Below are positions 1 through 64,000 of a DNA stretch of 64,000 nt, piece after piece. The notes under the pieces are model-generated. The model saw only the letters and a program-made list of their open reading frames with translations, did no database searches and was not told the origin of the DNA. The stretch is taken from assembly GCF_001580615.1 (NCBI RefSeq), contig NZ_LHZC01000057.1:310001-374000 (forward strand). Reading direction: 5' to 3'. Made by a program: the position numbers and the translations under genes. This DNA comes from Acetobacter malorum (GTDB lineage: Bacteria; Pseudomonadota; Alphaproteobacteria; Acetobacterales; Acetobacteraceae). Numbering within the stretch: position 1 is the first letter of the stretch; each line of letters starts with the position of its first letter.

Positions 1-1
1 A

Positions 2-1114
2 GCCACCCTGCGCCACATGGGTACGCTGCGCACCGTGCTGGAACCTTTCCTGCGTAAGGAACCACCGGAGCCTGTCCGCGTGGCGCTGATGATGGGCTGT
101 GCGCAGCTCCTGTTTCTGGAAACACCGCCGCACGCTGCTGTTGGCACCACGGTCTCTCTGCTGCGCCGCCGCAAGCTGGCTCCGTTTGCCGGGCTGGCTA
201 ATGCCGTGCTGCGCAAAGTGGCCGATAAAGGCCCCGCTCTGCTGGAAGGGCTGGACCAGCCACGCCTGAATATCCCTTCCTGGCTGTGGAGTTCCTGGAA
301 CACGCTGGGCAAAGGGGCCGCGCGCGCCATTGCTCAGGGGATCAGTCATGAAGCCCCGCTGGACATCACCCTCCGCCCCGGCGCGACGGCCCCGGAAGGC
401 GGCGTGGAACTGCCCAACGGCTCCATTCGCCTGCCCGCCGGCACCCGCGTGACGGAACTGCCGGGGTATGAGGAAGGTGCGTTCTGGGTGCAGGACGCTG
501 CCGCAACCCTCCCGGCCCGCCTGCTGGCCGCCAAGCCGGGTGAACGCGTGGCCGATCTGTGCGCCGCCCCCGGCGGCAAAACCGCGCAACTTGCCGCCAC
601 TGGCGCAAACGTGACTGCGGTGGAGCAGAACGCCACTCGCCTGCTGCGCCTGCAGGAAAACATGGCCCGGCTGGCCTACCCTGTGCAGATTGTGCAGGAC
701 GACGCCGCCACATGGAAACCGGATGCGCTGTTTGACGCCATTCTGCTGGATGCGCCCTGCTCCGCCACCGGCACGGCCCGCCGCCACCCGGATGTGCTGT
801 GGGTCAAACGCCCGCGTGACCTGAACGCCCTGACAGCCGGGCAGGACCGGCTTCTGGCTGCGGCCAAATCCATGCTGCGCCCCGGTGGCCGGCTGATTTA
901 CGCCGTGTGCTCCCTGCAGGATGAGGAAGGCCCGGCCCGCGCCCGTGCGGCGCAGGAGATGGGGCTGATCCCCTCTCCCTTTACGCCGGAAGAACTTTCC
1001 TTTCTGCCAGAAGCGCTTACGCCGGAAGGCTGGCTGCGCACTCACCCCGGTATGTGGCTGGACAAAGGCAGCATGGATGGGTTTTTTGCAGCCCGCTTCA
1101 TCGTGCCTGCGTAA
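2..1114 (+). CDS. rsmB: 16S rRNA (cytosine-967-C5)-methyltransferase RsmB/Sun, 5' end outside window
   Basis: SAM-dependent methyltransferase that makes m5C in 16S rRNA. The reading frame is open to the first base of the window, so the N-terminus is missing and the ATG at 17 is probably internal. What remains is the end of the NusB-like RNA-binding domain (about the first 90 residues), then the Rossmann domain with the SAM loop CAAPGGKTAQLA, the PCSATG motif IV and the CSLQDEEG motif that carries the catalytic cysteine in this family. Family proteins are about 430 residues, so roughly 60-70 residues are lost upstream. rpe follows on the same strand 63 bases later. Confidence 0.93.
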   Translation, partial: ATLRHMGTLRTVLEPFLRKEPPEPVRVALMMGCAQLLFLETPPHAAVGTTVSLLRRRKLAPFAGLANAVLRKVADKGPALLEGLDQPRLNIPSWLWSSWNTLGKGAARAIAQGISHEAPLDITLRPGATAPEGGVELPNGSIRLPAGTRVTELPGYEEGAFWVQDAAATLPARLLAAKPGERVADLCAAPGGKTAQLAATGANVTAVEQNATRLLRLQENMARLAYPVQIVQDDAATWKPDALFDAILLDAPCSATGTARRHPDVLWVKRPRDLNALTAGQDRLLAAAKSMLRPGGRLIYAVCSLQDEEGPARARAAQEMGLIPSPFTPEELSFLPEALTPEGWLRTHPGMWLDKGSMDGFFAARFIVPA

Positions 1115-1177
1115 CAATCTTCCAAACGCGCTTTAACAGAGTTGCGTCAGGCGGCGGGATTGCGGATAACAAAAGTT

Positions 1178-1849
1178 ATGCACTCTGTAACCCGCCCCCT
1201 TATTGCTCCCAGTGTTCTTGCCGCCGACTTCGCCCGTCTGGGCGAGGAAGTGCAGGCCGTGGCCAGAGCCGGGGCAGACTGGATTCATCTGGACGTGATG
1301 GACGGGCATTTTGTGCCCAACATCTCCTTCGGCCCGCAGGTCGTCAAAGCGCTGCGGCCTTACAGCACGCTGCCGTTTGACGTGCATCTGATGATCGAAC
1401 CTGCCGACCCGTATCTGGAAGCCTTTGCCAAGGCTGGGGCGGACCATATCCTTATCCATATCGAAGCCGGGCCGCATGCCCACCGTTCGCTCCAGCATAT
1501 CCGTGCGCTCGGGGCCAAACCCGGCATTGTGCTGTGCCCGGCAACACCACCGGAAGCCGTGAGCGAAATTCTGGATATGGTGGACGTTATTCTGGTGATG
1601 AGTGTTAACCCGGGTTTTGGCGGCCAGAAATTCCTGACCAGCCAGCTGCCCAAAATCCGCCGCCTGCGTGAGATGATTACGGCTACTGGCCGGGATATCC
1701 GTCTGGCCGTGGATGGCGGGATTGACCCTAAAACCGCCCCACTGGCCGTTGAGGCTGGCGCAGATGTGCTGATTGCCGGCAGTGCGATTTACGCTCAGCC
1801 GGACTATGCCGCAGCGATAGACGCCCTGCGCTCTCCCGTTACAGCATGA
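1178..1849 (+). CDS. rpe: Ribulose-phosphate 3-epimerase
   Basis: Interconverts ribulose 5-phosphate and xylulose 5-phosphate in the pentose phosphate pathway, a main sugar route in acetic acid bacteria. The 223-residue product has the usual TIM-barrel length and motifs: [10 protein letters not shown] at the N-terminus, [12 protein letters not shown] with the metal/catalytic Asp, [12 protein letters not shown], and AVDGGI near the C-terminal phosphate site. I start at the ATG at 1178, just before the conserved first strand, rather than the upstream in-frame TTG at 1142. It follows rsmB on the same strand, a pairing seen in other alphaproteobacteria. Confidence 0.95.
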
Positions 1850-1942
1850 TGCAGATCATTCCGCCCTCTTGCGCAGGGCTTTATCACTCCTGACAGCCCC
1901 CTTGTTTTCCCCGCCCTCTCACTTCGGAGCACTCCCTGCCTG

Positions 1943-4123
1943 ATGCCCCTGCGCCGCTGGACCCGTGATGCCCGTCTGACCTTTGCCATGCGGAACCCGC
2001 TGGGTGGTTTTAGCCGTGTGCCTGCCGCACCGGCCCTGACATTGCGAGACCTCTGGCCGGGGGACCCTCTGGTGGGTGAGCGGCTGGTGCGGAACCAGAG
2101 CCTGTTTGAAGGGGTTGTGCGCAACCTCCAGCATTTGCAGTGGGACAACCCCGCATGGCCGGAAGCCTATCGCCGCTGGCTGCAAGGCTTTACCTGGCTG
2201 CGGGACCTGCGGGAACTGGGGGCGGAATCTGCCCGCATCAAGGCGCGCAGCATGGTCGCCACATGGATTGGCCAGCCTGCTTCTGAGCGCCCGATTACTG
2301 ACCCCTCTGTAACCGGGGCGCGTCTGGCCGCGTGGCTCTCCTATTACGAATTTTTTGCTGCTGCTGCGGATGATCATTTCCGGCAGAACCTTATGGCCGC
2401 GCTGATTATGGAAGCCCGCTCCATTATGGCGCTGATGCCGGAGGGAGCCCGTGGCTGGCGCGCGCTGACAGCCCTGAAGGGCCTGCTGGCCGTTGCCGTC
2501 GCCATTCCGGACCATCCGGAATTTCTGTCCCGCTATCTCAAGCTGATTGATCAGGAAATTGATCAGCAGTTCCTCGCGGATGGCAGTCACATCACCCGCT
2601 GCCCGGAAGACCAGTTTCAGGCCGTGCGGGAACTGGCGGAAATGCTCAGCATCCTCCAGACCGCCCGCCTGCCCCTGCCCACCCGCCTGATGGAAGTGGC
2701 AGACCGCGCGGCCCCGGCCCTGCGTGCCATGCGGCACGGGGATGGCGGGCTGATGCTGTTTAACGGCAGCCGGGAGCGCGACCCGCAACTGATTGAGCAG
2801 GTGCTCAACCGTGCCTCCCGCGGGCGCGTCGTCGCTGCCAGCCAGCCGGAAAGCGGCTATATCCGCCTTACCAGCGGTCGAACCATGCTGTTTGCCGATG
2901 CCGCAGGCCCTGCCCCGGCAGGCTATGACAGCACGGCCCATGCGGGTATGCTCTCGTTTGAATTTTCTTCTGGCCGCCAGCGGATTATCGTCAATTGCGG
3001 CGCCAGCACGCAGCGTGGCTGGTCTGAGGCGCTGCGCGTCCCGGCAGCCCATTCCGTGCTGGAAATGGGCTCACTTTCCCCCATCATGCGGAACCAGAGC
3101 GGCACCATTACGCGCAGGCCCACCGTCACCCGCGCGCAGGCCTCGCAGGAGGGCGCGCACTGGCTGCACATGACGCATGATGGCTACAAGCCTCAGGGCG
3201 GCGGCGTGTATTCCCGCCAGCTTTATCTGGGCAAAGATGGCCAGACCCTGCGCGGGGCAGAAGCTCTGGAAGGCACAGAAAGCCGGGATTTCTGTATACG
3301 CTTCCACCTGCACCCCGACATTACCGTGGAAGAAATCGAACACGGTTTCCTGCTCTACACGCATGAAGAAAGCTGGCTGTTTCAGGCCAACGTGGCCGCT
3401 TATCTGGAAGACAGCGTCTATCTGGGCAGCGGGGAACGCGTGGATTCTCTGCAAATTGTCCTCTGCCCGCCGGAAGCACCCGAACCGCCGGAAGAACGTG
3501 CGGCCGCGGCAGAAGGCGAAGAGGATCAGGACCCCGAGGCGGAGGGTGCAGACCACGCCGCCCATGCGGAGGGTGAGGCTTACCCGGAAGATAGCGCCAC
3601 TTATTCCGCAGACCGCGCTACAGAACAGGACGCTTTTTACGGCCAGTCTCATGAGGCAACGGAGCACGAGGCCTATCAGCCGGAAAACGGGGGCCACGCC
3701 GAACAGGATACGTCTGCTCCCTACCCAGACCACACCTACGCCCAGACGGACGCGCACGGTTATACGCAGGAGGGAGAGGCTTACGCCTCAGCCCCGCAGG
3801 ACAGCGAAGAGGATGCCTTCAGCCCGCTGCTGCATGATGCGCCTCCCGCCGACAGCATGCCGTATCAGGCCGCCAGCACGACGGGCCTGGGCCATACGGA
3901 CCATTCCGAACACGCTACGCAGGAAACGCCGAGCATGGCGGAGGCGCTGTTTGCCGGGGAGGATGCGGCCGCTGACCATGCGTCGCAGACGGAAGGTCCC
4001 ACAGATCACGGGGCATCCGCACAGGCCTCTGAATCCGCAGCTTCCAGCAAACCCACCGAGGCTGCTCCCTCCGCCCCGGCCATGCGCCCTGTCCGGTGGG
4101 CACTCACGCTGATGACTGACTGA
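1943..4123 (+). CDS. Heparinase II/III-like protein with long acidic C-terminal insertion
   Basis: A 726-residue protein of the heparinase II/III-like family, which in alphaproteobacteria usually sits between rpe and purine genes; its substrate in these bacteria is unknown. The N-terminal half is an alpha/alpha barrel-like region with many Trp/Arg positions. The C-terminal beta domain is recognisable from the stretch with FSSGRQRIIVNCG, followed by AAHSVLEMG. From about residue 510 to 710 the sequence becomes acidic and low-complexity (Glu, Asp, Ala, His, Thr), then ends with RPVRWALTLM. That last piece resembles the usual terminal strand of the family, so the acidic part looks like an insertion before the last strand, not a tail. 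No signal peptide is seen. The start is the ATG at 1943. A glycosyltransferase gene follows 11 bases after the stop, suggesting a shared polysaccharide role. Confidence 0.8.
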   Translation: MPLRRWTRDARLTFAMRNPLGGFSRVPAAPALTLRDLWPGDPLVGERLVRNQSLFEGVVRNLQHLQWDNPAWPEAYRRWLQGFTWLRDLRELGAESARIKARSMVATWIGQPASERPITDPSVTGARLAAWLSYYEFFAAAADDHFRQNLMAALIMEARSIMALMPEGARGWRALTALKGLLAVAVAIPDHPEFLSRYLKLIDQEIDQQFLADGSHITRCPEDQFQAVRELAEMLSILQTARLPLPTRLMEVADRAAPALRAMRHGDGGLMLFNGSRERDPQLIEQVLNRASRGRVVAASQPESGYIRLTSGRTMLFADAAGPAPAGYDSTAHAGMLSFEFSSGRQRIIVNCGASTQRGWSEALRVPAAHSVLEMGSLSPIMRNQSGTITRRPTVTRAQASQEGAHWLHMTHDGYKPQGGGVYSRQLYLGKDGQTLRGAEALEGTESRDFCIRFHLHPDITVEEIEHGFLLYTHEESWLFQANVAAYLEDSVYLGSGERVDSLQIVLCPPEAPEPPEERAAAAEGEEDQDPEAEGADHAAHAEGEAYPEDSATYSADRATEQDAFYGQSHEATEHEAYQPENGGHAEQDTSAPYPDHTYAQTDAHGYTQEGEAYASAPQDSEEDAFSPLLHDAPPADSMPYQAASTTGLGHTDHSEHATQETPSMAEALFAGEDAAADHASQTEGPTDHGASAQASESAASSKPTEAAPSAPAMRPVRWALTLMTD

Positions 4124-4134
4124 GTAAGACCAGC

Positions 4135-5247
4135 GTGAAAATTCTCGAAATCACCAACGTCGATTTTTCCCTGAACCACTTCCTTCTCCCCCTCATGCGC
4201 GCCCTGCGGGATGAGGGACATGAAGTGGTGGGGGTTTGTGCGGATGGTCCTCTGGTCGCCCCGCCCCGGCAGGCCGGGTTCCGGGTGGAAACGCTGCCCT
4301 TTGCCCGCTCTTTTTCCCCCATCGCGCAGGCCCGGGCGTTCTGGGCGCTGGTGCGGCTCATTCGGCGGGAAAAGCCGGACATGGTGCACGCCCATATGCC
4401 CATCAGCGGTATTCTGGCCCGTGTGGCTGCCAAACTCTGTGGCGTGCCGCGCATTGCCTATACCTGCCACGGCTTCCTGTTCAATCAGCCGGGGTCTGCG
4501 CTACGGCGCGGGCTGGCGCTGGTTCTGGAATTTCTCTGCGGGCGGATGACGGATGTTTATCTCACCGTCTCGCAGGAAGAGGCTGAGGATGCCCGGCGGC
4601 TGCACATCGCCCGCAACCCCATCGCCATTGGCAACGGGCGGGATAGCTCCCGCTTCCGGCCAGACCCGGCAGCCCGCGCCCGCATCCGGCAGGAACTGGG
4701 CACGGCAGAAGAAACACCGGTTATTGTCGTGGTCTCCCGTCTGGTGCGCCACAAGGGCTATCCGGAACTGCTGGACGCCATGCACAGCGTGCCCGAAGCC
4801 GAACTGTGGGTGGTAGGTGAACGCCTGACCTCTGACCACGGTGCGGCACTGGACGCCTGTTTTGCCGAAGCACAGGCCGCCCTTGGTCCGCGCCTGAAAT
4901 GTCTGGGCTACCGGGCCGACACCCCTGCGGTTCTGGCCGCAGCAGATATCTTCACGCTGCCCAGTCATTTTGAAGGGCTGCCCATGTCCATTATCGAAGC
5001 GATGATGACGGGCCTGCCCGTGGTCAGCACCGATATCAGCGGCCCGCGTGAACAGGTTATATCCGGAGAAACCGGCCTGCTGGTGCCTCCGGCCACAGTC
5101 GCCCCCCTCGCAGCGGCCCTGCGCCAACTCGTGCAGGACGTGCCCCTGCGCACCCGTATGGGGCAAGCAGGACGGCAGCGCGCTCTGGCACTGTTTGAAG
5201 AAAAGCAGATTATTCAGAAAACGGTGCAGCTGCTTACCAGCGGCTAA
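4135..5247 (+). CDS. GT4-family glycosyltransferase
   Basis: A 370-residue retaining GT-B glycosyltransferase of the GT4 family. The N-terminal domain begins MKILEITNVDFSLNHFLLPL and carries VHAHMPISGILA. The C-terminal nucleotide-sugar domain holds VVVSRLVRHKGYPELLDAM and the EX7E-type motif around SHFEGLPMSIIEAMMTGLPV, followed by GETGLLVPP. The sugar and acceptor cannot be read from sequence; related proteins act in capsule, exopolysaccharide or LPS synthesis. It starts with GTG at 4135, 11 bases after the heparinase-like gene, so the two are probably co-transcribed. It faces the exported-protein gene on the other strand. Confidence 0.88.
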   Translation: MKILEITNVDFSLNHFLLPLMRALRDEGHEVVGVCADGPLVAPPRQAGFRVETLPFARSFSPIAQARAFWALVRLIRREKPDMVHAHMPISGILARVAAKLCGVPRIAYTCHGFLFNQPGSALRRGLALVLEFLCGRMTDVYLTVSQEEAEDARRLHIARNPIAIGNGRDSSRFRPDPAARARIRQELGTAEETPVIVVVSRLVRHKGYPELLDAMHSVPEAELWVVGERLTSDHGAALDACFAEAQAALGPRLKCLGYRADTPAVLAAADIFTLPSHFEGLPMSIIEAMMTGLPVVSTDISGPREQVISGETGLLVPPATVAPLAAALRQLVQDVPLRTRMGQAGRQRALALFEEKQIIQKTVQLLTSG

Positions 5248-5322
5248 GCAGACAAAGTGACGGGCGCAGGTGAGAGGCTCAGATCCTCTTCACACCCTCT
5301 GCGCCACATCACATCCCAAAAT

Positions 5323-5832
5323 TTATTTGGTCGCCGTATGGGCTTTTGCGCTACCTGTCTGCTCACCGGCAGACTGATCCGGCGTTTTCAGCAAACGGAT
5401 GGTCAGACGAGAGGGAGACGCCGCAATGCGTGCCCCATCCCGCGTGTAGTCCAGACGAATCCGCACGCCGTTATCATTTTCCATCAGCTGACCACTCACG
5501 CCACGGCCCACTGTCGCCTCACCGGAGAGCGCCCAGAACGTGCCGGCAAAATCTTCAATCCGCTGGAGATTATAGACCTTGCCCACACTGTCACCGGACG
5601 AATAGCCGATTGCAGCGGCGGAAGCGCCTTTGACGGAGAACGGATAGGTCCGGCCGCCGTAAGTCAGAACCCCATGGCCCCACGTGTAGCCCACGCCAAG
5701 ATCGGCTGAGCTGGTGTGAAATGAGACTTCACCCGTTACAGGCCCAAGCGTCGTCTGGGCACAGGCGGTCAAAGACCATGTACCACACAAGGCCAGGGCA
5801 GTCGCAATGTGAAGGGATGCAGAGCGCATCAA
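5323..5832 (-). CDS. Conserved small exported protein, probable lipoprotein
   Basis: A 169-residue protein I cannot name with confidence. It starts with a hydrophobic signal (SASLHIATALALCGTWSLTAC) whose LTAC fits a lipobox, so the mature protein may begin at a lipidated Cys near residue 24. The rest is Gly-rich and beta-prone, with YTWGHGVLTYGGRTYPFSV and GKVYNL followed by DFAGTFWAL. This pattern is typical of small alphaproteobacterial envelope proteins and loosely resembles the EipA/DUF1134 type, but I would not assign it. It is the last gene of a minus-strand group, 142 bases after dnaQ. Confidence 0.6.
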   Translation of the reverse strand: MMRSASLHIATALALCGTWSLTACAQTTLGPVTGEVSFHTSSADLGVGYTWGHGVLTYGGRTYPFSVKGASAAAIGYSSGDSVGKVYNLQRIEDFAGTFWALSGEATVGRGVSGQLMENDNGVRIRLDYTRDGARIAASPSRLTIRLLKTPDQSAGEQTGSAKAHTATK

Positions 5833-5974
5833 CAGGCTCCTTGCTTCAGGATGGCGGCCGCCAAAGTCCGGGGGATCCAGATGCAGCGCCTTTTCGTCTT
5901 GCCATGTTTTACGGAAAGAAGAAACACGGCAAGACCATAAAGACAGTAACCTTGTTTAAAAAGATATCCTGCCT

Positions 5975-6652
5975 CTATTCAGCATTCCACACAGGGTCCT
6001 TCAGTTCTTCCAGAAAAGCGCGGTGGGCCGCCAGTTCTTCCTGCGTGGGCACAACCCGCACAACCCGACGATTCACCGGCCCCTCATACATCACCGCATG
6101 GCCATTGGTGCCATCTGCCACCAGCCCGAGCCCGTGCTGGCGGCCGCCCATCAGCTCCACATACACATCGGCCAGCAGTTTACAGTCCAGCAGGGCGTTA
6201 TGGGTGGTTCGGGCAGACAGATCGATGCCAAAACGGCGGCACAGCGCATCCAGACTGTTGGGCATACCGGGGAAGCGCTCGCGCGCCATGTCCAGCGTAT
6301 CCACCATGCGGCCCAGATCCAGCGGCTTGCGCCCGGCGCGCTTCAGTTCCGCATTCAGAAAACCAAAGTCAAAGCGGGCATTGTGGGCAATCAGCTGGTC
6401 ATCGCCAATAAAGCTGAGAAATTCGTCCACAACCTCGGCAAATTTCGGCTTCCCCTGCAAATCCGCTGCCGTAAAGCCATGCACGCGGGAGGCCTCTTCC
6501 GGCACGTCCCGCTCCGGGTCAATCAGCACGCGGAAGCTGCGGCCTGTCGGCAGGTCACTCACCAGTTCAAGGGCGGCAATTTCAATCACCCTGTCCCCGG
6601 TGGCGGGGTCCAGCCCTGTGGTTTCCGTATCGAACAGAATGGAGCGTTTCAT
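5975..6652 (-). CDS. dnaQ: DNA polymerase III epsilon subunit (3'-5' proofreading exonuclease)
   Basis: A 225-residue DnaQ/DEDDh exonuclease that proofreads for the replicative polymerase. All three exonuclease motifs are visible: FDTETTGLDP (ExoI, residues 7-16), AHNARFDFGFLN (ExoII), and HNALLDCKLLADVY with the catalytic His and Asp (ExoIII-epsilon). The length and C-terminal tail suit the polymerase subunit rather than a stand-alone RNase T. Its ATG overlaps the coaE stop codon in an ATGA at 6649-6652, so translation is probably coupled. The aroE-coaE-dnaQ order is the usual alphaproteobacterial arrangement. Confidence 0.95.
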   Translation of the reverse strand: MKRSILFDTETTGLDPATGDRVIEIAALELVSDLPTGRSFRVLIDPERDVPEEASRVHGFTAADLQGKPKFAEVVDEFLSFIGDDQLIAHNARFDFGFLNAELKRAGRKPLDLGRMVDTLDMARERFPGMPNSLDALCRRFGIDLSARTTHNALLDCKLLADVYVELMGGRQHGLGLVADGTNGHAVMYEGPVNRRVVRVVPTQEELAAHRAFLEELKDPVWNAE

Positions 6653-7236
6653 GCCTTTAGTGCCTTAATCAAAGAACGAACCTGCCGCTGCGTTGCGCCC
6701 AGAGTCACGCCGGTGTCTATCACCGTATCCGCCAGCCGTCTCTTTCTGGCATCGGGCATTTGCCGGGCCATCAGCCGCCGGGCCTCGGCTTTTGGCAACC
6801 CACGCCGCCGAGCCACCCGCTCAGCCTGCAAACGCGGCGGGGCGGAGACGAGCAACACATGGTCACACGCCCGCTGACTGCCGGTTTCAAACAACAGCGG
6901 AATATCCAGCAGCACACAGCGCGCACCCTGCCGCCGGTGGCGGGTGAGAAACGCCTGTCGAGCCGCCCGCACCATGGGGTGAAGAATGGCCTCAAGCTGC
7001 CGCAACAGCCCCGGCGTTTCCGCCACGGCACGCCGTAGGACGGCTCTGTCCAGATGTCCGTTAGTCACGGCCTGCGGCACCAGCTCCGCAATCGGCCCAA
7101 GGGCCGGACCATTGTCGGCCTGAAGCTGGCGGACGGTCGCATCGGCATCAAATACCGGAACGCCTGCCTGCCGGAACATGCTGGCCACGGTGCTTTTGCC
7201 CATACCCATCCCGCCTGTCAGCCCCACAACCTTCAT
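6649..7236 (-). CDS. coaE: Dephospho-CoA kinase
   Basis: Catalyses the last step of coenzyme A synthesis, ATP-dependent 3'-phosphorylation of dephospho-CoA. The 195-residue P-loop kinase has VGLTGGMGMGKST at the very N-terminus, FDADATVRQL following it, and DIPLLFETGSQRACD with the conserved substrate-side Glu. I use the ATG at 7236, directly before the P-loop strand, rather than an upstream ATG at 7269 that would add 11 unconserved residues. It lies 51 bases after aroE and overlaps dnaQ by 4 bases. Confidence 0.95.
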   Translation of the reverse strand: MKVVGLTGGMGMGKSTVASMFRQAGVPVFDADATVRQLQADNGPALGPIAELVPQAVTNGHLDRAVLRRAVAETPGLLRQLEAILHPMVRAARQAFLTRHRRQGARCVLLDIPLLFETGSQRACDHVLLVSAPPRLQAERVARRRGLPKAEARRLMARQMPDARKRRLADTVIDTGVTLGATQRQVRSLIKALKA

Positions 7237-7287
7237 GTCAGACCTTTCTGTTTGCCTGATGCGCGCCACGCTCTCCCCACCAGCGCG

Positions 7288-8163
7288 TCACAAACTGGCG
7301 GTTACGGTCGCTTCTGTTTGGGCATCTACCACCGGGTCCTGCCCGAACCATTCACGGAAGCCGAGGCGTGCCTGATGCAGCAACATCCCCAGTCCGCCCA
7401 GCGTTTTCAGACCGTGCTGTTCTGCCTCAGCCAGCAGCGGGGTCAGGCGCGGCACGTAAACGATGTCGGCCACAACCAGTTTATGAGACGCCGCTTTCAG
7501 AGACGGACGGAACATCGGGTCCGGGCCGCCTTCCATCCCCAGTGATGTAGTGTTCACCAGCAGGTCATACCCGCCCAGCCCGGCTTCCCACGTCTCCCAC
7601 GGCACAACTTCCAGCCCCGGCAGAACAGCGGCAAGACTGTCAGCCCGCGCCTGCGTGCGGTTGGTCACGGCGACATGCAGCCCCCGGTCCTGCAACGCTG
7701 CGGCGACTGACCGCGCAGCGCCCCCGGCCCCAAGCAGCAGCGCCCGACCTGATGCCTGAAGGCGGATGCCGCTGGCGTCCATGCTGGCCACAAAGCCCCC
7801 GCCGTCGGTCGAGAGGCCTCGAATCCGACCATCCTCTTCAAACACCAGCGTATTGACGGCCCCGGCCCGCTCGGCGGACGGGTCCAGCTCATCCGCCAGC
7901 GCACACGCGGCTTCCTTATGTGGAATGGTGACATTCGCGCCCCGGAACCCGGCAGCCTGCAAACCACGCACGGCAGCTTCAAACTGTTCGGGCTTTACGG
8001 GGAGCGGCACATACGCGCCATCAATCCCGTAGCGTCGCAGCCAGTAATTATGCAGCGCGGGAGAACGGGAGTGTGAAACCGGCCAGCCCAGCACCCCGGC
8101 CAGACGCGCCTTGCCGGTGATGATCTGAGGTTTGGGGGAAACAGAATCAGGCGTTTTGGTCAT
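7288..8163 (-). CDS. aroE: Shikimate dehydrogenase (NADP+)
   Basis: Reduces 3-dehydroshikimate to shikimate in aromatic amino acid synthesis. In the 291-residue product the shikimate-binding SHSRSPALHNYW, the catalytic Lys in GANVTIPHKEA, the dinucleotide loop LLGAGGAARSVA with NRTQAR behind it, and VNTTSLGMEGG are all present. I start at the ATG at 8163; the frame extends upstream to 8259 but that part is low-complexity and unconserved. It is the first gene of aroE-coaE-dnaQ, and the aroKB fusion in this window supplies two other steps of the same pathway. Confidence 0.95.
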   Translation of the reverse strand: MTKTPDSVSPKPQIITGKARLAGVLGWPVSHSRSPALHNYWLRRYGIDGAYVPLPVKPEQFEAAVRGLQAAGFRGANVTIPHKEAACALADELDPSAERAGAVNTLVFEEDGRIRGLSTDGGGFVASMDASGIRLQASGRALLLGAGGAARSVAAALQDRGLHVAVTNRTQARADSLAAVLPGLEVVPWETWEAGLGGYDLLVNTTSLGMEGGPDPMFRPSLKAASHKLVVADIVYVPRLTPLLAEAEQHGLKTLGGLGMLLHQARLGFREWFGQDPVVDAQTEATVTASL

Positions 8164-8409
8164 GCTGTTCTCTGGCGTTTCAGACGGGGGAAAACGGATG
8201 CGCACCCCTCCGCACAGCCGGCGAAAGGGGGCTCCTGTTTCAAAAAATGGCTTTATCAAACACTACGGGCAACACGCGCGGACGCAAAGGCCACACATAA
8301 AGCGGTCGGAACAGTTCTGAAACGCACGCATGCAGCCTGCATACCTCTGCGATTCAGCCCCAGTCTCTCACGCATGACACTCAGCCCAGAAACCCGCTTG
8401 CCTGCCAGA

Positions 8410-9267
8410 CTACCGGCTGGCCTGCGCTGCTTGCTTTACAGATGCCGGAGCGGATTGCTGGTTATCCTGCGCGGTAAGCACTTCCACAGTCCCGCTGGCC
8501 CCATAGATTTTGCAGAACTGCACCCATGCTTCCGGCAGCAGGCGCGCCAGACGCTCGGCCCACGCTTTCTGGCCGGCTTCATCCGCAATCAGATCCTGCC
8601 GGATTTCAATTTCCAGATGCGGTAGCTGCCGTTTTTCACCGTGCAACGGGATGGTATAGTCGGACGTATCGGTAAGCGCATAAGGCTCGTTGTCCCCCAC
8701 TGTCAGACCATCCTGCCGCAGCAGGTCGAGCATGATGTGGGCCAGACGCGAATCCTGATTATGCAGGATACCGGCCTGCCATGGCCGCCTGAAGCCGCGC
8801 ATTTCCGGCGTAAAGCTGTGCAGCGCCACAACCGCCGTCGGGCGACCGGCTTTCAGACGGGCATCCAGTTCCTGCGTAATACGAGCGTGGTAGGGATGCA
8901 GAATGGTCTCATGCCGGGCAGCAATCTGCTCCGGCGTCAGCCCCTCATTGGCGGGAACGGGCGTGCCATCACTCGTGGTGACAATAGAGGTGGGGTGGTC
9001 GGGGGCACGGTTACAATCAATCACCAGCCGGGAATAAACCTGCTCAATCAGCACCGCAGGCAGCAAAGCGGCTAACTGACGGCCCACGCCATCAATCCCG
9101 ATATCCCAGCCAATGTGGCGCGCGCGCTCTTCCGCACTCACGCCCAGATCCCCCAGCGCGGCCGGCACGGCGCGGCCTGCATGGTCGCTCACCAGCACAA
9201 AGGGGCTGCCCTGATCGGTGCCATAGACGGCAAAACTTGAAGCTGTTTCTGCGGCGCTATCCGTCAT
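8410..9267 (-). CDS. N-formylglutamate amidohydrolase family protein
   Basis: A 285-residue zinc hydrolase of the N-formylglutamate deformylase (HutG-like) family. Family features visible are LVSDHAGRAVPAALGDLGV, HIGWDIGIDGV, SRLVIDCNRAP and VALHSFTPEM, followed by HLEIEIRQDLI near the end. No histidine-degradation genes are nearby, so the substrate may be another N-formyl or N-acyl amino acid. The start at 9267 is chosen because GGAAGG sits about 8 bases upstream; an ATG at 9282 lies before that site. The 246 bases between this gene and aroE (8164-8409) show no further gene. Confidence 0.85.
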   Translation of the reverse strand: MTDSAAETASSFAVYGTDQGSPFVLVSDHAGRAVPAALGDLGVSAEERARHIGWDIGIDGVGRQLAALLPAVLIEQVYSRLVIDCNRAPDHPTSIVTTSDGTPVPANEGLTPEQIAARHETILHPYHARITQELDARLKAGRPTAVVALHSFTPEMRGFRRPWQAGILHNQDSRLAHIMLDLLRQDGLTVGDNEPYALTDTSDYTIPLHGEKRQLPHLEIEIRQDLIADEAGQKAWAERLARLLPEAWVQFCKIYGASGTVEVLTAQDNQQSAPASVKQAAQASR

Positions 9268-9286
9268 CCTGCGTCCTTCCATTACG

Positions 9287-9321
9287 CAAAAAGGCCACCA
9301 CGGGCAAAACCGGGCGGCCTT
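9287..9321 (-). terminator. Rho-independent terminator after the small acidic protein gene
   Basis: On the minus strand AAGGCC pairs with GGCCTT across a GC-rich loop, followed by a run of five T. It lies between the stop of the 9362-9679 gene and the start of the amidohydrolase gene, so these two are probably transcribed separately. Confidence 0.6.
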
Positions 9322-9361
9322 CTGCTCAGCACTCCGGCGTTTTGCCAGAAGTCTTCATGCC

Positions 9362-9679
9362 TCAGCCTTTGGCGGAAGAGACAACCACGCCAGCTTCATC
9401 AGCCTGAGCGCGCAGCAGACCGGCATCTTCACCCGTCAGGCCTTCATCATCCAGTTCCGCATCCGTCAGGTCATAGACCAGATAGACCGGGTCGGCCCCG
9501 TCCAGCGATTCTTCGCCACCCAGATCGTAGGAACGGGCTGCCACATATTCAGGCCCGCGCATTTTCTCTTCAATTTTCTTCACGGCTGCAATCGGGCTTG
9601 CGGCCTTCATGACTTCCAGCAGCACATTCGGGCCGGGATCAATCACAGCGTAGGTCGTAAGTTTGTTCGTTGCACTCAT
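9362..9679 (-). CDS. Small acidic protein of unknown function
   Basis: About 105 residues, not recognised. It begins MSATNKLTTYAVIDPGPNVL, has one short basic helix (AVKKIEEKMRG), and is otherwise rich in Asp and Glu (DLTDAELDDEGLTGEDAGLL). No signal peptide or membrane segment is visible, so it should be cytosolic. Two in-frame ATGs (9685, 9679) follow AAGGAG; the spacing of 9 bases favours 9679. A good ribosome-binding site, its own terminator, and coding-like composition support a real gene. It is divergent from argH. Confidence 0.6.
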   Translation of the reverse strand: MSATNKLTTYAVIDPGPNVLLEVMKAASPIAAVKKIEEKMRGPEYVAARSYDLGGEESLDGADPVYLVYDLTDAELDDEGLTGEDAGLLRAQADEAGVVVSSAKG

Positions 9680-9933
9680 AGTCATGAACTCCTTGGAATC
9701 CTGTTCCTCTTGCCTGCGCAAGATAGGGATGATCCCGCGTTACGAAAACCCATGCCGCGTAGCAGGGCAGCCCCGCCCTCACAACAGGTGATAACGGCAT
9801 CATGGCGTATCCTCACGGTTTGCGCCACGGCGCGCGCATCAGTAGGGTGCACGCTTTGCACGCTGCACCCACGGGCCTGACCCACCGGATGCAGCACACA
9901 GACACTTTTTAAGGATACGGGTTGGGGCATGAC
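9680..9933. promoter_or_regulatory. Divergent intergenic region upstream of argH with an inverted repeat
   Basis: A 254-base gap between two divergent genes. It holds a perfect 7-base inverted repeat (GGGTGCA at 9845-9851 and TGCACCC at 9864-9870) with a 12-base loop, about 65 bases before the argH start. No clear promoter hexamers were found. It could be an operator or a leader hairpin. Confidence 0.3.
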
Positions 9934-11394
9934 ATGTCTCTGAGCAGCACGGACACCACCAGCACGGCCGCCGGGGCCAAAGCAGACGCCAACATGCAGT
10001 GGGGCGGCCGTTTTGCCGGTGGCCCTTCCCAGATCATGCAGGCCATCAACGCCTCGATCGGGTTTGATAAAGCCATGTGGAAGCAGGATATCGCAGGGTC
10101 TCTGGCCCATGCGGCCATGCTGGCCCATACCGGCATTATCTCTGCTGAGGATGAAGCCGCCATCCGCGAAGGCCTGACGGCCATCGGCAAGGATATTGAA
10201 GCCGGACGCTTTGAATTTTCCGAAGCGCTGGAAGATATTCACATGAATATCGAAGCCCGCCTGTCCGAACGGATTGGCGAGCCCGGCAAACGCCTGCACA
10301 CCGCCCGCTCCCGGAACGATCAGGTCGCGACCGACTTCCGCCTGTGGACGCGGGACGCGCTGGACGGGCTGGACCAGCAGGTGGCCTCCCTGATGCGCGC
10401 CCTCGCCCGCCGTGCGGAAGAGCATGCCTCAGACCCCATGCCCGGCTTTACCCACCTGCAAACCGCGCAGCCCGTGACGTTTGGCCACCATCTGATGGCC
10501 TATGTGGAAATGCTGGCCCGTGACCGTGGCCGTCTGGCAGACACCCGCAAACGCCTGAACGAATGCCCGCTCGGCTCCGCAGCGCTGGCAGGCACGTCCT
10601 TCCCCATCGATCGGAAGATGACGGCTCGCACGCTGGGCTTTGACCGCCCGACGGCGAACTCACTCGATTCCGTGTCGGACCGGGACTTTGCGCTGGAATA
10701 TCTCTCGACCCTGTCCATCATGGCCATGCACCTCTCCCGTCTGGCGGAAGAGATTGTGATCTGGTGTTCCTCACCGTTCTCCTTCATCCGCCTGTCCGAT
10801 GCGTTCACTACCGGCTCCTCCATCATGCCGCAGAAGCGCAACCCGGATGCGGCTGAACTGGTGCGCGCCAAAACAGGCCGCATTACCGGCAGCCTTGTCA
10901 GCCTGCTGACGGTGATGAAAGGCCTGCCGCTGGCTTACGCCAAAGATATGCAGGAAGATAAAGAGCCGGTTTTTGCCGCGACCGATGCTGCCGCCCTCTC
11001 CCTCGCCGCCTGTGACGGCATGGTGCGGGATATGACGGCTAACACGGCGCAGATGCGTGCGCTGGCTGGCTCCGGCTTCTCCACCGCGACTGACATTGCC
11101 GACTGGCTGGTGCGGGTGCTCAAAGTGCCGTTCCGGACCGCGCATCACGTCACCGGTCGACTGGTCGCCAAAGCGGAAGAAAAAGGTGTGGATCTGGCGG
11201 ATCTGTCTCTGGCAGAAATGCAGGCGGAAGAACCCGGCATTACGGACGATATCTATTCCGTGCTGACGGTCGAAGCCTCTATTGCCTCCCGCACCAGCGA
11301 GGGCGGCACCGCTGGCAGCAATGTGCAGCGTGAAGCCCGCAAATGGCTGGCCGCACTGGATGCTGAACCTGCGGCTGAACACAAAGGGGCCTGA
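9934..11394 (+). CDS. argH: Argininosuccinate lyase
   Basis: Splits argininosuccinate into arginine and fumarate. The 486-residue fumarase/aspartase-superfamily protein contains [44 protein letters not shown], and the signature [12 protein letters not shown]. The ATG at 9934 is preferred over an in-frame TTG at 9922. A lipoprotein gene starts two bases after its stop and lysA follows, so arginine and lysine synthesis genes share this neighbourhood. Confidence 0.96.
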
Positions 11395-11396
11395 GC

Positions 11397-11540
11397 ATGA
11401 AGATCCGTCTGATTGTCAGCTTTCTGGCGCTGGTTGTGCTGGCCCTGCCGCTGAGCGGCTGCGGCAAGAAGGGCTCTCCCCACGCGCCGGGGCCGCAGGA
11501 TAAAATCATCTATCCGCAGGGCTACCCGCCCGCCGACTAA
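11397..11540 (+). CDS. lptM: LptM/YifL-like small lipoprotein
   Basis: A 47-residue open frame. It begins MKIRLIVSFLALVVLALPLS, giving a basic n-region, a hydrophobic core and a lipobox before GCGKKGSPHAPGP. The LxGCGxKG pattern after the lipobox is that of LptM (formerly YifL), the small outer-membrane lipoprotein known in E. coli to help mature the LPS transporter LptD. The short proline-rich tail ends YPQGYPPAD. It starts two bases after the argH stop and precedes lysA; small lipoproteins of this type are commonly found next to lysA or dapF. Confidence 0.8.
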   Translation: MKIRLIVSFLALVVLALPLSGCGKKGSPHAPGPQDKIIYPQGYPPAD

Positions 11541-11593
11541 GCTGGCGTGATGACTGGCAATCTGTCAGGCTGGCGGTATAACAGAACAAACAC

Positions 11594-11649
11594 GCTCCGG
11601 GTCCGGCAGAAGCCGCCCTGCCGCATGGGTGCCGGAGCATTTTATTTTC
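11594..11649 (+). terminator. Possible terminator or attenuating hairpin between lptM and lysA
   Basis: GCTCCGG (11594-11600) pairs with CCGGAGC (11632-11638), with an inner CGGCAG/CTGCCG stem, and the structure is followed by ATTTTATTTTC. This would end or reduce transcription from argH-lptM before lysA. Confidence 0.5.
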
Positions 11650-11665
11650 AAGGCTTACGCGCCCC

Positions 11666-13009
11666 ATGGCCGATGATGTGACGTTTCATGACCCGGACCC
11701 ATCCGTTGCGGAGCTGCTGGCCAGCCGCCCGTTTCTGGAGATGGACCCGCTCTGCGGCCTGATGCTGGATGGCGTGGCGCTTAACGCCATTGCGGATAAA
11801 GTTGGCACACCCTGCTGGGTGCTGAGCGGTGATACCCTGCGCGCGCGCATGCACCGGATGCGCCAAGCCATGCAGGATGCCGGACTGAACGCTTCCATCC
11901 ATTATGCCGTGAAGGCCAATGATCATCTGGCCGTCCTCTCCCTGCTGCGTCAGGAAGGCTTTGGTGCGGATATCGTCAGCGGAGGCGAACTGGCTCGTGT
12001 GCTCAAGGCTGGCATCCCGGCCAGCCACATCGTGTTTTCCGGGGTGGGCAAAAGTGATGCCGAGCTGGAGCATGCCATTGGTCTGGGCATTGGGCAGATC
12101 AATGTAGAAAGTGCGGAAGAGCTGGACATCATTTCCGGCATTGCCAGCAAACTTGGCAAAGACGCCACCATCACCCTGCGCGTAAACCCGGACGTGGACG
12201 CTAAAACCCACGCCAAAATCACCACCGGACTGGCCGCCAACAAATTCGGCATCCCGTATGATGACGCCGCAGCCCTCTACACCCGTGCCGCAAGCCTGCC
12301 CGGTATTCGCGCGGTCGGGTTCTCCACCCATATTGGCAGCCAGATTACTTCCGTCGCGCCTTATCGCGCTGCATACGCCCGCATTGCCGAACTGGTGCAG
12401 ACCGTGCGGGCCGCGGGCCAGACAGTTGAGGTTGTGGATTGTGGCGGCGGCCTTGGCATTTCCTATCGCAACGAGCCGGAAGGCCAGCCGGAAGCACTGG
12501 CCGGGGCCATCAAGGCAGAACTCGGCGGCCTGAATGTCCGTCTGGCCATTGAGCCGGGGCGCTGGCCCGTTGGTCCCTCCGGTCTGTTGCTCAGCACTGT
12601 TATTCTGAACAAGGCGCGTGGTGATGAAGCCCCGTTCCTTGTGCTGGACGCCGCCATGAATGACCTGCTGCGCCCCAGCATGTATGATGCCTGGCATGGC
12701 ATTGTTCCCCTCAGCCCGCATGACGCCGCCCTGCCCGCAGGCCCGGCGCATGTGGTTGGCCCAGTGTGTGAAAGCGGGGATACCTTCGCGCGGGACCGCG
12801 CCCTTCCCCCTATGCAGCGCGGCGCACGCGTGGCCATTCTGGATACCGGGGCCTATGGCGCTGTGATGAGCTCCACCTACAACAGTCGCCCGCTGGCAGC
12901 GGAAGTGCTGGTGGACAAGGGCGCGTGGCACGTAATCCGCCCGCGCCAGCCGCTTGAAGCCCTGTGGCAGGATGAAAGCGTGCCCTCCCACCTTGCCGGA
13001 ACCGCATGA
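11666..13009 (+). CDS. lysA: Diaminopimelate decarboxylase
   Basis: PLP enzyme that converts meso-diaminopimelate to lysine. In the 447-residue product the PLP lysine is K83 in IHYAVKANDH. The phosphate loop is seen as CGGGLGISY. CESGDTFARDR carries the active-site Cys from the partner subunit, and AYGAVMSSTYNSRP is the C-terminal domain motif. The ATG at 11666 fits family length. The stop overlaps the start of the next gene (ATGA, 13006-13009), so the two are translationally coupled. Confidence 0.96.
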   Translation: MADDVTFHDPDPSVAELLASRPFLEMDPLCGLMLDGVALNAIADKVGTPCWVLSGDTLRARMHRMRQAMQDAGLNASIHYAVKANDHLAVLSLLRQEGFGADIVSGGELARVLKAGIPASHIVFSGVGKSDAELEHAIGLGIGQINVESAEELDIISGIASKLGKDATITLRVNPDVDAKTHAKITTGLAANKFGIPYDDAAALYTRAASLPGIRAVGFSTHIGSQITSVAPYRAAYARIAELVQTVRAAGQTVEVVDCGGGLGISYRNEPEGQPEALAGAIKAELGGLNVRLAIEPGRWPVGPSGLLLSTVILNKARGDEAPFLVLDAAMNDLLRPSMYDAWHGIVPLSPHDAALPAGPAHVVGPVCESGDTFARDRALPPMQRGARVAILDTGAYGAVMSSTYNSRPLAAEVLVDKGAWHVIRPRQPLEALWQDESVPSHLAGTA

Positions 13010-15840
13010 AGACGGCGGATCTGAAACAGGATCTGGCCTCCTCCACTGCGGACGGAGGTTCTCTGGCGGCCCGGCTGGCGACCGTCCGCCAACACGCGGC
13101 CTATGTGCTGCATACCGAACAACTCTGGCCCGCTCTTCAGCCCACGCTGGCGCTCCTTGGCGTGTATGGCGTGGCGGGGCTTTTACGCCTGCCGCAACAT
13201 CTGCCGGACGGGCTGCGACTTGTGGCTGTTGCCGGATGGCTCAGCCTGTGTGGCTGGCGCCTGCATAATGACCTCTCCCGCCTGAAGGCCCCCACAGCGG
13301 CCGCCATTGACCGCCGGATTGAACGCGCCTCCGGCCTCCACAACCGCCCGCTCGCCACCCTGACAGATCAACCTGCCGGTGCCCGCAAAGGCCAGCCGCA
13401 ACCGTTGTGGCAGGCTCACCAGCAGCGTGTTCTGGCCTCTCTTGGCACGTTACGCGCCGGATGGCCGCGCCTGCTGCCTGCCAGCCCGGCGCGCCGCTGG
13501 ATAGGGGCCGCTCTGCTGGCGGCTTTGGTTGGCACCGGGGTTATGGCAGGGTCGTCCGCGCCCGGTCGTCTTCTGGCAGCGTTCATCCCCGGACGGGATG
13601 ACCCGGACGTGCCGATGGCGCATGTGGAAGCGTGGATTACCCCTCCGGCTTACGCGCCGGAAGCCCCGGTTTTCCTCAACCCTAATGCTCCCGCTCCCTC
13701 TGTACCAGAAGGCGCGCGGCTGACCGTTATTGTCACAGGCCTGTCCTCCCACCCCGTTCTGCGCAGCGCAGGCGGGCTGGTCATGCAGGATGAAGCCCGC
13801 CAGACGCTGGACCGGCAGAGCTGGAAAATTCAAGTCACCCTCCACCACAGCGGCCTTGTGCGCGTAGCCGGACGAGGCCGCACCCTTACCCGCTGGCCCG
13901 TGACAGTTCTGCCCGATGCTGCCCCCACCGCTGCATGGGGCCCTAACCCCGGCGCTGGCAAAACAGACTGGCGCACCCGCCTGCCGTATGAAGCAGCACA
14001 TGCCTACGGGCTGGCCTCGCTCTCCGTGCAGTTGCATCTTGTGCATCCGGGGCGCGGGCCGTCCCGCACGCTCACAGTGCCTCTGCCCCTCAGCGGCCAT
14101 CCCAAATCAGCCAAAGGCCTTAGCACGCCGGACCTTTCGGAAGATCCATGGGCAGGCGAAGAGGTGACCGGCAACGTCGTCGCGACCGCTGTCAGCGGAC
14201 ATGAAGGCCAGAGCAAACCGGCCACCTTCCGGCTGGGCGCGCGCGTCTTCCACTCCCCCGTGGCCCGCGCAGTGCTGGACCTGCGCAAACGCTTTGCTCT
14301 GGGGCGCGAAAGCCGGAGCGAAACCGCAACGGACCTCGCCGCCCTTGGGGAAACCCCCGGCCCGATTAATGATCACACGGGCATGTTCCTGACCCTGACG
14401 AGCCTCGTCGCTATGCTGGACGACAAGGAAGTGGATACGGAAACCGCCCGCACCAGCACGACTAATCTGCTGTGGGATCTGGCACTGGATATTGAAGACC
14501 GCCGCAAAGGCGATGATGCCAGTGCTCAGGCCTCCATTGAGGTGCGCGCCGCTCAGGCAGCCGTGGCCCAGCAGTTGCAGCATATGCGGGAAGACGGTCA
14601 GCAATCCCCGCAGGCGCGTGAGGAACTGGAAGCGCGACTGAAAACCCTGAAAGACGCCATTGCCCGCAAGATGCAGGCTCTCGCGGCGCAGGCCATGCGG
14701 GAACATACGGCCATTCCGGATCTGCCCGGTTTTTCCAAAGCCGGAGATAAGGCGTTTTCCCGCCTGATGCAGCAGTTGCAGCGTGATGCCGCCAACGGCC
14801 ACTCCGCCGAGGCCCTGCAACGCCTGCAACAAATGGAAGACGCCACGGAGCGCATGCGCAACGCCACCCCGCAGGATATGGCGGCCATGGCGCAACAGAT
14901 GGTGGCGCAGCAGAAAGCGCGTGAACAGGCCGCCGCTCTGCGGGACCTGACGGGTAAGGAAACGTCCCTGCTGGACCATGCTCAGTCCCGTCTGGATGAA
15001 ACACTTCGCGCTCAGGCCCGCCAGCAGAACGACATGGACCCGGACGAAGACGGGGATGAGGATTACGGTGCCATGTCCACCTCTGAACTGCTGCGTAAGC
15101 TCGGCCTCCCCGTGCCCCCCGGCACTGACCAGAACGCCCCCTCGCCACACGCAGCCCCTCACCATCCCGACACCTCTTCGGACGATGCCCAGCAACCCGC
15201 TCTGGATCCGGCCAAAGCTGAAGCACAAGCCGCTGCGCGCCGCACGGACCGCGCCACCCAGCATGCACTGGACCGCGCGCTGGATGAGCTGAAAGACGAA
15301 TTCAAGGAACTCACCGGCAAAACGCCCCCGGCGTTCTCCGACGCCCAGAAAAGCATGCACGATGCCCGCAAGGCTCTGGCCGACGGAGATGATGCTGCCG
15401 CCGCCACGGCGGAAGAAAAAGTGCTGGAAGCCCTGCGCAAAAGCCGCCAGCAGATGCAGGACACCATGAAGGGCAACGGCCAGAACGCGACCCCGAGCTT
15501 CCTGCCCGCTTTTGGCGGCAATAGCGGCGGCCAGTCCGGTGGACAGGGTGAAGGATCGCAAGGTCAGGGCAGCGGGGACGAAGGGGATGGCGGTGCGTCC
15601 CCCTCTGATGACGCGGATGACAGCGACGGTCAGGATAACGCCAAAGGCAAGCGTGACCCGCTGGGCCGCCGCATGGGTGAAGGCGGGGATCAGGCCCCGG
15701 ATGACGGCACGCATATCCCCGATAACGTCGCCCGCCAGCGCGCGCGGGAGATTGAGCAGGAACTGCGCCGCCGCGATTCCGACCGCACGCGCCCGCAGCA
15801 GGAACTGGACTATCTGGACCGTCTGCTCAAACCGTTCTGA
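13006..15840 (+). CDS. TIGR02302 (DUF4175)-type large membrane protein
   Basis: A 944-residue protein that matches the alphaproteobacterial TIGR02302/DUF4175 family, whose function is not known. Two hydrophobic regions lie near residues 45-85 and 165-190, followed by a periplasm-like beta-rich part (about 200-430) with PDVPMAHVEAWITPPAYAP. A long Gln/Ala/Glu/Met-rich helical, coiled-coil-like region spans about 500-830. A Gly/Ser/Asp-rich low-complexity stretch follows near 835-890, before a conserved end with DNVARQRAREIEQELRRRDS and QQELDYLDRLLKPF. It overlaps lysA by 4 bases, the usual location in this group. Confidence 0.85.
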   Translation: MKTADLKQDLASSTADGGSLAARLATVRQHAAYVLHTEQLWPALQPTLALLGVYGVAGLLRLPQHLPDGLRLVAVAGWLSLCGWRLHNDLSRLKAPTAAAIDRRIERASGLHNRPLATLTDQPAGARKGQPQPLWQAHQQRVLASLGTLRAGWPRLLPASPARRWIGAALLAALVGTGVMAGSSAPGRLLAAFIPGRDDPDVPMAHVEAWITPPAYAPEAPVFLNPNAPAPSVPEGARLTVIVTGLSSHPVLRSAGGLVMQDEARQTLDRQSWKIQVTLHHSGLVRVAGRGRTLTRWPVTVLPDAAPTAAWGPNPGAGKTDWRTRLPYEAAHAYGLASLSVQLHLVHPGRGPSRTLTVPLPLSGHPKSAKGLSTPDLSEDPWAGEEVTGNVVATAVSGHEGQSKPATFRLGARVFHSPVARAVLDLRKRFALGRESRSETATDLAALGETPGPINDHTGMFLTLTSLVAMLDDKEVDTETARTSTTNLLWDLALDIEDRRKGDDASAQASIEVRAAQAAVAQQLQHMREDGQQSPQAREELEARLKTLKDAIARKMQALAAQAMREHTAIPDLPGFSKAGDKAFSRLMQQLQRDAANGHSAEALQRLQQMEDATERMRNATPQDMAAMAQQMVAQQKAREQAAALRDLTGKETSLLDHAQSRLDETLRAQARQQNDMDPDEDGDEDYGAMSTSELLRKLGLPVPPGTDQNAPSPHAAPHHPDTSSDDAQQPALDPAKAEAQAAARRTDRATQHALDRALDELKDEFKELTGKTPPAFSDAQKSMHDARKALADGDDAAAATAEEKVLEALRKSRQQMQDTMKGNGQNATPSFLPAFGGNSGGQSGGQGEGSQGQGSGDEGDGGASPSDDADDSDGQDNAKGKRDPLGRRMGEGGDQAPDDGTHIPDNVARQRAREIEQELRRRDSDRTRPQQELDYLDRLLKPF

Positions 15841-15930
15841 GGTCAGAAAAGGACGGCCTTGGCCTTGCCTACCCGCCATCAAAAGCCCTAGGGTCTCACC
15901 ATCTTTAAATGGATATGAGTATCGGCTTTT

Positions 15931-16917
15931 ATGGCTCGTTTTCTTGTTACTGGTGGCGCCGGATATGTTGGCAGCCACGTTGTCCTGGCCCTTCTGGATG
16001 ATGGGCATGACGTTGTGGTGTTCGACAGCCTGCGCACGGGCCATCGCTCAGCCGTGCCGGATGCGGCAACGTTCATCCATGGAGATCTGGCGGATCTGGA
16101 GTGCCTGAACCGCGTTCTGGCCGATGGCCCGTGGGATGGCGTCCTGCATTTTGCCGCCCTCTCTCTGGTGGGTGAAAGCATGCAGGACCCGATGCTGTAT
16201 ATGTCCGCCAATGCGGGCATCGGCTTCGGGCTAATTGATGCCTGCGTGCGCCACGGCATCAAACGGTTTGTGTTCTCCTCCACCGCAGCGCTGTTTGGCT
16301 CTGCGGGGGATGAACCGATCAGCGAAGATACACCTGTTGACCCCGGCTCCCCGTATGGTGAGAGCAAATACATGGTGGAACGCGCCCTGTACTGGGCCGA
16401 CCGTATCCATGGGCTGAAGAGCGCCTGCCTGCGCTACTTCAACGCCGCCGGGGCTGACCCTGCTGGCCGTGCAGGGGAAGACCATCGCCCCGAAACGCAT
16501 CTGATCCCGCTGGTGATTGATGCCGCCCTCAAGCGCCGCGCGGCTCTGACCCTGTTCGGGCAGGATTACCCGACGGCAGACGGCACCTGTATCCGTGACT
16601 ATGTGCATGTCACGGATCTGGCCCGCGCGCATCTGGCCGTTCTGCCCCTGCTGAACGAGAAGAGCGTGACGTTTAACGTCGGCACCGGGCGCGGCAATTC
16701 CAACCGCGAGATTATCGAAAGCGTTGCCCGCGTGACCGGGCTTGAAGTGCCCTGGCAGGCCGGTGACCGTCGCCCCGGTGACCCGCCGTGTCTGGTCGCC
16801 AGCCCCAAGCGCCTGATGGCCGCCACCGGCTGGGCTCCGGAATTCACGGATATCGACCGGATTGTGGAAACTGCCTTTGCATGGCGCAAAGACCACCCGC
16901 AGGGTTATGCAGACTAA
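15931..16917 (+). CDS. galE: UDP-glucose 4-epimerase
   Basis: Interconverts UDP-glucose and UDP-galactose for envelope polysaccharides. The 328-residue extended SDR protein has the NAD loop TGGAGYVGSH (residues 7-16), the catalytic Ser/Thr region SSTAALFG near 116-123, Y142 and K146 in YGESK, and RPGDPPCLVASPKRL in the C-terminal substrate domain. No terminator is visible before the protease gene, which overlaps the galE end by 11 bases. Confidence 0.93.
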   Translation: MARFLVTGGAGYVGSHVVLALLDDGHDVVVFDSLRTGHRSAVPDAATFIHGDLADLECLNRVLADGPWDGVLHFAALSLVGESMQDPMLYMSANAGIGFGLIDACVRHGIKRFVFSSTAALFGSAGDEPISEDTPVDPGSPYGESKYMVERALYWADRIHGLKSACLRYFNAAGADPAGRAGEDHRPETHLIPLVIDAALKRRAALTLFGQDYPTADGTCIRDYVHVTDLARAHLAVLPLLNEKSVTFNVGTGRGNSNREIIESVARVTGLEVPWQAGDRRPGDPPCLVASPKRLMAATGWAPEFTDIDRIVETAFAWRKDHPQGYAD

Positions 16918-17764
16918 GCCGCAACACTTTACCTCTACCCTGCGTAACGTCTGTTCGGAGCCATTACGCAGGGCTTTGGCTACGGGGTTTGGGGTCGCCG
17001 CATATGTAACAGCCGGGGCAGCCATGTCTCTGCTGTTCCCCGGTCTGCCTGCTTATGCAGAAGGGCCGGACTACCGCACCCATCTGGCCGGGGTCACGCC
17101 GTTTGCGGACCCCAGACAGCGCGTCTCCACCACGCAGGCCCCGTGGTCAGCCATTGGCCGGGTGCAGACAGAGCTTGGCTCCCGCTGCACCGGCTTTCTC
17201 ATCAGCCCTGTGCTGGTGGAAACCGCAGCGCATTGCCTCTGGCTCACGCAGCCTCAACGTTTTGTTCAGCCCACCAGCGTGCATTTTCTGCGCGCCTATA
17301 GTGGCGATAAATTCACGGCCCATGCCCGCGTTGTCCGCTTTATTGTGCCTCCCGGTTATTCTCCCAATCAAGAAAGCCTGAGTGCCGGGCTGGACCACGC
17401 CACACTGGTGCTGGATCACCCGGTTGCCCGCCCGGATGAGGTCTTTCACGTCAGCACCACTCCTGACGCTATCGAACCCGGTATGGCGGTTGTGCTGGGA
17501 GGCTACGAGCAAAACATGCCGGACGTCATCACGGCGGATTTGCATTGCCATATGACCGGCCTGACGCACGACAGAGGCGGCAATCCTCTGTTCTCGCATG
17601 ATTGTGCGGGCACGCACGGCAGCAGTGGCGCCCCCCTGCTCTATCAGGACGCCTCTGGCTGGCATGTGCTTGGAGTGCAGGTTCTGGCGAGCGGCGCCCA
17701 TGCAGGCGGTCAGGCTGTGCCGCTTTTAAATAGCCGCAGCGGCACGTCGGAAGATCCGCAATAG
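16907..17764 (+). CDS. Exported trypsin-like serine protease
   Basis: A 285-residue chymotrypsin-fold (S1) protease. The triad can be placed at H109 in TAAHC, D163 in LDHATLVLD, and S240 in GSSGAP. A C94-C110 pair around the His fits the family disulfide. A hydrophobic segment near residues 27-50 ending PAYAEG looks like a signal peptide after an unusually long N-region. I chose the ATG at 16907, inside the last codons of galE; an upstream start at 16862 would add 15 residues translated over galE. It is most like the V8/glutamyl-endopeptidase-type exported proteases; the substrate is unknown. Confidence 0.82.
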   Translation: MQTKPQHFTSTLRNVCSEPLRRALATGFGVAAYVTAGAAMSLLFPGLPAYAEGPDYRTHLAGVTPFADPRQRVSTTQAPWSAIGRVQTELGSRCTGFLISPVLVETAAHCLWLTQPQRFVQPTSVHFLRAYSGDKFTAHARVVRFIVPPGYSPNQESLSAGLDHATLVLDHPVARPDEVFHVSTTPDAIEPGMAVVLGGYEQNMPDVITADLHCHMTGLTHDRGGNPLFSHDCAGTHGSSGAPLLYQDASGWHVLGVQVLASGAHAGGQAVPLLNSRSGTSEDPQ

Positions 17765-17878
17765 CGGTTTCCTCCCAGCGCAACACGCCATCCTGCATTT
17801 TACCTTACGGTGGCCAACACGCTTTTTCACAGCCTCCGCACGCACCATTTCTGGGACCGCAGGGCGTCTGTGCTCCTG

Positions 17879-18208
17879 TTAGTCCTGCGCAGGCAGTCCT
17901 TCACTCCGCGCCGCAGCATCCAGAATCGTTTTGAGCAAACCGGGGAATCGCGCTTCCAGCTCGGCATCCCGCAGGCTGTTCATGTGGTTCACGCCCACCA
18001 CCACAGTCCGCACCAGCCCTGCTTTTCGCAGCACGCTAAAATGGTGAGAGACGGAGGATTTCGGCCTGCCTCCCTGCAACGGAGCACAGGGTTGCGGCTG
18101 CAAAACCGAGAGTTTCTGCACAATGGACAGCCGATACGGGTCAGACAGCGCATGCAGGATAGCCGTTAACCGGAACGCCTCTGCTGGTGGATGCTCATAC
18201 TGCTTCAT
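17879..18208 (-). CDS. ArsR-family winged-helix transcriptional regulator
   Basis: A small DNA-binding protein (109 residues from the ATG at 18208; the frame is open to 18238). It has ILHALSDPYRLSIVQKL and the recognition helix region KSSVSHHFSVLRKAGLVRT typical of ArsR/SmtB. It has no clear metal-binding Cys pair, so it may sense another ligand, possibly an electrophile. AGGA lies about 8 bases before 18208. It is divergent from the old yellow enzyme gene, and a perfect palindrome lies between them, so it probably represses both. Confidence 0.85.
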   Translation of the reverse strand: MKQYEHPPAEAFRLTAILHALSDPYRLSIVQKLSVLQPQPCAPLQGGRPKSSVSHHFSVLRKAGLVRTVVVGVNHMNSLRDAELEARFPGLLKTILDAAARSEGLPAQD

Positions 18209-18242
18209 ACGTTTTTCCTGCCCTTTGCCCTTGCGCACGATG

Positions 18243-18266
18243 ATAGTTCGACTATTGTCGAACTAT
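18243..18266. promoter_or_regulatory. Palindromic operator for the ArsR-family regulator
   Basis: ATAGTTCGAC, four bases (TATT), then GTCGAACTAT: a perfect 10-base inverted repeat placed between the divergent regulator and oxidoreductase starts, 35 bases after the regulator start and 38 bases before the other ATG. Its size and form fit ArsR-type dimer binding. Confidence 0.8.
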
Positions 18267-18303
18267 TCGCTCACCCGCTTCATTTTGAAAAAGGGCCTCA
18301 CCC

Positions 18304-19395
18304 ATGCCAACTCTCTTTGACCCCTATACCTTAAAAGACGTCACCTTACGCAACCGTATTACCGTTGCCCCCATGTGCCAGTATATGGCGCAGGATGGCG
18401 TGCCGAATGACTGGCACCAGGTGCATTACGCCGGCCTTGCCCGTGGTGGCTCTGGTCTGGTGGTGGTGGAAGCAACGGGTGTTTCTCCGGAAGGCCGCAT
18501 CACCCCGGGCTGCCTCGGCCTGTGGAATGATGAACAGGCTGCGGCTTTCGCCCCGATTGTGGAGTCCATCCGCAAGGCTGGCGCTGTGCCGGGCATTCAG
18601 ATTGCGCACGCAGGCCGCAAGGCAAGCGCCAATCTGCCGTGGGAAGGAGACGACCACATTCCTGAAGGCGACCCGCGCGCCTGGCAGCCCATTGGTCCCT
18701 CCGCCATTCCGTTTGGTGCCAACCTGCCCCGCACGCCGACGGAAATGACGCTTGATGATATTGCCCGCGTGAAAGCGGACTTTGTCAAAGCCGTGGAACG
18801 CGCCCGGGATGCAGGCTTCCAGTGGCTGATGCTGCATTTTGCGCACGGCTATCTGGCGCAGAGCTTCTTCTCCCCGGACGCCAACAAACGCACGGACCAG
18901 TATGGCGGCTCTGCTGAAAACCGTGGTCGTTTTCTGGTGGAAACACTGGAGGCCGTGCGGAAAGTCTGGCCGGAAAACCTGCCGCTGACCATTCGATTTG
19001 GTGTGATTGAATTTGACGGCCATGACGATGAAAACCTGCGGGATTCCGTCGCCCTGCTTAAAAAACTCAAAGAGTCCGGGCTGGATTTTCTGGATGTGAG
19101 CATCGGCTTTTCCACCCCGAATGGTCAGATCCCGTGGGGTGCGGCGTTCATGGCGCCCTACGCACAGCAGATCAAACAGGAAACCGGCCTGCCCGTTTCC
19201 ACCTCCTGGTATATCAGCGAAGGACGACAGGCAGATGCGCTGATCCGCACCGGCACGCTGGATACCGTGGCTCTTGGCCGCCCTCTGCTGGCTGACCCGC
19301 ACTGGCCCTACGCTGCGGCGCGTGCCGTGCATAAAAAGCAGCCCGCTGGCGTTCTGCCCCCGCCGTATGGCTGGTGGCTGAACCGTTACCAGTAA
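18304..19395 (+). CDS. Old yellow enzyme family NADH:flavin oxidoreductase (YqjM-like)
   Basis: A 363-residue FMN-dependent ene-reductase that reduces activated C=C bonds of enones and related electrophiles. It is of the thermophilic-like/YqjM class: C25 and Y27 in APMCQYM match the cysteine and tyrosine that tune the flavin in YqjM. QIAHAGRKAS and HFAHGYLAQSFFSPDANKR follow, then VALGRPLLADPHWP near the FMN phosphate. It starts 38 bases after the shared palindromic operator, so expression is probably controlled by the divergent ArsR-type protein. Confidence 0.92.
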   Translation: MPTLFDPYTLKDVTLRNRITVAPMCQYMAQDGVPNDWHQVHYAGLARGGSGLVVVEATGVSPEGRITPGCLGLWNDEQAAAFAPIVESIRKAGAVPGIQIAHAGRKASANLPWEGDDHIPEGDPRAWQPIGPSAIPFGANLPRTPTEMTLDDIARVKADFVKAVERARDAGFQWLMLHFAHGYLAQSFFSPDANKRTDQYGGSAENRGRFLVETLEAVRKVWPENLPLTIRFGVIEFDGHDDENLRDSVALLKKLKESGLDFLDVSIGFSTPNGQIPWGAAFMAPYAQQIKQETGLPVSTSWYISEGRQADALIRTGTLDTVALGRPLLADPHWPYAAARAVHKKQPAGVLPPPYGWWLNRYQ

Positions 19396-19478
19396 AGCCT
19401 GCCAGTGCCCTCTCTGTTTGTCCCGATCAAGGACAGCAGGGAGGAGTTCCTTGCGGATGCGACTACTTTGTAAAAGCG

Positions 19479-19574
19479 CTGAGAGAGCGGAGCCACGCGC
19501 TACGCTCTCTCAGATAAAGTCAGATAATCTGAGGATATTTTAAAAATCTCTCACTCAGATTTAAAATACCTCAG
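19479..19574. repeat. Two strong intergenic hairpins between the old yellow enzyme gene and panB
   Basis: CTGAGAGAGCG (19479-19489) pairs perfectly with CGCTCTCTCAG (19503-19513). A second hairpin pairs CTGAGGATATTTTAAA (19529-19544) with TTTAAAATACCTCAG (19560-19574) with one bulged base. Neither is followed by a T run, so they do not look like ordinary terminators. The second is much more AT-rich than its surroundings. Confidence 0.7.
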
Positions 19575-19632
19575 AAACCCCACTGCCTGAATTTTCAAAA
19601 CAGCGCCTTAGAAACTCTGCGAAAAACGGCTT

Positions 19633-19664
19633 ACTCCTGAATGGTTTTTCAGGAGTCCTTTTTC
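19633..19664. terminator. Bidirectional terminator overlapping the panB stop codon
   Basis: ACTCCTGAA (19633-19641) and TTCAGGAGT (19648-19656) form a perfect 9-base stem with a 6-base loop. CCTTTTTC follows on the + strand, and on the minus strand a GTTTTTC occurs a few bases past the stem. The panB TGA (19649-19651) lies inside the stem. Confidence 0.7.
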
Positions 19665-20470
19665 AGCATTCCAACGCACTGCTCCGGCCCAGGAAAACTG
19701 CGGTTGCGCACGGCTTCAGCATACTCTGCCACGGCTTTGTCCACCTGTTCACCAATAGCGGCAAAGCGTTTGACAAAACGCGGAGTGAAATCAGAGAAAA
19801 GCCCAAGCATGTCTTCCCCGACAAGAATCTGCCCACCGCAGGCCGGAGAGGCCCCAATGCCGATTGTCGGCACGGAGAGCGTTTCTGAAATCTCACGCGC
19901 CAGCGGTTCCATTGTGCTTTCAATCAGAACGGAAAAAGCCCCGGCTTCCTCAATCGCTTTTGCATCCTGCATCACCTGCTCAGCCTCACTCCCGCGCCCT
20001 ACGGTGCGAAAGCCTCCATGCGTGTGCACAGACTGCGGCTTAAGGCCGATATGGCCGATGACCGGGATACCGCGCTGGGTAAGGAAGTGGACGGTTTCAG
20101 CCATTTCCACGCCGCCTTCCAGCTTGACGCAACCAGCGCCTGTCTTCGCCATGATCTCGGCAGAAACGGCAAAGGCCTGCTGCGGGCTCTGCTGGTAGCT
20201 GCCAAATGGCAGATCGATCGCCACACAGGCGTTTTGGCTCCCGCGCACCACGGCCTGCCCATGCGCAATCATCATCTCCGGCGTAACGGCCAGCGTGGAG
20301 TCCATGCCATAGACCACCATGCCCAGAGAATCCCCCACCAGCAGGAGGTCACAATGCGGGTCCATCAGGCGGGCCATGGGAGTGGTGTAGGCCGTCAGCG
20401 CGACAATGGGGGCGTCTAACGCCGCGAGGGACCGCGGGGTGTGCCGTCTGGCTGTCACATGTTTGCTCAA
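19649..20470 (-). CDS. panB: 3-methyl-2-oxobutanoate hydroxymethyltransferase
   Basis: First step of pantothenate synthesis: adds a hydroxymethyl group from methylene-tetrahydrofolate to ketoisovalerate. The 273-residue product shows [27 protein letters not shown] with the Mg-binding Asp, [27 protein letters not shown] and the C-terminal [15 protein letters not shown]. No panC is adjacent. It is a stand-alone gene with a terminator at its end; coaE elsewhere in the window finishes the CoA route. Confidence 0.95.
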
Positions 20471-20635
20471 GACTGTTTCTCCTGCTCAAAAAAGCTGCTG
20501 AGCGGCACCTTTCACGCCTGATGGCACCCCTGTCCACCCATCGCCTGCAAAGTTTTTTCCTGAATACGGAAAGAGAATGAAAACAGAGTGTTGACAACAG
20601 GCCGCCTGACCTCTAATTCCTCCCTCAACAACCCC

Positions 20636-20721
20636 GGAGGAGTGCCCGAGTGGCTAAAGGGGGCGGACTGTAAATCCGCTGGCGTACGCCTACGTTGGTT
20701 CGAATCCAACCTCCTCCACCA
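20636..20721 (+). tRNA. tRNA-Tyr (anticodon GTA)
   Basis: A class II tRNA of 86 bases including encoded CCA. The acceptor GGAGGAG (20636-20642) pairs with CTCCTCC (20711-20717), followed by A and CCA. The anticodon stem GCGGA/TCCGC encloses CTGTAAA, giving GTA. A long variable arm (GGCGTACGCC region) and a TGGTTCGAATCCA T-arm are present. A T run follows the CCA directly and may end transcription. Confidence 0.97.
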
Positions 20722-20950
20722 TTTTTCCTGAAAATAAAAATATCTGCTTAGCACTTCGTAAATACGAATTGTGCTGCGTTTACTCTACAGATTTTATCTG
20801 TGGGGCAATTTTGCGTGTACACGCTCTGAAAGCGGCAGCATGCAACTGTGTCCCCATGCAGCATTCTGCACAGTGGGTTCTAATCCCATCCCCTCTGTCA
20901 CAAAACCTCAAAACACGGCATCAGAGAAACGAACTCTCAGGATTACTGCC
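20722..20950. other. Gene-free stretch with a tRNA T-arm-like fragment
   Basis: No gene is seen between tRNA-Tyr and the SDR stop. At about 20875-20893 the sequence GTGGGTTCTAATCCCAT resembles a tRNA T-arm followed by an acceptor-like CCCCTCTG, but no matching 5' half is found upstream. It may be a tRNA remnant or coincidence. Confidence 0.3.
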
Positions 20951-21796
20951 TCAGCATCGCCCCTGCCCATCCAGATACTTCCGCAGGCCCTTGCGGCCTT
21001 TTTTGAGCAGTATTGGCAGGATCAGCCGCCAGACGCGGGGCATCATCAGCATCAACTGTGCCAGAATGCCGTCTGAGCTGGGGCAGAACACCTCCGCACG
21101 CGGGCGGCGCAGCAGGCCCATCACAATAGCTGCTATGCCGTCTGCCGTGGCGGGGGCCGTGACGAAGTTGAGCGGTGAGCCCCCGTTATCAATCTCGCGC
21201 TTGAGCATGGGCGTATCGACCGCCCCCGGAAAAACGGACGAGACATGGATGCCGCGTTTGCGCACATCCTGCGCCAGAGAAAGCGCGAAGCCACGCAGCC
21301 CAAACTTGCTGGCCGTGTAGATGCTGCTCCCCTCCAGCGGCACGAGAGCCGCCATGGAGTTGATAAACACCACATGCCCGCCAGAAGGGATATGCGGCAG
21401 CAGCTTCATGGTCAGGAGAATGGGAGCTTCAAGATTGACGGCCAGCTGGCAGGAGACAGCGGCGGTATCCCCGCCGCCCATGCGCTGCGGCACAATCACC
21501 CCGGCAGAATGCACCAGCACCTGCACGCGGCGGTCGAGTGCGGCAATCTGCGCCACAACCTGTTCAATCTGCTCAGGCTTCGTCAGGTCGCACGGTATCG
21601 GCGTGACAAATGGCTGTTCCTCGCCCCCGCTCCGGCTAAGCGCCAGAACATGATAGCCTGCCGCCACCAGACGGCTGACAAGCGGCACACCAATGCCACC
21701 CGCGGCTCCGGTTACAAGGGCCAGCGGGCGGGTTGAAGAGCGAAGATGTTCAGAAGTCGTCACGAGAGCAAAGCCATCCATTCTTTTGGCTAGCAT
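20951..21796 (-). CDS. Short-chain dehydrogenase/reductase
   Basis: A 281-residue classical SDR. TGAAGGIG (nucleotide loop) is near residue 31, then HSAGV for NNAG, the catalytic Ser in INSMAALVP, and YTASK with Tyr and Lys. The C-terminal extension (RVWRLILPILLKKGRKGLRKYL) is hydrophobic and basic and may attach to the membrane, as in SDRs acting on lipids or steroids. The substrate is unknown. An in-frame ATG at 21781 is an alternative start. It follows mtnP by 48 bases and may belong to the cytochrome b-c1-mtnP transcript. Confidence 0.85.
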   Translation of the reverse strand: MLAKRMDGFALVTTSEHLRSSTRPLALVTGAAGGIGVPLVSRLVAAGYHVLALSRSGGEEQPFVTPIPCDLTKPEQIEQVVAQIAALDRRVQVLVHSAGVIVPQRMGGGDTAAVSCQLAVNLEAPILLTMKLLPHIPSGGHVVFINSMAALVPLEGSSIYTASKFGLRGFALSLAQDVRKRGIHVSSVFPGAVDTPMLKREIDNGGSPLNFVTAPATADGIAAIVMGLLRRPRAEVFCPSSDGILAQLMLMMPRVWRLILPILLKKGRKGLRKYLDGQGRC

Positions 21797-21844
21797 TCGC
21801 CCTTTTTGGTGAGACGTGCAAGAGAGGCTACCTGGTTACCAGCC

Positions 21845-22729
21845 TTACAGTACGCGCCCGGCTACCACCTTCAGCTTGCTGATAAGCGCAGGGTCCCGCG
21901 CTTCCGGGGCGGTAATCAGGGCGTATTCCAGCGCTCTGTCACACCCGGCAGAACACAGGCCGCGCGGCTGGCCGAGGGCAGGAATCACTGCTTTCACCAG
22001 CGCTTTGGCTTTGGCGGAGTTGCCCTGCATGGTTTTCACCACACCCTCCACCGTCACATTGTCGTGGTCTTCGTGCCAGCAGTCATAATCCGTCACCATG
22101 GCGACGGTTGCGTAGCAAATCTCGGCTTCCCGCGCCAAAGTCGCTTCCGGCATGTTGGTCATGCCAATCACGGAGCAACCCCATGAGCGATAGAGGTTGC
22201 TTTCCGCACGGGTGGAAAACTGCGGGCCTTCCATCACCAGATACGTGCCGCCACGGGTCGCCTCAATATTCAGCGCTTTGGTCTGGGCTTCCAGCACGTC
22301 ACCAATACGGGCGCACAGCGGGTCCGCCATAGAGATATGGGCCACGCAGCCCGTGTCAAAAAAGCTTTTTTCCCGCCAGATGGTGCGGTCAATAAACTGA
22401 TCAACAATCACAAAATGCCCCGGCGGCAGCTCTTCTTTCAAAGACCCGACGGCAGAGAGCGAGACAATGTCCGTCACGCCAGACATTTTCATCGCGGCAA
22501 TATTGGCGCGGTAATTCAGGCGAGACGGCGGAATGGGGTGGCCCCGGCCATGGCGCGGCAGGAAGACGCAGCGCACGCCATCCAGTCTGCCAAACAAAAG
22601 CTGGTCAGACGGCAGACCCCACGGGGTTTCAACAGTCCGCCATTCCTTCTCTTCCAGCCCGTCAATATCATACAGGCCGGACCCGCCAATAAGACCGATG
22701 ACGGGTTCCACAACTTCATTTTGAGACAT
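21845..22729 (-). CDS. mtnP: S-methyl-5'-thioadenosine phosphorylase
   Basis: Phosphorolyses methylthioadenosine to adenine and methylthioribose 1-phosphate, the first step of methionine salvage and of clearing polyamine by-products. In the 294-residue PNP-family protein, IGLIGGSGLYDIDGL, FLPRHGRGHPIPPSRLNYRAN, SLSAVGSL, MEGPQFSTRAES and GMTNMPEATLAREAEICYA are family hallmarks. Its start overlaps the last 14 bases of the cytochrome c1 gene. Other salvage genes are not in the window. Confidence 0.93.
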   Translation of the reverse strand: MSQNEVVEPVIGLIGGSGLYDIDGLEEKEWRTVETPWGLPSDQLLFGRLDGVRCVFLPRHGRGHPIPPSRLNYRANIAAMKMSGVTDIVSLSAVGSLKEELPPGHFVIVDQFIDRTIWREKSFFDTGCVAHISMADPLCARIGDVLEAQTKALNIEATRGGTYLVMEGPQFSTRAESNLYRSWGCSVIGMTNMPEATLAREAEICYATVAMVTDYDCWHEDHDNVTVEGVVKTMQGNSAKAKALVKAVIPALGQPRGLCSAGCDRALEYALITAPEARDPALISKLKVVAGRVL

Positions 22730-23597
22730 GAGACCAGATTCTCCGTTTCAGGATAACAAGAAGACAGGCGAGAAAACACAGATAGAGCCCAACCCCAACC
22801 CCCAGCCTGCGTTTGTCATCTGCATGCGGGTTGGAAATCCACGCCAGAAAGGTTGTGACATCCCGCGCTTCCTGCTGCGCAGTGGGCTGGGTGCCATCCG
22901 CATACAGCACAGCATGATCCCGCAACGGCGGCGGCATGGCTGTGCGATGGCCAATGGCATAGGGGTTGGCAAAGCCTGCTTCCGGTGGCGTAGGCGCAGG
23001 ATGCCTCTCTGCATCAGTCCCTGCGGCAGAGGCAGGAGCCTTTACAGGTGTATAGCCCGTCAGCAGCGCATACACACGGTCCGGCCCACCAGGATAGACC
23101 TGTGTAATGCGGGACAGATCAGGCGGCACCGCGCCACGATTGGCGGCGCGTGCGGCATCCGGGTCCGCATAAGGCCGGGGCAACGCATCATCCGGGGTGG
23201 CTTTGCGGTGTTTGAGATGCCCTTCCGCATCCCGCCCTGCGGCAACCTGCCAGGAGGCGGCAAGCGCCGTTACCTGTTCCGGGGTCAGCCCCATATCGCC
23301 AAGGTCAGAAAAATGCACCTGCGTCAGGCTGTGGCAGGAGGCGCAAACTCCGGCAAACACCGCATAGCCGCGCTGCACGGCGCCCAGATCAAAATGCCCT
23401 AACGGCCCGTTGAAAGACCAGTTTTGTGCAGGTGCATGAGCCGGAGCACCCGGGGGAGGCGCAGCCTGCGCGGAGGCCATGAACGCACCCTGCCCAGCTG
23501 GCACGAAAGAGCAAACCAGCACGCCGAGCGCAACCGGCGGCAGCCTGCGCAAGCCACCCCAACGGCCAGCCGCGAGAGACCGCACCGGGAAAGACAT
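22716..23597 (-). CDS. petC: Cytochrome c1 of the ubiquinol:cytochrome c reductase
   Basis: A 293-residue haem protein. The haem motif is C85-A-S-C88-H89, AMPPPL holds a likely Met ligand, and a single C-terminal membrane anchor precedes KRRIWSHVSK. The N-terminal 40 residues form a signal peptide. That leader (residues 10-35, GRWGGLRRLPPVALGVLVCS and on) is nearly identical to a transmembrane segment of the neighbouring cytochrome b. I start at the ATG at 23597, preceded by GAAGG; a TTG at 23609 overlaps the cytochrome b stop. No Rieske gene is next to it. Confidence 0.88.
   Translation of the reverse strand: MSFPVRSLAAGRWGGLRRLPPVALGVLVCSFVPAGQGAFMASAQAAPPPGAPAHAPAQNWSFNGPLGHFDLGAVQRGYAVFAGVCASCHSLTQVHFSDLGDMGLTPEQVTALAASWQVAAGRDAEGHLKHRKATPDDALPRPYADPDAARAANRGAVPPDLSRITQVYPGGPDRVYALLTGYTPVKAPASAAGTDAERHPAPTPPEAGFANPYAIGHRTAMPPPLRDHAVLYADGTQPTAQQEARDVTTFLAWISNPHADDKRRLGVGVGLYLCFLACLLVILKRRIWSHVSK
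23493..23570 (-). repeat. Copy 1 of a 78-base repeat (cytochrome c1 leader)
   Basis: Aligns without gaps to 23738-23815 in the cytochrome b gene, 245 bases away. By eye 59 of 78 bases match (about 76 percent), and 22 of 26 encoded residues match, although the two copies lie in different reading frames of the strand. Confidence 0.75.
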
Positions 23598-23605
23598 CCG
23601 CGCCT

Positions 23606-24868
23606 TCAAGACCGTGCCTCCTTACGCGCCAGCCGACTGTAAAACGGCAAAAAACCGAGGAAATAGAGGTAATAGCCCAGCGTTGCCAAACGCCCGACCA
23701 GCAACCAGACGCCCTGCACATGATGCCGCCCCGCAAGCCCGGCCAGCACGAAGGAGCAGACCAGCACCGCCAGCGCCACACGTGGGAGCCATCGCAGACC
23801 GCCCCACCGGCCAGCCACAAAGGTGGCGGATGCTCCCCGGTCCAGCCAGGGCACAAACAACAGGATGGCCACCGCGCCGCCAGACACCAGTAGCCCGAAA
23901 AACTTGGACGGCACGGCCTGCAACATGCCGTAAAACGGCAGGAAGTACCATTCCGGCTCAATGTCCGCAGGCGTGTGCAGAGGATTGGCCGGACGGTAAT
24001 TTTCCGCCTCGGTCACTAGTCCCGACCAGAAGCACATCACCAGCGTGAACAGAATGGCCAGCACCACCACGCCCAGACCATCCTTGACGGTAAAATAGGG
24101 ATGGAACGGCAGCATCCGTGCCCGGTTCTGCCCTACAGGCCCGGATGGGCTGGTGCTGCCGCGGGCATGCAGAACCGCCACATGCAGGATGACCATGCCG
24201 ACAATGGCAAAAGAGAGCGTGAAATGCAGCACGAACATCCGGTGCAATGTGGCCGTGCCCGGCGCGTCACCGCCCAGAAAAACGCGCTCCAGCATGTTCC
24301 CCACAAGCGGGATCGCGCCAACGGCTTTGCCTGCCACGTCCGCACCCCAATAGGACATCTGGCCCCATGGCAGCACGTACCCGGCAAAAGCAGTGATCAT
24401 CACCATCATCAGCAGAACTGTGCCCACACCCCACAGCCCCTGACGCGGCGCACGGTAGGAGCCGTAACACAGCCCCCGGAACACGTGCAGATAGAGAGCA
24501 GCCATGAAGAACGTGGCCCCCGTCATATGCATGCTGCGCAAAAGCCAGCCGAAAGGCACGCGCCGCTCCAGTGTTTCGACAGAAGTAAAGGCCAGCGAGG
24601 CATCAGGCGTATAGGTGAGCGCCAGTGTCAGGCCGCTCAGCAGCATCAGGGCCAGAACGGCCACCAGCATGGCGCCAATGGTCCACAGCACGTTGAGGTC
24701 TCGCGGCAGGAGAAACGCCATATATTCCCGCACAAACTCATAGGCCGTATGCGTCTGAGCGGGACCACCCGCTACGGAAGCAGCCGGTGTTTCCGGCACG
24801 GGTTGCACCGAAACCGGCCCCGTTGGCGGCTGATAGGCCTGATCCTGACACGATGGTGTGCCTGCCAT
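23606..24868 (-). CDS. petB: Cytochrome b of the ubiquinol:cytochrome c reductase
   Basis: A 420-residue di-haem quinol-oxidising membrane subunit. Haem-ligand helices are visible in RSMHMTGATFFMAALYLHVFRG and HRMFVLHFTLSFAIVGMVILH. The Qo-site motif PEWYF is in DIEPEWYFLPFYGML, and GYVLPWGQMSYWGADV and LHTPADI also match. I use the ATG at 24868, with GAGGGGG just upstream; the frame runs on to 25015 without conservation. It precedes petC, but the expected petA (Rieske) gene upstream is absent: hemF lies there on the other strand. Confidence 0.9.
   Translation of the reverse strand: MAGTPSCQDQAYQPPTGPVSVQPVPETPAASVAGGPAQTHTAYEFVREYMAFLLPRDLNVLWTIGAMLVAVLALMLLSGLTLALTYTPDASLAFTSVETLERRVPFGWLLRSMHMTGATFFMAALYLHVFRGLCYGSYRAPRQGLWGVGTVLLMMVMITAFAGYVLPWGQMSYWGADVAGKAVGAIPLVGNMLERVFLGGDAPGTATLHRMFVLHFTLSFAIVGMVILHVAVLHARGSTSPSGPVGQNRARMLPFHPYFTVKDGLGVVVLAILFTLVMCFWSGLVTEAENYRPANPLHTPADIEPEWYFLPFYGMLQAVPSKFFGLLVSGGAVAILLFVPWLDRGASATFVAGRWGGLRWLPRVALAVLVCSFVLAGLAGRHHVQGVWLLVGRLATLGYYLYFLGFLPFYSRLARKEARS
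23738..23815 (-). repeat. Copy 2 of a 78-base repeat (cytochrome b transmembrane segment)
   Basis: Partner of 23493-23570. Here it encodes AGRWGGLRWLPRVALAVLVC plus SFVLAG, in a place where other cytochrome b proteins also have a basic loop and helix, so this copy is probably the original. Confidence 0.75.
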
Positions 24869-25044
24869 CCGTTCCCCCTCACCTCTTCCAGATACCGCAT
24901 CCCGAACGCCGTACAGAACAGTGTTGTCGTGTTTAACGATGAACGGCATGATCTTGCAATGATCGTCAGGAAGGCGCACCTCTAAGGCCTTTAGCAGGCG
25001 CGGGTGAGCCTCCATCCGCGCGTGAGAGGAAAAAAGACCCGGCT

Positions 25045-25959
25045 ATGACTCCCACCAAAGCGTATTCTGTGCCCGCCCATACAGCTCTGAAAGCGGAAGC
25101 TAAAGAGTGGTTTGAAACCCTGCGTGATAAGATCTGCGCTGCCTTTGAGCAGATAGAGCAGGACGCCGTGCAGCAGAACACGCCCATCCTGCCCGGGCAC
25201 GAAGCCGCAGGCCAGTTTGAGCGCAAAAGCTGGAACCGCCAGAATCAGGACGGCTCTCCCGGCGGTGGCGGCGTGATGAGCGTAATGCGGGGCCGCGTTT
25301 TTGAAAAAGTGGGCGTGAATGTTTCCACCGTGGAAGGCACGTTCTCCCCGGAATTTGCCGCCACTATTCCCGGTGCGTCGGAAGACCCGCGCTTTTTTGC
25401 AACCGGCATCAGCCTTGTGGCGCATATGTGCAGTCCGCTGGTGCCTGCAGCGCACTTCAACACCCGCATGATCATCACCACGCAGGGCTGGTTTGGGGGC
25501 GGTGGGGATATTACCCCCATGTTCCCTGAAAGTGCGGAAGCGATTGATGACGCCGCCCGCTTCCATGCCGGATTTGAGCAGGCCTGCGCTCGCCATGACC
25601 CGGAGTATTATCCGCGCTTCAAAGCCTGGTGTGACAAATATTTCTACCTGCCGCACCGCAACGAACCGCGCGGTCTGGGCGGCATTTTCTATGACCGGCT
25701 GGATAGCGGAGACACCGCGCAGGACTTTGCCTTCACAAAAGATGTCGGCCTCGGATTTTTAGAAACCTATCCCGAAATTATCCGGGACCGGATGATGCAA
25801 CCCTGGACGCCGGAACAGCGCGACACCCAGCTTATCCGCCGTGGCCGCTATGTGGAGTTCAATCTTTTGCATGACCGTGGCACGCTGTTTGGCCTGAAAA
25901 CCGGCGGCCATACGGAAGCAATTCTGATGAGCATGCCGCCGGAAGTGAAGTGGCCCTGA
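25045..25959 (+). CDS. hemF: Oxygen-dependent coproporphyrinogen III oxidase
   Basis: Aerobic haem synthesis: oxidative decarboxylation of coproporphyrinogen III to protoporphyrinogen IX. The 304-residue protein has the family stretches [66 protein letters not shown] and [20 protein letters not shown]. It is divergent from the cytochrome b gene; the 176 bases between them contain a direct ATGATC repeat five bases apart but no recognised operator. hemC and hemD lie 7-8 kb away. Confidence 0.96.
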
Positions 25960-26093
25960 GAGCCCGACCGTAATTTTGCCGCAGATCGCTGGTGCGGTCT
26001 GGCTGGGCTGGCAAGACTCCACTCCCTGAGTCTCCCGGCCCTGCCCCTTTAAGGACGCTCAGACAGATACGACGACTGGGAGGTTTTTCACAC

Positions 26094-27254
26094 GTGCCGC
26101 GCACTGATCAGCCAGATCATTCCTCTTCCGCAAGACTGTTCTCCCGCCGCCTGTTGCTGAGCGGGGTATGGGGCGGCGCTGTCTCGGCCCTGCTGCCGCG
26201 CCACGCTGCACGCTCTGCCACGCCGCTCAATACCCAGCCTCTGTCCCCGCTGATTGTGGGGGGCACATCGGAGAGTATCTGTGGCCAGTGGGCGGCCCTG
26301 CTGGCCCAGGTCCTTGCGGAAGAGATGCATCATGCTGATCCCTTCCCCCTCCGCCTGACCACCGGCTGGGATGGTGTAACCGGCGGCAATCTGTTTGACA
26401 TCCAGCAGGAGCAGCCCACCCCGCCCTCCGGCCTGATTGTGCCCGGCTCCGGCCTGATTGCCGCGCTGACGGGCGACCCCCGCGTGCATTATGACGCCCA
26501 GCGCTGGCTCCCTGTTTTTATGAGCTGCCAGCCAACTGTCACCATTGGCAAAATCAGCCTGCACCGCAGCTTTGCCGGCTTTTTGCAGGGCCGCCCCCTG
26601 CGAGTAGCCGTTTCTGCTATTTCGGGCCCGGAACTGCCCACCCTTGTGGCGCTCGACCTTTTGGGCATGCACCCGCTGCCCGCGCCGGGTTACGGCACAC
26701 CAGACGCCGCCATCGCTGCGCTGAAGGCTGGCACCGTGGATGTTATCCAGCTTCCGTTTGACGAAGAGTATGAAGAGCGGATGGCCTCCCTGCAGGATGA
26801 TGAGCCGAACGCGCAGCCCCTGTTCTCCAACGTGCTGCCTGCCTCGGTCTCCCCGCGCCTGCGTCTGCCGCCTGATTTTACGACAATTTTCAAGCAGGAA
26901 AGAAAGCGCCTGCCTACGGGACGGCTCTATGACGTCTGGAAAACAGCGGCCTCAGCCGCCAGCCTGAAAGCCGGGCTGATGCTCCCCAACCTGTCTGCGC
27001 CGGATCTCGTTGCCCGGTTCCGGCATGCTGCACAGGCCGCTGCCAGCCAGCCAGCCCTGCGCGCCCACGCCCGAGAGCAAAACCAGATCCTGATTGCGGG
27101 CCTCGCCTGCTCAGCACTCTATGCGGATATGATGCCGGATCTGGACCGTATCCTGGCCCTGCGGCGCTGGCTGTCTGTTAATATTCCGCGCTGGCGGGAT
27201 GCCCCTGCAGGCAGGCCCTTACCGGCGACGGCGACGCAGCAGAATACGGACTGA
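26094..27254 (+). CDS. Tat-exported periplasmic binding protein, TctC/Bug-like
   Basis: A 386-residue product from a GTG at 26094 (GGGAGG about 10 bases upstream); the frame is open to 25992. The N-terminus has FSRRLLLSGVWGGAVSALLP, a twin-arginine-type signal. The body resembles tripartite tricarboxylate transporter/TRAP-type substrate-binding proteins: LIVGGTSESICGQWAA at the start, LRVAVSAISGPELPT in the middle, then AAIAALKAGTVDVIQLPF and GLMLPNLSAPDL. No TctA/TctB partners are nearby, so its transporter is unknown. Assignment is from overall pattern only. Its 3' end overlaps the convergent Smr gene by 36 bases. Confidence 0.6.
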   Translation: MPRTDQPDHSSSARLFSRRLLLSGVWGGAVSALLPRHAARSATPLNTQPLSPLIVGGTSESICGQWAALLAQVLAEEMHHADPFPLRLTTGWDGVTGGNLFDIQQEQPTPPSGLIVPGSGLIAALTGDPRVHYDAQRWLPVFMSCQPTVTIGKISLHRSFAGFLQGRPLRVAVSAISGPELPTLVALDLLGMHPLPAPGYGTPDAAIAALKAGTVDVIQLPFDEEYEERMASLQDDEPNAQPLFSNVLPASVSPRLRLPPDFTTIFKQERKRLPTGRLYDVWKTAASAASLKAGLMLPNLSAPDLVARFRHAAQAAASQPALRAHAREQNQILIAGLACSALYADMMPDLDRILALRRWLSVNIPRWRDAPAGRPLPATATQQNTD

Positions 27255-27842
27255 CCCTTTATTCCCCGCATGGGGATAGGTCACGCCCAGAATCCGGTGC
27301 CGCATATCCGCGCGGGCCAGCCAGTGCGGCAGTTCCCGCCGCAGGATGCCGCCTTCCTGCCCGGTGCCAAGGCCTGTCACCACTTCCACGCAGCGCAGGC
27401 CGCACCGAAACGAGACATCCATAAATTCCATGAGCCGACGGAACGCATCTTCCGCAACCATACCGTGCAGGTCGAGCCGCCGCTCAACCTTCATCTTGCC
27501 ATCGGTAAAGGTGCGCCAGCTGTAATTATCAACACCGGGGGAACGCCGCCCGATTTCCTCCACCGGCTGCACCACATGCTGCACCCGCACAGGTGGCACG
27601 GCGGCTGGCACAAACAGGGGAATATCAACCGTGGTTAAACGTCTTTTATGCCGGGGCTGCTTTTTCTGCGCGGCGAGGGCCAGACGCTTGCCTTTGGCCT
27701 CTTCCGCCGCAGTCGCCTGATCCTCTGCAGTGGCATTCTTGGGGGAGAGGCCGGCACGCGGCACATGCATGGGCGCTACGTCCCGCATCACCATGGACCA
27801 CAGCGCCTTTTCTTCTTCCCGGAGATGACGCCGCCTGACCAC
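27219..27842 (-). CDS. Smr-domain (MutS2 C-terminal-like) protein
   Basis: A 207-residue protein with a charged, probably disordered N-terminal half and a C-terminal Smr domain. The DLHG motif is in VERRLDLHGMVAEDAFRRL, CVEVVTGLGTGQEGG matches the conserved TGxG strand, and the end HAGNKGSVRILLRR matches the Smr terminus. Smr domains bind or nick branched nucleic acids. The alphaproteobacterial family is annotated as a DNA-nicking or uncharacterised Smr protein. It overlaps the end of the binding-protein gene on the opposite strand. Confidence 0.88.
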   Translation of the reverse strand: MVRRRHLREEEKALWSMVMRDVAPMHVPRAGLSPKNATAEDQATAAEEAKGKRLALAAQKKQPRHKRRLTTVDIPLFVPAAVPPVRVQHVVQPVEEIGRRSPGVDNYSWRTFTDGKMKVERRLDLHGMVAEDAFRRLMEFMDVSFRCGLRCVEVVTGLGTGQEGGILRRELPHWLARADMRHRILGVTYPHAGNKGSVRILLRRRRR

Positions 27843-27856
27843 TGGTATTCCTTCCC

Positions 27857-27903
27857 AAATAAAAACGGCCCCTTGGCAAGCTTATCACCTGCTGAGGGGC
27901 CGT
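27857..27903 (-). terminator. Terminator of the tri-haem peroxidase gene
   Basis: ACGGCCCC (27865-27872) pairs with GGGGCCGT (27896-27903). Read on the minus strand the stem is followed by TTTTATTTGG. It lies just past the peroxidase stop and before the Smr start. Confidence 0.75.
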
Positions 27904-27909
27904 CTTTCA

Positions 27910-27948
27910 AGGGACCAGCGCATTTATCTGGCTGATCCCTCGTTTTTT
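27910..27948 (+). terminator. Plus-strand terminator-like hairpin
   Basis: AGGGACCAGC (27910-27919) pairs, with one mismatch, with GCTGATCCCT (27931-27940), and CGTTTTTTC follows. It points along the plus strand, against the peroxidase gene, and may stop antisense transcription. Confidence 0.55.
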
Positions 27949-27955
27949 CTGCGCA

Positions 27956-29395
27956 TTACTGAGCTGCGGCAGGCTGCCCCATGTCGGCCAGAGAGTGGCC
28001 TTCATACTTGCCGGTCAGGCTCTTGAGGAACGCCACAATGTCGCTCACGTCCTGATCAGAAATTGCAGCATCCGGCGTCTGATATTTCGCCATTTTCCGC
28101 ACGGCCTCGTCCAGCGTCTTTGCGCTGCCGTCGTGGAAGTACGGAGCGGACTGGTCAATGTTCCGCAGGGTCGGGACCACAAAGCGGAAGTGATCTTCAT
28201 CCTTGTGCGTCACATCATAGCGGCCTTCATCAGCCGCGGTCAGCTTGCCGCCACGGTCCTTGAAGTAATCGCCTTCCAGACCCATCGCTTCATACGCACC
28301 ACCACCCACGGCAATGCCGCTATGGCAGCCTGAGCAGCCAATGCTCTTGAACTTTTCATAGCCGCGTTTGGCCTGTTCGCTCAGGGCGCTGGTGTTGCCC
28401 TTCAGATAGTCATCAAACGGGCTATCCGGCGTAATCAGCGTTTTTTCAAACTCGGCAATCGCGGAGGTGATGGTGTTCTGATCCATCGCCGCATCTGTGC
28501 CAAAGGCGGACTGGAACATCGGCGCGTATTCCGGGTTGGTCGCCAGCTTCTGCGCCACACCAGCCCAGTCATGCGAGCCCATTTCTACCGGGTTCATCAC
28601 GGGGCCAGCAGCCTGTGCTGCCAGATCATCCGCACGACCGTTCCAGAACTGGGCAATCTTGAAGTAGGCGTCATACACCGTCGGCACATTGATGGGGCCT
28701 TTCTGGCCGCCAATGCCCGTGGCCGTTACCAGATGGTCCACGCCACCGTGGTTCAGGTCATGGCAGCTTGCGCAGTTCAGCGTGCCGTCACCAGACAGGT
28801 TTTTGTCAAAGAACAGCTTGCGGCCCAGCGCAACCTTGGCTGCATCCACCGGCACGCTTTCCGGCACGGGGCGGATAGGCTCACCAGCAAACTGGGAGGC
28901 TGCCCCCGTGTTGGCGTAGTATTTGCGGCGCGTGTCTTCCACCCACTTCAGCACAGCCTGACGCTCACCGTCAGACAGGTGCGCATGCCAGTGCATGAGC
29001 AGATACATGCTGGGCGGCATGCGGTTCTGCGTAATGACTTCTTCAATACGGGACAGCTGTTCTTCCGTCGGCGGCTTGCCGTCCTTGAACGCTTCCAGAA
29101 CCGGCTCAATGCGGAAATGGCGCAGACCTTCATGCAGGTCTTTTTCCATCACCTGCTTGGCAATCGGCAGCTTGAAGTAGAACGGCAGATCACGGCCAAC
29201 CGCGTGGCAGTAATCACAGCGGGATTCCCGCACAGCATTAAACGCTGCGAGAGCCACGGGGTCTTTTAACGTGGGTGAAGCAGCAGGTAATTCGGGGGCC
29301 GTCACATGGTCAAAATGGGTCAGGAAGGCAATTGTTCCACCATAAGCCAGAACACCCACACCTACTAACGAGGCTATTAATCTGCGCAACACCAC
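27956..29395 (-). CDS. Membrane-anchored tri-haem cytochrome c peroxidase (YhjA/quinol peroxidase type)
   Basis: A 479-residue peroxidase that reduces hydrogen peroxide with electrons from the respiratory chain. An N-terminal membrane anchor (about residues 6-25) is followed by an extra haem domain with CDYCH at 60-64, then the two-domain CcpA/MauG-like core with CASCH at 208-212 and CSGCH at 354-358. Three haem sites and the anchor match E. coli YhjA and the quinol peroxidases, rather than the soluble di-haem enzymes. NRMPPSMYLLMHWHAHL lies in the extra domain. The start is GTG at 29395 or the next GTG, close after AGGAG. A perfect FNR box lies 59-72 bases upstream. Confidence 0.9.
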   Translation of the reverse strand: MVLRRLIASLVGVGVLAYGGTIAFLTHFDHVTAPELPAASPTLKDPVALAAFNAVRESRCDYCHAVGRDLPFYFKLPIAKQVMEKDLHEGLRHFRIEPVLEAFKDGKPPTEEQLSRIEEVITQNRMPPSMYLLMHWHAHLSDGERQAVLKWVEDTRRKYYANTGAASQFAGEPIRPVPESVPVDAAKVALGRKLFFDKNLSGDGTLNCASCHDLNHGGVDHLVTATGIGGQKGPINVPTVYDAYFKIAQFWNGRADDLAAQAAGPVMNPVEMGSHDWAGVAQKLATNPEYAPMFQSAFGTDAAMDQNTITSAIAEFEKTLITPDSPFDDYLKGNTSALSEQAKRGYEKFKSIGCSGCHSGIAVGGGAYEAMGLEGDYFKDRGGKLTAADEGRYDVTHKDEDHFRFVVPTLRNIDQSAPYFHDGSAKTLDEAVRKMAKYQTPDAAISDQDVSDIVAFLKSLTGKYEGHSLADMGQPAAAQ

Positions 29396-29453
29396 AACTC
29401 CTGAAATCTTAGAAACACTGCATAGCTTTTATTCGCTGTTGTCAGGGTTGTGT

Positions 29454-29467
29454 TTGATACATATCAA
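29454..29467. promoter_or_regulatory. FNR-type binding site upstream of the tri-haem peroxidase
   Basis: TTGATACATATCAA fits the FNR consensus TTGAT-N4-ATCAA exactly. Its centre is about 65 bases before the GTG start. On the minus strand AATAAA (29433-29428) is a plausible -10 element, which would put the box near -40, the class II activator position. E. coli yhjA is also FNR-activated. Confidence 0.75.
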
Positions 29468-29514
29468 AATGTCAAAACGATTATTTTCATAAAAATCATT
29501 CAAACAGTCGATTG

Positions 29515-30360
29515 TCAGTCTTCCGCAGCCTCCAGATCCTCTCTCAAGCGCTGCCGCGCAATGGCGACATACTCGGGGTCAATTTCAATCCCCACCCCAA
29601 AACACCCAAGGCGTTGCGCGGCTAACAGCGTGGTGCCCGTGCCCATAAACGGGTCCAGCACCTGCGCTTCCTCCTGCCCGTGCAGCAGCAGGCACTGCTC
29701 TGGCAATGCCACGGGAAAGGTGCCCGGATGGTCGAATTTCTGTTTGCGGTCGCGCACGGTCTCATACGGAATAAACCACGCATCACCCCGGCAGCGCCGG
29801 TCCTGCTCATGCCCGCGGCGGGCAATGTTGGATTTATCTTTATACGGCACCCCGGCACTCAGCCGGTCCAGCTTCACATCCCCGCTGAGGGTGAAGTGGA
29901 ACAGATGCTCATGCCCACGATGCAGGAAGCGCTGGCTGTTCATGGGTTTGAAATGGCCAAAACTGTCCTCACCAACAGAAATGGACTTCACCCACGAGAT
30001 ATGATTTTGCAGCACAAACACGTCCCGCAGCCGCACCGCCAGCTCAAACGGCAGCCAGGGCTGAGCGGAAGAGCCTGAAATATTCAGGAAAAACGAGCCA
30101 TCGGCCCGCAGCACCCGGCGCAGGCCGTGTGCTACGTCGAGCATCCAGTCCAGATACTCGTCCTCTTCCTTCCTGTCCGGATAGCTCCGGTAGGACAGGC
30201 CGATATTGTAGGGAGGTGACGTGATGATGACATCAACGGAGTCCGCCTCCATGCGCCGCAGCGCACGCTGGCAGTCCCCCCGGATAATCTGTTGCTGGCC
30301 AACCTTGTACCGCTGCGCTCGGGCAGGCGGTTTGGGTTTAGCCCCGGCCCGTGCTCTCAC
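29515..30360 (-). CDS. Orphan beta-class DNA methyltransferase (N4/N6)
   Basis: A 281-residue site-specific DNA methyltransferase. The catalytic motif TSPPYNIG is at 47-54 and the SAM motif DPFMGTGTT at 236-244, so the order is beta-class. FPVALPEQCLLL precedes the SAM motif as usual. TSPPY instead of DPPY argues against a simple CcrM (GANTC) orthologue and leaves N4-cytosine or N6-adenine open. No restriction endonuclease is nearby. It starts with GTG overlapping the stop of the Tim44-domain gene (GTGA), so it is translated with a housekeeping partner, which speaks against recent mobile origin. Confidence 0.88.
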   Translation of the reverse strand: MRARAGAKPKPPARAQRYKVGQQQIIRGDCQRALRRMEADSVDVIITSPPYNIGLSYRSYPDRKEEDEYLDWMLDVAHGLRRVLRADGSFFLNISGSSAQPWLPFELAVRLRDVFVLQNHISWVKSISVGEDSFGHFKPMNSQRFLHRGHEHLFHFTLSGDVKLDRLSAGVPYKDKSNIARRGHEQDRRCRGDAWFIPYETVRDRKQKFDHPGTFPVALPEQCLLLHGQEEAQVLDPFMGTGTTLLAAQRLGCFGVGIEIDPEYVAIARQRLREDLEAAED

Positions 30361-31034
30361 GCACTCCGCGCCGAAGCCAGACGCCAGCTGCTGCCGTTAA
30401 CACCCAGAAGGCGCTCAAACGTCCACAGATCAGAAAATTCGGTCACAGCATCCGTCCCGGTGACGGGCTGGCCCTGCGCGTCCGTCAGCAGGCTGATCTG
30501 GTCGGATACAATCCGCACATCAATGGAGGCCCCGGTGCCAACATCCAGTGTCACCAGACGCACATCCTCAATCGCCAGAGACCGAATCGTTTTGATCTCA
30601 CTGCGCTGTTTTTCACCCGCTGCGTCCCGCGCATCCATGGCGGCTTCAAACGAGGCATAGACAGCCGGGGTCAGGCGGGTTTGCAGGGTTGCGCGATCGC
30701 CCTCCGCAAAGGCTTTCACCACCTGCTGGAAAGAGGTCTGCACACCAGCCAGAAACTGCTGCGGCGTAAACGTACTGTCCTGCCGCTGCACATCCAGCAG
30801 CAGCTGGCCCACCCGTGTGCCCTGACCGGGGATATCATAGGCCACGGCTTCAACCTGTTCCGCCTTGCCGTCTATCACCTTCCCCGCTGCATCCGGGCGC
30901 GGGGGCACGGGCATGGGGGCCGGCTGAATGCCAACGCGCTTGCCCAGCACACTACGCAGCCGCAGCGCCAGAAACGCCGCCACAAGAGCGAAAAGAATCA
31001 GATCGACCGGAAAATGGCCGAAAGAAAAATCCAT
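30357..31034 (-). CDS. Tim44-domain inner-membrane protein
   Basis: A 225-residue protein with an N-terminal membrane helix (FPVDLILFALVAAFLALRLRSVLGKR) and a C-terminal Tim44-like domain (FLAGVQTSFQQVVKAFAEGD, then LTPAVYASFEAAMDARD and a Trp-rich end FSDLWTFERLLGVNGSSWRL). Bacterial Tim44/TimA-like proteins are conserved in alphaproteobacteria and commonly lie near secB, as here, with the mutase-family gene in between. A link to protein export is inferred from mitochondrial Tim44 and context only. Confidence 0.85.
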   Translation of the reverse strand: MDFSFGHFPVDLILFALVAAFLALRLRSVLGKRVGIQPAPMPVPPRPDAAGKVIDGKAEQVEAVAYDIPGQGTRVGQLLLDVQRQDSTFTPQQFLAGVQTSFQQVVKAFAEGDRATLQTRLTPAVYASFEAAMDARDAAGEKQRSEIKTIRSLAIEDVRLVTLDVGTGASIDVRIVSDQISLLTDAQGQPVTGTDAVTEFSDLWTFERLLGVNGSSWRLASARSA

Positions 31035-31198
31035 CTGTCACACGTCCATGTTCGACCAGCCCGGGCTTCAGGCGCAGCCTTATCGTTCAGGAGACCTCGT
31101 CTTTATACATAGACAAGCCCCCTGCCCGATACAATGCGTGCGGCACACTCTCTCTGCCCCTTGCGGAAGTCCGGTCGCTGTTCCTAAGTGCTGGGACC

Positions 31199-31717
31199 AT
31201 GATTATTCTGCGGCACTGCGAAAGCGAATTCAACCGGCTGTACACTGCCACAGGGCGTGACCCCGGCCTCTCAGACCCTCCCTTGTCCACCCGGGGCCGC
31301 GTGCATGCGCAGCGCCTTGTGCAGGAACTGGTGGGGGAAGGCATTACACGCATCCTCGTCTCCCCTTTCACCCGGGCATTGGAGACCGCCACACCTCTTG
31401 CCCGCGCGCTGAACATTACGCCGGAAGTCACTCCGCTGGTGCGGGAACGCGCCATGTATTCGTGCGATGAAGGCTCCTGCGCCTCCACCTTGTATGAAAG
31501 CTGGCCCCACCTGAATTTCGATGCGCTGGAGGAAGTCTGGTGGACTGCCGCACCGGAAAGTGACGGCATGATGCAGAACCGCGTGCAGCGTTTCCGCACC
31601 TTCATGGCGCAGCAGCCGGATGCCGGAACAACGCTTGTTGTCTCCCACTGGTGGTTCCTGCTCGGCCTGTGTGGCGAGAGCCTGGAAAATGGGGACTGGC
31701 AGCATCTGCCTGCCTGA
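31199..31717 (+). CDS. Histidine phosphatase (phosphoglycerate mutase) family protein
   Basis: A 172-residue protein with the phosphohistidine motif in MIILRHCESEFNRLY: RHCE, where most family members have RHGE. SPFTRALETATPLA and VVSHWWFLLGL supply the other active-site Arg, Glu and His. I start at the ATG at 31199, right before the first strand; the frame is open far upstream but that part overlaps the divergent Tim44 gene. Substrate unknown. secB follows 124 bases later. Confidence 0.85.
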   Translation: MIILRHCESEFNRLYTATGRDPGLSDPPLSTRGRVHAQRLVQELVGEGITRILVSPFTRALETATPLARALNITPEVTPLVRERAMYSCDEGSCASTLYESWPHLNFDALEEVWWTAAPESDGMMQNRVQRFRTFMAQQPDAGTTLVVSHWWFLLGLCGESLENGDWQHLPA

Positions 31718-31841
31718 CTCTGGCTTACCGCCTGAAAATCCTTTTAATTTTTTCTGTCTCATTCTGACGGTTGGCGAAGCCAGACCAGCATGCTACCGCT
31801 AAAGACCTCAGTGTGACCTGATTACGAAAGCGCATTTTTCC

Positions 31842-32339
31842 ATGTCTGACTCTGAACAGTCTGCCCCGCCCGCCCTTCCGCTGGCCATTAACCTGCAGTA
31901 CACGCGGGACCTGTCCTTTGAAGTGCCCGGTGGCGCAGAAATTTTTGCTACACTGCGCTCTCAGCCCAACATTGCCGTGAACATTGATGTTCAGGCCTCC
32001 AAACTTCAGGACGACGAGTCCGTTTATGAAGTGACGCTGGCTATCAAGACCGAAGCAAAAGAAGCCCCGGAAACGGAAGGTGGCGCTGCTGGCCGCACGG
32101 TATTTATTGCCGAGCTGGCTTATGCTGCTGTTGTCACCCTGACCAACCCGCCGCAGGAGCTGATTGAGCCGATGCTGCTGGTTGAAGTGCCGCGTCTGAT
32201 CTTCCCGTATGCCCGCAACATCATCAGCGATGTCACGCGTGATGGCGGTTTCCCGCCGATCGTGCTGCAGCCGATCGACTTTGTGGCCCTGTGGCAGGCC
32301 AAGCGTGCGGAATTCCCGCAGACCGCTGGCAATGCCTGA
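31842..32339 (+). CDS. secB: Protein-export chaperone SecB
   Basis: A cytosolic tetrameric chaperone that keeps precursors unfolded and delivers them to SecA. The 165-residue product has INLQYTRDLSFEVPGG, VYEVTLAIKTEAK, AELAYAAVVTL, and LFPYARNIISDVTRDGGFPP-like sequence (here with IFPYARN) ahead of the C-terminal LQPIDFVALW. Length and motifs are typical. It is followed by a strong terminator. Confidence 0.96.
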   Translation: MSDSEQSAPPALPLAINLQYTRDLSFEVPGGAEIFATLRSQPNIAVNIDVQASKLQDDESVYEVTLAIKTEAKEAPETEGGAAGRTVFIAELAYAAVVTLTNPPQELIEPMLLVEVPRLIFPYARNIISDVTRDGGFPPIVLQPIDFVALWQAKRAEFPQTAGNA

Positions 32340-32398
32340 GACTGACGGCCTGCGCCGGTAACACGCTGCAGGCCTCGGTTTTTAAACGGTTTCTTGAA

Positions 32399-32435
32399 AA
32401 CCGGCTTTCGGAGTTTTCCGGAGGCCGGTTTTTTT
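32399..32435 (+). terminator. Rho-independent terminator of secB
   Basis: AACCGGC (32399-32405) pairs with GCCGGTT (32424-32430), with an inner TTCGGA/TCCGGA stem, and a T tract follows. It lies 60 bases after the secB stop. Confidence 0.85.
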
Positions 32436-32472
32436 GTGCCTCCGCGCTTCCTGCGTCCAGCTTCCTGGCGCC

Positions 32473-33222
32473 CTAGTCTGAAGACCGTAAGATCCGACCC
32501 GCAGGGCAAACACCCAGTGCCGCCAGCATCGCTTGTGCCGTGGGTTTTTCCGCCACCACACAGTGCGTCCACCCGGCCTTTTCCAGCACGGCTGCCGCCG
32601 CCTGCGAGATAACAATCGCAGTGGTTCGGCACGCGGCATCCCGATACGCCTCGGGCAAAGCCGCCAGCCAACTCACGGCACTTTCCGAAGAAAAAAACAG
32701 GCTGTGGCTAATCTCGCCTGCCCGCAAAGCGCACAGCACGTCCGGTGCAATCTGCCGGGCTGGCCGGGCTGTGTAGGCCACACGCCGCACCACCCGAAAT
32801 CCCGCCTGCCGCAATCTGTCCGCCAGTTCCATGCCCTGCCGCGCGCCGGAGAGGAGCAAAAGCGGGCCAGACTCTGGTGTAAGGGTGCGGATAATCAGCG
32901 CTGCCAAAGCCTCCGCATCGCCTCGCGCACTTTGCACAGCCGTAAATCCGGCTGACTGCGCGCGCTGCGCTGTGCGGTCACCTACGGCGTAAACTGGGCA
33001 TGTGGGGGGAAGAGAAGCCTGTGCGGCCTGCACGGCCTGCCCGCTTGTCAGCACACAGGCGGCAAAGTGGTGCGGCAAAGCCCGCAGGCTATGGGGCGTA
33101 ATGCACAACGCCGGAGAGGCATACGCCACCCATCCGGCGGCAGAAACAGCGGCCAGCGTTTCAGACAACCCCGGCTCCGGCCGCGTGACCAGCACGCCGG
33201 GGCTGGTGCCGGGGGTTGGCAT
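32473..33222 (-). CDS. hemD: Uroporphyrinogen-III synthase
   Basis: Cyclises hydroxymethylbilane to uroporphyrinogen III. This is a fast-evolving family; the 249-residue product has the two-domain outline with VLVTRPEPGLSETLAAV at the N-terminus, VYAVGDRTAQRAQSAGF in the first domain, and FFSSESAVSWLAAL and AIVISQAAAAVLEKAGW in the second. Identification is strengthened by position 9 bases after hemC, the preceding pathway enzyme. Confidence 0.9.
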   Translation of the reverse strand: MPTPGTSPGVLVTRPEPGLSETLAAVSAAGWVAYASPALCITPHSLRALPHHFAACVLTSGQAVQAAQASLPPTCPVYAVGDRTAQRAQSAGFTAVQSARGDAEALAALIIRTLTPESGPLLLLSGARQGMELADRLRQAGFRVVRRVAYTARPARQIAPDVLCALRAGEISHSLFFSSESAVSWLAALPEAYRDAACRTTAIVISQAAAAVLEKAGWTHCVVAEKPTAQAMLAALGVCPAGRILRSSD

Positions 33223-33231
33223 CAGGCTGCC

Positions 33232-34305
33232 TTACTTGTCTTCAAAAATATCGGCGGGGCTATCGGCGCGCAGGCTTTCACCCAGTTCCTTACCCAGACG
33301 TGCCGCATCTTCCGGTGAGCCGCTGATGGCGCGTTTGAGCAGGAAGGACCCATCCTCCCGCGCTACAAGGCCGGTCAGGTGCAGTTTAGGTTCTTCACCC
33401 GCCACAACCGGAATCAACTGCGCATAGCCACCAATCGGCGTGCGGCAGGAGCCATCCAGTTCGGCCAGCAGGGCACGTTCTGCCGTGGCGACAGCGCGGG
33501 CTTCATAATCCTCAATGGCCGCCAGCAGTTCGCGCAGTTCAATATCGTCCTCACGCACTGTCACACCCACAATGCCTTGCCCTGCGGCAGGCACCATGAC
33601 GGTGGGAGACAGCACCAGCGAGGCACGCTCTGCCATGCCCAGACGGCGCAGGCCAGCGAGCGCCAGCAGCGTTGCGTCACAATGGCGGGCAGCCAGCTTG
33701 TCGAGTCGGGTTTGAACGTTGCCGCGCAGCAGGCCGAATTTCAGGTCAGGCCGCACATGCAGCATCTGGGCCTGACGACGCACAGACGCACAGCCCACCA
33801 GTGCTCCTTCCGGCAGCGCGGAATACGGATCATCCGGGTCAGTCGGGGCAAGGTTGGGACCGAGGATCAGCGCATCCCGCGCATCTTCACGCCGCAGCGT
33901 GCAGGCCAGCACAAGGCCGGGGGGGAGTGTGGTTTCAAGGTCTTTGAGGCTATGGACGGCAAAATCAATGCGTCCGTCAGACAGGGCCTCGTGAATTTCC
34001 TTGGCAAACAGCCCTTTACCGCCAATTTCAGCCAGACGGCGGTTCTGCACCTGATCACCCGTGGTGTTGATCTGATGCTCCTGAAACGCGCCCATATCCC
34101 GCAGCACGGGGCAGAAGCGCGTGAGCATGGTCAGGAAGGCACGGGTCTGGACCAGCGCGAGGGGGGAGCCTCGCGTTCCGACACGGAGGGGCAGAAGACG
34201 ACGGGACGCATGCCCGGAGGTCTTTTTCTGGCGAGCTGCCGCTTCCGCCGCAACTTTCTGCAGCGCGGGCGAAGGGGCGGGCGAGGAAGGGTAGGCTGAG
34301 TCCAT
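33232..34305 (-). CDS. hemC: Hydroxymethylbilane synthase (porphobilinogen deaminase)
   Basis: Joins four porphobilinogens into hydroxymethylbilane. In the 357-residue product, RVGTRGSPLALVQT, VHSLKDLETTLPPGL, ALVGCASVRRQAQ with GNVQTRLDKL, and ELDGSCRTPIGGYA carrying the dipyrromethane-binding Cys are all present. The ATG at 34305 leaves an extra 45-residue N-terminal part before the first strand; the frame also extends to 34395. It forms hemC-hemD and is divergent from tsaD, a common alphaproteobacterial layout. Confidence 0.96.
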   Translation of the reverse strand: MDSAYPSSPAPSPALQKVAAEAAARQKKTSGHASRRLLPLRVGTRGSPLALVQTRAFLTMLTRFCPVLRDMGAFQEHQINTTGDQVQNRRLAEIGGKGLFAKEIHEALSDGRIDFAVHSLKDLETTLPPGLVLACTLRREDARDALILGPNLAPTDPDDPYSALPEGALVGCASVRRQAQMLHVRPDLKFGLLRGNVQTRLDKLAARHCDATLLALAGLRRLGMAERASLVLSPTVMVPAAGQGIVGVTVREDDIELRELLAAIEDYEARAVATAERALLAELDGSCRTPIGGYAQLIPVVAGEEPKLHLTGLVAREDGSFLLKRAISGSPEDAARLGKELGESLRADSPADIFEDK

Positions 34306-34477
34306 AAGAGTGTCTATTACCGGGAATGGAGAGAGGACAAGAAGCCATGATACCTGAAAGGTCTGAAAAACTTGCGCCCCAGAGACGCACGGCACGCGCA
34401 GCAGACCGTTTCGACCCCGAACAGCATACGGAATATCAGGGCTTGTTTCCCATCACAGCACATGGAGCCACAGGGCG

Positions 34478-35590
34478 ATGAGCCACCAGAACCTGCCGAA
34501 AAACAGCGCCCTTGCCGGACCTGTGCTGGCTATCGAATCGTCTTGCGATGAAACCGCCTGCGCCATCCTCTCGAGCGAGGGCGTATGCCTTGCACAAAGG
34601 GTCGTCTCGCAGGACGGCCATGCAGATTTTGGGGGCGTGGTGCCGGAAATTGCCGCCCGCGCCCATCTGGCCCTGCTGCCCGGACTCGTGCAGGCCACGC
34701 TGAAAGACGCAGGCATGACTCCGGATGAGGTCGGGTTTGTGGCCGCCAGCACCGGGCCGGGGCTGATTGGCGGCCTGATTGTGGGGGCCAGTTTTGCCAA
34801 GGGGCTGGCGCTCTCACTCGGCAAGCCGTTTGTGGCCGTCAACCATGTGGAAGCCCACGCGCTGACGGCGCGCCTGCCCGGTCTGGTACCGGGTGGGGCT
34901 GCCTTCCCTTACCTGCTGCTGCTGGTTTCTGGTGGCCATTGCCAGTGCATTGCCGTGGAAGGTGTTGGCCGTTACCGCAAGCTGGGCGGCACCATTGATG
35001 ATGCGGCGGGCGAAGCGTTCGACAAAGTCGCCAAGATGCTCGGCCTCGGCTGGCCCGGCGGCCCCGCACTGGAAAAACTGGCGCAGTCCGGCAACCCGAA
35101 GGCCATCCCCCTGCCCCGCCCGCTAATGGGCCGCGCAGGGTGTGACTTCTCCTTCTCCGGCCTGAAGACCGCGCTCTCGCAAAAACTGGCCCCGTATGGG
35201 CTGGACCCCTTGCCCCACCAGTTTGCAGCAGACCTCGCGGCCTCCTTCCAGCAGGCTGTGGCGGATGTTGTGGCGGACCGGGTGAGCAACGCCCTGAAAA
35301 TGATGCCCGAAGCCGGTCTGCTGGTCGCAGCAGGCGGTGTAGCCGCCAACAGCGTGCTGCGCGCCCGGCTGGAAGAGGTTGCCGCTAGTGCTGGCCTGCG
35401 CTTTGCCGCCCCGCCCCTGCGCCTGTGCACGGATAACGCTGTGATGGTCGGCTGGGCTGCTCTTGAAACCTGTCGGGAAGCTGCTGACCTCGGCCTGCCT
35501 CAGCCGGATGACAGCACCGTCCGCCCTCGCCCGCGCTGGCCGCTTGAAGACATGGCCGCCCGCTTTACCCCCCAAGAGAGTGTTGTATGA
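34478..35590 (+). CDS. tsaD: tRNA threonylcarbamoyladenosine synthase subunit TsaD
   Basis: Catalytic subunit that transfers threonylcarbamoyl to A37 of ANN-decoding tRNAs. In the 370-residue ASKHA-fold protein, VLAIESSCDETACAIL, the metal-binding NHVEAHALTARL, FPYLLLLVSGGHCQ and the C-terminal LVAAGGVAANSVLR and CTDNAVMVGW are conserved. The stop overlaps the rlmJ start as ATGA (35587-35590). Confidence 0.97.
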   Translation: MSHQNLPKNSALAGPVLAIESSCDETACAILSSEGVCLAQRVVSQDGHADFGGVVPEIAARAHLALLPGLVQATLKDAGMTPDEVGFVAASTGPGLIGGLIVGASFAKGLALSLGKPFVAVNHVEAHALTARLPGLVPGGAAFPYLLLLVSGGHCQCIAVEGVGRYRKLGGTIDDAAGEAFDKVAKMLGLGWPGGPALEKLAQSGNPKAIPLPRPLMGRAGCDFSFSGLKTALSQKLAPYGLDPLPHQFAADLAASFQQAVADVVADRVSNALKMMPEAGLLVAAGGVAANSVLRARLEEVAASAGLRFAAPPLRLCTDNAVMVGWAALETCREAADLGLPQPDDSTVRPRPRWPLEDMAARFTPQESVV

Positions 35591-36408
35591 ACTATCGCCA
35601 CGCCTTCCACGCCGGAAACTTTGCAGACTGCATGAAGCACGCGCTTCTGGTCACGCTACTCGGCCATTTTCTGCGCAAACCCAGCCCGTTCATGGTGCTG
35701 GATACACATGCGGGCATTGGCCGGTATGATCTGACCAGCGAGGAAGCCGAGAAAACGCAGGAATGGAAAGAGGGCATCGGCCTGCTGGCTGAGGAAGGAC
35801 CGGACAGCCCCCTCGCTCCCTGGCTGGATCTGGTCAAAAAAGCAGGATGCCCGCGCTATTACCCCGGCTCCCCGGTGCTGACATCCATGATGCTGCGCCC
35901 GCAGGATGAGCTGATTTGCTGCGAGAAACACCCCGACGATAAGCGCAAGCTCTACGGCCTGTTTACCCGCACCCCGAATGTGTTTGTGCATGAGCGTGAT
36001 GGGTATGAAGCCCTTCGTGCCCTGCTACCGCCCAAAACCGCCAAACGCGGTCTGGTGCTGATTGACCCGCCGTTTGAAGAACCCGGGGAATTCGACCGGC
36101 TGCTTGAAGCCGTCCACACCATCCGCGCACGCTTCCCCACGGGCATGATTGCCATCTGGTACCCCATCAAGCATCGCACCCCCATTCGGGCCTTTTATAC
36201 GGCCTTGCAGGATGCCGGTGTGCCCGATGTTCTGGCTACTGAACTGCTGATGCGCAAACCTGTGGACCCGGACCGGCTGAATGGCGCGGGGCTGATCGTC
36301 ATCAAACCGCCTTACGGCTTTGCGGAACAGGCCACGGCCCAGCTTAACCGCCTGGAAACTCTGCTGCATGCGCAAGACGCCACAGTGACGCAGATTACGG
36401 CGGAATAA
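35587..36408 (+). CDS. rlmJ: 23S rRNA (adenine-2030-N6)-methyltransferase RlmJ
   Basis: SAM-dependent methyltransferase for A2030 of 23S rRNA. The 273-residue protein starts MNYRHAFHAGNFADCMKHAL, the RlmJ hallmark, and has the SAM-side LDTHAGIGRYDL and the catalytic LIDPPFEEPGEFDRL (DPPF). It is translationally coupled to tsaD, linking two RNA-modification genes. Confidence 0.93.
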   Translation: MNYRHAFHAGNFADCMKHALLVTLLGHFLRKPSPFMVLDTHAGIGRYDLTSEEAEKTQEWKEGIGLLAEEGPDSPLAPWLDLVKKAGCPRYYPGSPVLTSMMLRPQDELICCEKHPDDKRKLYGLFTRTPNVFVHERDGYEALRALLPPKTAKRGLVLIDPPFEEPGEFDRLLEAVHTIRARFPTGMIAIWYPIKHRTPIRAFYTALQDAGVPDVLATELLMRKPVDPDRLNGAGLIVIKPPYGFAEQATAQLNRLETLLHAQDATVTQITAE

Positions 36409-36427
36409 ACCCGCCTGAAAGCCGCAC

Positions 36428-36467
36428 AGAAAAAAGGGCAGTGCAACACAGTGTGTCGCCTGCCCTT
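36428..36467 (-). terminator. Terminator of the lysK-mprF-marC group
   Basis: AAGGGCAG (36434-36441) pairs with CTGCCCTT (36460-36467). On the minus strand the stem runs into six T, just after the marC stop. The plus side lacks a good T run, so it mainly serves the minus strand. Confidence 0.75.
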
Positions 36468-36492
36468 CCAAAGACTACCCAAGAAAAATGCC

Positions 36493-37221
36493 TTAGCCAG
36501 CGGCTTTGATGTGCTGCCAGATGTCCACCACAAAGCCCTGCACACCGGCCGCCAGAATCTGCACACCAATGCAGAGCAGCACGAGGGCGGCCATCCGGCT
36601 GACAATACGGGTGCCTGTAACCCCCAGCATGGAAACCAGTCTTTCCGAGCCGGAATAGGCCAGCCAGACAATCAGCACCACGCAGACTGCTGCAATGGTA
36701 ATGCCGCCTTCATACGCCAGAAAGGACGCCCCCGGCGGGCAGCCTGAGCCCAGCGCAATGGCGACGGCAATCGTCCCCGGCCCCACGGTAAACGGCATAG
36801 CCAGCGGGAAGAAGGCTGAGTCAGACCAGTTGGGAGACATGACGGTCTTGCCGCCCTGCAACGCCTGCTTTTCCTTCTGCGCTTCAATGCTTTCCGGGCT
36901 TTGCAGCAGGTCCCACGCGCGCACGGCTACTACGGTGCCACCTGCCACGCGCAGGGCGTTGACGGTCACACCGAAGAACACCAGCACCTTGCTGCCAAAC
37001 CAGATGGACACCACCATCAGCGCAAAGGAATAGAACGCCACCAGCCGGGCCAGTGCGAAGATTTCCTTCTGCGAGCGGCCTGCCGTTGCCTGCGCAAAAA
37101 TCAGCGAGGCCCCAAGTGGGTTGACGATGGAAAACAGGGCGGGAAATGCCAGCAGGAAGGAGGTTGTCGCCACACGGGCGGCCCCTCCGCTAAATAACGA
37201 GGCAGTAAAATCAGCCGACAT
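36493..37221 (-). CDS. MarC-family integral membrane protein
   Basis: A protein of about 242 residues with six predicted membrane segments, matching the MarC/UPF0056 family. AFPALFSIVNPLGASLIF opens the first repeat and PLAMPFTVGPGTIAVAIALG the second; the NP and GP pairs within the half-repeats are the family pattern. Function is unknown; the old link to multiple antibiotic resistance is not supported for the family. I start at the ATG at 37221. It may be co-transcribed with mprF-like 47 bases upstream. Confidence 0.9.
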   Translation of the reverse strand: MSADFTASLFSGGAARVATTSFLLAFPALFSIVNPLGASLIFAQATAGRSQKEIFALARLVAFYSFALMVVSIWFGSKVLVFFGVTVNALRVAGGTVVAVRAWDLLQSPESIEAQKEKQALQGGKTVMSPNWSDSAFFPLAMPFTVGPGTIAVAIALGSGCPPGASFLAYEGGITIAAVCVVLIVWLAYSGSERLVSMLGVTGTRIVSRMAALVLLCIGVQILAAGVQGFVVDIWQHIKAAG

Positions 37222-37268
37222 GCGCGTATCCAGCAAAACCGGCCTCTTACGAAGCCCTGCATAAAACC

Positions 37269-39341
37269 TTATTGCCCGGCAGACGCCGGAGAATCCATTC
37301 TGCCGCCCTTATAGGTGGCAAAAAACTTGGATGCGAGAGCAATATCGTTCGCCGGATAGCAGAAATGTAGCCCTGTGCCATCGTCCATTGGCCAGACACT
37401 CAGGCCAATATCATCATAAATCCGCAAAAACGGTGTCCCGACCTGCCAGAACACGGGTTTCAGGCCGTCCTGTAAGGCCAGATCCCGCATACGCCAGATG
37501 GCGGACACACAATCTTCCTGCGCCCCGGCCGGGTCACCCAGCCCGACAAGAAAGGCCCCGCTCTGGCGGACCGGGATTACGGCCTCACCGCCCTCACCGG
37601 CCACAAAGCCTTCCGGCTTAAGGTCCTCGATGGTGGGCATGGCGTGATCGAGCGTGAGGTAATGCGCGCAGGCGTCCGCATCCCACTCCTTCACCGCAAT
37701 ACGGCCCGGCCACATCAGGCGGCCAATCACCAGCAGCGCCATCAGTACGGCCAGTGCAATGGTCCAGCGGGCAGCGCCTGAGGCCGGGAAGATGAACACC
37801 ATCTGCCACCAGCTTCCGGCACCGTGCCGATTGGCCAGCGCAATCACGCACCCAAACAGCAGCAGCAGGCAGAGCAGCGTGGAGGTGGAAAGCGGCTCAC
37901 TCAACAGGCGGGCGTGGCGGTAATAGCAAGCCCGGAACGGTGCGACCAAAAAGGCTGAAAGCCCCAGCATGACCGGCACAATCACCGTATTCCCACGCAG
38001 GAAGGTGAGGATGGCTGCCGTCACCAGCAGTGCCAGCGTGCCGCGCCATGCAAGCGTTACGCGCTGTGAAAGGCCGATCCCCAGACCAATTAGCGCAACA
38101 CCCATGAGCGAGAGCAGATAGTTGCTCACAGACCCGGCGGCAGAAAACAGTCCCGCCTGCACCACACCAAACTTGGGCACAGGGTCCAGCAGCACAAGGC
38201 AAATGAGCATCAGGCCACAGAGTGAGACCGTGCCCGTTGCTACCGCCACGGAAAAATCGGCTTCACTTTCCCGCACTACCTGACTGGGGCGGGTCCGCAC
38301 AGTTGTGGGGGTTTTCTGCTTCCGGCTCTTCTTTTCCGCCAGCGCAGCATCGCCCCGCAAGAACAGCTCATGCCCCGCGAACATGATCCCGGCCATGAAG
38401 AGCGGGATGATGTAGTAAAACAACCGGAAAATCAGCACGACGCCGAGGATTTGCGGTGCAGGCATATACGGCCCAAGGGCCAGCAGCATGGCACCATCAA
38501 ACACGCCCAGACCACCCGGCACACTGGCAATCAGCCCGGCGGTGTAGGAGGCGATATAAATGGCCAGAAAAGAGCCGTAATCCACGCCAATACCGGGCGG
38601 CAGCAGCACATAGGCAATGCCCGCCGTCGCCGCTACGTCCGCCGCCGCGACCACCGTCTGCATCACGGCCATCCGTGGAGATGGCAGATCCACCGTCCAT
38701 TTCCGGAAGGTAAAGGTGCGAACCTTGAAGGCCATGCCGATATAGCCCAGCACAGCAGCCCACAGCAGCACACCAATAACGGCCAGCACCCGGCTCGGCA
38801 CGTGACTGCCCGCCATAGGGATAACCTGCGGTTCCCACACCAGCACGCCGCCAATTAGCACGGCGGCCCCCAACAGATAGGTCGCGGAACAGAAGGCGAT
38901 AATCTGGGCTATAGCAAAGGAGCTGACCCCCCAGTTGCGATACAGCCGATACCGCACCGCAGCACCAGAAACAGCCGAAAACCCAAGGTTATGTGACAAC
39001 ACATAAGAGCAGAACGCCGCAAACGCCGTGCGGCGGAAGGAGATCTGCCTGTAGCCAACCTGTATGACGGCCAGCCGGTCATAAAACGACAGGATAAAGT
39101 ACGAGAAAAACGTACAGGCCACACCCAGCCAAAGCTGACGGCCCGGAATGGCCATCATCGCCTGCTTGATGTCCGCAAGGCGCAGATGACGCAGCTCATG
39201 CTGCACCACCCCGATCGCGGCCACCATCAGCAGCAGCCCGATCAGGTGTGGCAGATGCTTAAGCCATCGCTTCCACCCCGGCCCTTCCGGCTGGTGCTTA
39301 GGCATCTGTCCTTGTGGTGATGACGACATGTTCTTCACCAT
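37269..39341 (-). CDS. MprF-like phospholipid flippase with shortened synthetase domain
   Basis: A 690-residue protein with an MprF-type membrane half of about a dozen helices (HNLGFSAVSGAAVRYRLY, ASVPGGLGVFDGAML and FRLFYYIIPLFMAGIMFAG are flippase-domain motifs) and a soluble C-terminal part of only about 144 residues. That part begins the DUF2156 GNAT fold (QSGAFLVGLGDPAGAQED, KPVFWQVGTPFLRIYDDIGL) but stops where the second, tRNA-using subdomain should follow. Full MprF is about 850 residues. As it stands it should flip lipids but probably cannot make aminoacyl-phosphatidylglycerol. It lies 18 bases after lysK. Confidence 0.82.
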   Translation of the reverse strand: MVKNMSSSPQGQMPKHQPEGPGWKRWLKHLPHLIGLLLMVAAIGVVQHELRHLRLADIKQAMMAIPGRQLWLGVACTFFSYFILSFYDRLAVIQVGYRQISFRRTAFAAFCSYVLSHNLGFSAVSGAAVRYRLYRNWGVSSFAIAQIIAFCSATYLLGAAVLIGGVLVWEPQVIPMAGSHVPSRVLAVIGVLLWAAVLGYIGMAFKVRTFTFRKWTVDLPSPRMAVMQTVVAAADVAATAGIAYVLLPPGIGVDYGSFLAIYIASYTAGLIASVPGGLGVFDGAMLLALGPYMPAPQILGVVLIFRLFYYIIPLFMAGIMFAGHELFLRGDAALAEKKSRKQKTPTTVRTRPSQVVRESEADFSVAVATGTVSLCGLMLICLVLLDPVPKFGVVQAGLFSAAGSVSNYLLSLMGVALIGLGIGLSQRVTLAWRGTLALLVTAAILTFLRGNTVIVPVMLGLSAFLVAPFRACYYRHARLLSEPLSTSTLLCLLLLFGCVIALANRHGAGSWWQMVFIFPASGAARWTIALAVLMALLVIGRLMWPGRIAVKEWDADACAHYLTLDHAMPTIEDLKPEGFVAGEGGEAVIPVRQSGAFLVGLGDPAGAQEDCVSAIWRMRDLALQDGLKPVFWQVGTPFLRIYDDIGLSVWPMDDGTGLHFCYPANDIALASKFFATYKGGRMDSPASAGQ

Positions 39342-39359
39342 GGAGACAAGATCCCGCGC

Positions 39360-40982
39360 TTACGCCTGAGACTCTCGCAGCAGAGCAGCCTCAATCAGAG
39401 CAACGGTTTCCGCCACCCCATACAGAGCCACAAAGCCACCAAAGCGCGGGCCTTCCTTCTGGCCCAGAAGCACTTCATACAAACAGCCAAACCAGCTGCG
39501 CAGCGGTTCAAACGCGTGGCGCTTGCCAATTTCGAACACAAGATTCTGCAGGGTTGCGGCGTCGGAAGCCTCGCCTTCATACCCACGCAGGGATTCGGCA
39601 AGGTCCACCAGAGCCGCACGTTCCTTGTCCGTCGGGGCGCGGAAGGTTTTGGCCGGACGCACGAAGTCCGCATAATAGGCAATCGCGTGGCTGACGAGGT
39701 TGGCCAGCATCGGGTGACTGTCCGGAGAAACGGACGGATCATACCGGCGGATAAAGCCCCACAGCACTTCCGGCGTTTCCGCATTGGCCACACTGGCCAG
39801 ATTGAGCAGCATGCCAAACGGCACCGGGCTGCCAGCATCCGTCGGGATATGGCCTTTATGGATAAACCAGGCCGGGTTGGCCTTCAGGTCCACGCTCTCG
39901 CTATCGGCTGCCTGCAGCGCCTTGGCTTTTTCCACATGCGTCAGATAGTCATCCGCCGTTTTGGGGATCACATCAAAGAACAGGCGTTTGGCGCGCTGCG
40001 GCTGGTTGAACATGAACTGGCCGAGGCTTTCCTGCGGCGCATAGCGCAGCCATTCCTCAACCGAGAGGCCGTTGCCCTTGGATTTGGAAATCTTCTGGCC
40101 GTTTTCATCCAGAAACAGCTCATAGGTCAGGCCAGCCGGAGCCGTGCCACCCAGAATACGGCAGATGCGGCCAGACAGACGGACGCTGTCGATCAGGTCC
40201 TTGCCGGACATTTCATAATCGACGCCCAGAGCATACCAGCGCATGGCCCAGTCGGCCTTCCACTGCATCTTGGCGTGGCCGCCCGTTACCGGTGTTTCAA
40301 ACGTCTCACCATCCGCATCGGTCCAGCGGACCGTGCCCGCTGCGGCGTCAATGGCGTCCATTTTCACCTGCATCACCTCACCCGTGCGCGGGTGCAGCGG
40401 CAGAACCGGAGAATAGGTGGCCCGACGGTCCGGCCCGAGCGTGGGCAGAATGACCGCCAGAATTTCATCATGCACTTCCAGCACCCGCTTCAGCGCGGCA
40501 TCAAACCGGCCCGACGTATAGTAGGTGGTGGAAGAGGCAAATTCATACTCAAAGCCGAAGCTGTCGAGAAAGCTGCACAGGCGCGCGTTGTTGTGCGCTG
40601 CAAACGACTCGTGCGTGCCAAACGGGTCCGGCACGCGGGAGAGCGGCTGGCCGATATATTTTTCCAGCAGTTCCCGGTTCGGCACATTGTCCGGCACCTT
40701 GCGCAGGGCATCCATATCATCCGAGAAGGCCAGCAGGCGCGTCGGGCGGCCTGTCAGCGCCGTATAGGCCTGACGCACCCAGGACGTACGCGCCACTTCC
40801 CCAAACGTGCCAATGTGCGGCAGGCCGGACGGGCCGTAGCCGGTTTCCAGCAGCGCAGGGCTTGCCGCCGTGTCCGGTTTGGCAGCCGTGCGGGCATCCA
40901 CATGCTCGGCAAGTTTTCGCGCTTCCTCAAAAGGCCAGGCGCGGGGAAGAATGGGTTCGGGGTTTGAGCGGTTCTCGGACAT
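39360..40982 (-). CDS. lysK: Lysyl-tRNA synthetase, class I
   Basis: Charges tRNA-Lys using the class I fold, as usual in alphaproteobacteria and archaea and unlike the class II LysS of most bacteria. In the 540-residue product the HIGH-type motif is HIGT at 56-59 in [15 protein letters not shown], and the KMSKS-type motif is KISKSKGNG near residue 300. The ATG at 40982 is chosen; the frame extends to 41033. The MprF-like gene follows after 18 bases, a suggestive pairing because MprF synthetases use Lys-tRNA. Confidence 0.95.
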
Positions 40983-41147
40983 GGTGCGGAAGCTATGAAC
41001 TGCACCGCTCCCGGTCAATCCAAAAACACGCACGGCCTTGCTCTCTTACAGAGTTATGAGGCCATTGACCGCAGGCAAACGCGGCCTCATTTTTCCAAAA
41101 GCCGCTTGCTCCCATCCAAGGGACCACGCTGAAAGGACCGGTTTTTC

Positions 41148-41903
41148 ATGCGTCGCACCGCAGCCCTCATTCTGATTGGTAATGAGATTCTCTCCGGTCG
41201 CACCCGAGACGACAACATCCAGTTTCTGGCCACGCGGCTTGGAGAACTGGGCATTCCCCTGCGGGAAATCCGCGTTATTCCCGATATTCGTGAAACGATT
41301 GTTGAAACGGTGACGGAACTCCGCGCCAGATTTGATGAGGTTTTCACCACCGGCGGCATTGGCCCCACGCATGATGATATTACCGCACCATGCATGGCCG
41401 AGGCGTTTGGCGTGCCGTGGGAATTCCATCCAGCCACGTTCAAGCTGCTGGAAGATTTTTTTGGTGCGGAAAAATTCAATGCCGCCCGCCAGCGTATGGC
41501 GAAACTGCCGCGTGGGGCCACCCCCATCCCCAATTCCGTCTCCGTGGCACCCGGCTTTACCATCGGCAATGTGCATGTGATGGCCGGGGTGCCCCGCATC
41601 ATGCGATCCATGTTTGAGGCTCTGGCCCCTTCCCTGAAACAGGGCGCGCCGGTCTTCTCCCGCACATGGTACACGCCGTCCCTTTATGAAGGCACTCTGG
41701 CCGAAGGCTTGGAGGCGATTCAGGACAAGTTCCCGGATCTGGATCTCGGGTCCTACCCTTTCCATCGTGAGGATGGCCGTCGGGGCGTGGCCCTAGTCGC
41801 CAAAGGGCAGGACAAGGCCGAGGTCGAAGCGGCGGCTCAGGCCATTTATGATCTGCTCAAAGAAAAGGGCGGCGCTCCCGTAGAAGGGGAACCACCGCCC
41901 TGA
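41148..41903 (+). CDS. CinA N-terminal-like molybdopterin-binding protein
   Basis: A 251-residue protein of the MoaB/Mog (MoCF) fold: RRTAALILIGNEILSGRTRDDN at the N-terminus and TTGGIGPTHDDITAPC, the molybdopterin-binding signature. It is the short form found in alphaproteobacteria, without the CinA nicotinamide-mononucleotide deamidase domain. Related CinA N-domains hydrolyse ADP-ribose, so its reaction is uncertain. It stands alone between lysK and accA. Confidence 0.88.
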   Translation: MRRTAALILIGNEILSGRTRDDNIQFLATRLGELGIPLREIRVIPDIRETIVETVTELRARFDEVFTTGGIGPTHDDITAPCMAEAFGVPWEFHPATFKLLEDFFGAEKFNAARQRMAKLPRGATPIPNSVSVAPGFTIGNVHVMAGVPRIMRSMFEALAPSLKQGAPVFSRTWYTPSLYEGTLAEGLEAIQDKFPDLDLGSYPFHREDGRRGVALVAKGQDKAEVEAAAQAIYDLLKEKGGAPVEGEPPP

Positions 41904-41906
41904 AAC

Positions 41907-41944
41907 CTTAAAGCGTTAAGGCCTGTCCGTTCAGGACAGGTTTT
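41907..41944. terminator. Tandem hairpins between the molybdopterin-binding gene and accA
   Basis: CCTGTCC (41922-41928) pairs with GGACAGG (41934-41940) and TTTTC follows on the plus strand. A second small palindrome, CCTTAAAGCGTTAAGG, lies directly before it. The accA TGA (41931-41933) is in the loop of the first hairpin. It likely ends transcription from both sides. Confidence 0.65.
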
Positions 41945-42887
41945 CACGCCCCATGGCGAGGAACTTCTCGCGCCGCAGTTCCTTCAGCCGCGCCGGAGCC
42001 AGCGGCGTGAGGGTCTGCAATTCTTCCGCCAGCGCATCATGCACGGAGGCCATCGCCGCTTTCGGGTCGCGCTGCGCGCCGCCCACCGGCTCGGGGATAA
42101 TCCGGTCAATCAGCCCAAGGCGGGACAGATCCTGCGCCGTCAGCCGCAGCGTTTCAGCTGCTGTGCTGGCCTGCTTAGGGTCACGCCACAGGATGGACGC
42201 ACAGGCTTCTGGCGAAATGACGGAGTAGATGGCGTTTTCCAGCATCATCACCCGGTCACCCGCACCCAGAGCCACCGCCCCACCGGACCCGCCTTCACCA
42301 ATCACGGTGGCAATCAGCGGCACCGGGGCTTCCAGACAGACTTCAATAGAGCGGGCAATGGCTTCGGCCTGACCGCGCTGCTCGGCATCAATACCGGGCC
42401 ATGCGCCTGCGGTGTCGATAAAGGTGAGAATCGGCAGGTTGAAGCGGCCTGCCAACTTCATCAGCCGCTGGGCCTTCCGGTAACCTTCCGGGCGGGCCAT
42501 GCCAAAATTGTGGGCCAGACGGGTTTCAAGGTCGGAACCACGTTCCGTGCCAATCACCACCACAGGCTGACCATCAAAGCGGCCCATGCCGCCAATAATG
42601 GCTTTATCATCCGCATACAGCCGATCCCCCGCCAGCGGCGTGAATTCGGTCAGCAAGGCGTTGATATAGTCCTGCGTGTGCGGGCGCTGCGCGTGGCGCG
42701 CCACCTGCACCTTCTGCCAGGGTGTGAGCTTGGCATAAATGGCACGAAGATGCTTCTCCGCCTTATCTGAAAGGCGGGCCGTTTCTTCGGCGATATTGAC
42801 CCCGTCGGGGTCGGTCATTTGCCGCAGCTCGTCGATCTTGTTTTCAAGTTCGGCGACGGGCTTCTCGAAATCCAGGAACTGACGCAT
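41931..42887 (-). CDS. accA: Acetyl-CoA carboxylase carboxyltransferase subunit alpha
   Basis: With AccD it transfers CO2 from biotin-carrier protein to acetyl-CoA, starting fatty acid synthesis. The 318-residue product has MRQFLDFEKPVAELENKIDE, ARHAQRPHTQDYINAL, FIDTAGAWPGIDAEQRGQAE, VIGEGGSGGAVALGAGDRV and ISPEACASILWRD. The ATG at 42887 is preferred to 42893. It follows xerD on the same strand, as in many alphaproteobacteria. Confidence 0.97.
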   Translation of the reverse strand: MRQFLDFEKPVAELENKIDELRQMTDPDGVNIAEETARLSDKAEKHLRAIYAKLTPWQKVQVARHAQRPHTQDYINALLTEFTPLAGDRLYADDKAIIGGMGRFDGQPVVVIGTERGSDLETRLAHNFGMARPEGYRKAQRLMKLAGRFNLPILTFIDTAGAWPGIDAEQRGQAEAIARSIEVCLEAPVPLIATVIGEGGSGGAVALGAGDRVMMLENAIYSVISPEACASILWRDPKQASTAAETLRLTAQDLSRLGLIDRIIPEPVGGAQRDPKAAMASVHDALAEELQTLTPLAPARLKELRREKFLAMGRENLS

Positions 42888-42946
42888 GGGCAAGCGGATA
42901 GCACAGCCACGCGTAAAACCAAGCCACTTCGTGCATGCCGCGTCGT

Positions 42947-43885
42947 TTAACCTGTTTTTTCGGTCTGCCCGGTGCGCTCTGCGGCCAGCGGATGGTAAGA
43001 CTCCACGGCCTGTTTCAGCCGCTCTGTCTGCACATGCGTATAGATTTGTGTGGTGGCGATATCCGCGTGCCCCAGCAGCATTTGCAAGGCCCGCAGGTCC
43101 GCCCCGTGCGCCAGCAAGTGCGTTGCAAAGGAGTGGCGCAGCACATGCGGGGAAAGCCGCGCCGGGTCCAGCCCGGCCTGCAGGCCGACTTCATAAAGAA
43201 TTTTATCAAAAGCCTGCCGGGTCAGCGGTCTTTTCGGGTCACGCCCCGGAAACAGATAGGGGCTGGCTTTGGGGGCATCCTGCGCCAGCAAGGCCTGCGC
43301 GGCCTCTCGCGCACTGTCCGACAAGGGCACCAGCCGTTCCCGGCCGCCCTTCCCTCGCACCACCAGCATCTGCCGCTCGCCTGCCAGCGCCTCGCGCGGC
43401 AGAGAGAGCAATTCTGAAATACGCAGGCCGGACGCATAAAGCAGTTCGAGCGCAGCCCGCGCCACCAGTCCACGTCGCTGTTTGGCCTCCGAGGCCTCGG
43501 GCGAGACCGCGCAGGCGTCGATCAACGCGACAACTTCCGATTCGGAGAGAAAATGCGGCAACGAGGCCTCAGGCCGGGGGGCGTCGAGATGCGCCGCCGG
43601 GTTATCCTCGCGCAGTCCTTCCCGCAGCAGAAACAGGTAGAACTGTTTAATACAGGAGAGCCTGCGGGCCACGGTGCGGCGGGACTGCCCGCTGCGGCCC
43701 ATATCGGCCATCCATTCCGCAAGGCCTGCGGCACTGGCCTGCAGCAGGGTTTCCCCCTGCGCGGCCAGCGATTCTTCACAGCAGGTTAAATCCGCTGTGT
43801 ACGCGGCCAGAGTGTTGGGTGCGGCGGCCCGTTCAGCCGCCAGCATTTCCAGAAACAGATCTGTGCCGCGTGCATCCGTGCTCAC
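42947..43885 (-). CDS. xerD: Tyrosine recombinase XerD
   Basis: Resolves chromosome dimers at dif together with XerC. In the 312-residue product the catalytic set is complete: R155 in [10 protein letters not shown]179 in RGKGGRER, H247 and R250 in HVLRHSFA, H273 in LGHADI and Y282 in TQIYTHV. An N-terminal SAM-like core-binding domain with [12 protein letters not shown] precedes it. Chromosomal context between aroKB and accA identifies it as the housekeeping recombinase rather than a phage integrase. It starts with GTG, overlapping the preceding gene stop (GTGA). Confidence 0.95.
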
Positions 43886-44271
43886 GGGTGCACGGGGGCA
43901 GCCGGAACAGGAACAGTGACAGGCGCGGTTGCCGGAGCAGACCCGGCAGCAGGAGCCTGCGCCGGAGCAACCGGTGAGGTCACAACCGGGCCACTCGGCC
44001 CTGCGGGCACCAGAGACGCAGCAGACGGACCCTGTGCGGCAGGCGGCACAGCGGCGGCGGGATTAGCCGCACCAACCGGAGTCACGGTCGGGCCTGCCGG
44101 CGGGACCGGCACCATAGCGGCGGCAGGTGTCGCGGCAGGCGGGGCCGCGAGCGGAATATCCCGATGCACAGCCTGCGGCACAGGCGGGTGTCCGGACAGG
44201 CCGAGGGCGGAAAGCCCCCCAACCAGAGCAACACAGATAACGGCAGCAACCAGAAGAACCGTGCGGTTCAT
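43882..44271 (-). CDS. Proline/alanine-rich exported or membrane-anchored protein
   Basis: About 129 residues, not recognised. An N-terminal hydrophobic helix ([21 protein letters not shown]) is followed by about 100 residues made almost only of Pro, Ala, Val, Gly, Thr and Ser, without a folded domain in sight. It could be a periplasmic spacer or linker protein. Evidence for a gene is a good start (ATG at 44271), overlap with the xerD start, and the usual presence of a small gene here between aroK and xerD in the group. The low-complexity composition keeps confidence moderate. Confidence 0.55.
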
Positions 44272-44335
44272 ATGTTTTGGCTCCATAACAACAGAGATAA
44301 GTACGTTCTCTCTGCTCTATGGTAAGCTGCGTTTC

Positions 44336-46069
44336 ATGTCATCACGTATCTCGTACCCACCCCCCGACGCTGCGGAAAGCCCACCGATTCCCCTTGATCT
44401 GGAAAGAGTGGGGCGCTGGCCTGCAACCAGCCTCATTCCGTCCGGACGCAGCATTGTACTTGTTGGTCTTATGGGCGCCGGCAAAACCACCATTGGCCGC
44501 CGTCTGGCCACGCGGCTTGGCCTGCCGTTTGTGGATGCTGACGTAGAAATAGAACGCGCAGCCGGCTGCTCCATTGCCGATGTGTTCCGCCTGTATGGCG
44601 AGGCTGCCTTCCGCGATGGCGAACGCCGCGTGATTCGCCGCCTGCTGGAAGGACCGCCTATGGTGCTGGCCACCGGCGGCGGCGCGTTCATGAACGCCAG
44701 CACCCGCGCTCTGGTCCGTGCGCGCGCCATGTCTGTCTGGCTGCGCTGCCCCCTGCCGGTGCTGCTGCGCCGTGTGCAGGGCCGGACGCATCGCCCTCTT
44801 CTGAATGAAGCCTCTCCGCGCGATGTGCTGGCACGCCTTATGACGGTGCGTCACCCCATTTACGCCGAAGCCGATGTGATTGTTGATTGCGGAGACCACA
44901 ACGTGGACCAAAGCACGACCCGGGTGATTGAAAGCCTGGCCCTCTCCCGCAGGCCTGTCCGCCTGCCCGTTGCCCTTGAGCATGCTGCTTATGATGTGGT
45001 GATCGGCACCAATCTGATCAGCCGGGCCGGAGCGCTTCTGGCACCAGTGCTGCCGCAGAAGAAGGTCATCATCATTACAGATGAGAATGTGGCCGCTCTG
45101 TATCTGCCCGCTCTGCAGGAAGCTCTGACGGAAACCGGCATTGAATTCCGCGCCCTGACCATTGCGCCGGGCGAGCACTCCAAGTGCCTGAAGACCTATG
45201 AACGCCTGACCGACGCGATTCTGGAGGAAGGCGTGGAACGCCGCACCACCATTATTGCCCTTGGCGGCGGTGTGGTGGGAGATCTGGCAGGCTTTGTGGC
45301 CGCCTCCACCCTGCGGGGGCTGCCGTTTGTGCAGATTCCCACCACCCTGCTGTCTCAGGTGGATTCGTCCGTCGGCGGCAAAACCGGCATCAACACTCGC
45401 TGGGGCAAGAATCTGCTGGGCGCGTTCCATCAGCCGCTCTGCGTTCTGGCCGATGTCTCCGCCCTCAGCACGCTCCCCCAGCGGGAACTGGTGGCGGGGT
45501 ATGCGGAAATCGTAAAATCCGGCCTGATTGGCGACCCTGAGCTGTTCCAGTGGTGCGAAAAAAACGGGGACTCCGTTCTGGCGGCAGACCCCGATGCCCT
45601 GACAGAAGCGGTGCGCCAGGCCTGTGCCTTCAAAGCCCGCGTCGTTGCTGCGGATGAGCGCGAGGCTCAGGCCAGCAATGGCCGCGCCCTGCTCAACCTT
45701 GGGCACACCTTTGGCCACGCGCTGGAGGCCGAGCTGGGATATGACGGCCGCCTGCTGCATGGCGAAGGCGTTTCCATCGGGCTGAAACTGGCCTTTGCCC
45801 TCTCGGTAAAGCTCGGCGTCTGCCCGCCGGAAGATCTGGCACGGGTGGAAGCCCATCTGAGCGCCCTGAAGATGCCTGCAAGTATTACTGACCTGCCATA
45901 CAGCTTCCGCGTAGCAGATCTTATGGCGCACATGCAGCGCGACAAGAAAATGCAGGATGGGCGCCTGTCTTTTGTTCTTGTGAACGGAATCGGAAAAGCC
46001 TTTACCAGCCGTGACGTACCGGCAGAAATGGTACGGGACGTTCTGATTGAAGATGGTTGTAAAGCCTAG
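44336..46069 (+). CDS. aroKB: Fused shikimate kinase / 3-dehydroquinate synthase
   Basis: One 577-residue chain carries two shikimate-pathway enzymes. Residues about 36-200 are shikimate kinase, with the P-loop GLMGAGKTT at 44-52, the shikimate-binding FVDADVEIE and FRDGERR, and ATGGGAF. Residues about 205-577 are 3-dehydroquinate synthase, with [34 protein letters not shown], and metal-ligand [12 protein letters not shown] and [14 protein letters not shown]. In most alphaproteobacteria the two are separate neighbouring genes in this order, so this is a simple in-frame fusion, seen in Acetobacteraceae. I start at the ATG at 44336; the frame upstream to 43916 is antisense to the Pro-rich gene. 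Confidence 0.95.
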
Positions 46070-46084
46070 AAAACTGCGCCTTCC

Positions 46085-46119
46085 GCGGCGGGTTCTCTCC
46101 AACAGCAGGAACCTGCCGC
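46085..46119 (+). terminator. Hairpin after aroKB, possible terminator
   Basis: GCGGCGGGTTC (46085-46095) pairs with GAACCTGCCGC (46109-46119) over 11 bases with one G-T pair. The following sequence is only weakly T-rich. It starts 16 bases after the aroKB stop. Confidence 0.5.
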
Positions 46120-46408
46120 AATTCCGCCTTATTCAGAAACGAGACAGACGCGGCATTTGCAACCTGGCAATGTTGAACGCAAGCAGTCTTGAGCTGAATA
46201 GTTAAGTATGCAGCAGCAGCATCTTGGGATACCGAAATGAACTGTTGCAAATAAAACACGGTTATGGCTTCTAATCACCAAGAGCACGAAGCTTCGGGTT
46301 TCTATTTGGGAACCGATCGTTTTATACGGCTTTAGGCATCTTGCTGGCACTGACCGCTAAATGGTTAGCGGCAGAGTCGAACAGATGAAAAATATTGAGG
46401 ACGAAAAA
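46120..46408 (+). promoter_or_regulatory. Leader region of the OmpA-family gene with a 5' hairpin
   Basis: An AT-richer gene-free stretch before a gene with strongly biased, expression-type codon use. Near its end CCGCTAA (46354-46360) and TTAGCGG (46365-46371) form a perfect 7-base stem with a 4-base loop, 37 bases before the ATG. This fits a leader hairpin that stabilises the message. No confident promoter hexamers were picked out. Confidence 0.45.
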
Positions 46409-47551
46409 ATGCGTCTCCGCACGGCGTTACTCGCAACGACACTGATGGCAGCGGCTCCGGCGGCCGCATTCGCCACCACGATCACGGGCCCTTATGTTGA
46501 TCTGGGCGGTGGTTACAACCTGGTGCAGAACCAGCACGCTCACACTTCCGGCTTTGCCGGCGGTGCTGACAGTGCTCAGAACACCTCTTCTTCCCAGTTC
46601 CGTCACCATGACGGCTTCACCGGCTTCGGTGCATTCGGCTGGGGCTTCGGCAACGGCCTGCGCGCGGAGATCGAAGGGGTATACAACTACTCCCAGATCA
46701 ACCACCAGGGCGGCACGAAGGTTCCGGGCAGCACCCGTGGCAGCGACCAGTCTTATGGTGGCTTCATCAACGTGCTGTATGACATCGATCTGAAGCAGTT
46801 CGGTATCGACGCACCTGTGACCCCGTTTGTTGGTGTTGGTGCAGGTTACCTGTGGCAGCATTACAACCCGACGCAGACCAACTTCGCTAACGGCAACACC
46901 AGCCGTCTGGGCGGCACGAACGGTGGGTTCGCGTATCAGGGCATCGTCGGTGCTGCATACGACACGGGCATCCCGGGCTTCCAGGTGACCACGGAATACC
47001 GCATGATCGGTCAGCCGGGCTCCTTCTCTGATGGTGCGTTCACCTCTACGGCGAACTACGCAAACGGCGGTCACGGTCGTGGCAACACGAACTTCGATCA
47101 CCGCTTCAACCACCAGTTCATCCTGGGCCTGCGTTATGCGTTCGATACGGCTCCGCCGCCGCCGCCGCCGGCTCCGGTTGTAGCAGCTCCGGCTCCGCTG
47201 CCGGCTCGCTCCTACCTGGTGTTCTTCGACTGGGATAAGTCTGTCCTGACGTCTCGCGCTCGCCAGATCGTGGCAGAAGCTGCTCAGGCTTCCACCCACG
47301 TTCAGACGACCCGCATCGAAGTTAACGGCTACACCGATAACTCCGCTGCTCACCCGGGTCCGCGCGGTGAAAAGTACAACTTGGGCCTGTCCCTGCGTCG
47401 TGCTAACAGCGTGAAGGCTGAACTGATCCGTGACGGCGTGCCGGCAACCGCGATCGACATCCACGGCTATGGTGAATCCAAGCCGCTGGTGCCGACCGGC
47501 CCGAACACCCGTGAGCCTCAGAACCGTCGCGTGGAAATCATCCTCCACTAA
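46409..47551 (+). CDS. OmpA-family outer-membrane protein
   Basis: A 380-residue protein: signal peptide (RLRTALLATTLMAAAPAAAFA), an eight-stranded beta-barrel-like domain from about residue 23 to 245 (YVDLGGGYNL, GFGAFGWGFGNGLRAEIEGVYNY-type strands, FVGVGAGYLW, HQFILGLRYAF), a proline hinge of PPPPPPAP, and a C-terminal OmpA peptidoglycan-binding domain with LVFFDWDKSVLT, RIEVNGYTDNSA, LSLRRANSVKAELIRDGV and PQNRRVEIIL. The ATG at 46409 has GAGGA at proper spacing. Codon use is restricted and pyrimidine-ending, unlike neighbours, which suggests very high expression. A UUCG-loop terminator follows. Confidence 0.94.
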   Translation: MRLRTALLATTLMAAAPAAAFATTITGPYVDLGGGYNLVQNQHAHTSGFAGGADSAQNTSSSQFRHHDGFTGFGAFGWGFGNGLRAEIEGVYNYSQINHQGGTKVPGSTRGSDQSYGGFINVLYDIDLKQFGIDAPVTPFVGVGAGYLWQHYNPTQTNFANGNTSRLGGTNGGFAYQGIVGAAYDTGIPGFQVTTEYRMIGQPGSFSDGAFTSTANYANGGHGRGNTNFDHRFNHQFILGLRYAFDTAPPPPPPAPVVAAPAPLPARSYLVFFDWDKSVLTSRARQIVAEAAQASTHVQTTRIEVNGYTDNSAAHPGPRGEKYNLGLSLRRANSVKAELIRDGVPATAIDIHGYGESKPLVPTGPNTREPQNRRVEIILH

Positions 47552-47573
47552 TCGACCGGTTCCTTGTGATCGG

Positions 47574-47606
47574 AAAAAGGGGTACCTTCGGGTGCCCCTT
47601 TTTTTT
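47574..47606 (+). terminator. Strong terminator of the OmpA-family gene
   Basis: GGGGTACC and GGTGCCCC pair around a TTCG tetraloop (47587-47590), with an A run before and eight T after the stem. It begins 23 bases after the stop. The symmetrical A and T runs would also allow function on the other strand. Confidence 0.92.
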
Positions 47607-47641
47607 GCTCCGTTCTTCCCGCCCCGCCTGAGGGATTCTGC

Positions 47642-48181
47642 GTGACCCGTTCCCCATCCCCTGCCCCTTTCCAGCCGGACACACCTGCCCCGGCGTCTGG
47701 CTCAGCCCCCCGCGCCAAACTGATTCGCCTGCTGAAATTCGGCACGGTGGGCGGGCTGGGTCTGGTCTGGGATTCGGGCACCCTTTACGCTTTACGCCCG
47801 TTTATCGGGCTGACGGCAGCAACATTGGTGGCTTACTTTGTGGCCGCCACGATCAACTGGATGCTCAACCGGCTCTGGACCTTTAAAGGGGCGGGGCAGC
47901 ATGACCACCCGGTGCTGCAATGGCTCCGGTTCCTGCTGGCCAACAGCCTTGGCTTTCTGCTGAATCGCGGCACGGTTTACACGCTGTTTTACACGGTGCC
48001 GCTATGCGTGACCTATCCGGTTCTGGCGCTGGCCGCCGGCTCTCTGGCGGGCATGTTCGCCAATTTCAACCTCAGCCAGAAAATGGTTTTCCGGGAGAAA
48101 CCGCCAGCCTCTGTGGAAGAGCTGGCGGAAAGTGCCATCGCCTTTCCAACGTCACCCAAAAACCCCACAGCGGAGCCATAA
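47642..48181 (+). CDS. GtrA-like membrane protein
   Basis: A 179-residue protein with four predicted membrane helices. LIRLLKFGTVGGLGLVWDSG, AATINWMLNRLWTFKG and FNLSQKMVFRE match GtrA, a family thought to move undecaprenyl-linked sugars across the inner membrane or support cell-wall glycosylation. Both ends are hydrophilic; the N-terminus is Pro-rich. It starts with GTG at 47642, 36 bases past the OmpA terminator. No glycosyltransferase partner is adjacent. Confidence 0.85.
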   Translation: MTRSPSPAPFQPDTPAPASGSAPRAKLIRLLKFGTVGGLGLVWDSGTLYALRPFIGLTAATLVAYFVAATINWMLNRLWTFKGAGQHDHPVLQWLRFLLANSLGFLLNRGTVYTLFYTVPLCVTYPVLALAAGSLAGMFANFNLSQKMVFREKPPASVEELAESAIAFPTSPKNPTAEP

Positions 48182-48349
48182 CGCGCTCTTCACCCCGCCC
48201 CGCGCGCTAACCCCTTTCAGAGCCGCGCCGGGTGCGCTACATCTGGCAACGGGTTAAAGAAGCCTTTCCGCTTTTCGCCTGGCCGTGAGGACTTTTCCTG
48301 CAAGGGAGATCACGCGCCCAACCAGTTTCAGGACCGTCTGCCTCACGCC

Positions 48350-50995
48350 ATGCTCACAACAAACGATATTCGCACCACCTTTCTGGAGTATTTTGCCGGA
48401 CAAGGGCATCAGATTGTGCCCTCATCGTCGCTGGTGCCGCGCAATGATCCCACCCTGCTGTTCACCAATGCGGGGATGGTGCAGTTCAAGAACGTCTTTA
48501 CGGGGCAGGAAACCCGCCCCTACTCCCGCGCAACCACTGCGCAGAAGGTCGTTCGGGCAGGCGGCAAGCATAACGATCTGGATAACGTTGGTTATACGGC
48601 GCGCCATCACACCTTTTTTGAAATGATGGGCAACTTCTCCTTCGGCGATTATTTCAAGCCCGAAGCGATTGAACTGGCCTGGACCCTCATTACCCGCAAC
48701 TTTGGCCTGCCTAAGGATAAGCTGCTCGTCACCGTGTATTCGGAAGATGAGGACGCGGCTGGCCTGTGGCGCAAGATTGCCGGGCTGGATGACAGCCGCA
48801 TTATCCGCATCCCCACGTCCGACAATTTCTGGCGGATGGGTGATACCGGCCCCTGCGGCCCGTGTTCTGAAATCTTCTTTGACCATGGTCCGGATGTTCC
48901 CGGTGGCCCGCCCGGTTCCCCGGATGAAGATGGCGACCGCTTTGTCGAGATCTGGAATCTGGTCTTCATGCAGTTCTTTGAAGATCCGCCGGGCGTGCGC
49001 TCTCCGCTGCCCCGCCCCTCCATTGATACCGGCATGGGGCTGGAACGCTTTGCTGCCATCATGCAGGGCAAGCGCGACAACTATGATACGGACACCTTCG
49101 TTGCCCTGATTAAGGCCTCTGCCGAAGTCACGCAGCAGGCTGCCGATGGCCCGTTCAAATCCAGCCATCGCGTTGTGGCCGACCATCTGCGCTCCACAGC
49201 CTTCCTGATCGCCGATGGCGTTCTGCCGTCCAAGGATGGCCGTGGTTACGTGCTGCGCCGCATCATGCGTCGCGCCATGCGCCACCTGCACATGATGGGC
49301 ACCAAGGAGCCGGTTTTCTACAAACTGCTCCCGGCCCTCATCCAGCAGATGGGCGGCGCGTATCCGGAACTGGTGCAGGGTGAAGCCCTCATCCGTGAAA
49401 CCATGCGCAATGAGGAAGAACGCTTCAAAGCCATGCTGGATCGCGGTCTGGGCCTGCTGGAGGAAGAAACCTCCAAGCTGTCCAGCGGTGCGTCTCTCCC
49501 CGGTGATGTCGCCTTCCGCCTGTATGATACGTTCGGCTTCCCGCTGGATCTCACGCAGGACGCCCTGCGCGGCAGCGGTCATGGCGTGGACGTGGACGGG
49601 TTTGACGCCGCCATGAACGAACAGCGCCAGCGCGCCCGTGCCGCATGGGTTGGCTCTGGTGACACCGCGATGGAAACCGTCTGGTTTGAAGCACGGGACA
49701 AATTCGGGGCCACCGAATTCCTCGGTTACAGCACGGAACAGGCTGACGGTGAGGTTCTGGCCGTTATCGCCAACAACGGCTTCCTGAAAGACGCCGGTGT
49801 AGGCACGGAAGTTGCTGTGTTGCTCAACCAGACACCGTTTTATGGCGAAAGTGGTGGTCAGGCTGGGGATACCGGCTTCCTGACGGCGGCTGGCGTGCGC
49901 GTTGCCATTACGGATACGCAGAAAAAAGCAGGCGATCTGATTGTGCATTACGGTACCGTGACCGAAGGCACCCTGCGCCCCGGTCTGGCCGTAACGGCCA
50001 CGGTGGATCATGACCGTCGCTCCGCCATCCGCGCGCATCATTCCGCAACGCATCTGCTGCATGAAGCCCTGCGCCGCCGCCTTGGCGACCATGTGGCCCA
50101 GAAAGGCAGCCTGAATACGCCGGACCGTCTGCGCTTTGACGTCAGCCAGCCCCGCCCCATCACGCCGGAAGAACTGTCGGAGATTGAGGCCGAGGTGAAC
50201 CGCCGGGTGCGTGAAAACTCCCAGGTTGTCACCCGCTCCATGACGCCGGAACAGGCCGTGGAAGAAGGCGCTATGGCCCTGTTTGGGGAAAAATACGGCG
50301 ATGAAGTCCGTGTTGTCTCCATGGGTGGCCCGGATGAGAACAAGTCCGCATGGTCTCTGGAACTCTGCGGCGGCACACATGTGGATCGCACCGGGGATAT
50401 CGGCCATTTCCGCATCACGTCTGAAAGTGGTGTTTCCGCTGGCGTGCGGCGTATTGAAGCCGTGGCCGGCACCGCAGCAGAAGCGCTCGCCATTGCGAAT
50501 GAACAGCGCCTGACGCAGATGGCCGCCATGATGAAAGTCAGTGTCGCCGATGCGCCGGAACGTCTGGCCCTGCTGCTGGAAGAACGCCGCACCATGGAAC
50601 GGCAGATTTCTGCCCTTCAGCGCAAGCTAGCGGCTGGGTCTGTTGAATCTGCCGGTGTGGAACAGGTCGGTGCTGCGCGTCTCGCCACCCGCAATGTGGG
50701 TGAAACCGCGCCGCGTGAACTCAAGGGGCTGGCGGAAACCATCCTCAAGCAGGGCAATGCGGATGTGGTCGTGCTGATTTCCACCGCCGATGGCAAAGGC
50801 AGCGTTGTGGCTGCTGTTGCCCCAGCGCTGACGGAAAAAGTCGATGCCGTTGCCCTTGTCCGCGCAGCCAGTGCTGCGATGGGCGGCAAGGGTGGCGGTG
50901 GCCGGCGCGATATGGCGCAGGCTGGCGGCCCGGATGCCGGTGCCGCCGATGCCGCTTTTGCAGCCGTGCGGGAAACTCTGGCCGGTCTGGTCTGA
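48350..50995 (+). CDS. alaS: Alanyl-tRNA synthetase
   Basis: Charges and edits tRNA-Ala. The 881-residue product shows the full domain order: class II catalytic core ([48 protein letters not shown]), a tRNA-binding middle part, an editing domain with [12 protein letters not shown] and [13 protein letters not shown], and a C-terminal DHHA1 oligomerisation domain ending near [12 protein letters not shown]. It stands alone with its own terminator. Confidence 0.97.
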
Positions 50996-51008
50996 TCCTT
51001 CTCCGGCG

Positions 51009-51042
51009 CAGGGGAACGTCCGGCACGGTCCCCTGTTTTCTT
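51009..51042 (+). terminator. Rho-independent terminator of alaS
   Basis: CAGGGGA (51009-51015) pairs with TCCCCTG (51029-51035), followed by TTTTCTT. It starts 13 bases after the alaS stop. Confidence 0.75.
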
Positions 51043-51076
51043 CCCACACTCCGGCCTTTTGCATGAGGACCCCTCC

Positions 51077-51766
51077 ATGTCCCTGATCGACTCTTTCAAA
51101 CTTGTTCTGGCTCCGCCCCACCCGGAAGCGAAACCGTTCCTGCTGGCCTCTGGTGCCACAACGCTGGTCACCCGTTTTCTGGGCAAGAAGCTCTCCTGCC
51201 CGCTGCTGCGTCATGCGGGCACCGCCAGCGGCCTGTTCTTTGGCTTCTGCCTCTATTTCTTCCGGGACCCGGAACGCACCACCCCGGCCCGCAGCGATGT
51301 TGCTGTTGCCCCGGCTGATGGCCGCGTGGTGTCTGTTGAGAAAATCGCTCCCCCGGCAGAGCTGGGCATGGGCACGGCCCCGGTCTGGCGCATTGCCACG
51401 TTCCTGTCCGTGCTGGACGTGCATATCAACCGTATGCCCGCTGCTGGCACCGTGACGCGCATCGCCTACCACCCCGGCCAGTTCCTGAACGCCAGCCTTG
51501 ATAAGGCGTCTGAACTGAACGAACGTAATGCCCTCAGCCTGACCCTGCCCGATGGCCGGATGATGGCCGTGGTGCAGATTGCCGGTCTGATTGCCCGCCG
51601 CATTGTGTGCAGTGTGTCTGAAGGCATGAAGGTGGAAGCGGGTGAACGCTTCGGCCTGATCCGCTTTGGCTCCCGCACGGACCTGTATCTGCCGCCGGGC
51701 GTGGAACCGCTGGTTTCCGCAGGCCAGACCATGGTGGGTGGTGAAACCGTGATGGCGCGCCTCTGA
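51077..51766 (+). CDS. psd: Phosphatidylserine decarboxylase, short form
   Basis: Makes phosphatidylethanolamine from phosphatidylserine. The 229-residue proenzyme is of the short alphaproteobacterial/archaeal type: PFLLASGATTLVTRFL with a hydrophobic N-terminus, FFRDPERTTPARSDVAVAPADGRV, FLSVLDVHINRMPAAGTV, ENARNE-like LNERNALSL, and RFGSRTDLYLP, in which cleavage at G-S forms the pyruvoyl cofactor. The ATG at 51077 follows GAGGA. pssA starts 4 bases after its stop, so the two consecutive phospholipid steps are co-expressed. Confidence 0.93.
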   Translation: MSLIDSFKLVLAPPHPEAKPFLLASGATTLVTRFLGKKLSCPLLRHAGTASGLFFGFCLYFFRDPERTTPARSDVAVAPADGRVVSVEKIAPPAELGMGTAPVWRIATFLSVLDVHINRMPAAGTVTRIAYHPGQFLNASLDKASELNERNALSLTLPDGRMMAVVQIAGLIARRIVCSVSEGMKVEAGERFGLIRFGSRTDLYLPPGVEPLVSAGQTMVGGETVMARL

Positions 51767-51770
51767 TCCC

Positions 51771-52676
51771 GTGACAGATCCGCAGACACCAGCGCAGCTT
51801 CCGGCTGCCTCGCCATCTCAGGCACCGCTTACCCCCCGAGGGCTGCGCCGCAAACGGCTGCGCAAACGGGTGCGGACCAAAAAAATCCGTGGCCCGTCCT
51901 TCAACCGGCTGATCCCCAACATTCTCACCATGCTGGGGCTTTGCTCGGGCCTGACGGGCATGCGCTTTGCTGTGGAAGGTCGCTTTCAGGCCGCCGGGAT
52001 CGCCCTGCTGCTTTCTGCCTTTATTGACGGGCTGGACGGGCGCATTGCGCGCCTGCTGCGGGGTTCCACACGCTTTGGCGCAGAGTTTGACAGCCTTTCA
52101 GACTTTGTCTGCTTTGGCGTTGCCCCCTCGTTCCTGCTGTTTTTCTGGGCGTTGCAGGATGGCGGTCGCTACGCGTTTCTGCCGTGCCTGATGTTTACGG
52201 TCTGTATGGCCCTGCGTCTGGCGCGTTTTAACGCCACGCTGGATGGTGAGGAAGAAAAGCCGAAATACGCCAGCAACTTCTTCACTGGCGTTCCGGCTCC
52301 CGCCGGGGCCGGGCTGGCGCTGTTCCCACTTTTTCTGGGGCTGGAAGCGCAGAAGCTGGGCATCGACTGGCTCTATCGCCTGACCCGCCTGCCCTGGCTG
52401 CCTGCATTCACACTCATCAGCACAGCGTTTCTGCTGGTGTCCACGCTGCGGGTCTGGTCTTTCAAAAACTTCAAGGTGCCGGCGCAGTATGTACTGCCCG
52501 TCATGCTGGGCACGGGGGCATATACAGCCGTGCTGGTGGCAGACCCCTGGGGCGCACTGGCCGCCGCTGGCGTGATTTATATGATCCTGCTGCCCCTCAG
52601 CCATTTCAGCTTTCTCAAGCTGAAAAAAGCGGCTGAAGATCTTCAGGAAGAGGTTGAGGACGAACCCTCAGCCTGA
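51771..52676 (+). CDS. pssA: CDP-diacylglycerol-serine O-phosphatidyltransferase
   Basis: Makes phosphatidylserine, the substrate of the preceding enzyme. The 301-residue membrane protein has the CDP-alcohol phosphotransferase motif, with the metal-binding Asp residues in DGRIARLLRGSTRFGAEFDS followed by LSD. A basic N-terminal extension (GLRRKRLRKRVRTKKIRG) and about eight helices follow. It starts with GTG. Its last 34 bases overlap the convergent NuoB-like gene. Confidence 0.93.
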   Translation: MTDPQTPAQLPAASPSQAPLTPRGLRRKRLRKRVRTKKIRGPSFNRLIPNILTMLGLCSGLTGMRFAVEGRFQAAGIALLLSAFIDGLDGRIARLLRGSTRFGAEFDSLSDFVCFGVAPSFLLFFWALQDGGRYAFLPCLMFTVCMALRLARFNATLDGEEEKPKYASNFFTGVPAPAGAGLALFPLFLGLEAQKLGIDWLYRLTRLPWLPAFTLISTAFLLVSTLRVWSFKNFKVPAQYVLPVMLGTGAYTAVLVADPWGALAAAGVIYMILLPLSHFSFLKLKKAAEDLQEEVEDEPSA

Positions 52677-53155
52677 GCCCCTCTGGCGGGCGGCACACGC
52701 TGCCCGAACAGAGAACACAATCCGTCCAGCACCTGCTGGGGGGATGGTGGGCAACCGGGAATTTGCAGGTCGATCTTCGCCTTGCGGTCCAGCCCACCCA
52801 GAACGGAATAATTTTCCGGGAAATAGCCGCCATCCATGGCGCATCCCCCCACGCAAATCACCCCTTTGGGTTTCGGCATGGCCTGCCACGCCGCTTCCAG
52901 CACGGGGGCCATGGTGCGGGTGAGTGTACCTGTCACCAGCAACACATCCGCAGAGCGTGGGGACTGCACAAAGCCAAAGCCTGCGCCTTCCATATCATAC
53001 GGGCCAGTTGCCAGAGCTTCCAGTTCCATGCCGCAGCCGCCGCAGCCGCCGGTATCCACATGGAACAGCAGCAGCGGCCAGCGCGGCCCAACGGGTTTCA
53101 GGCGCGGGCCACCCTGCCGAAAAGCGGCATCAAACACTGCGCGGATCAGCCCCAT
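52643..53155 (-). CDS. NuoB/HyfI-like Fe-S subunit of a hydrogenase-4-like complex
   Basis: A 170-residue homologue of the complex I 20-kDa/hydrogenase small subunit family. Four cysteines suited to the N2-type 4Fe-4S cluster are kept: C38 and C41 in GGCGGCGMELEAL, one in CVGGCAMDGGYF, and one in IPGCPPSPQ. VLLVTGTLTRTMAPVL also matches. It is the last gene of a six-gene minus-strand operon, 27 bases after the large-subunit gene. Its 3' end overlaps pssA by 34 bases. Confidence 0.88.
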   Translation of the reverse strand: MGLIRAVFDAAFRQGGPRLKPVGPRWPLLLFHVDTGGCGGCGMELEALATGPYDMEGAGFGFVQSPRSADVLLVTGTLTRTMAPVLEAAWQAMPKPKGVICVGGCAMDGGYFPENYSVLGGLDRKAKIDLQIPGCPPSPQQVLDGLCSLFGQRVPPARGAQAEGSSSTSS

Positions 53156-53182
53156 GACTGCAAACCCTTCCTGTCCTGTTCT

Positions 53183-54682
53183 CTAGCCATCAAGTGCCGC
53201 CGCATTCACCCCGAGGGACTGGCGCACAAGAGCCAGATCCGCCACATCCTGCCCTGCCAGCGTCTCTTCAAAGACCATCAGAGCGGCAGGGGCCGGGTCA
53301 TGCACAAACACCTGCGCTACGCGGCCAGCATGCAGACGCACCCAATAGAGGACGTTACCCCACGGGCCTTCCGTCATCCCCAGCCCTTCCCCATCCTCAA
53401 GAGTAAGGTCCACACGGCCACCGGCAGTCAGCCCCAACCGGGGGCCTGCCTCGCCCAGCATGCGCAGGCTTTCACCAATTTCATCCAGCAGAACAAGAGC
53501 ACGATCTTCCGCCGTGCCGCCGTGTCGGCCAGCGGTCAACCGCCAGAGGGTCTGGTAAACGCGCTGCGTGCGCCGTCCGTCACAATCCTTCCCACTGGCT
53601 CGTGCCACCGGTCCATCCAGCCCCACACGGTCAAGCAAGGTAGCATCCACCTTGCCTACCCCACTTAGACGAACAGAAAGTGCTGGATAGGTGCGCCAGA
53701 GTGTGGCCAGCCCCGGATAAATCTCTTCACCCAGCTTTGCCAGACTGATGCAGAGATCGCCCAGACCTGTCGCCTCGCGCAGACTGGTGCCGCCGGGCAC
53801 ACAATGGTCCATGAGCAAACGAGACCCGATGACCGGCGCGGACTCTGCAAGCAACTGTTCCCGAAACCACGCACAGCGCGACGCCACCACCAGCGCTCCG
53901 GCACCCCGCGCCAGCCCGGCCAGCGTGTGCAGATGCAGCAGAATGCGTTCCAGTTCCAGCAACACCACACGGATCAGCGACGTTTCCGGCCCCACTGCAC
54001 TGCCACACGCGGCTTCTACAGCCTGACAGAAGGCCGCCTGATGCGCCACAGAGCATCCGGCCGCCACACGCCCGCTCAACCGGCAGGCATCTTCCAGACG
54101 GCTATTCCGCCAGCGGGCCGCAAGCCCGCGATGCGCATAGCCGGACACCGTTTCCGCCTGCGTGATGGTCTCGCCCGCCACGGCCATCGCCACATGCAAG
54201 GGCGTTTCCATGCCGCCGGTTGCTGGCCCCGCGCCGGCGTTCACACCGCCAGCCGCCAGCAAGGCGTCAGACGGCTGAAAACTGATCTGCCCTTTATGCC
54301 CCCCGGCAGGGCCGGGGGTGGCGGCCAGCGGTGCAGTCGCGGACCAGACATCATGGTCCACCAGCGGGCGCACATCGACTGCCCACATCCCTTCCGCGCC
54401 ATACAGGTCATACGCCCTGCGCTCATACAGGCTGGAAACCGGGCGTACGGAAGAAAGTGCCGGATACCGTCCATCCTCGAGCGCCAGCGTGGCTGCCAGC
54501 GGCTGCGCGGGGGAGAGCATGAACAGGGCATGCACATCCGTGCCGTCACACCACAGCCCGACAAACGGCAGCGTATCCTTTTCAAGTGCAGCGACCATAT
54601 CGCGCCAGCCGAGTTCATCCAGCCGGAAGCGCCAGGGGGTGTCCGTCTCCTGCCCGGCGCGGATCAGGCTTACAGCATCCAT
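53183..54682 (-). CDS. HyfG/NuoCD-like large subunit without NiFe-ligand cysteines
   Basis: A 499-residue fusion of a NuoC-like N-terminal part (SSLYERRAYDLYGAEGMW near 83-100) and a NuoD/hydrogenase-large-subunit part (ETVSGYAHRGLAAR near 177-190, CSVAHQAAFCQAVE at 210-223). In NiFe enzymes this region reads RxCxxC; here it is R205-V-A-A-G-C210, so the first Cys is Ala. The C-terminal DPCxxC is replaced by D462-P-A-P-A-A. The subunit therefore should not bind nickel and would act, if at all, as a NuoD-like quinone-side subunit. Start ATG overlaps the previous stop (TGATG). Confidence 0.82.
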   Translation of the reverse strand: MDAVSLIRAGQETDTPWRFRLDELGWRDMVAALEKDTLPFVGLWCDGTDVHALFMLSPAQPLAATLALEDGRYPALSSVRPVSSLYERRAYDLYGAEGMWAVDVRPLVDHDVWSATAPLAATPGPAGGHKGQISFQPSDALLAAGGVNAGAGPATGGMETPLHVAMAVAGETITQAETVSGYAHRGLAARWRNSRLEDACRLSGRVAAGCSVAHQAAFCQAVEAACGSAVGPETSLIRVVLLELERILLHLHTLAGLARGAGALVVASRCAWFREQLLAESAPVIGSRLLMDHCVPGGTSLREATGLGDLCISLAKLGEEIYPGLATLWRTYPALSVRLSGVGKVDATLLDRVGLDGPVARASGKDCDGRRTQRVYQTLWRLTAGRHGGTAEDRALVLLDEIGESLRMLGEAGPRLGLTAGGRVDLTLEDGEGLGMTEGPWGNVLYWVRLHAGRVAQVFVHDPAPAALMVFEETLAGQDVADLALVRQSLGVNAAALDG

Positions 54683-55803
54683 CAGAACGCTCCCAGCATC
54701 ATGGCCAGCGGCACCAGAAATCCGGTCAGCACCAGCACGGAACAGGCCACCCGGCCCGCAGCATCTTCAGGCCACAAATCCTGCGTGAACCCTTCCACCG
54801 GCACGGAACGCACCACCGCGCACAAGATCCCGGCCACGGTCAGCACCGTGACACTCCAGGACCAGTCGCTCAGCATGGAGAGCAGCAGCAGACAGCCCAC
54901 AAAAGGCGCACCCGGCGGGAAACAGGCCAGCGCCCGCGCCGCCCATGAGCGCCCGGAACGATTGCCCCCGGCCAGACACCAGCCACACAGGAACAGCAAC
55001 GCCGCCACATCGGCGCCTGCCCCAACCGCCATCAGCGCCAGAGCGGACGGAAAAGTGCGGAACAGGCGCAGCCCCTCATCAGAACGACCAGCACAGGCCG
55101 TCAGCCAGACCGAGGCCAGACCTGCCGCGACCAGAGCCGTCTCAAACGCCTCACCGCCATGCACTCGCAGCCGCATGGACAGCAGCAGAGCGGCCCCGGC
55201 AAATGGCAGGAACAGGTAGGTGTCGTTTTCCTCACGCCATGACTGACCAAACGGCGTGAGCCCCGCGAGCATAACCAGACCGCACGCCATCATCAGCCCC
55301 GCAGGCGCTGAGCCTGAGGGCAGCAGCAGGCCAGACAGCACCAGAAAAATCCCCACAGACCCGGTGCGCACCAGCGCCCATCCGGCCCGCGCCTGCCCGG
55401 CGGGGCGGCTGAACACAAACACGCCGTAAGCCAGTGCGGCTTCCAGAATACCAAGCCCGATAATCGGGTCTGGCGCGACGCAGGCCAGCCCCGTCAGTGC
55501 GGTCGAAATGTGTGGCAGTCCGCGCAACAGGCGGTCCTGCAAGGTGCCATTTTCCATCACCGTCAGCAGCAGGCCAAACGCCAGCATCACACGGCCTGCG
55601 CGCTGGACCGGGTCATCATCCCAGCCCTCCGCAGCAGCACTTGTGGCGGGGAACAGGAACACGGCCACAGCCAGCGCACAGCCAGCCCCGGCCATCCAGA
55701 TGGCAATCTCGCGGCTGCGCGGTGTGGGCGCGGCCATGACAATGGCAGCCCCCAGCAAAGGCCATGCAAAGGCCAGAGCAGCCAGAAAAACAGGAACGGT
55801 CAT
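54682..55803 (-). CDS. HyfF/NuoN-like membrane subunit, short
   Basis: A 373-residue, almost wholly hydrophobic protein with about ten helices, in the position of HyfF. It is shorter than usual antiporter-like subunits (around 480-520). ILEAALAYGVFVF and MLAGLTPFGQSWREENDTYLF are the parts that best recall the family. The usual Lys and Glu residues within helices are hard to find. It overlaps the HyfE-like stop by 4 bases (ATGA). Confidence 0.6.
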   Translation of the reverse strand: MTVPVFLAALAFAWPLLGAAIVMAAPTPRSREIAIWMAGAGCALAVAVFLFPATSAAAEGWDDDPVQRAGRVMLAFGLLLTVMENGTLQDRLLRGLPHISTALTGLACVAPDPIIGLGILEAALAYGVFVFSRPAGQARAGWALVRTGSVGIFLVLSGLLLPSGSAPAGLMMACGLVMLAGLTPFGQSWREENDTYLFLPFAGAALLLSMRLRVHGGEAFETALVAAGLASVWLTACAGRSDEGLRLFRTFPSALALMAVGAGADVAALLFLCGWCLAGGNRSGRSWAARALACFPPGAPFVGCLLLLSMLSDWSWSVTVLTVAGILCAVVRSVPVEGFTQDLWPEDAAGRVACSVLVLTGFLVPLAMMLGAF

Positions 55804-57014
55804 GCGTCCCTCCCGCGCTCGGTCAGATAGCCTCTCAACCAGACATCCCGCGCAATCATTTCCGGCGTGCGCGGCACAGGGTCGGCTTCTTCCGGGCCAA
55901 ACGGCTCGGGCTGGTCCGTCGCGCTGGAAGCCTCAGTATCCGACGTATGTTCAGGCGCTTTGTCAGAGGCTTCGGCAGCAGAAACCGCCGCCGGATCCAT
56001 TCCAGCCTTACGGTCTTCCGCGTCGTCTTCAGAGAGAGCGTCTTCAGAGGGGTCTGTTTTCAGCACGCCGCTTTCGGTGCTTTCCGTTTCTGTCGGTTTA
56101 GCAGCGTCATTACTGGCGTCCGGGACGTCATTCTGTTTCACCGTTTCAACATCATCAGAGGCAACCGTTCCTGCATACGAAGCCCTTTTGTCCTGCGGCT
56201 CGCTCGTCTCGGCTGGCGGCTGATCGACGTCTGCCTTTGCGTCTCCATCGGAAGGTACGGCTTTCTTTGTCGCCTTATCTGGCCGGGGAAGAGGCTCTTC
56301 GTCCTCAGCCGCTGCCTCGGCTTCTGTCCAGATGCGCGGGGCCACCACGGCTTCCGGCCCCAGCCCTCGCGGTTCCGGGCCAGTCGGCTCCACATCGCCC
56401 AGTTCAAACCCTCCGGATCGGGCTGAAGGGCGATCAGCACCCGCCCCGCTCTGCGCCGGTGCCACCGCCACCCGCAGCATGACGCGATGCACGCACATGC
56501 CACCCAGCAGAGCCACCACGCAGCCCGCCAGCGCTGTAACGCCCACTACCATGACCTGATTTTCAATCACGCCGGAGAGCATGACGCCATCCACACAGGC
56601 CAGCAGGCCAGCCCATTGCCAGACCATCGCCTGACGACAGGTTACGGCCACCAGCCCGGCAAGGGCTACGCACAATCCGGCAGGCAAATAGGCTGCTCCG
56701 GCGTGGCCCGGCGCTTCCCCCATAGCCGCAGGCGTGCCCGTGGCGAGTTGCAGAATGACCATCAGCCCCAGTGCCAGAAACGGCACCATCGGGCCGGTGC
56801 GTTCTCGTGCGCCATCATCCTGATACCGGCTGACAAACCAGACCGGCAGCACAGAAAACAGCACCACACAGACCGCGCCAAATTCCTGCAGGGGAGCCCG
56901 CGCATCCACCAGCATGGCCACCGCCGTGACCACGCCCAGCGCGGGCAGAAAGCCAATGCCTCGGGCCACAACACACAGCGCCAGCAGCGGCGCTAAAATG
57001 ACAGCAAGCGTCAT
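55800..57014 (-). CDS. HyfE-like membrane subunit with acidic C-terminal tail
   Basis: A 404-residue protein. Residues 1-183 have about six helices and resemble HyfE (NuoK-related); VWQWAGLLACVDGVMLSG corresponds to the family's conserved ENG region but the Glu-Asn is changed. From about 184 to 404 it is hydrophilic and acidic (Glu, Asp, Ser, Ala, Pro), with no sign of a fold, ending in a short conserved-looking PRTPEMIARDVWLRGYLTER. The tail probably reaches into the cytosol. Start and stop both overlap neighbours as ATGA. Confidence 0.62.
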   Translation of the reverse strand: MTLAVILAPLLALCVVARGIGFLPALGVVTAVAMLVDARAPLQEFGAVCVVLFSVLPVWFVSRYQDDGARERTGPMVPFLALGLMVILQLATGTPAAMGEAPGHAGAAYLPAGLCVALAGLVAVTCRQAMVWQWAGLLACVDGVMLSGVIENQVMVVGVTALAGCVVALLGGMCVHRVMLRVAVAPAQSGAGADRPSARSGGFELGDVEPTGPEPRGLGPEAVVAPRIWTEAEAAAEDEEPLPRPDKATKKAVPSDGDAKADVDQPPAETSEPQDKRASYAGTVASDDVETVKQNDVPDASNDAAKPTETESTESGVLKTDPSEDALSEDDAEDRKAGMDPAAVSAAEASDKAPEHTSDTEASSATDQPEPFGPEEADPVPRTPEMIARDVWLRGYLTERGRDA

Positions 57015-58021
57015 GGTGTTGTGTTCCCCTCATCACTCCACGCTGAGTCCTGCTCGTCCTGCGCGGAGGCCGTTTTGTCCTGTCCCACAGCAGCGGACTG
57101 GCCCGCATACGCGACCTGCCAGGCCAGCAGCCCCAGCAGGAACACCGCAGCCAGACGCACACGCGCCCGGCGCGGGAAGGTCAGCACCATCAGCTGCGTG
57201 CCAGCCAGCAGAAGGGCCGCAATCGCCAGCTTCGCCACCCAGAACGCGCCTCCTGCAAGACATTGCGCAAGCCAGGGCTCCACGCCGCTTTCACCCGGCA
57301 GAGCAAGGCTGCTGGCCCACGCCACATCCCCGGCCAGTGTAATCCAGACCAGTTGCACGCAATCGGTGGCCAGCATCCACAAGGCACGATCAGCCCCGGA
57401 AAGCTGGCACGGCAGTTCCGCCCCGGCCTGCCGCCCTTTCCAGGCCGTAACCAGAAAGAGGGCGACGCCCATCAGCACGAACGGTGCGCCATCCCCTACC
57501 GGAGAAAGCTGGCGCAGATGCGCAAGAAAGGCGGAAAAATCCTGACCACCTGCCATGACCAGCACCGGAACCAGCGCAGGCAAAAGCAGGCTATCTGCAA
57601 GCAGTGCCGCATACCCCGCCAGAGTGGTTGTGCCGCCCTGCACTACCAGCGGCAGACCCAGCAGAAGCGATGCGCCGACCAGTGCTGAACACAGCAGGAA
57701 AAAGCCCGGTGCCGGAAAACCTGCCGGAACCAGCGTGAAAACTGGTGTCATGCACGCAGCAAAAACGGCCAGAATCAACGCACCCCGGCAGGCCAGACTG
57801 CTCAGCCCATCCCCCCTCTGGCGCAACCCCGGCCTGCGGAACTGATGATGAATATCCTGCCAGCGCCCACCAGCCAGAAAACGATGCTCGCCCGTAAGGC
57901 GGCCCGCCAGACGATTGACCCAGCCACTAAACCAAGGGGCTGCCAGAACCATCAGAACAGTTTGCAGGGCCAGAGCCAGCAGGGCGGCAAAAGACCAGCC
58001 CCATGTAAGATCATGCGTCAT
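57011..58021 (-). CDS. HyfC/NuoH-like membrane subunit
   Basis: A 336-residue membrane protein in the position of HyfC. WFSGWVNRLAGRLTGEHRFL near the N-terminus and GGRWQDIHHQFRRPGL match the loop before the first NuoH helix pair. LSGADRALWMLATDCVQLVWI matches the end of the HyfC signature, but the preceding acidic stretch that lies near the quinone site in HyfC/NuoH is missing. The C-terminus adds a hydrophilic tail. It overlaps genes on both sides by ATGA. Confidence 0.66.
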   Translation of the reverse strand: MTHDLTWGWSFAALLALALQTVLMVLAAPWFSGWVNRLAGRLTGEHRFLAGGRWQDIHHQFRRPGLRQRGDGLSSLACRGALILAVFAACMTPVFTLVPAGFPAPGFFLLCSALVGASLLLGLPLVVQGGTTTLAGYAALLADSLLLPALVPVLVMAGGQDFSAFLAHLRQLSPVGDGAPFVLMGVALFLVTAWKGRQAGAELPCQLSGADRALWMLATDCVQLVWITLAGDVAWASSLALPGESGVEPWLAQCLAGGAFWVAKLAIAALLLAGTQLMVLTFPRRARVRLAAVFLLGLLAWQVAYAGQSAAVGQDKTASAQDEQDSAWSDEGNTTP

Positions 58022-59823
58022 TTTGCAGCAAACAGCCCCAGCAGCAGTCCGGCCCCCAGAAAGAGCAGGATGAGAACCATGCCCTGCGCCTCACACCATG
58101 CCACGGTTCTGAACAGCACAGCCTGAAGATAGCGCGCCCCGGCGCTCGTCTTTTCCACCACAGGCCAGTCGGTTGGCTTCTGCTCCGCAGCCCCCAGCAG
58201 AACGCCAAAAGCGGTCCAGACGGCAGGCATGGCGGGCTCGGAAATTGGAGCGGGGAGTACCTCGTCATCCTGCTGAACCACAGGCGCACCGTCTCGCCAT
58301 GCGGCGGCACCGGGCACTGCCGGACGCAGTGGGAACACGCCGAATGCCCGGCCTAGCAATCCGGCTCCCACCACACAAACCGCCAGCGCAAGCACGGAGA
58401 ACACAGGCGTCAGCGTGATATCAGACCCGGCAAATTGCACCCGCGCCAGCGTCTTCCAGGCAAAATCACGCGGTGTATCTCCTGCAAACAGATGGTCCAC
58501 CAACGCCAGCCAGCCACCGGGCAGTAAAGTAATGAGTGCCGCACCGCCTGCGCAGATCCATGCTGGCAGCAGAAGCACACTGCTGAGAGACGGGGCATCG
58601 CCCCCTGTCAGGGCAGCCTGTGGCCCAGCACCCCCAACAACAGGCTGTTGCTGCACAAAGGTCGCGAACCCCACCCGCAACAGACCGATCATCCCCAACG
58701 CCATGACGCAGGCCGCCCCGACCAGAACCAGTAAAAGGCACAAAGCCTGCGCAGGGTGCGTATGAGCGGCGGCCACTTCGCCCGCGTTCAGCAGGCACCA
58801 GAAAACAGAAAAGCCCCCCAGCGGCGGCACAGCGGAGAGCAGCAAAAGGCTGCCTCCCAGCGCAAGCCGGCTACCACGGGCCTGCGCTACAGCACTGTTT
58901 GGCGTAAACAGCCCACCATCCTGACGTGAGAGCCAGAGGGCTGCCAGCAACGCCAGAAACGGCGCGCCCGTTGCCAGAAGTGTTGCGGTGCGGAAAAACT
59001 CTCCGCCTTTTACGGGGGCAGCCAGAGCGAGGGTCAGCATGACCACCAGCCCGCCATAGCCAGCACTCGCCACGCCCGAAAGGATGCCACATGCCGCTGG
59101 ACTGCGGACCGCCTGCACAGCACCCCAGAGCGCCACGGCCCCACCGCTAACCATCAGCAAGCCCTGCTGCACGGGCGGCAGAACACCCACTTCCGCCAGC
59201 AAGCGCCCAAGCAGAAACAGGCCAATGCCTGCAGGCAACACAGCCTCCGGCCCTTTTTGGGAAGAAACCGCCCAGCCCAGCAACAGCACCATCAGGCACA
59301 AGGCGGGCGGGGAAAGCGGGCTGTCTGCGGGAATACAGGCCGGGATCACAGCAAAAGGCAGACACACACCTTGCCGCCCACGGTCGGCCAGCAGCACCAG
59401 CGCGGTGCCGGCAAGAAGTCCGAAAACCAAGGGAGAAAGCGCTAAAAACGCCAGACCGGTGAGCGCGCAAGCCAGACCGCGCTGCCCCACGCCCATCAGT
59501 CCGCCGGTAAAGGCCAGCAGCACCAGCATGGGCAAAGCCGGTCCATCCATGCCGAACACCGGGAACCAGCTTACCCCGCCCTCCAGCCTGCACACCGCGC
59601 CGACCAGCGCCAGCAGGCCCAGGCAGCCCCAGACCCCGGCCAGAATTTCAGAACGCCAGGGGGCGCACCGTCGCAACAGGCGCTCGGGCATCACAGCCAG
59701 AACCCCCGCCACCACAAACAGCACGAACAAACTGCAAAGAACAAAAGAGGTGAAAATGGAACTCTGGCTCCAGACGTGATGTAAAGACGGGCGGATAACA
59801 CCATGAGCGCGGTTCTGTGGCAA
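58018..59823 (-). CDS. HyfB/NuoL-like membrane subunit
   Basis: A hydrophobic protein of up to 601 residues with about 14 helices. LLLLSAVPPLGGFSVFWCLL and DGPALPMLVLLAFTGGLMG match the NuoL/M/N-HyfB family. The helix that normally carries the conserved Glu reads LSPLVFGLLAGTALVLL, and the lysine-containing helix is not recognisable. The start is uncertain: the full frame begins with TTG at 59823, and a hydrophobic first helix follows at about residue 22, ahead of the first internal Met at 45. First gene of the complex operon; the methyltransferase gene ends 42 bases upstream. Confidence 0.68.
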   Translation of the reverse strand: MPQNRAHGVIRPSLHHVWSQSSIFTSFVLCSLFVLFVVAGVLAVMPERLLRRCAPWRSEILAGVWGCLGLLALVGAVCRLEGGVSWFPVFGMDGPALPMLVLLAFTGGLMGVGQRGLACALTGLAFLALSPLVFGLLAGTALVLLADRGRQGVCLPFAVIPACIPADSPLSPPALCLMVLLLGWAVSSQKGPEAVLPAGIGLFLLGRLLAEVGVLPPVQQGLLMVSGGAVALWGAVQAVRSPAACGILSGVASAGYGGLVVMLTLALAAPVKGGEFFRTATLLATGAPFLALLAALWLSRQDGGLFTPNSAVAQARGSRLALGGSLLLLSAVPPLGGFSVFWCLLNAGEVAAAHTHPAQALCLLLVLVGAACVMALGMIGLLRVGFATFVQQQPVVGGAGPQAALTGGDAPSLSSVLLLPAWICAGGAALITLLPGGWLALVDHLFAGDTPRDFAWKTLARVQFAGSDITLTPVFSVLALAVCVVGAGLLGRAFGVFPLRPAVPGAAAWRDGAPVVQQDDEVLPAPISEPAMPAVWTAFGVLLGAAEQKPTDWPVVEKTSAGARYLQAVLFRTVAWCEAQGMVLILLFLGAGLLLGLFAAK

Positions 59824-59865
59824 CGCTCACGCCGGAAGGCAAGGTCATGCGCGGGTAATTTGCCG

Positions 59866-60666
59866 TTATGTCTCCGGCATACGGGCCGCACTCTCCGGCG
59901 GCGCGCCGTTCTTTTGGGTTGCCGTCTCCTGCGCCGGGCAGAGCATTTTTTTAAACCATGTCCGGGGCGAGCGGACGGGGAGCGGCGTGGCGGAAAATAC
60001 ATCCTTCACGGCTTCCACCAGCATCAGGCTCCCCAACCCCGGTGAGAGAACTTTTCCGGCAATATCGGACCGTCGCCCCCGGCCCATGCTGGTGCAGGCC
60101 TGCCGGGCGGGCAGAAACAAAGCCTCATCCCGCCGCTCCGGCAGCAGCATGGCATGGCCCAGCAGGGTGCGCAGCCCTGTGCGGGAGCAGGCGACATCCT
60201 GCGCAAAAGGCGTATTTTTCTGCCGCAACCGCCCGCCCAGTCTGTTGGGCAGAATCATCAATAGCCGTCCGTCATCTTTCAGCACCCGGCCTGCCGCCCG
60301 CAACAGAGGCACCATCTGGTCCTCCTCCGCGCAGGCATGCACCAGTATGATCCGGTCAAATGCGTCTTCGTCAAACGGCAGGGCATACGGGTCGACCACG
60401 CATTCCCGGTCAGACGCTGAGAACGGCATGAGGGATTGCGCGCTGGCACTGTCAGGCCGGTGGTTTGGCGTCCGGGCGGAAATGCAAAGCGCGCCGCGCC
60501 CGCGCCATGCCCCCAGATACGGCCCGGCATAGCCCAGCCCCAGCACACGCTGGCCGCGCAGATCAGGCCAGAACCATTGCAGCCGCTCACGCAGCAAAGC
60601 CGCGCAGGTCTGGCCCTCATGGGTCTGATAAAAGGCGTCTGCCGAGGGAGGAATGGCCTTATGCAT
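59866..60666 (-). CDS. Class I SAM-dependent methyltransferase (type 11-like)
   Basis: A 266-residue protein. RVLGLGYAGPYLGAW is the SAM loop, DPYALPFDEDAFDRIILVHA motif II-III, and RVLKDDGRLLMILPN the following strand. This protein is commonly the divergent neighbour of gloB in alphaproteobacteria and its substrate is not known. The ATG at 60666 is chosen; the frame extends to 60762, over the gloB start. The complex I-like operon lies 42 bases downstream and could be co-transcribed. Confidence 0.85.
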   Translation of the reverse strand: MHKAIPPSADAFYQTHEGQTCAALLRERLQWFWPDLRGQRVLGLGYAGPYLGAWRGRGALCISARTPNHRPDSASAQSLMPFSASDRECVVDPYALPFDEDAFDRIILVHACAEEDQMVPLLRAAGRVLKDDGRLLMILPNRLGGRLRQKNTPFAQDVACSRTGLRTLLGHAMLLPERRDEALFLPARQACTSMGRGRRSDIAGKVLSPGLGSLMLVEAVKDVFSATPLPVRSPRTWFKKMLCPAQETATQKNGAPPESAARMPET

Positions 60667-60750
60667 AGCGGATGTGTACCATGATATCCGCTCCCGGCGC
60701 CATGACTGCGCACGCGTCCCCTCAAAGTTTCCACTCTGGAGAATTGCCCC

Positions 60751-61476
60751 ATGTCTCTTCAAACCCGCGCCATCCCGGTTTTGTCAGACAATTACAGCTG
60801 GCTTCTGCGAGACACGGAAACCGGCTGCACCGCTATTGTGGACCCCGGAGAAGCCGCCCCCATTCAGGCCGTGCTGGATGAGACCGGTGGGCGACTGGAC
60901 CTGATCCTACTCACCCACCACCACGCCGACCACGTTGGCGGCACGGATGCCCTGCGCACCCGCTACAACGCCCGCGTGGCAGGCCCTGCTTCCGAAGCCG
61001 CCCGCATGCCTGCGCTGGATATTGCACTGCACGATAATGAGACGATTGCCGTTGGCCAGTCTCAGGGCCGTGTCATTGCCGTGCCGGGCCACACACGCGG
61101 CCATATCAGCTATTATTTTGCGGAACCGCCGACCCTGTTCTGTGGGGACACCCTGTTCAGTCTGGGCTGTGGCCGCCTGTTTGAAGGCACGGCCGAGCAG
61201 CTTTTTGAAAGCCTGAAACGCTTTGCCGATCTGCCGGATGAAACGCTTGTTTGCTGCGGGCATGAATATACCGAAGGCAACAGCGCCTTCGCCCTCTACG
61301 CCGAACCAGACAACGCCGCCCTGAAAACCCGGGTGGCGGAGGTCAAACACCTGCGGGCAGAAGGCCGCGCAACCGTGCCTTCAACGCTTGGCGAAGAACG
61401 CGCCACAAACCCGTTCCTGCGCGCGCCTGATGCGCCGACCCTAGCCAGATTACGGCGTGAGAAGGATACGTTTTAA
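60751..61476 (+). CDS. gloB: Hydroxyacylglutathione hydrolase (glyoxalase II)
   Basis: Hydrolyses S-lactoylglutathione to lactate and glutathione in methylglyoxal detoxification. In the 241-residue metallo-beta-lactamase-fold protein, the two-metal site is in THHHADHVGG, with further ligands in VPGHTRGHISYYF and FCGDTLFSLGCGRLFEG. CGHEYTEGN and the C-terminal helical domain with LGEERATNPFLR, the glutathione-binding part, mark it as GloB. Confidence 0.95.
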   Translation: MSLQTRAIPVLSDNYSWLLRDTETGCTAIVDPGEAAPIQAVLDETGGRLDLILLTHHHADHVGGTDALRTRYNARVAGPASEAARMPALDIALHDNETIAVGQSQGRVIAVPGHTRGHISYYFAEPPTLFCGDTLFSLGCGRLFEGTAEQLFESLKRFADLPDETLVCCGHEYTEGNSAFALYAEPDNAALKTRVAEVKHLRAEGRATVPSTLGEERATNPFLRAPDAPTLARLRREKDTF

Positions 61477-61548
61477 AGGCGGATGATAAGCGCAACGAGT
61501 ACTACCTAAACATGGTAAGGGTCTCAACGTGCATAACCCTACGTTAAA

Positions 61549-62814
61549 TCAGGGCGCTGCCGCACCCGATAGCGAAACACCGTGCAGCGTTGCCAGCACA
61601 GACAGAAGCGGCACACCGCCAAGTTGCGCTGCGCCATCTCTGACTTGCAAAGGAACGCTCAACGGCCCCTCTGTGCCGCCAGTGCGCTGCTCGAGTTGAT
61701 CGGTTAGTTTGGACAAAAGCGCTGTCTGCGCCGGATTTAGGGTTTTGTCCTGCTGCAGGCGCGCCAGAAAGGGTCGCCAGTTACTCAAAGTCAGCCACGT
61801 CTCGCCCAGCGGTGCGCCTCCGGGGGCCATGATCAGTCGCCCCGACCATGCAATTCCCAGACCGCGCCAGCGTCCACCTACATGCTGCACCAGAATTTCC
61901 GCGTAACCGGGCGCGGCTCCAGAAGGCGGTGACTGCGAAACCGAGGGAGGCCGGGGATCCGTCACCCCATGATCGGACGATTCAGACTGGTCCTTAGGTG
62001 TCGAACCCATCGCACCGTCAGCTCTCTCCCTCCCGCCCAGATTTCCAGCATCTGAAGTCGGTGGACCATTGGAAGCCGTCTCATCTGGCGACCACAGCGC
62101 CGCAAGCCTCGCCGTCGGACCGGGGATGGAGACCGCGCCCTGCACATCGTCCACGCTGTCCGCCCAGGGCGCCACCACGACGCGTTGGGCAGCAAAAGAC
62201 AGAGCAAGGGCGCTGGCCTGCGCATCCGCGTGGCCATTCCAGACCAGCTTCCCGCTCACACCCCGTGCGGTAACCCGATGCGCTTCCGCCACGCCGCGTT
62301 GCGGCACCAGATGCAAAAAGTCCGTGTGGAACTGAAGAGTGCCAGCCTGCGCCGCACGTATAGGCAGAGAAATCTGCACAGGCGCGCCATCTGTTTTAAG
62401 CAGGAGATACCCCGACTTTTCGCCGCCCGCAGACTCCTGTTCTGCTTGCACAGCCAGTGCCTGCCCACCCTCCAGCATGCCCTGCACTGTCAGCGGATGC
62501 CATGGAGCCAGATCCAGCACAGCATGACGCACAGCATAAGACGGGCCGTCCTGCCCGGCAGGCGCGCCGCACGTTACCTGCACCCCCTCCAGCGACACCT
62601 GCGCCCGAAAGGGCCAGCCGCCCCGTTCTTTGTGCTGAAACACCACCGGACAGCCGACAGACTGCGGCGCGCCTTCTCCACCGCTATTACTGGCACTGGC
62701 ACTGGCACTGGCAAGTCGATGCTCCAGAAACTGAACGCCACCCCACCACAGCAGACTATCCAGCGCGAGCACACTCACACCGGCACAGGCCAGCAGTCCT
62801 AAAGATTTACGCAT
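61549..62814 (-). CDS. DUF2125-family exported protein
   Basis: A 421-residue protein of the alphaproteobacterial DUF2125 type, function unknown. An N-terminal signal or anchor helix (SLGLLACAGVSVLALDSLLWWG) is followed by a beta-rich periplasmic part with GWPFRAQVSLEGVQVTCG and DLAPWHPLTVQG. A hydrophilic linker of about 60 residues (Ser, Pro, Asp, Gly) sits near 245-305, before LVQHVGGRWRGLGIAWSG and LGETWLTLSNWRPFLA. A Ser-Ala repeat near residue 36 is encoded by a 6-base tandem repeat. Confidence 0.8.
   Translation of the reverse strand: MRKSLGLLACAGVSVLALDSLLWWGGVQFLEHRLASASASASNSGGEGAPQSVGCPVVFQHKERGGWPFRAQVSLEGVQVTCGAPAGQDGPSYAVRHAVLDLAPWHPLTVQGMLEGGQALAVQAEQESAGGEKSGYLLLKTDGAPVQISLPIRAAQAGTLQFHTDFLHLVPQRGVAEAHRVTARGVSGKLVWNGHADAQASALALSFAAQRVVVAPWADSVDDVQGAVSIPGPTARLAALWSPDETASNGPPTSDAGNLGGRERADGAMGSTPKDQSESSDHGVTDPRPPSVSQSPPSGAAPGYAEILVQHVGGRWRGLGIAWSGRLIMAPGGAPLGETWLTLSNWRPFLARLQQDKTLNPAQTALLSKLTDQLEQRTGGTEGPLSVPLQVRDGAAQLGGVPLLSVLATLHGVSLSGAAAP
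62689..62712. repeat. Hexanucleotide tandem repeat inside the DUF2125 gene
   Basis: ACTGGC repeated four times in a row on the plus strand, encoding alternating Ser and Ala on the minus strand just after the signal helix. Changes in copy number would keep the frame. Confidence 0.9.
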
Positions 62815-62871
62815 TCAGCCCCCGCCCAGACGAAGCGCTGGCATAGACAGAAAAGGCCGGAAAAGCCGCAC

Positions 62872-63561
62872 TCAAAAGCGTCCCAGCTTTGTATAACCCA
62901 TCTTCTGCACTAGCCTTTGCAGAATACGACGTGGGCGCGTTGCAGGATGTTTGCGCAGGACGACATCGCAATACATATATTCCTGAAGCGCAAAAACGAC
63001 CATTTCCCACCCATGACGCAGCATGAACTCATGGGCCGCCTGAATGACGCCGTAAGGGCCGCCACCATCCGCCATGATGTAATCATTAAGGATCAGCAGG
63101 CCGGTATGCGGTTTCAGCTTGCGCTCGCATAGCTCCAGATCCCGCACAACGGCCTGATAATTGTGGTCGGCATCCAGATAAATCACGTCCACACCATGGT
63201 CTGGCAACTGGTCCAGCATCACGCCACTATCGCCCGCCAGAACCTTGACGCGCCCGCGCGCAATCTCTTCCGCAAAGCGGGCTTCATAGAAAGCCTGCTG
63301 CGTTTTATTATCGAACATTTCAGCAGACGGGCGGCCCCAGACTTCCGGCAGTTCATGCACATTGAAAATATCCAGCGCGTAAAACTGCCGGGGTTTGCAG
63401 ATATCAAGAATTTTCTGTGAGAAATCACCCGTCATTACCCCTACTTCCGCAATCACAGCGTTTTTGGGCAGAAGCGGCAAAATATCATCCCGGTTCGGCA
63501 GCATCCGGACATTGCGCAATAAAAATGCTGGAAGGGGTGCTGCGGGCATCATCTGAGACAT
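62872..63561 (-). CDS. Class I SAM-dependent methyltransferase, Methyltransf_24-like
   Basis: A 229-residue protein with a clear Rossmann core: VIAEVGVMTGDFSQKIL (SAM loop), FYALDIFNV, GVDVIYLDADHNYQAVVRDL with the acidic DAD metal-type motif, and LLILNDYIMADGG. The pattern is that of small-molecule or sugar O-methyltransferases. The C-terminus is basic. No pathway neighbours define a substrate. Confidence 0.8.
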   Translation of the reverse strand: MSQMMPAAPLPAFLLRNVRMLPNRDDILPLLPKNAVIAEVGVMTGDFSQKILDICKPRQFYALDIFNVHELPEVWGRPSAEMFDNKTQQAFYEARFAEEIARGRVKVLAGDSGVMLDQLPDHGVDVIYLDADHNYQAVVRDLELCERKLKPHTGLLILNDYIMADGGGPYGVIQAAHEFMLRHGWEMVVFALQEYMYCDVVLRKHPATRPRRILQRLVQKMGYTKLGRF

Positions 63562-64000
63562 GAAAAACTCTGGCTGAGCGAAGAAGACGCTCAGCTTACC
63601 AGACTTTCATGTCCCCTCAAATGCAGGCCCATATTCGCGAGATTCCGCTACAGGAACTGCCAGCGCCCCACTGATTTTTCGGAAAAGCCGGCATTTCGTC
63701 CACATTGGTCTACCGTTCCTGCAAGGGGCAGAGCGTCTGAATTGTGTTTCAAAAATGACAGTTTTCAGACAGTCCTTCATAAAAATTTAAAAATTGAAAC
63801 AGGCTTATTTTTCAAGGACTTTCTTGATTTTCAACAAAAATCTATTTCGTTTCTCTGCCAGTATTCAGACTACTCTTTACTGGAATGCCACAGAAAAAAG
63901 GATGTTTTACCTGCGGCACTTCAAAGCACCGCCTCCGGCATCCACAAAGTTATCCACAGGATAGACTGACTTATCCCCGCCCTCAGACCACTTTACCCTC
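63562..64000. other. Gene-free, partly AT-rich terminal region with DnaA-type boxes
   Basis: No convincing gene in the last 439 bases. About 63740-63900 is much more AT-rich than the rest of the window. It is followed by TTATCCACA at 63950-63958, a perfect DnaA box, with the near match GCATCCACA at 63938-63946 and a weaker TTATCCCC at 63971. This layout is compatible with a replication origin or another DnaA-controlled site, but the window ends here. Confidence 0.4.

Follow-up and report, generated by a model that had tools for sequence, protein, structure and literature searches.

The window, a stretch of 64,000 nucleotides from an Acetobacter genome, carries on its minus strand an operon of six intact genes in the order B-C-E-F-G-I (52643-59823; ORF listing), where an earlier note on this DNA had placed a hydrogenase-4/complex I-like operon. 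As that note had also reported, most neighbouring genes overlap, by 4, 4, 4 and 1 bases from B to G, and a 27-base gap separates G from I. The genes, and the features within them to which we refer, are as follows.

58018..59823 (-): B, HyfB-like antiporter subunit, 601 aa
57011..58021 (-): C, HyfC/NuoH-like membrane anchor, 336 aa, acidic E-channel loop mostly gone
55800..57014 (-): E, HyfE-like membrane protein of 404 aa that ends in a long acidic tail
55860..56459 (-): E residues 186-385, acidic tail of low hydrophobicity (49 Asp/Glu and 18 Lys/Arg per 200)
54682..55803 (-): F, HyfF-like antiporter subunit of reduced length (373 aa)
55441..55443 (-): F Glu121, at the site of the canonical TM5 Glu and retained in Acetobacter rows
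55267..55269 (-): F Leu179, where canonical relatives have the TM7 Lys (Lys229 of L059)
53183..54682 (-): G, HyfG/EhrL-like large subunit, 499 aa, without the NiFe ligands but with other core residues conserved
54041..54070 (-): G residues 205-214, RVAAGCSVAH, the remnant of the first NiFe cysteine motif
52643..53155 (-): I, HyfI/EhrS/NuoB-like small subunit, 170 aa
53033..53044 (-): I Cys38 and Cys41, first and second Fe-S ligands
52841..52843 (-): I Cys105, third Fe-S ligand
52751..52753 (-): I Cys135, fourth Fe-S ligand

The start codon of B is TTG and is uncertain. The tail of E, about 200 residues long, is present in the A. cerevisiae group (E of 386-408 aa) and absent from the other Acetobacter loci, L038, L039, L040 and L043, where the whole of E is only 196-241 aa. 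Downstream, psd and pssA (51059-52676) lie in convergent orientation to the operon; both have homologs in all nine Acetobacter loci compared, and a pssA-like gene was seen by eye downstream in L051. A methyltransferase gene just upstream (59866-60762) was considered as a seventh member and left out; it is less constrained and, by eye, is located elsewhere in L051. No gene for an electron donor was seen beside the operon, in agreement with the earlier note: no NADH module was seen in the operon or its flanks in the window, the operon has no formate dehydrogenase or ferredoxin-type subunit, and the flanking ORFs of 11 loci, read by eye, show no recurring soluble partner gene. A separate, ordinary complex I (NuoB and NuoD relatives, NuoF) is encoded on contig C14.

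The claim that the operon is under selection is borne out by the Nei-Gojobori dN/dS of the window against the nine Acetobacter loci, which does not exceed 0.35 in any of the six (B 0.05-0.29, C 0.06-0.22, E 0.16-0.35 with one pair saturated, F 0.01-0.13, G 0.05-0.17, I 0-0.16). Control genes gave 0.07-0.10 (alaS, four loci), 0.02-0.12 (psd), 0.01-0.11 (pssA) and 0.05-0.14 (gloB), and the constraint on F is comparable to that on the housekeeping genes alaS, psd and pssA. With 75-100% identity across Acetobacter, F is the most conserved membrane subunit within the genus, but among 200 family genomes window F matches only three of four same-genus genomes and two marginally; it is constrained inside the genus and very different between genera. 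Window B is 96% identical to that of A. cerevisiae L033 and 94% to that of A. malorum L034. The operon genes are not decaying, and the ORFs are intact in the nine Acetobacter loci; frameshifts in close relatives are what the earlier note would have taken as decay. In one draft genome, of A. persici (L037, 6867-8623), the B ORF stops at 8417 and the match continues to 8623, through either a frameshift or an assembly error.

The soluble core

The Hyf relationships proposed earlier for all six genes hold directly for G and I, both of which match complex I/NiFe models in Pfam and NCBIfam. In the PDB, the nearest relative of G is Mbh subunit alpha (6cfw_L, E 2.1e-20), followed by the formate hydrogenlyase (FHL) large subunit and then by NuoD proteins, and the nearest relative of I is FHL subunit 7. 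The NiFe site is lost, as the earlier note had read it: the first motif of G, RVAAGCSVAH, retains one of two cysteines and the last 100 residues are cysteine-free, so that three of the four NiFe cysteine positions are gone. By eye, these cysteines are absent from the aligned rows of all inspected family relatives of G, including those of canonical loci (those whose membrane arm keeps the expected proton-route residues, as opposed to the gutted loci that have lost them). The earlier note had seen no hydrogenase maturation gene nearby, and HypD is absent from the whole genome. The complex therefore has neither the two NiFe-binding CxxC motifs and Hyp maturation genes of a group 4 NiFe hydrogenase nor the NADH module and CC-type NuoB of complex I; I has CxxC, and its four Fe-S cysteines (38, 41, 105 and 135), recognised earlier, are present and form one [4Fe-4S] cluster-binding motif. 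An ordinary Nuo operon, to which the earlier note had allowed that these proteins might be closer, is thus not the nearest relative.

A group-4-like large subunit without NiFe-binding cysteines is what sets Ehr (energy-converting, or Ech, hydrogenase-related) complexes apart in the accessible text of two reports (PMC6349859, PMC10284858), and window G is such a subunit, accompanied by a small subunit with four cluster cysteines. The suggestion that the complex is undescribed does not stand, because NiFe-less six-subunit Ehr complexes with the same subunit set and cysteine pattern are already a described family, as far as the available portions of the literature go (PMC6349859, PMC10284858, PMC7894505, PMC10432482). 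The core of G is conserved equally in gutted and canonical rows, Arg205, Glu243, Arg288 and Arg370 each being present in 18 of 18 gutted representatives, and the chemistry of G and I is therefore probably the same as in Ehr, minus the coupling. Apart from one lineage, one truncated row and one Nuo row, the cluster cysteines of I persist in 37-40 of 40 aligned rows. Window G is without the complex I quinone-site residues at the position of Nqo4 Tyr87 and at one loop histidine.

The membrane arm

None of B, C, E and F matches any Pfam or NCBIfam model, and this part of the earlier assignment therefore stands on other grounds. The gene order is identical to that of canonical loci, whose F, C and B are recognised by the Pfam models Proton_antipo_M or NADHdh. 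Iterated profiles started from the window reach canonical rows for B (31 loci in all) and likewise for C (38 loci), whereas those from E and F reach 10 loci each, all Acetobacter; a gutted relative of B in L048 matches Proton_antipo_M at 3.7e-7. When profiles were compared, 22 gutted F rows matched canonical F (probability 80, E 1.4e-5 over 184 columns), but the ten Acetobacter F rows alone gave an unsupported match (probability 4.7), and searching PDB sequences with gutted F and with window C gave no match. An AlphaFold model of window F (pLDDT 72.9, pTM 0.76) has an antiporter-like fold missed by the sequence searches, and the 50 PDB matches listed for it are complex I, photosynthetic NDH or Mrp proteins (TM-score by query 0.59-0.73); the model of window B is weak (pLDDT 62.9), with listed matches of the same kind. 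The Hyf-like names of these four subunits are thus best taken as putative, resting on gene order, profile links (B, C) and predicted folds (F, B) rather than on a direct family match. With that reading, the operon combines HyfB-, C-, E- and F-type membrane subunits with a large and a small subunit as in Ehr, homology being based on iterated profiles for B and C, on fold and on the profile shared with other gutted rows for F, and on gene position only for E.

The most unusual feature of the operon, missed by the earlier note, is that this membrane arm is gutted but conserved. Scored by pattern, the expected F and B motifs are present in the canonical loci (L057, L058, L059, L060, L074 and L076), with the exception of one TM12 motif of L060, and none of the other loci scored carries them; window B is without the TM5 Glu, TM7 Lys/His and TM12 His/Lys of its canonical relatives. 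We then compared residues by alignment, using six canonical rows and 22 gutted rows for F and C (19 gutted rows for B), with the proviso that alignments between such different proteins are uncertain and that for several positions other than Lys229 a charged residue lies nearby. In F, Lys229 is present in 6/6 canonical and 0/22 gutted rows, and none of these 22 has a basic residue within four columns of that position; the same counts of presence hold for Lys348 (including that of L060), His344 and Glu403. Glu136 is kept in 5/22 gutted rows, the window among them, and His236 in 2/22. All canonical rows of B have Glu191, Lys273, His280, His287, Lys304, Glu360, His398, Lys402 and Glu457, and none of the 19 gutted rows has any of them. 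In C, the gutted rows have no Glu138 (5/6 canonical) and no Glu211 or Glu222 (each 6/6 canonical), and they rarely have Glu197 (3/22), Glu217 (4/22), Asp204 (4/22) or Glu146 (2/22; Acetobacter, including the window, has Asp there), all of these being 6/6 in canonical rows; Arg116 is 6/6 against 9/22. The C positions align with residues of HycD whose mutation cut H2 output by 98-99%, according to the accessible part of one study (PMC9474812).

The idea of an ion-moving complex is therefore unlikely to apply, since B and F lack the residues of the known proton route and C lacks much of its part. Because the charge-moving residues of its antiporter-like subunits appear to be lost in both B and F, we file the window complex as a variant derived from Ehr rather than as a typical member.

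Distribution and history in the Acetobacteraceae

Of 200 sampled family genomes, 196 have a match to window G; the weak matches are probably NuoD, and at a cut-off of our own (E 1e-20 or better) 166 remain. Canonical F, with that of L059 as query, matches 113 of the 200 at 1e-40, a count that includes best matches only 36-42% identical and genomes not all of which were opened. An Ehr-type G accompanied by a canonical F match is found in 111 genomes, and one without such an F in 55, from 30 of which loci were opened, chosen from the top of the match lists and by hand rather than at random. At the level of the class, 12 of 96 genomes match canonical F at 1e-80, all of them outside Acetobacteraceae, and the GYGTK motif is kept in six of six canonical F sequences fetched from outside the family; the canonical state is therefore ancestral.

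A quick tree of 51 G rows, made without bootstrap, places 28 gutted rows, including Acetobacter, in one group (SH-aLRT 99). Five other gutted rows (L055, L056, L071, L073 and L021) have no resolved position near the root, and L020 and L072 lie near or inside the canonical group, the gutted label of L072 being unsafe in that it has G and I only. Given this scatter, the proton route has likely been lost more than once. In five genomes (G147, G151, G113, G099 and G062) a gutted or partly gutted copy coexists with a second Ehr elsewhere that has canonical F; the changes in G113 are Lys to Thr and Lys to His, and in G062 the other copy is without E or F.

Several loci depart from the usual layout. 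Only G and I were found in L072 (G102), and only B, C and G in L073 (G062). In L026 (G139), G and I adjoin an Nfu/NifU gene (Pfam Nfu_N, NifU), with no membrane subunit gene seen within 4.5 kb. In L055 (7524-9359) one 611-aa ORF, apparently an E-F fusion, stands where E and F would be, and in genus g32 (L068, L087) I lies about 4 kb from G instead of adjacent to it.

NuoF was sought in 20 genomes, chosen partly for having a single G match, and was present in nine and absent from 11. An Ehr-type G (E 5.5e-36 to 6.5e-46) is present in every one of the 11 NuoF-less genomes, none of which matches canonical F. Four of them were inspected across the whole operon and carry B, C, E and F in order, and three more were checked for G and I only. 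A role as a helper of complex I, which we had considered, is weakened by the presence of G in 11 of 11 such genomes.

Interpretation and comparison with known systems

The operon descends from the NiFe-less Ehr complexes common in Acetobacteraceae, and in the clade of the window the membrane arm has lost the proton-carrying residues of its relatives, with G, I and the gene order under purifying selection. Our preferred explanation, to which we give a probability of about 0.45, is a naturally decoupled Ehr complex, that is, a membrane-anchored redox enzyme with one cluster that no longer pumps. Single electrons from a putative soluble donor would enter through the cluster in I and pass to an acceptor in the former NiFe/quinone cavity of G, no proton movement accompanying the transfer; the membrane subunits would serve as an anchor and perhaps give the acceptor access. 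Quinone is a first guess for the acceptor, and only a guess because the complex I quinone-site residues are not kept in window G. What counts against decoupling is that F keeps its TM5 Glu in Acetobacter, that Acetobacter C has Asp at the place of Glu146, and that Arg116 of C is partly kept. Somewhat more tentatively, this may be the first known machine of the complex I superfamily without the whole coupling apparatus (E-channel and proton routes) and with its redox core under strong selection, a pump turned non-pumping enzyme or redox sensor that some lineages have kept after losing complex I.

Alternatively, one could envision a non-catalytic redox sensor or scaffold, whose cluster reports redox state, or which organises other membrane proteins, without turnover. 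We consider this unlikely, if deserving of some weight. It agrees with the single cluster, the loss of coupling and the lack of partner genes seen, and with the two loci that have only G and I (L072, and L026 with its neighbouring Nfu gene). It also agrees with genus g100 (two species; L071 and L078), in which I has lost three of its four Fe-S cysteines and the ORFs of the operon stay open; electron transfer cannot be the role in that lineage, which counts against a universal redox role. However, dN/dS between L071 and L078 is 0.51 for I as compared to 0.14 for G, a weaker constraint on the small subunit, as if the role of I were fading there, and a sensor or scaffold would not lead one to expect a G core as conserved in gutted as in canonical rows.

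It is improbable that ion movement persists by an unrecognised route through F, using Glu121 and many other charged residues. The high identity and low dN/dS of F across Acetobacter, and the position of Glu121 at the canonical TM5 Glu site, would suit such a route, but the glutamate recurs in only 5 of the 22 gutted rows, and so no shared new route is visible. The loss of a single residue is not decisive, the TM7 Lys being Leu208 in the FHL subunit HycC (available text of PMC9474812); here, however, the known-route residues are gone from B, C and F alike. A relic in slow decay has an even fainter claim: strong divergence of B, E and F between genera, the few genomes that window F finds, the partial operons (L072, L073, L026) and the B ORF of the L037 draft that ends before its match could all be read in this way, but not the low dN/dS and intact ORFs in nine Acetobacter loci or the retention of G by all 11 small NuoF-less genomes. 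An ordinary complex I or active hydrogenase we reject as having next to no likelihood, for although G and I are members of the superfamily, G has lost three of the four NiFe cysteines, HypD is absent, G is nearest to Mbh and FHL subunits and not to NuoD, and a separate Nuo with NuoF is present.

If the complex is indeed a decoupled Ehr, it bears on how electron transfer is coupled to protons in complex I, which is still debated: a relative with the redox core and without the coupling parts is a natural control, showing which parts are lost together in evolution once pumping is given up, and allowing one to ask what the core does alone. According to the accessible portions of two papers (PMC10284858, PMC10432482), the function of Ehr is not established; a variant from aerobic bacteria that are easy to grow would open it to testing. 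We found no prior report on the operon in Acetobacteraceae in the open-access literature, and the part of a Gluconobacter knock-out collection available to us (PMC12041372) does not mention hydrogenase or NADH genes.

Among known systems, complex I (NuoB, C/D, H, K, L, M, N) belongs to the same superfamily, and the F model is predicted to fold like NuoN/NuoM/NuoL; the window operon differs in having no NADH module, CxxC instead of CC in the small subunit, and a lost proton route. With formate hydrogenlyase/hydrogenase-4 (HycB-G, HyfA-I; E. coli 7z0s) it shares homologs of HycD, HycC, HycE and HycG, but not the NiFe site, formate dehydrogenase or ferredoxin-type subunits, and the E-channel is mostly lost. 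The nearest solved relative of G is MbhL of the Pyrococcus MBH (6cfw_L), and MBS is also related; both are ion-translocating in the accessible text of PMC9474812, whereas the route is apparently lost in the window complex.

The Ehr operon of Geobacter is EhrABCDLS. It has a large and a small subunit, HyfB/C/E/F-like membrane subunits, missing NiFe ligands and small-subunit Fe-S cysteines that are kept, as in the window. EhrA, EhrC, EhrL and EhrS are named in the available part of one report (PMC7894505), and Ehr is thought, in that of another (PMC6349859), to couple redox chemistry to charge movement through its antiporter-like subunits. The NiFe-less Ehr family itself is thus already known; what is unusual here is a membrane arm whose antiporter-like subunits are stripped of their proton-route residues, in a family where many relatives have ordinary antiporter subunits within the operon.
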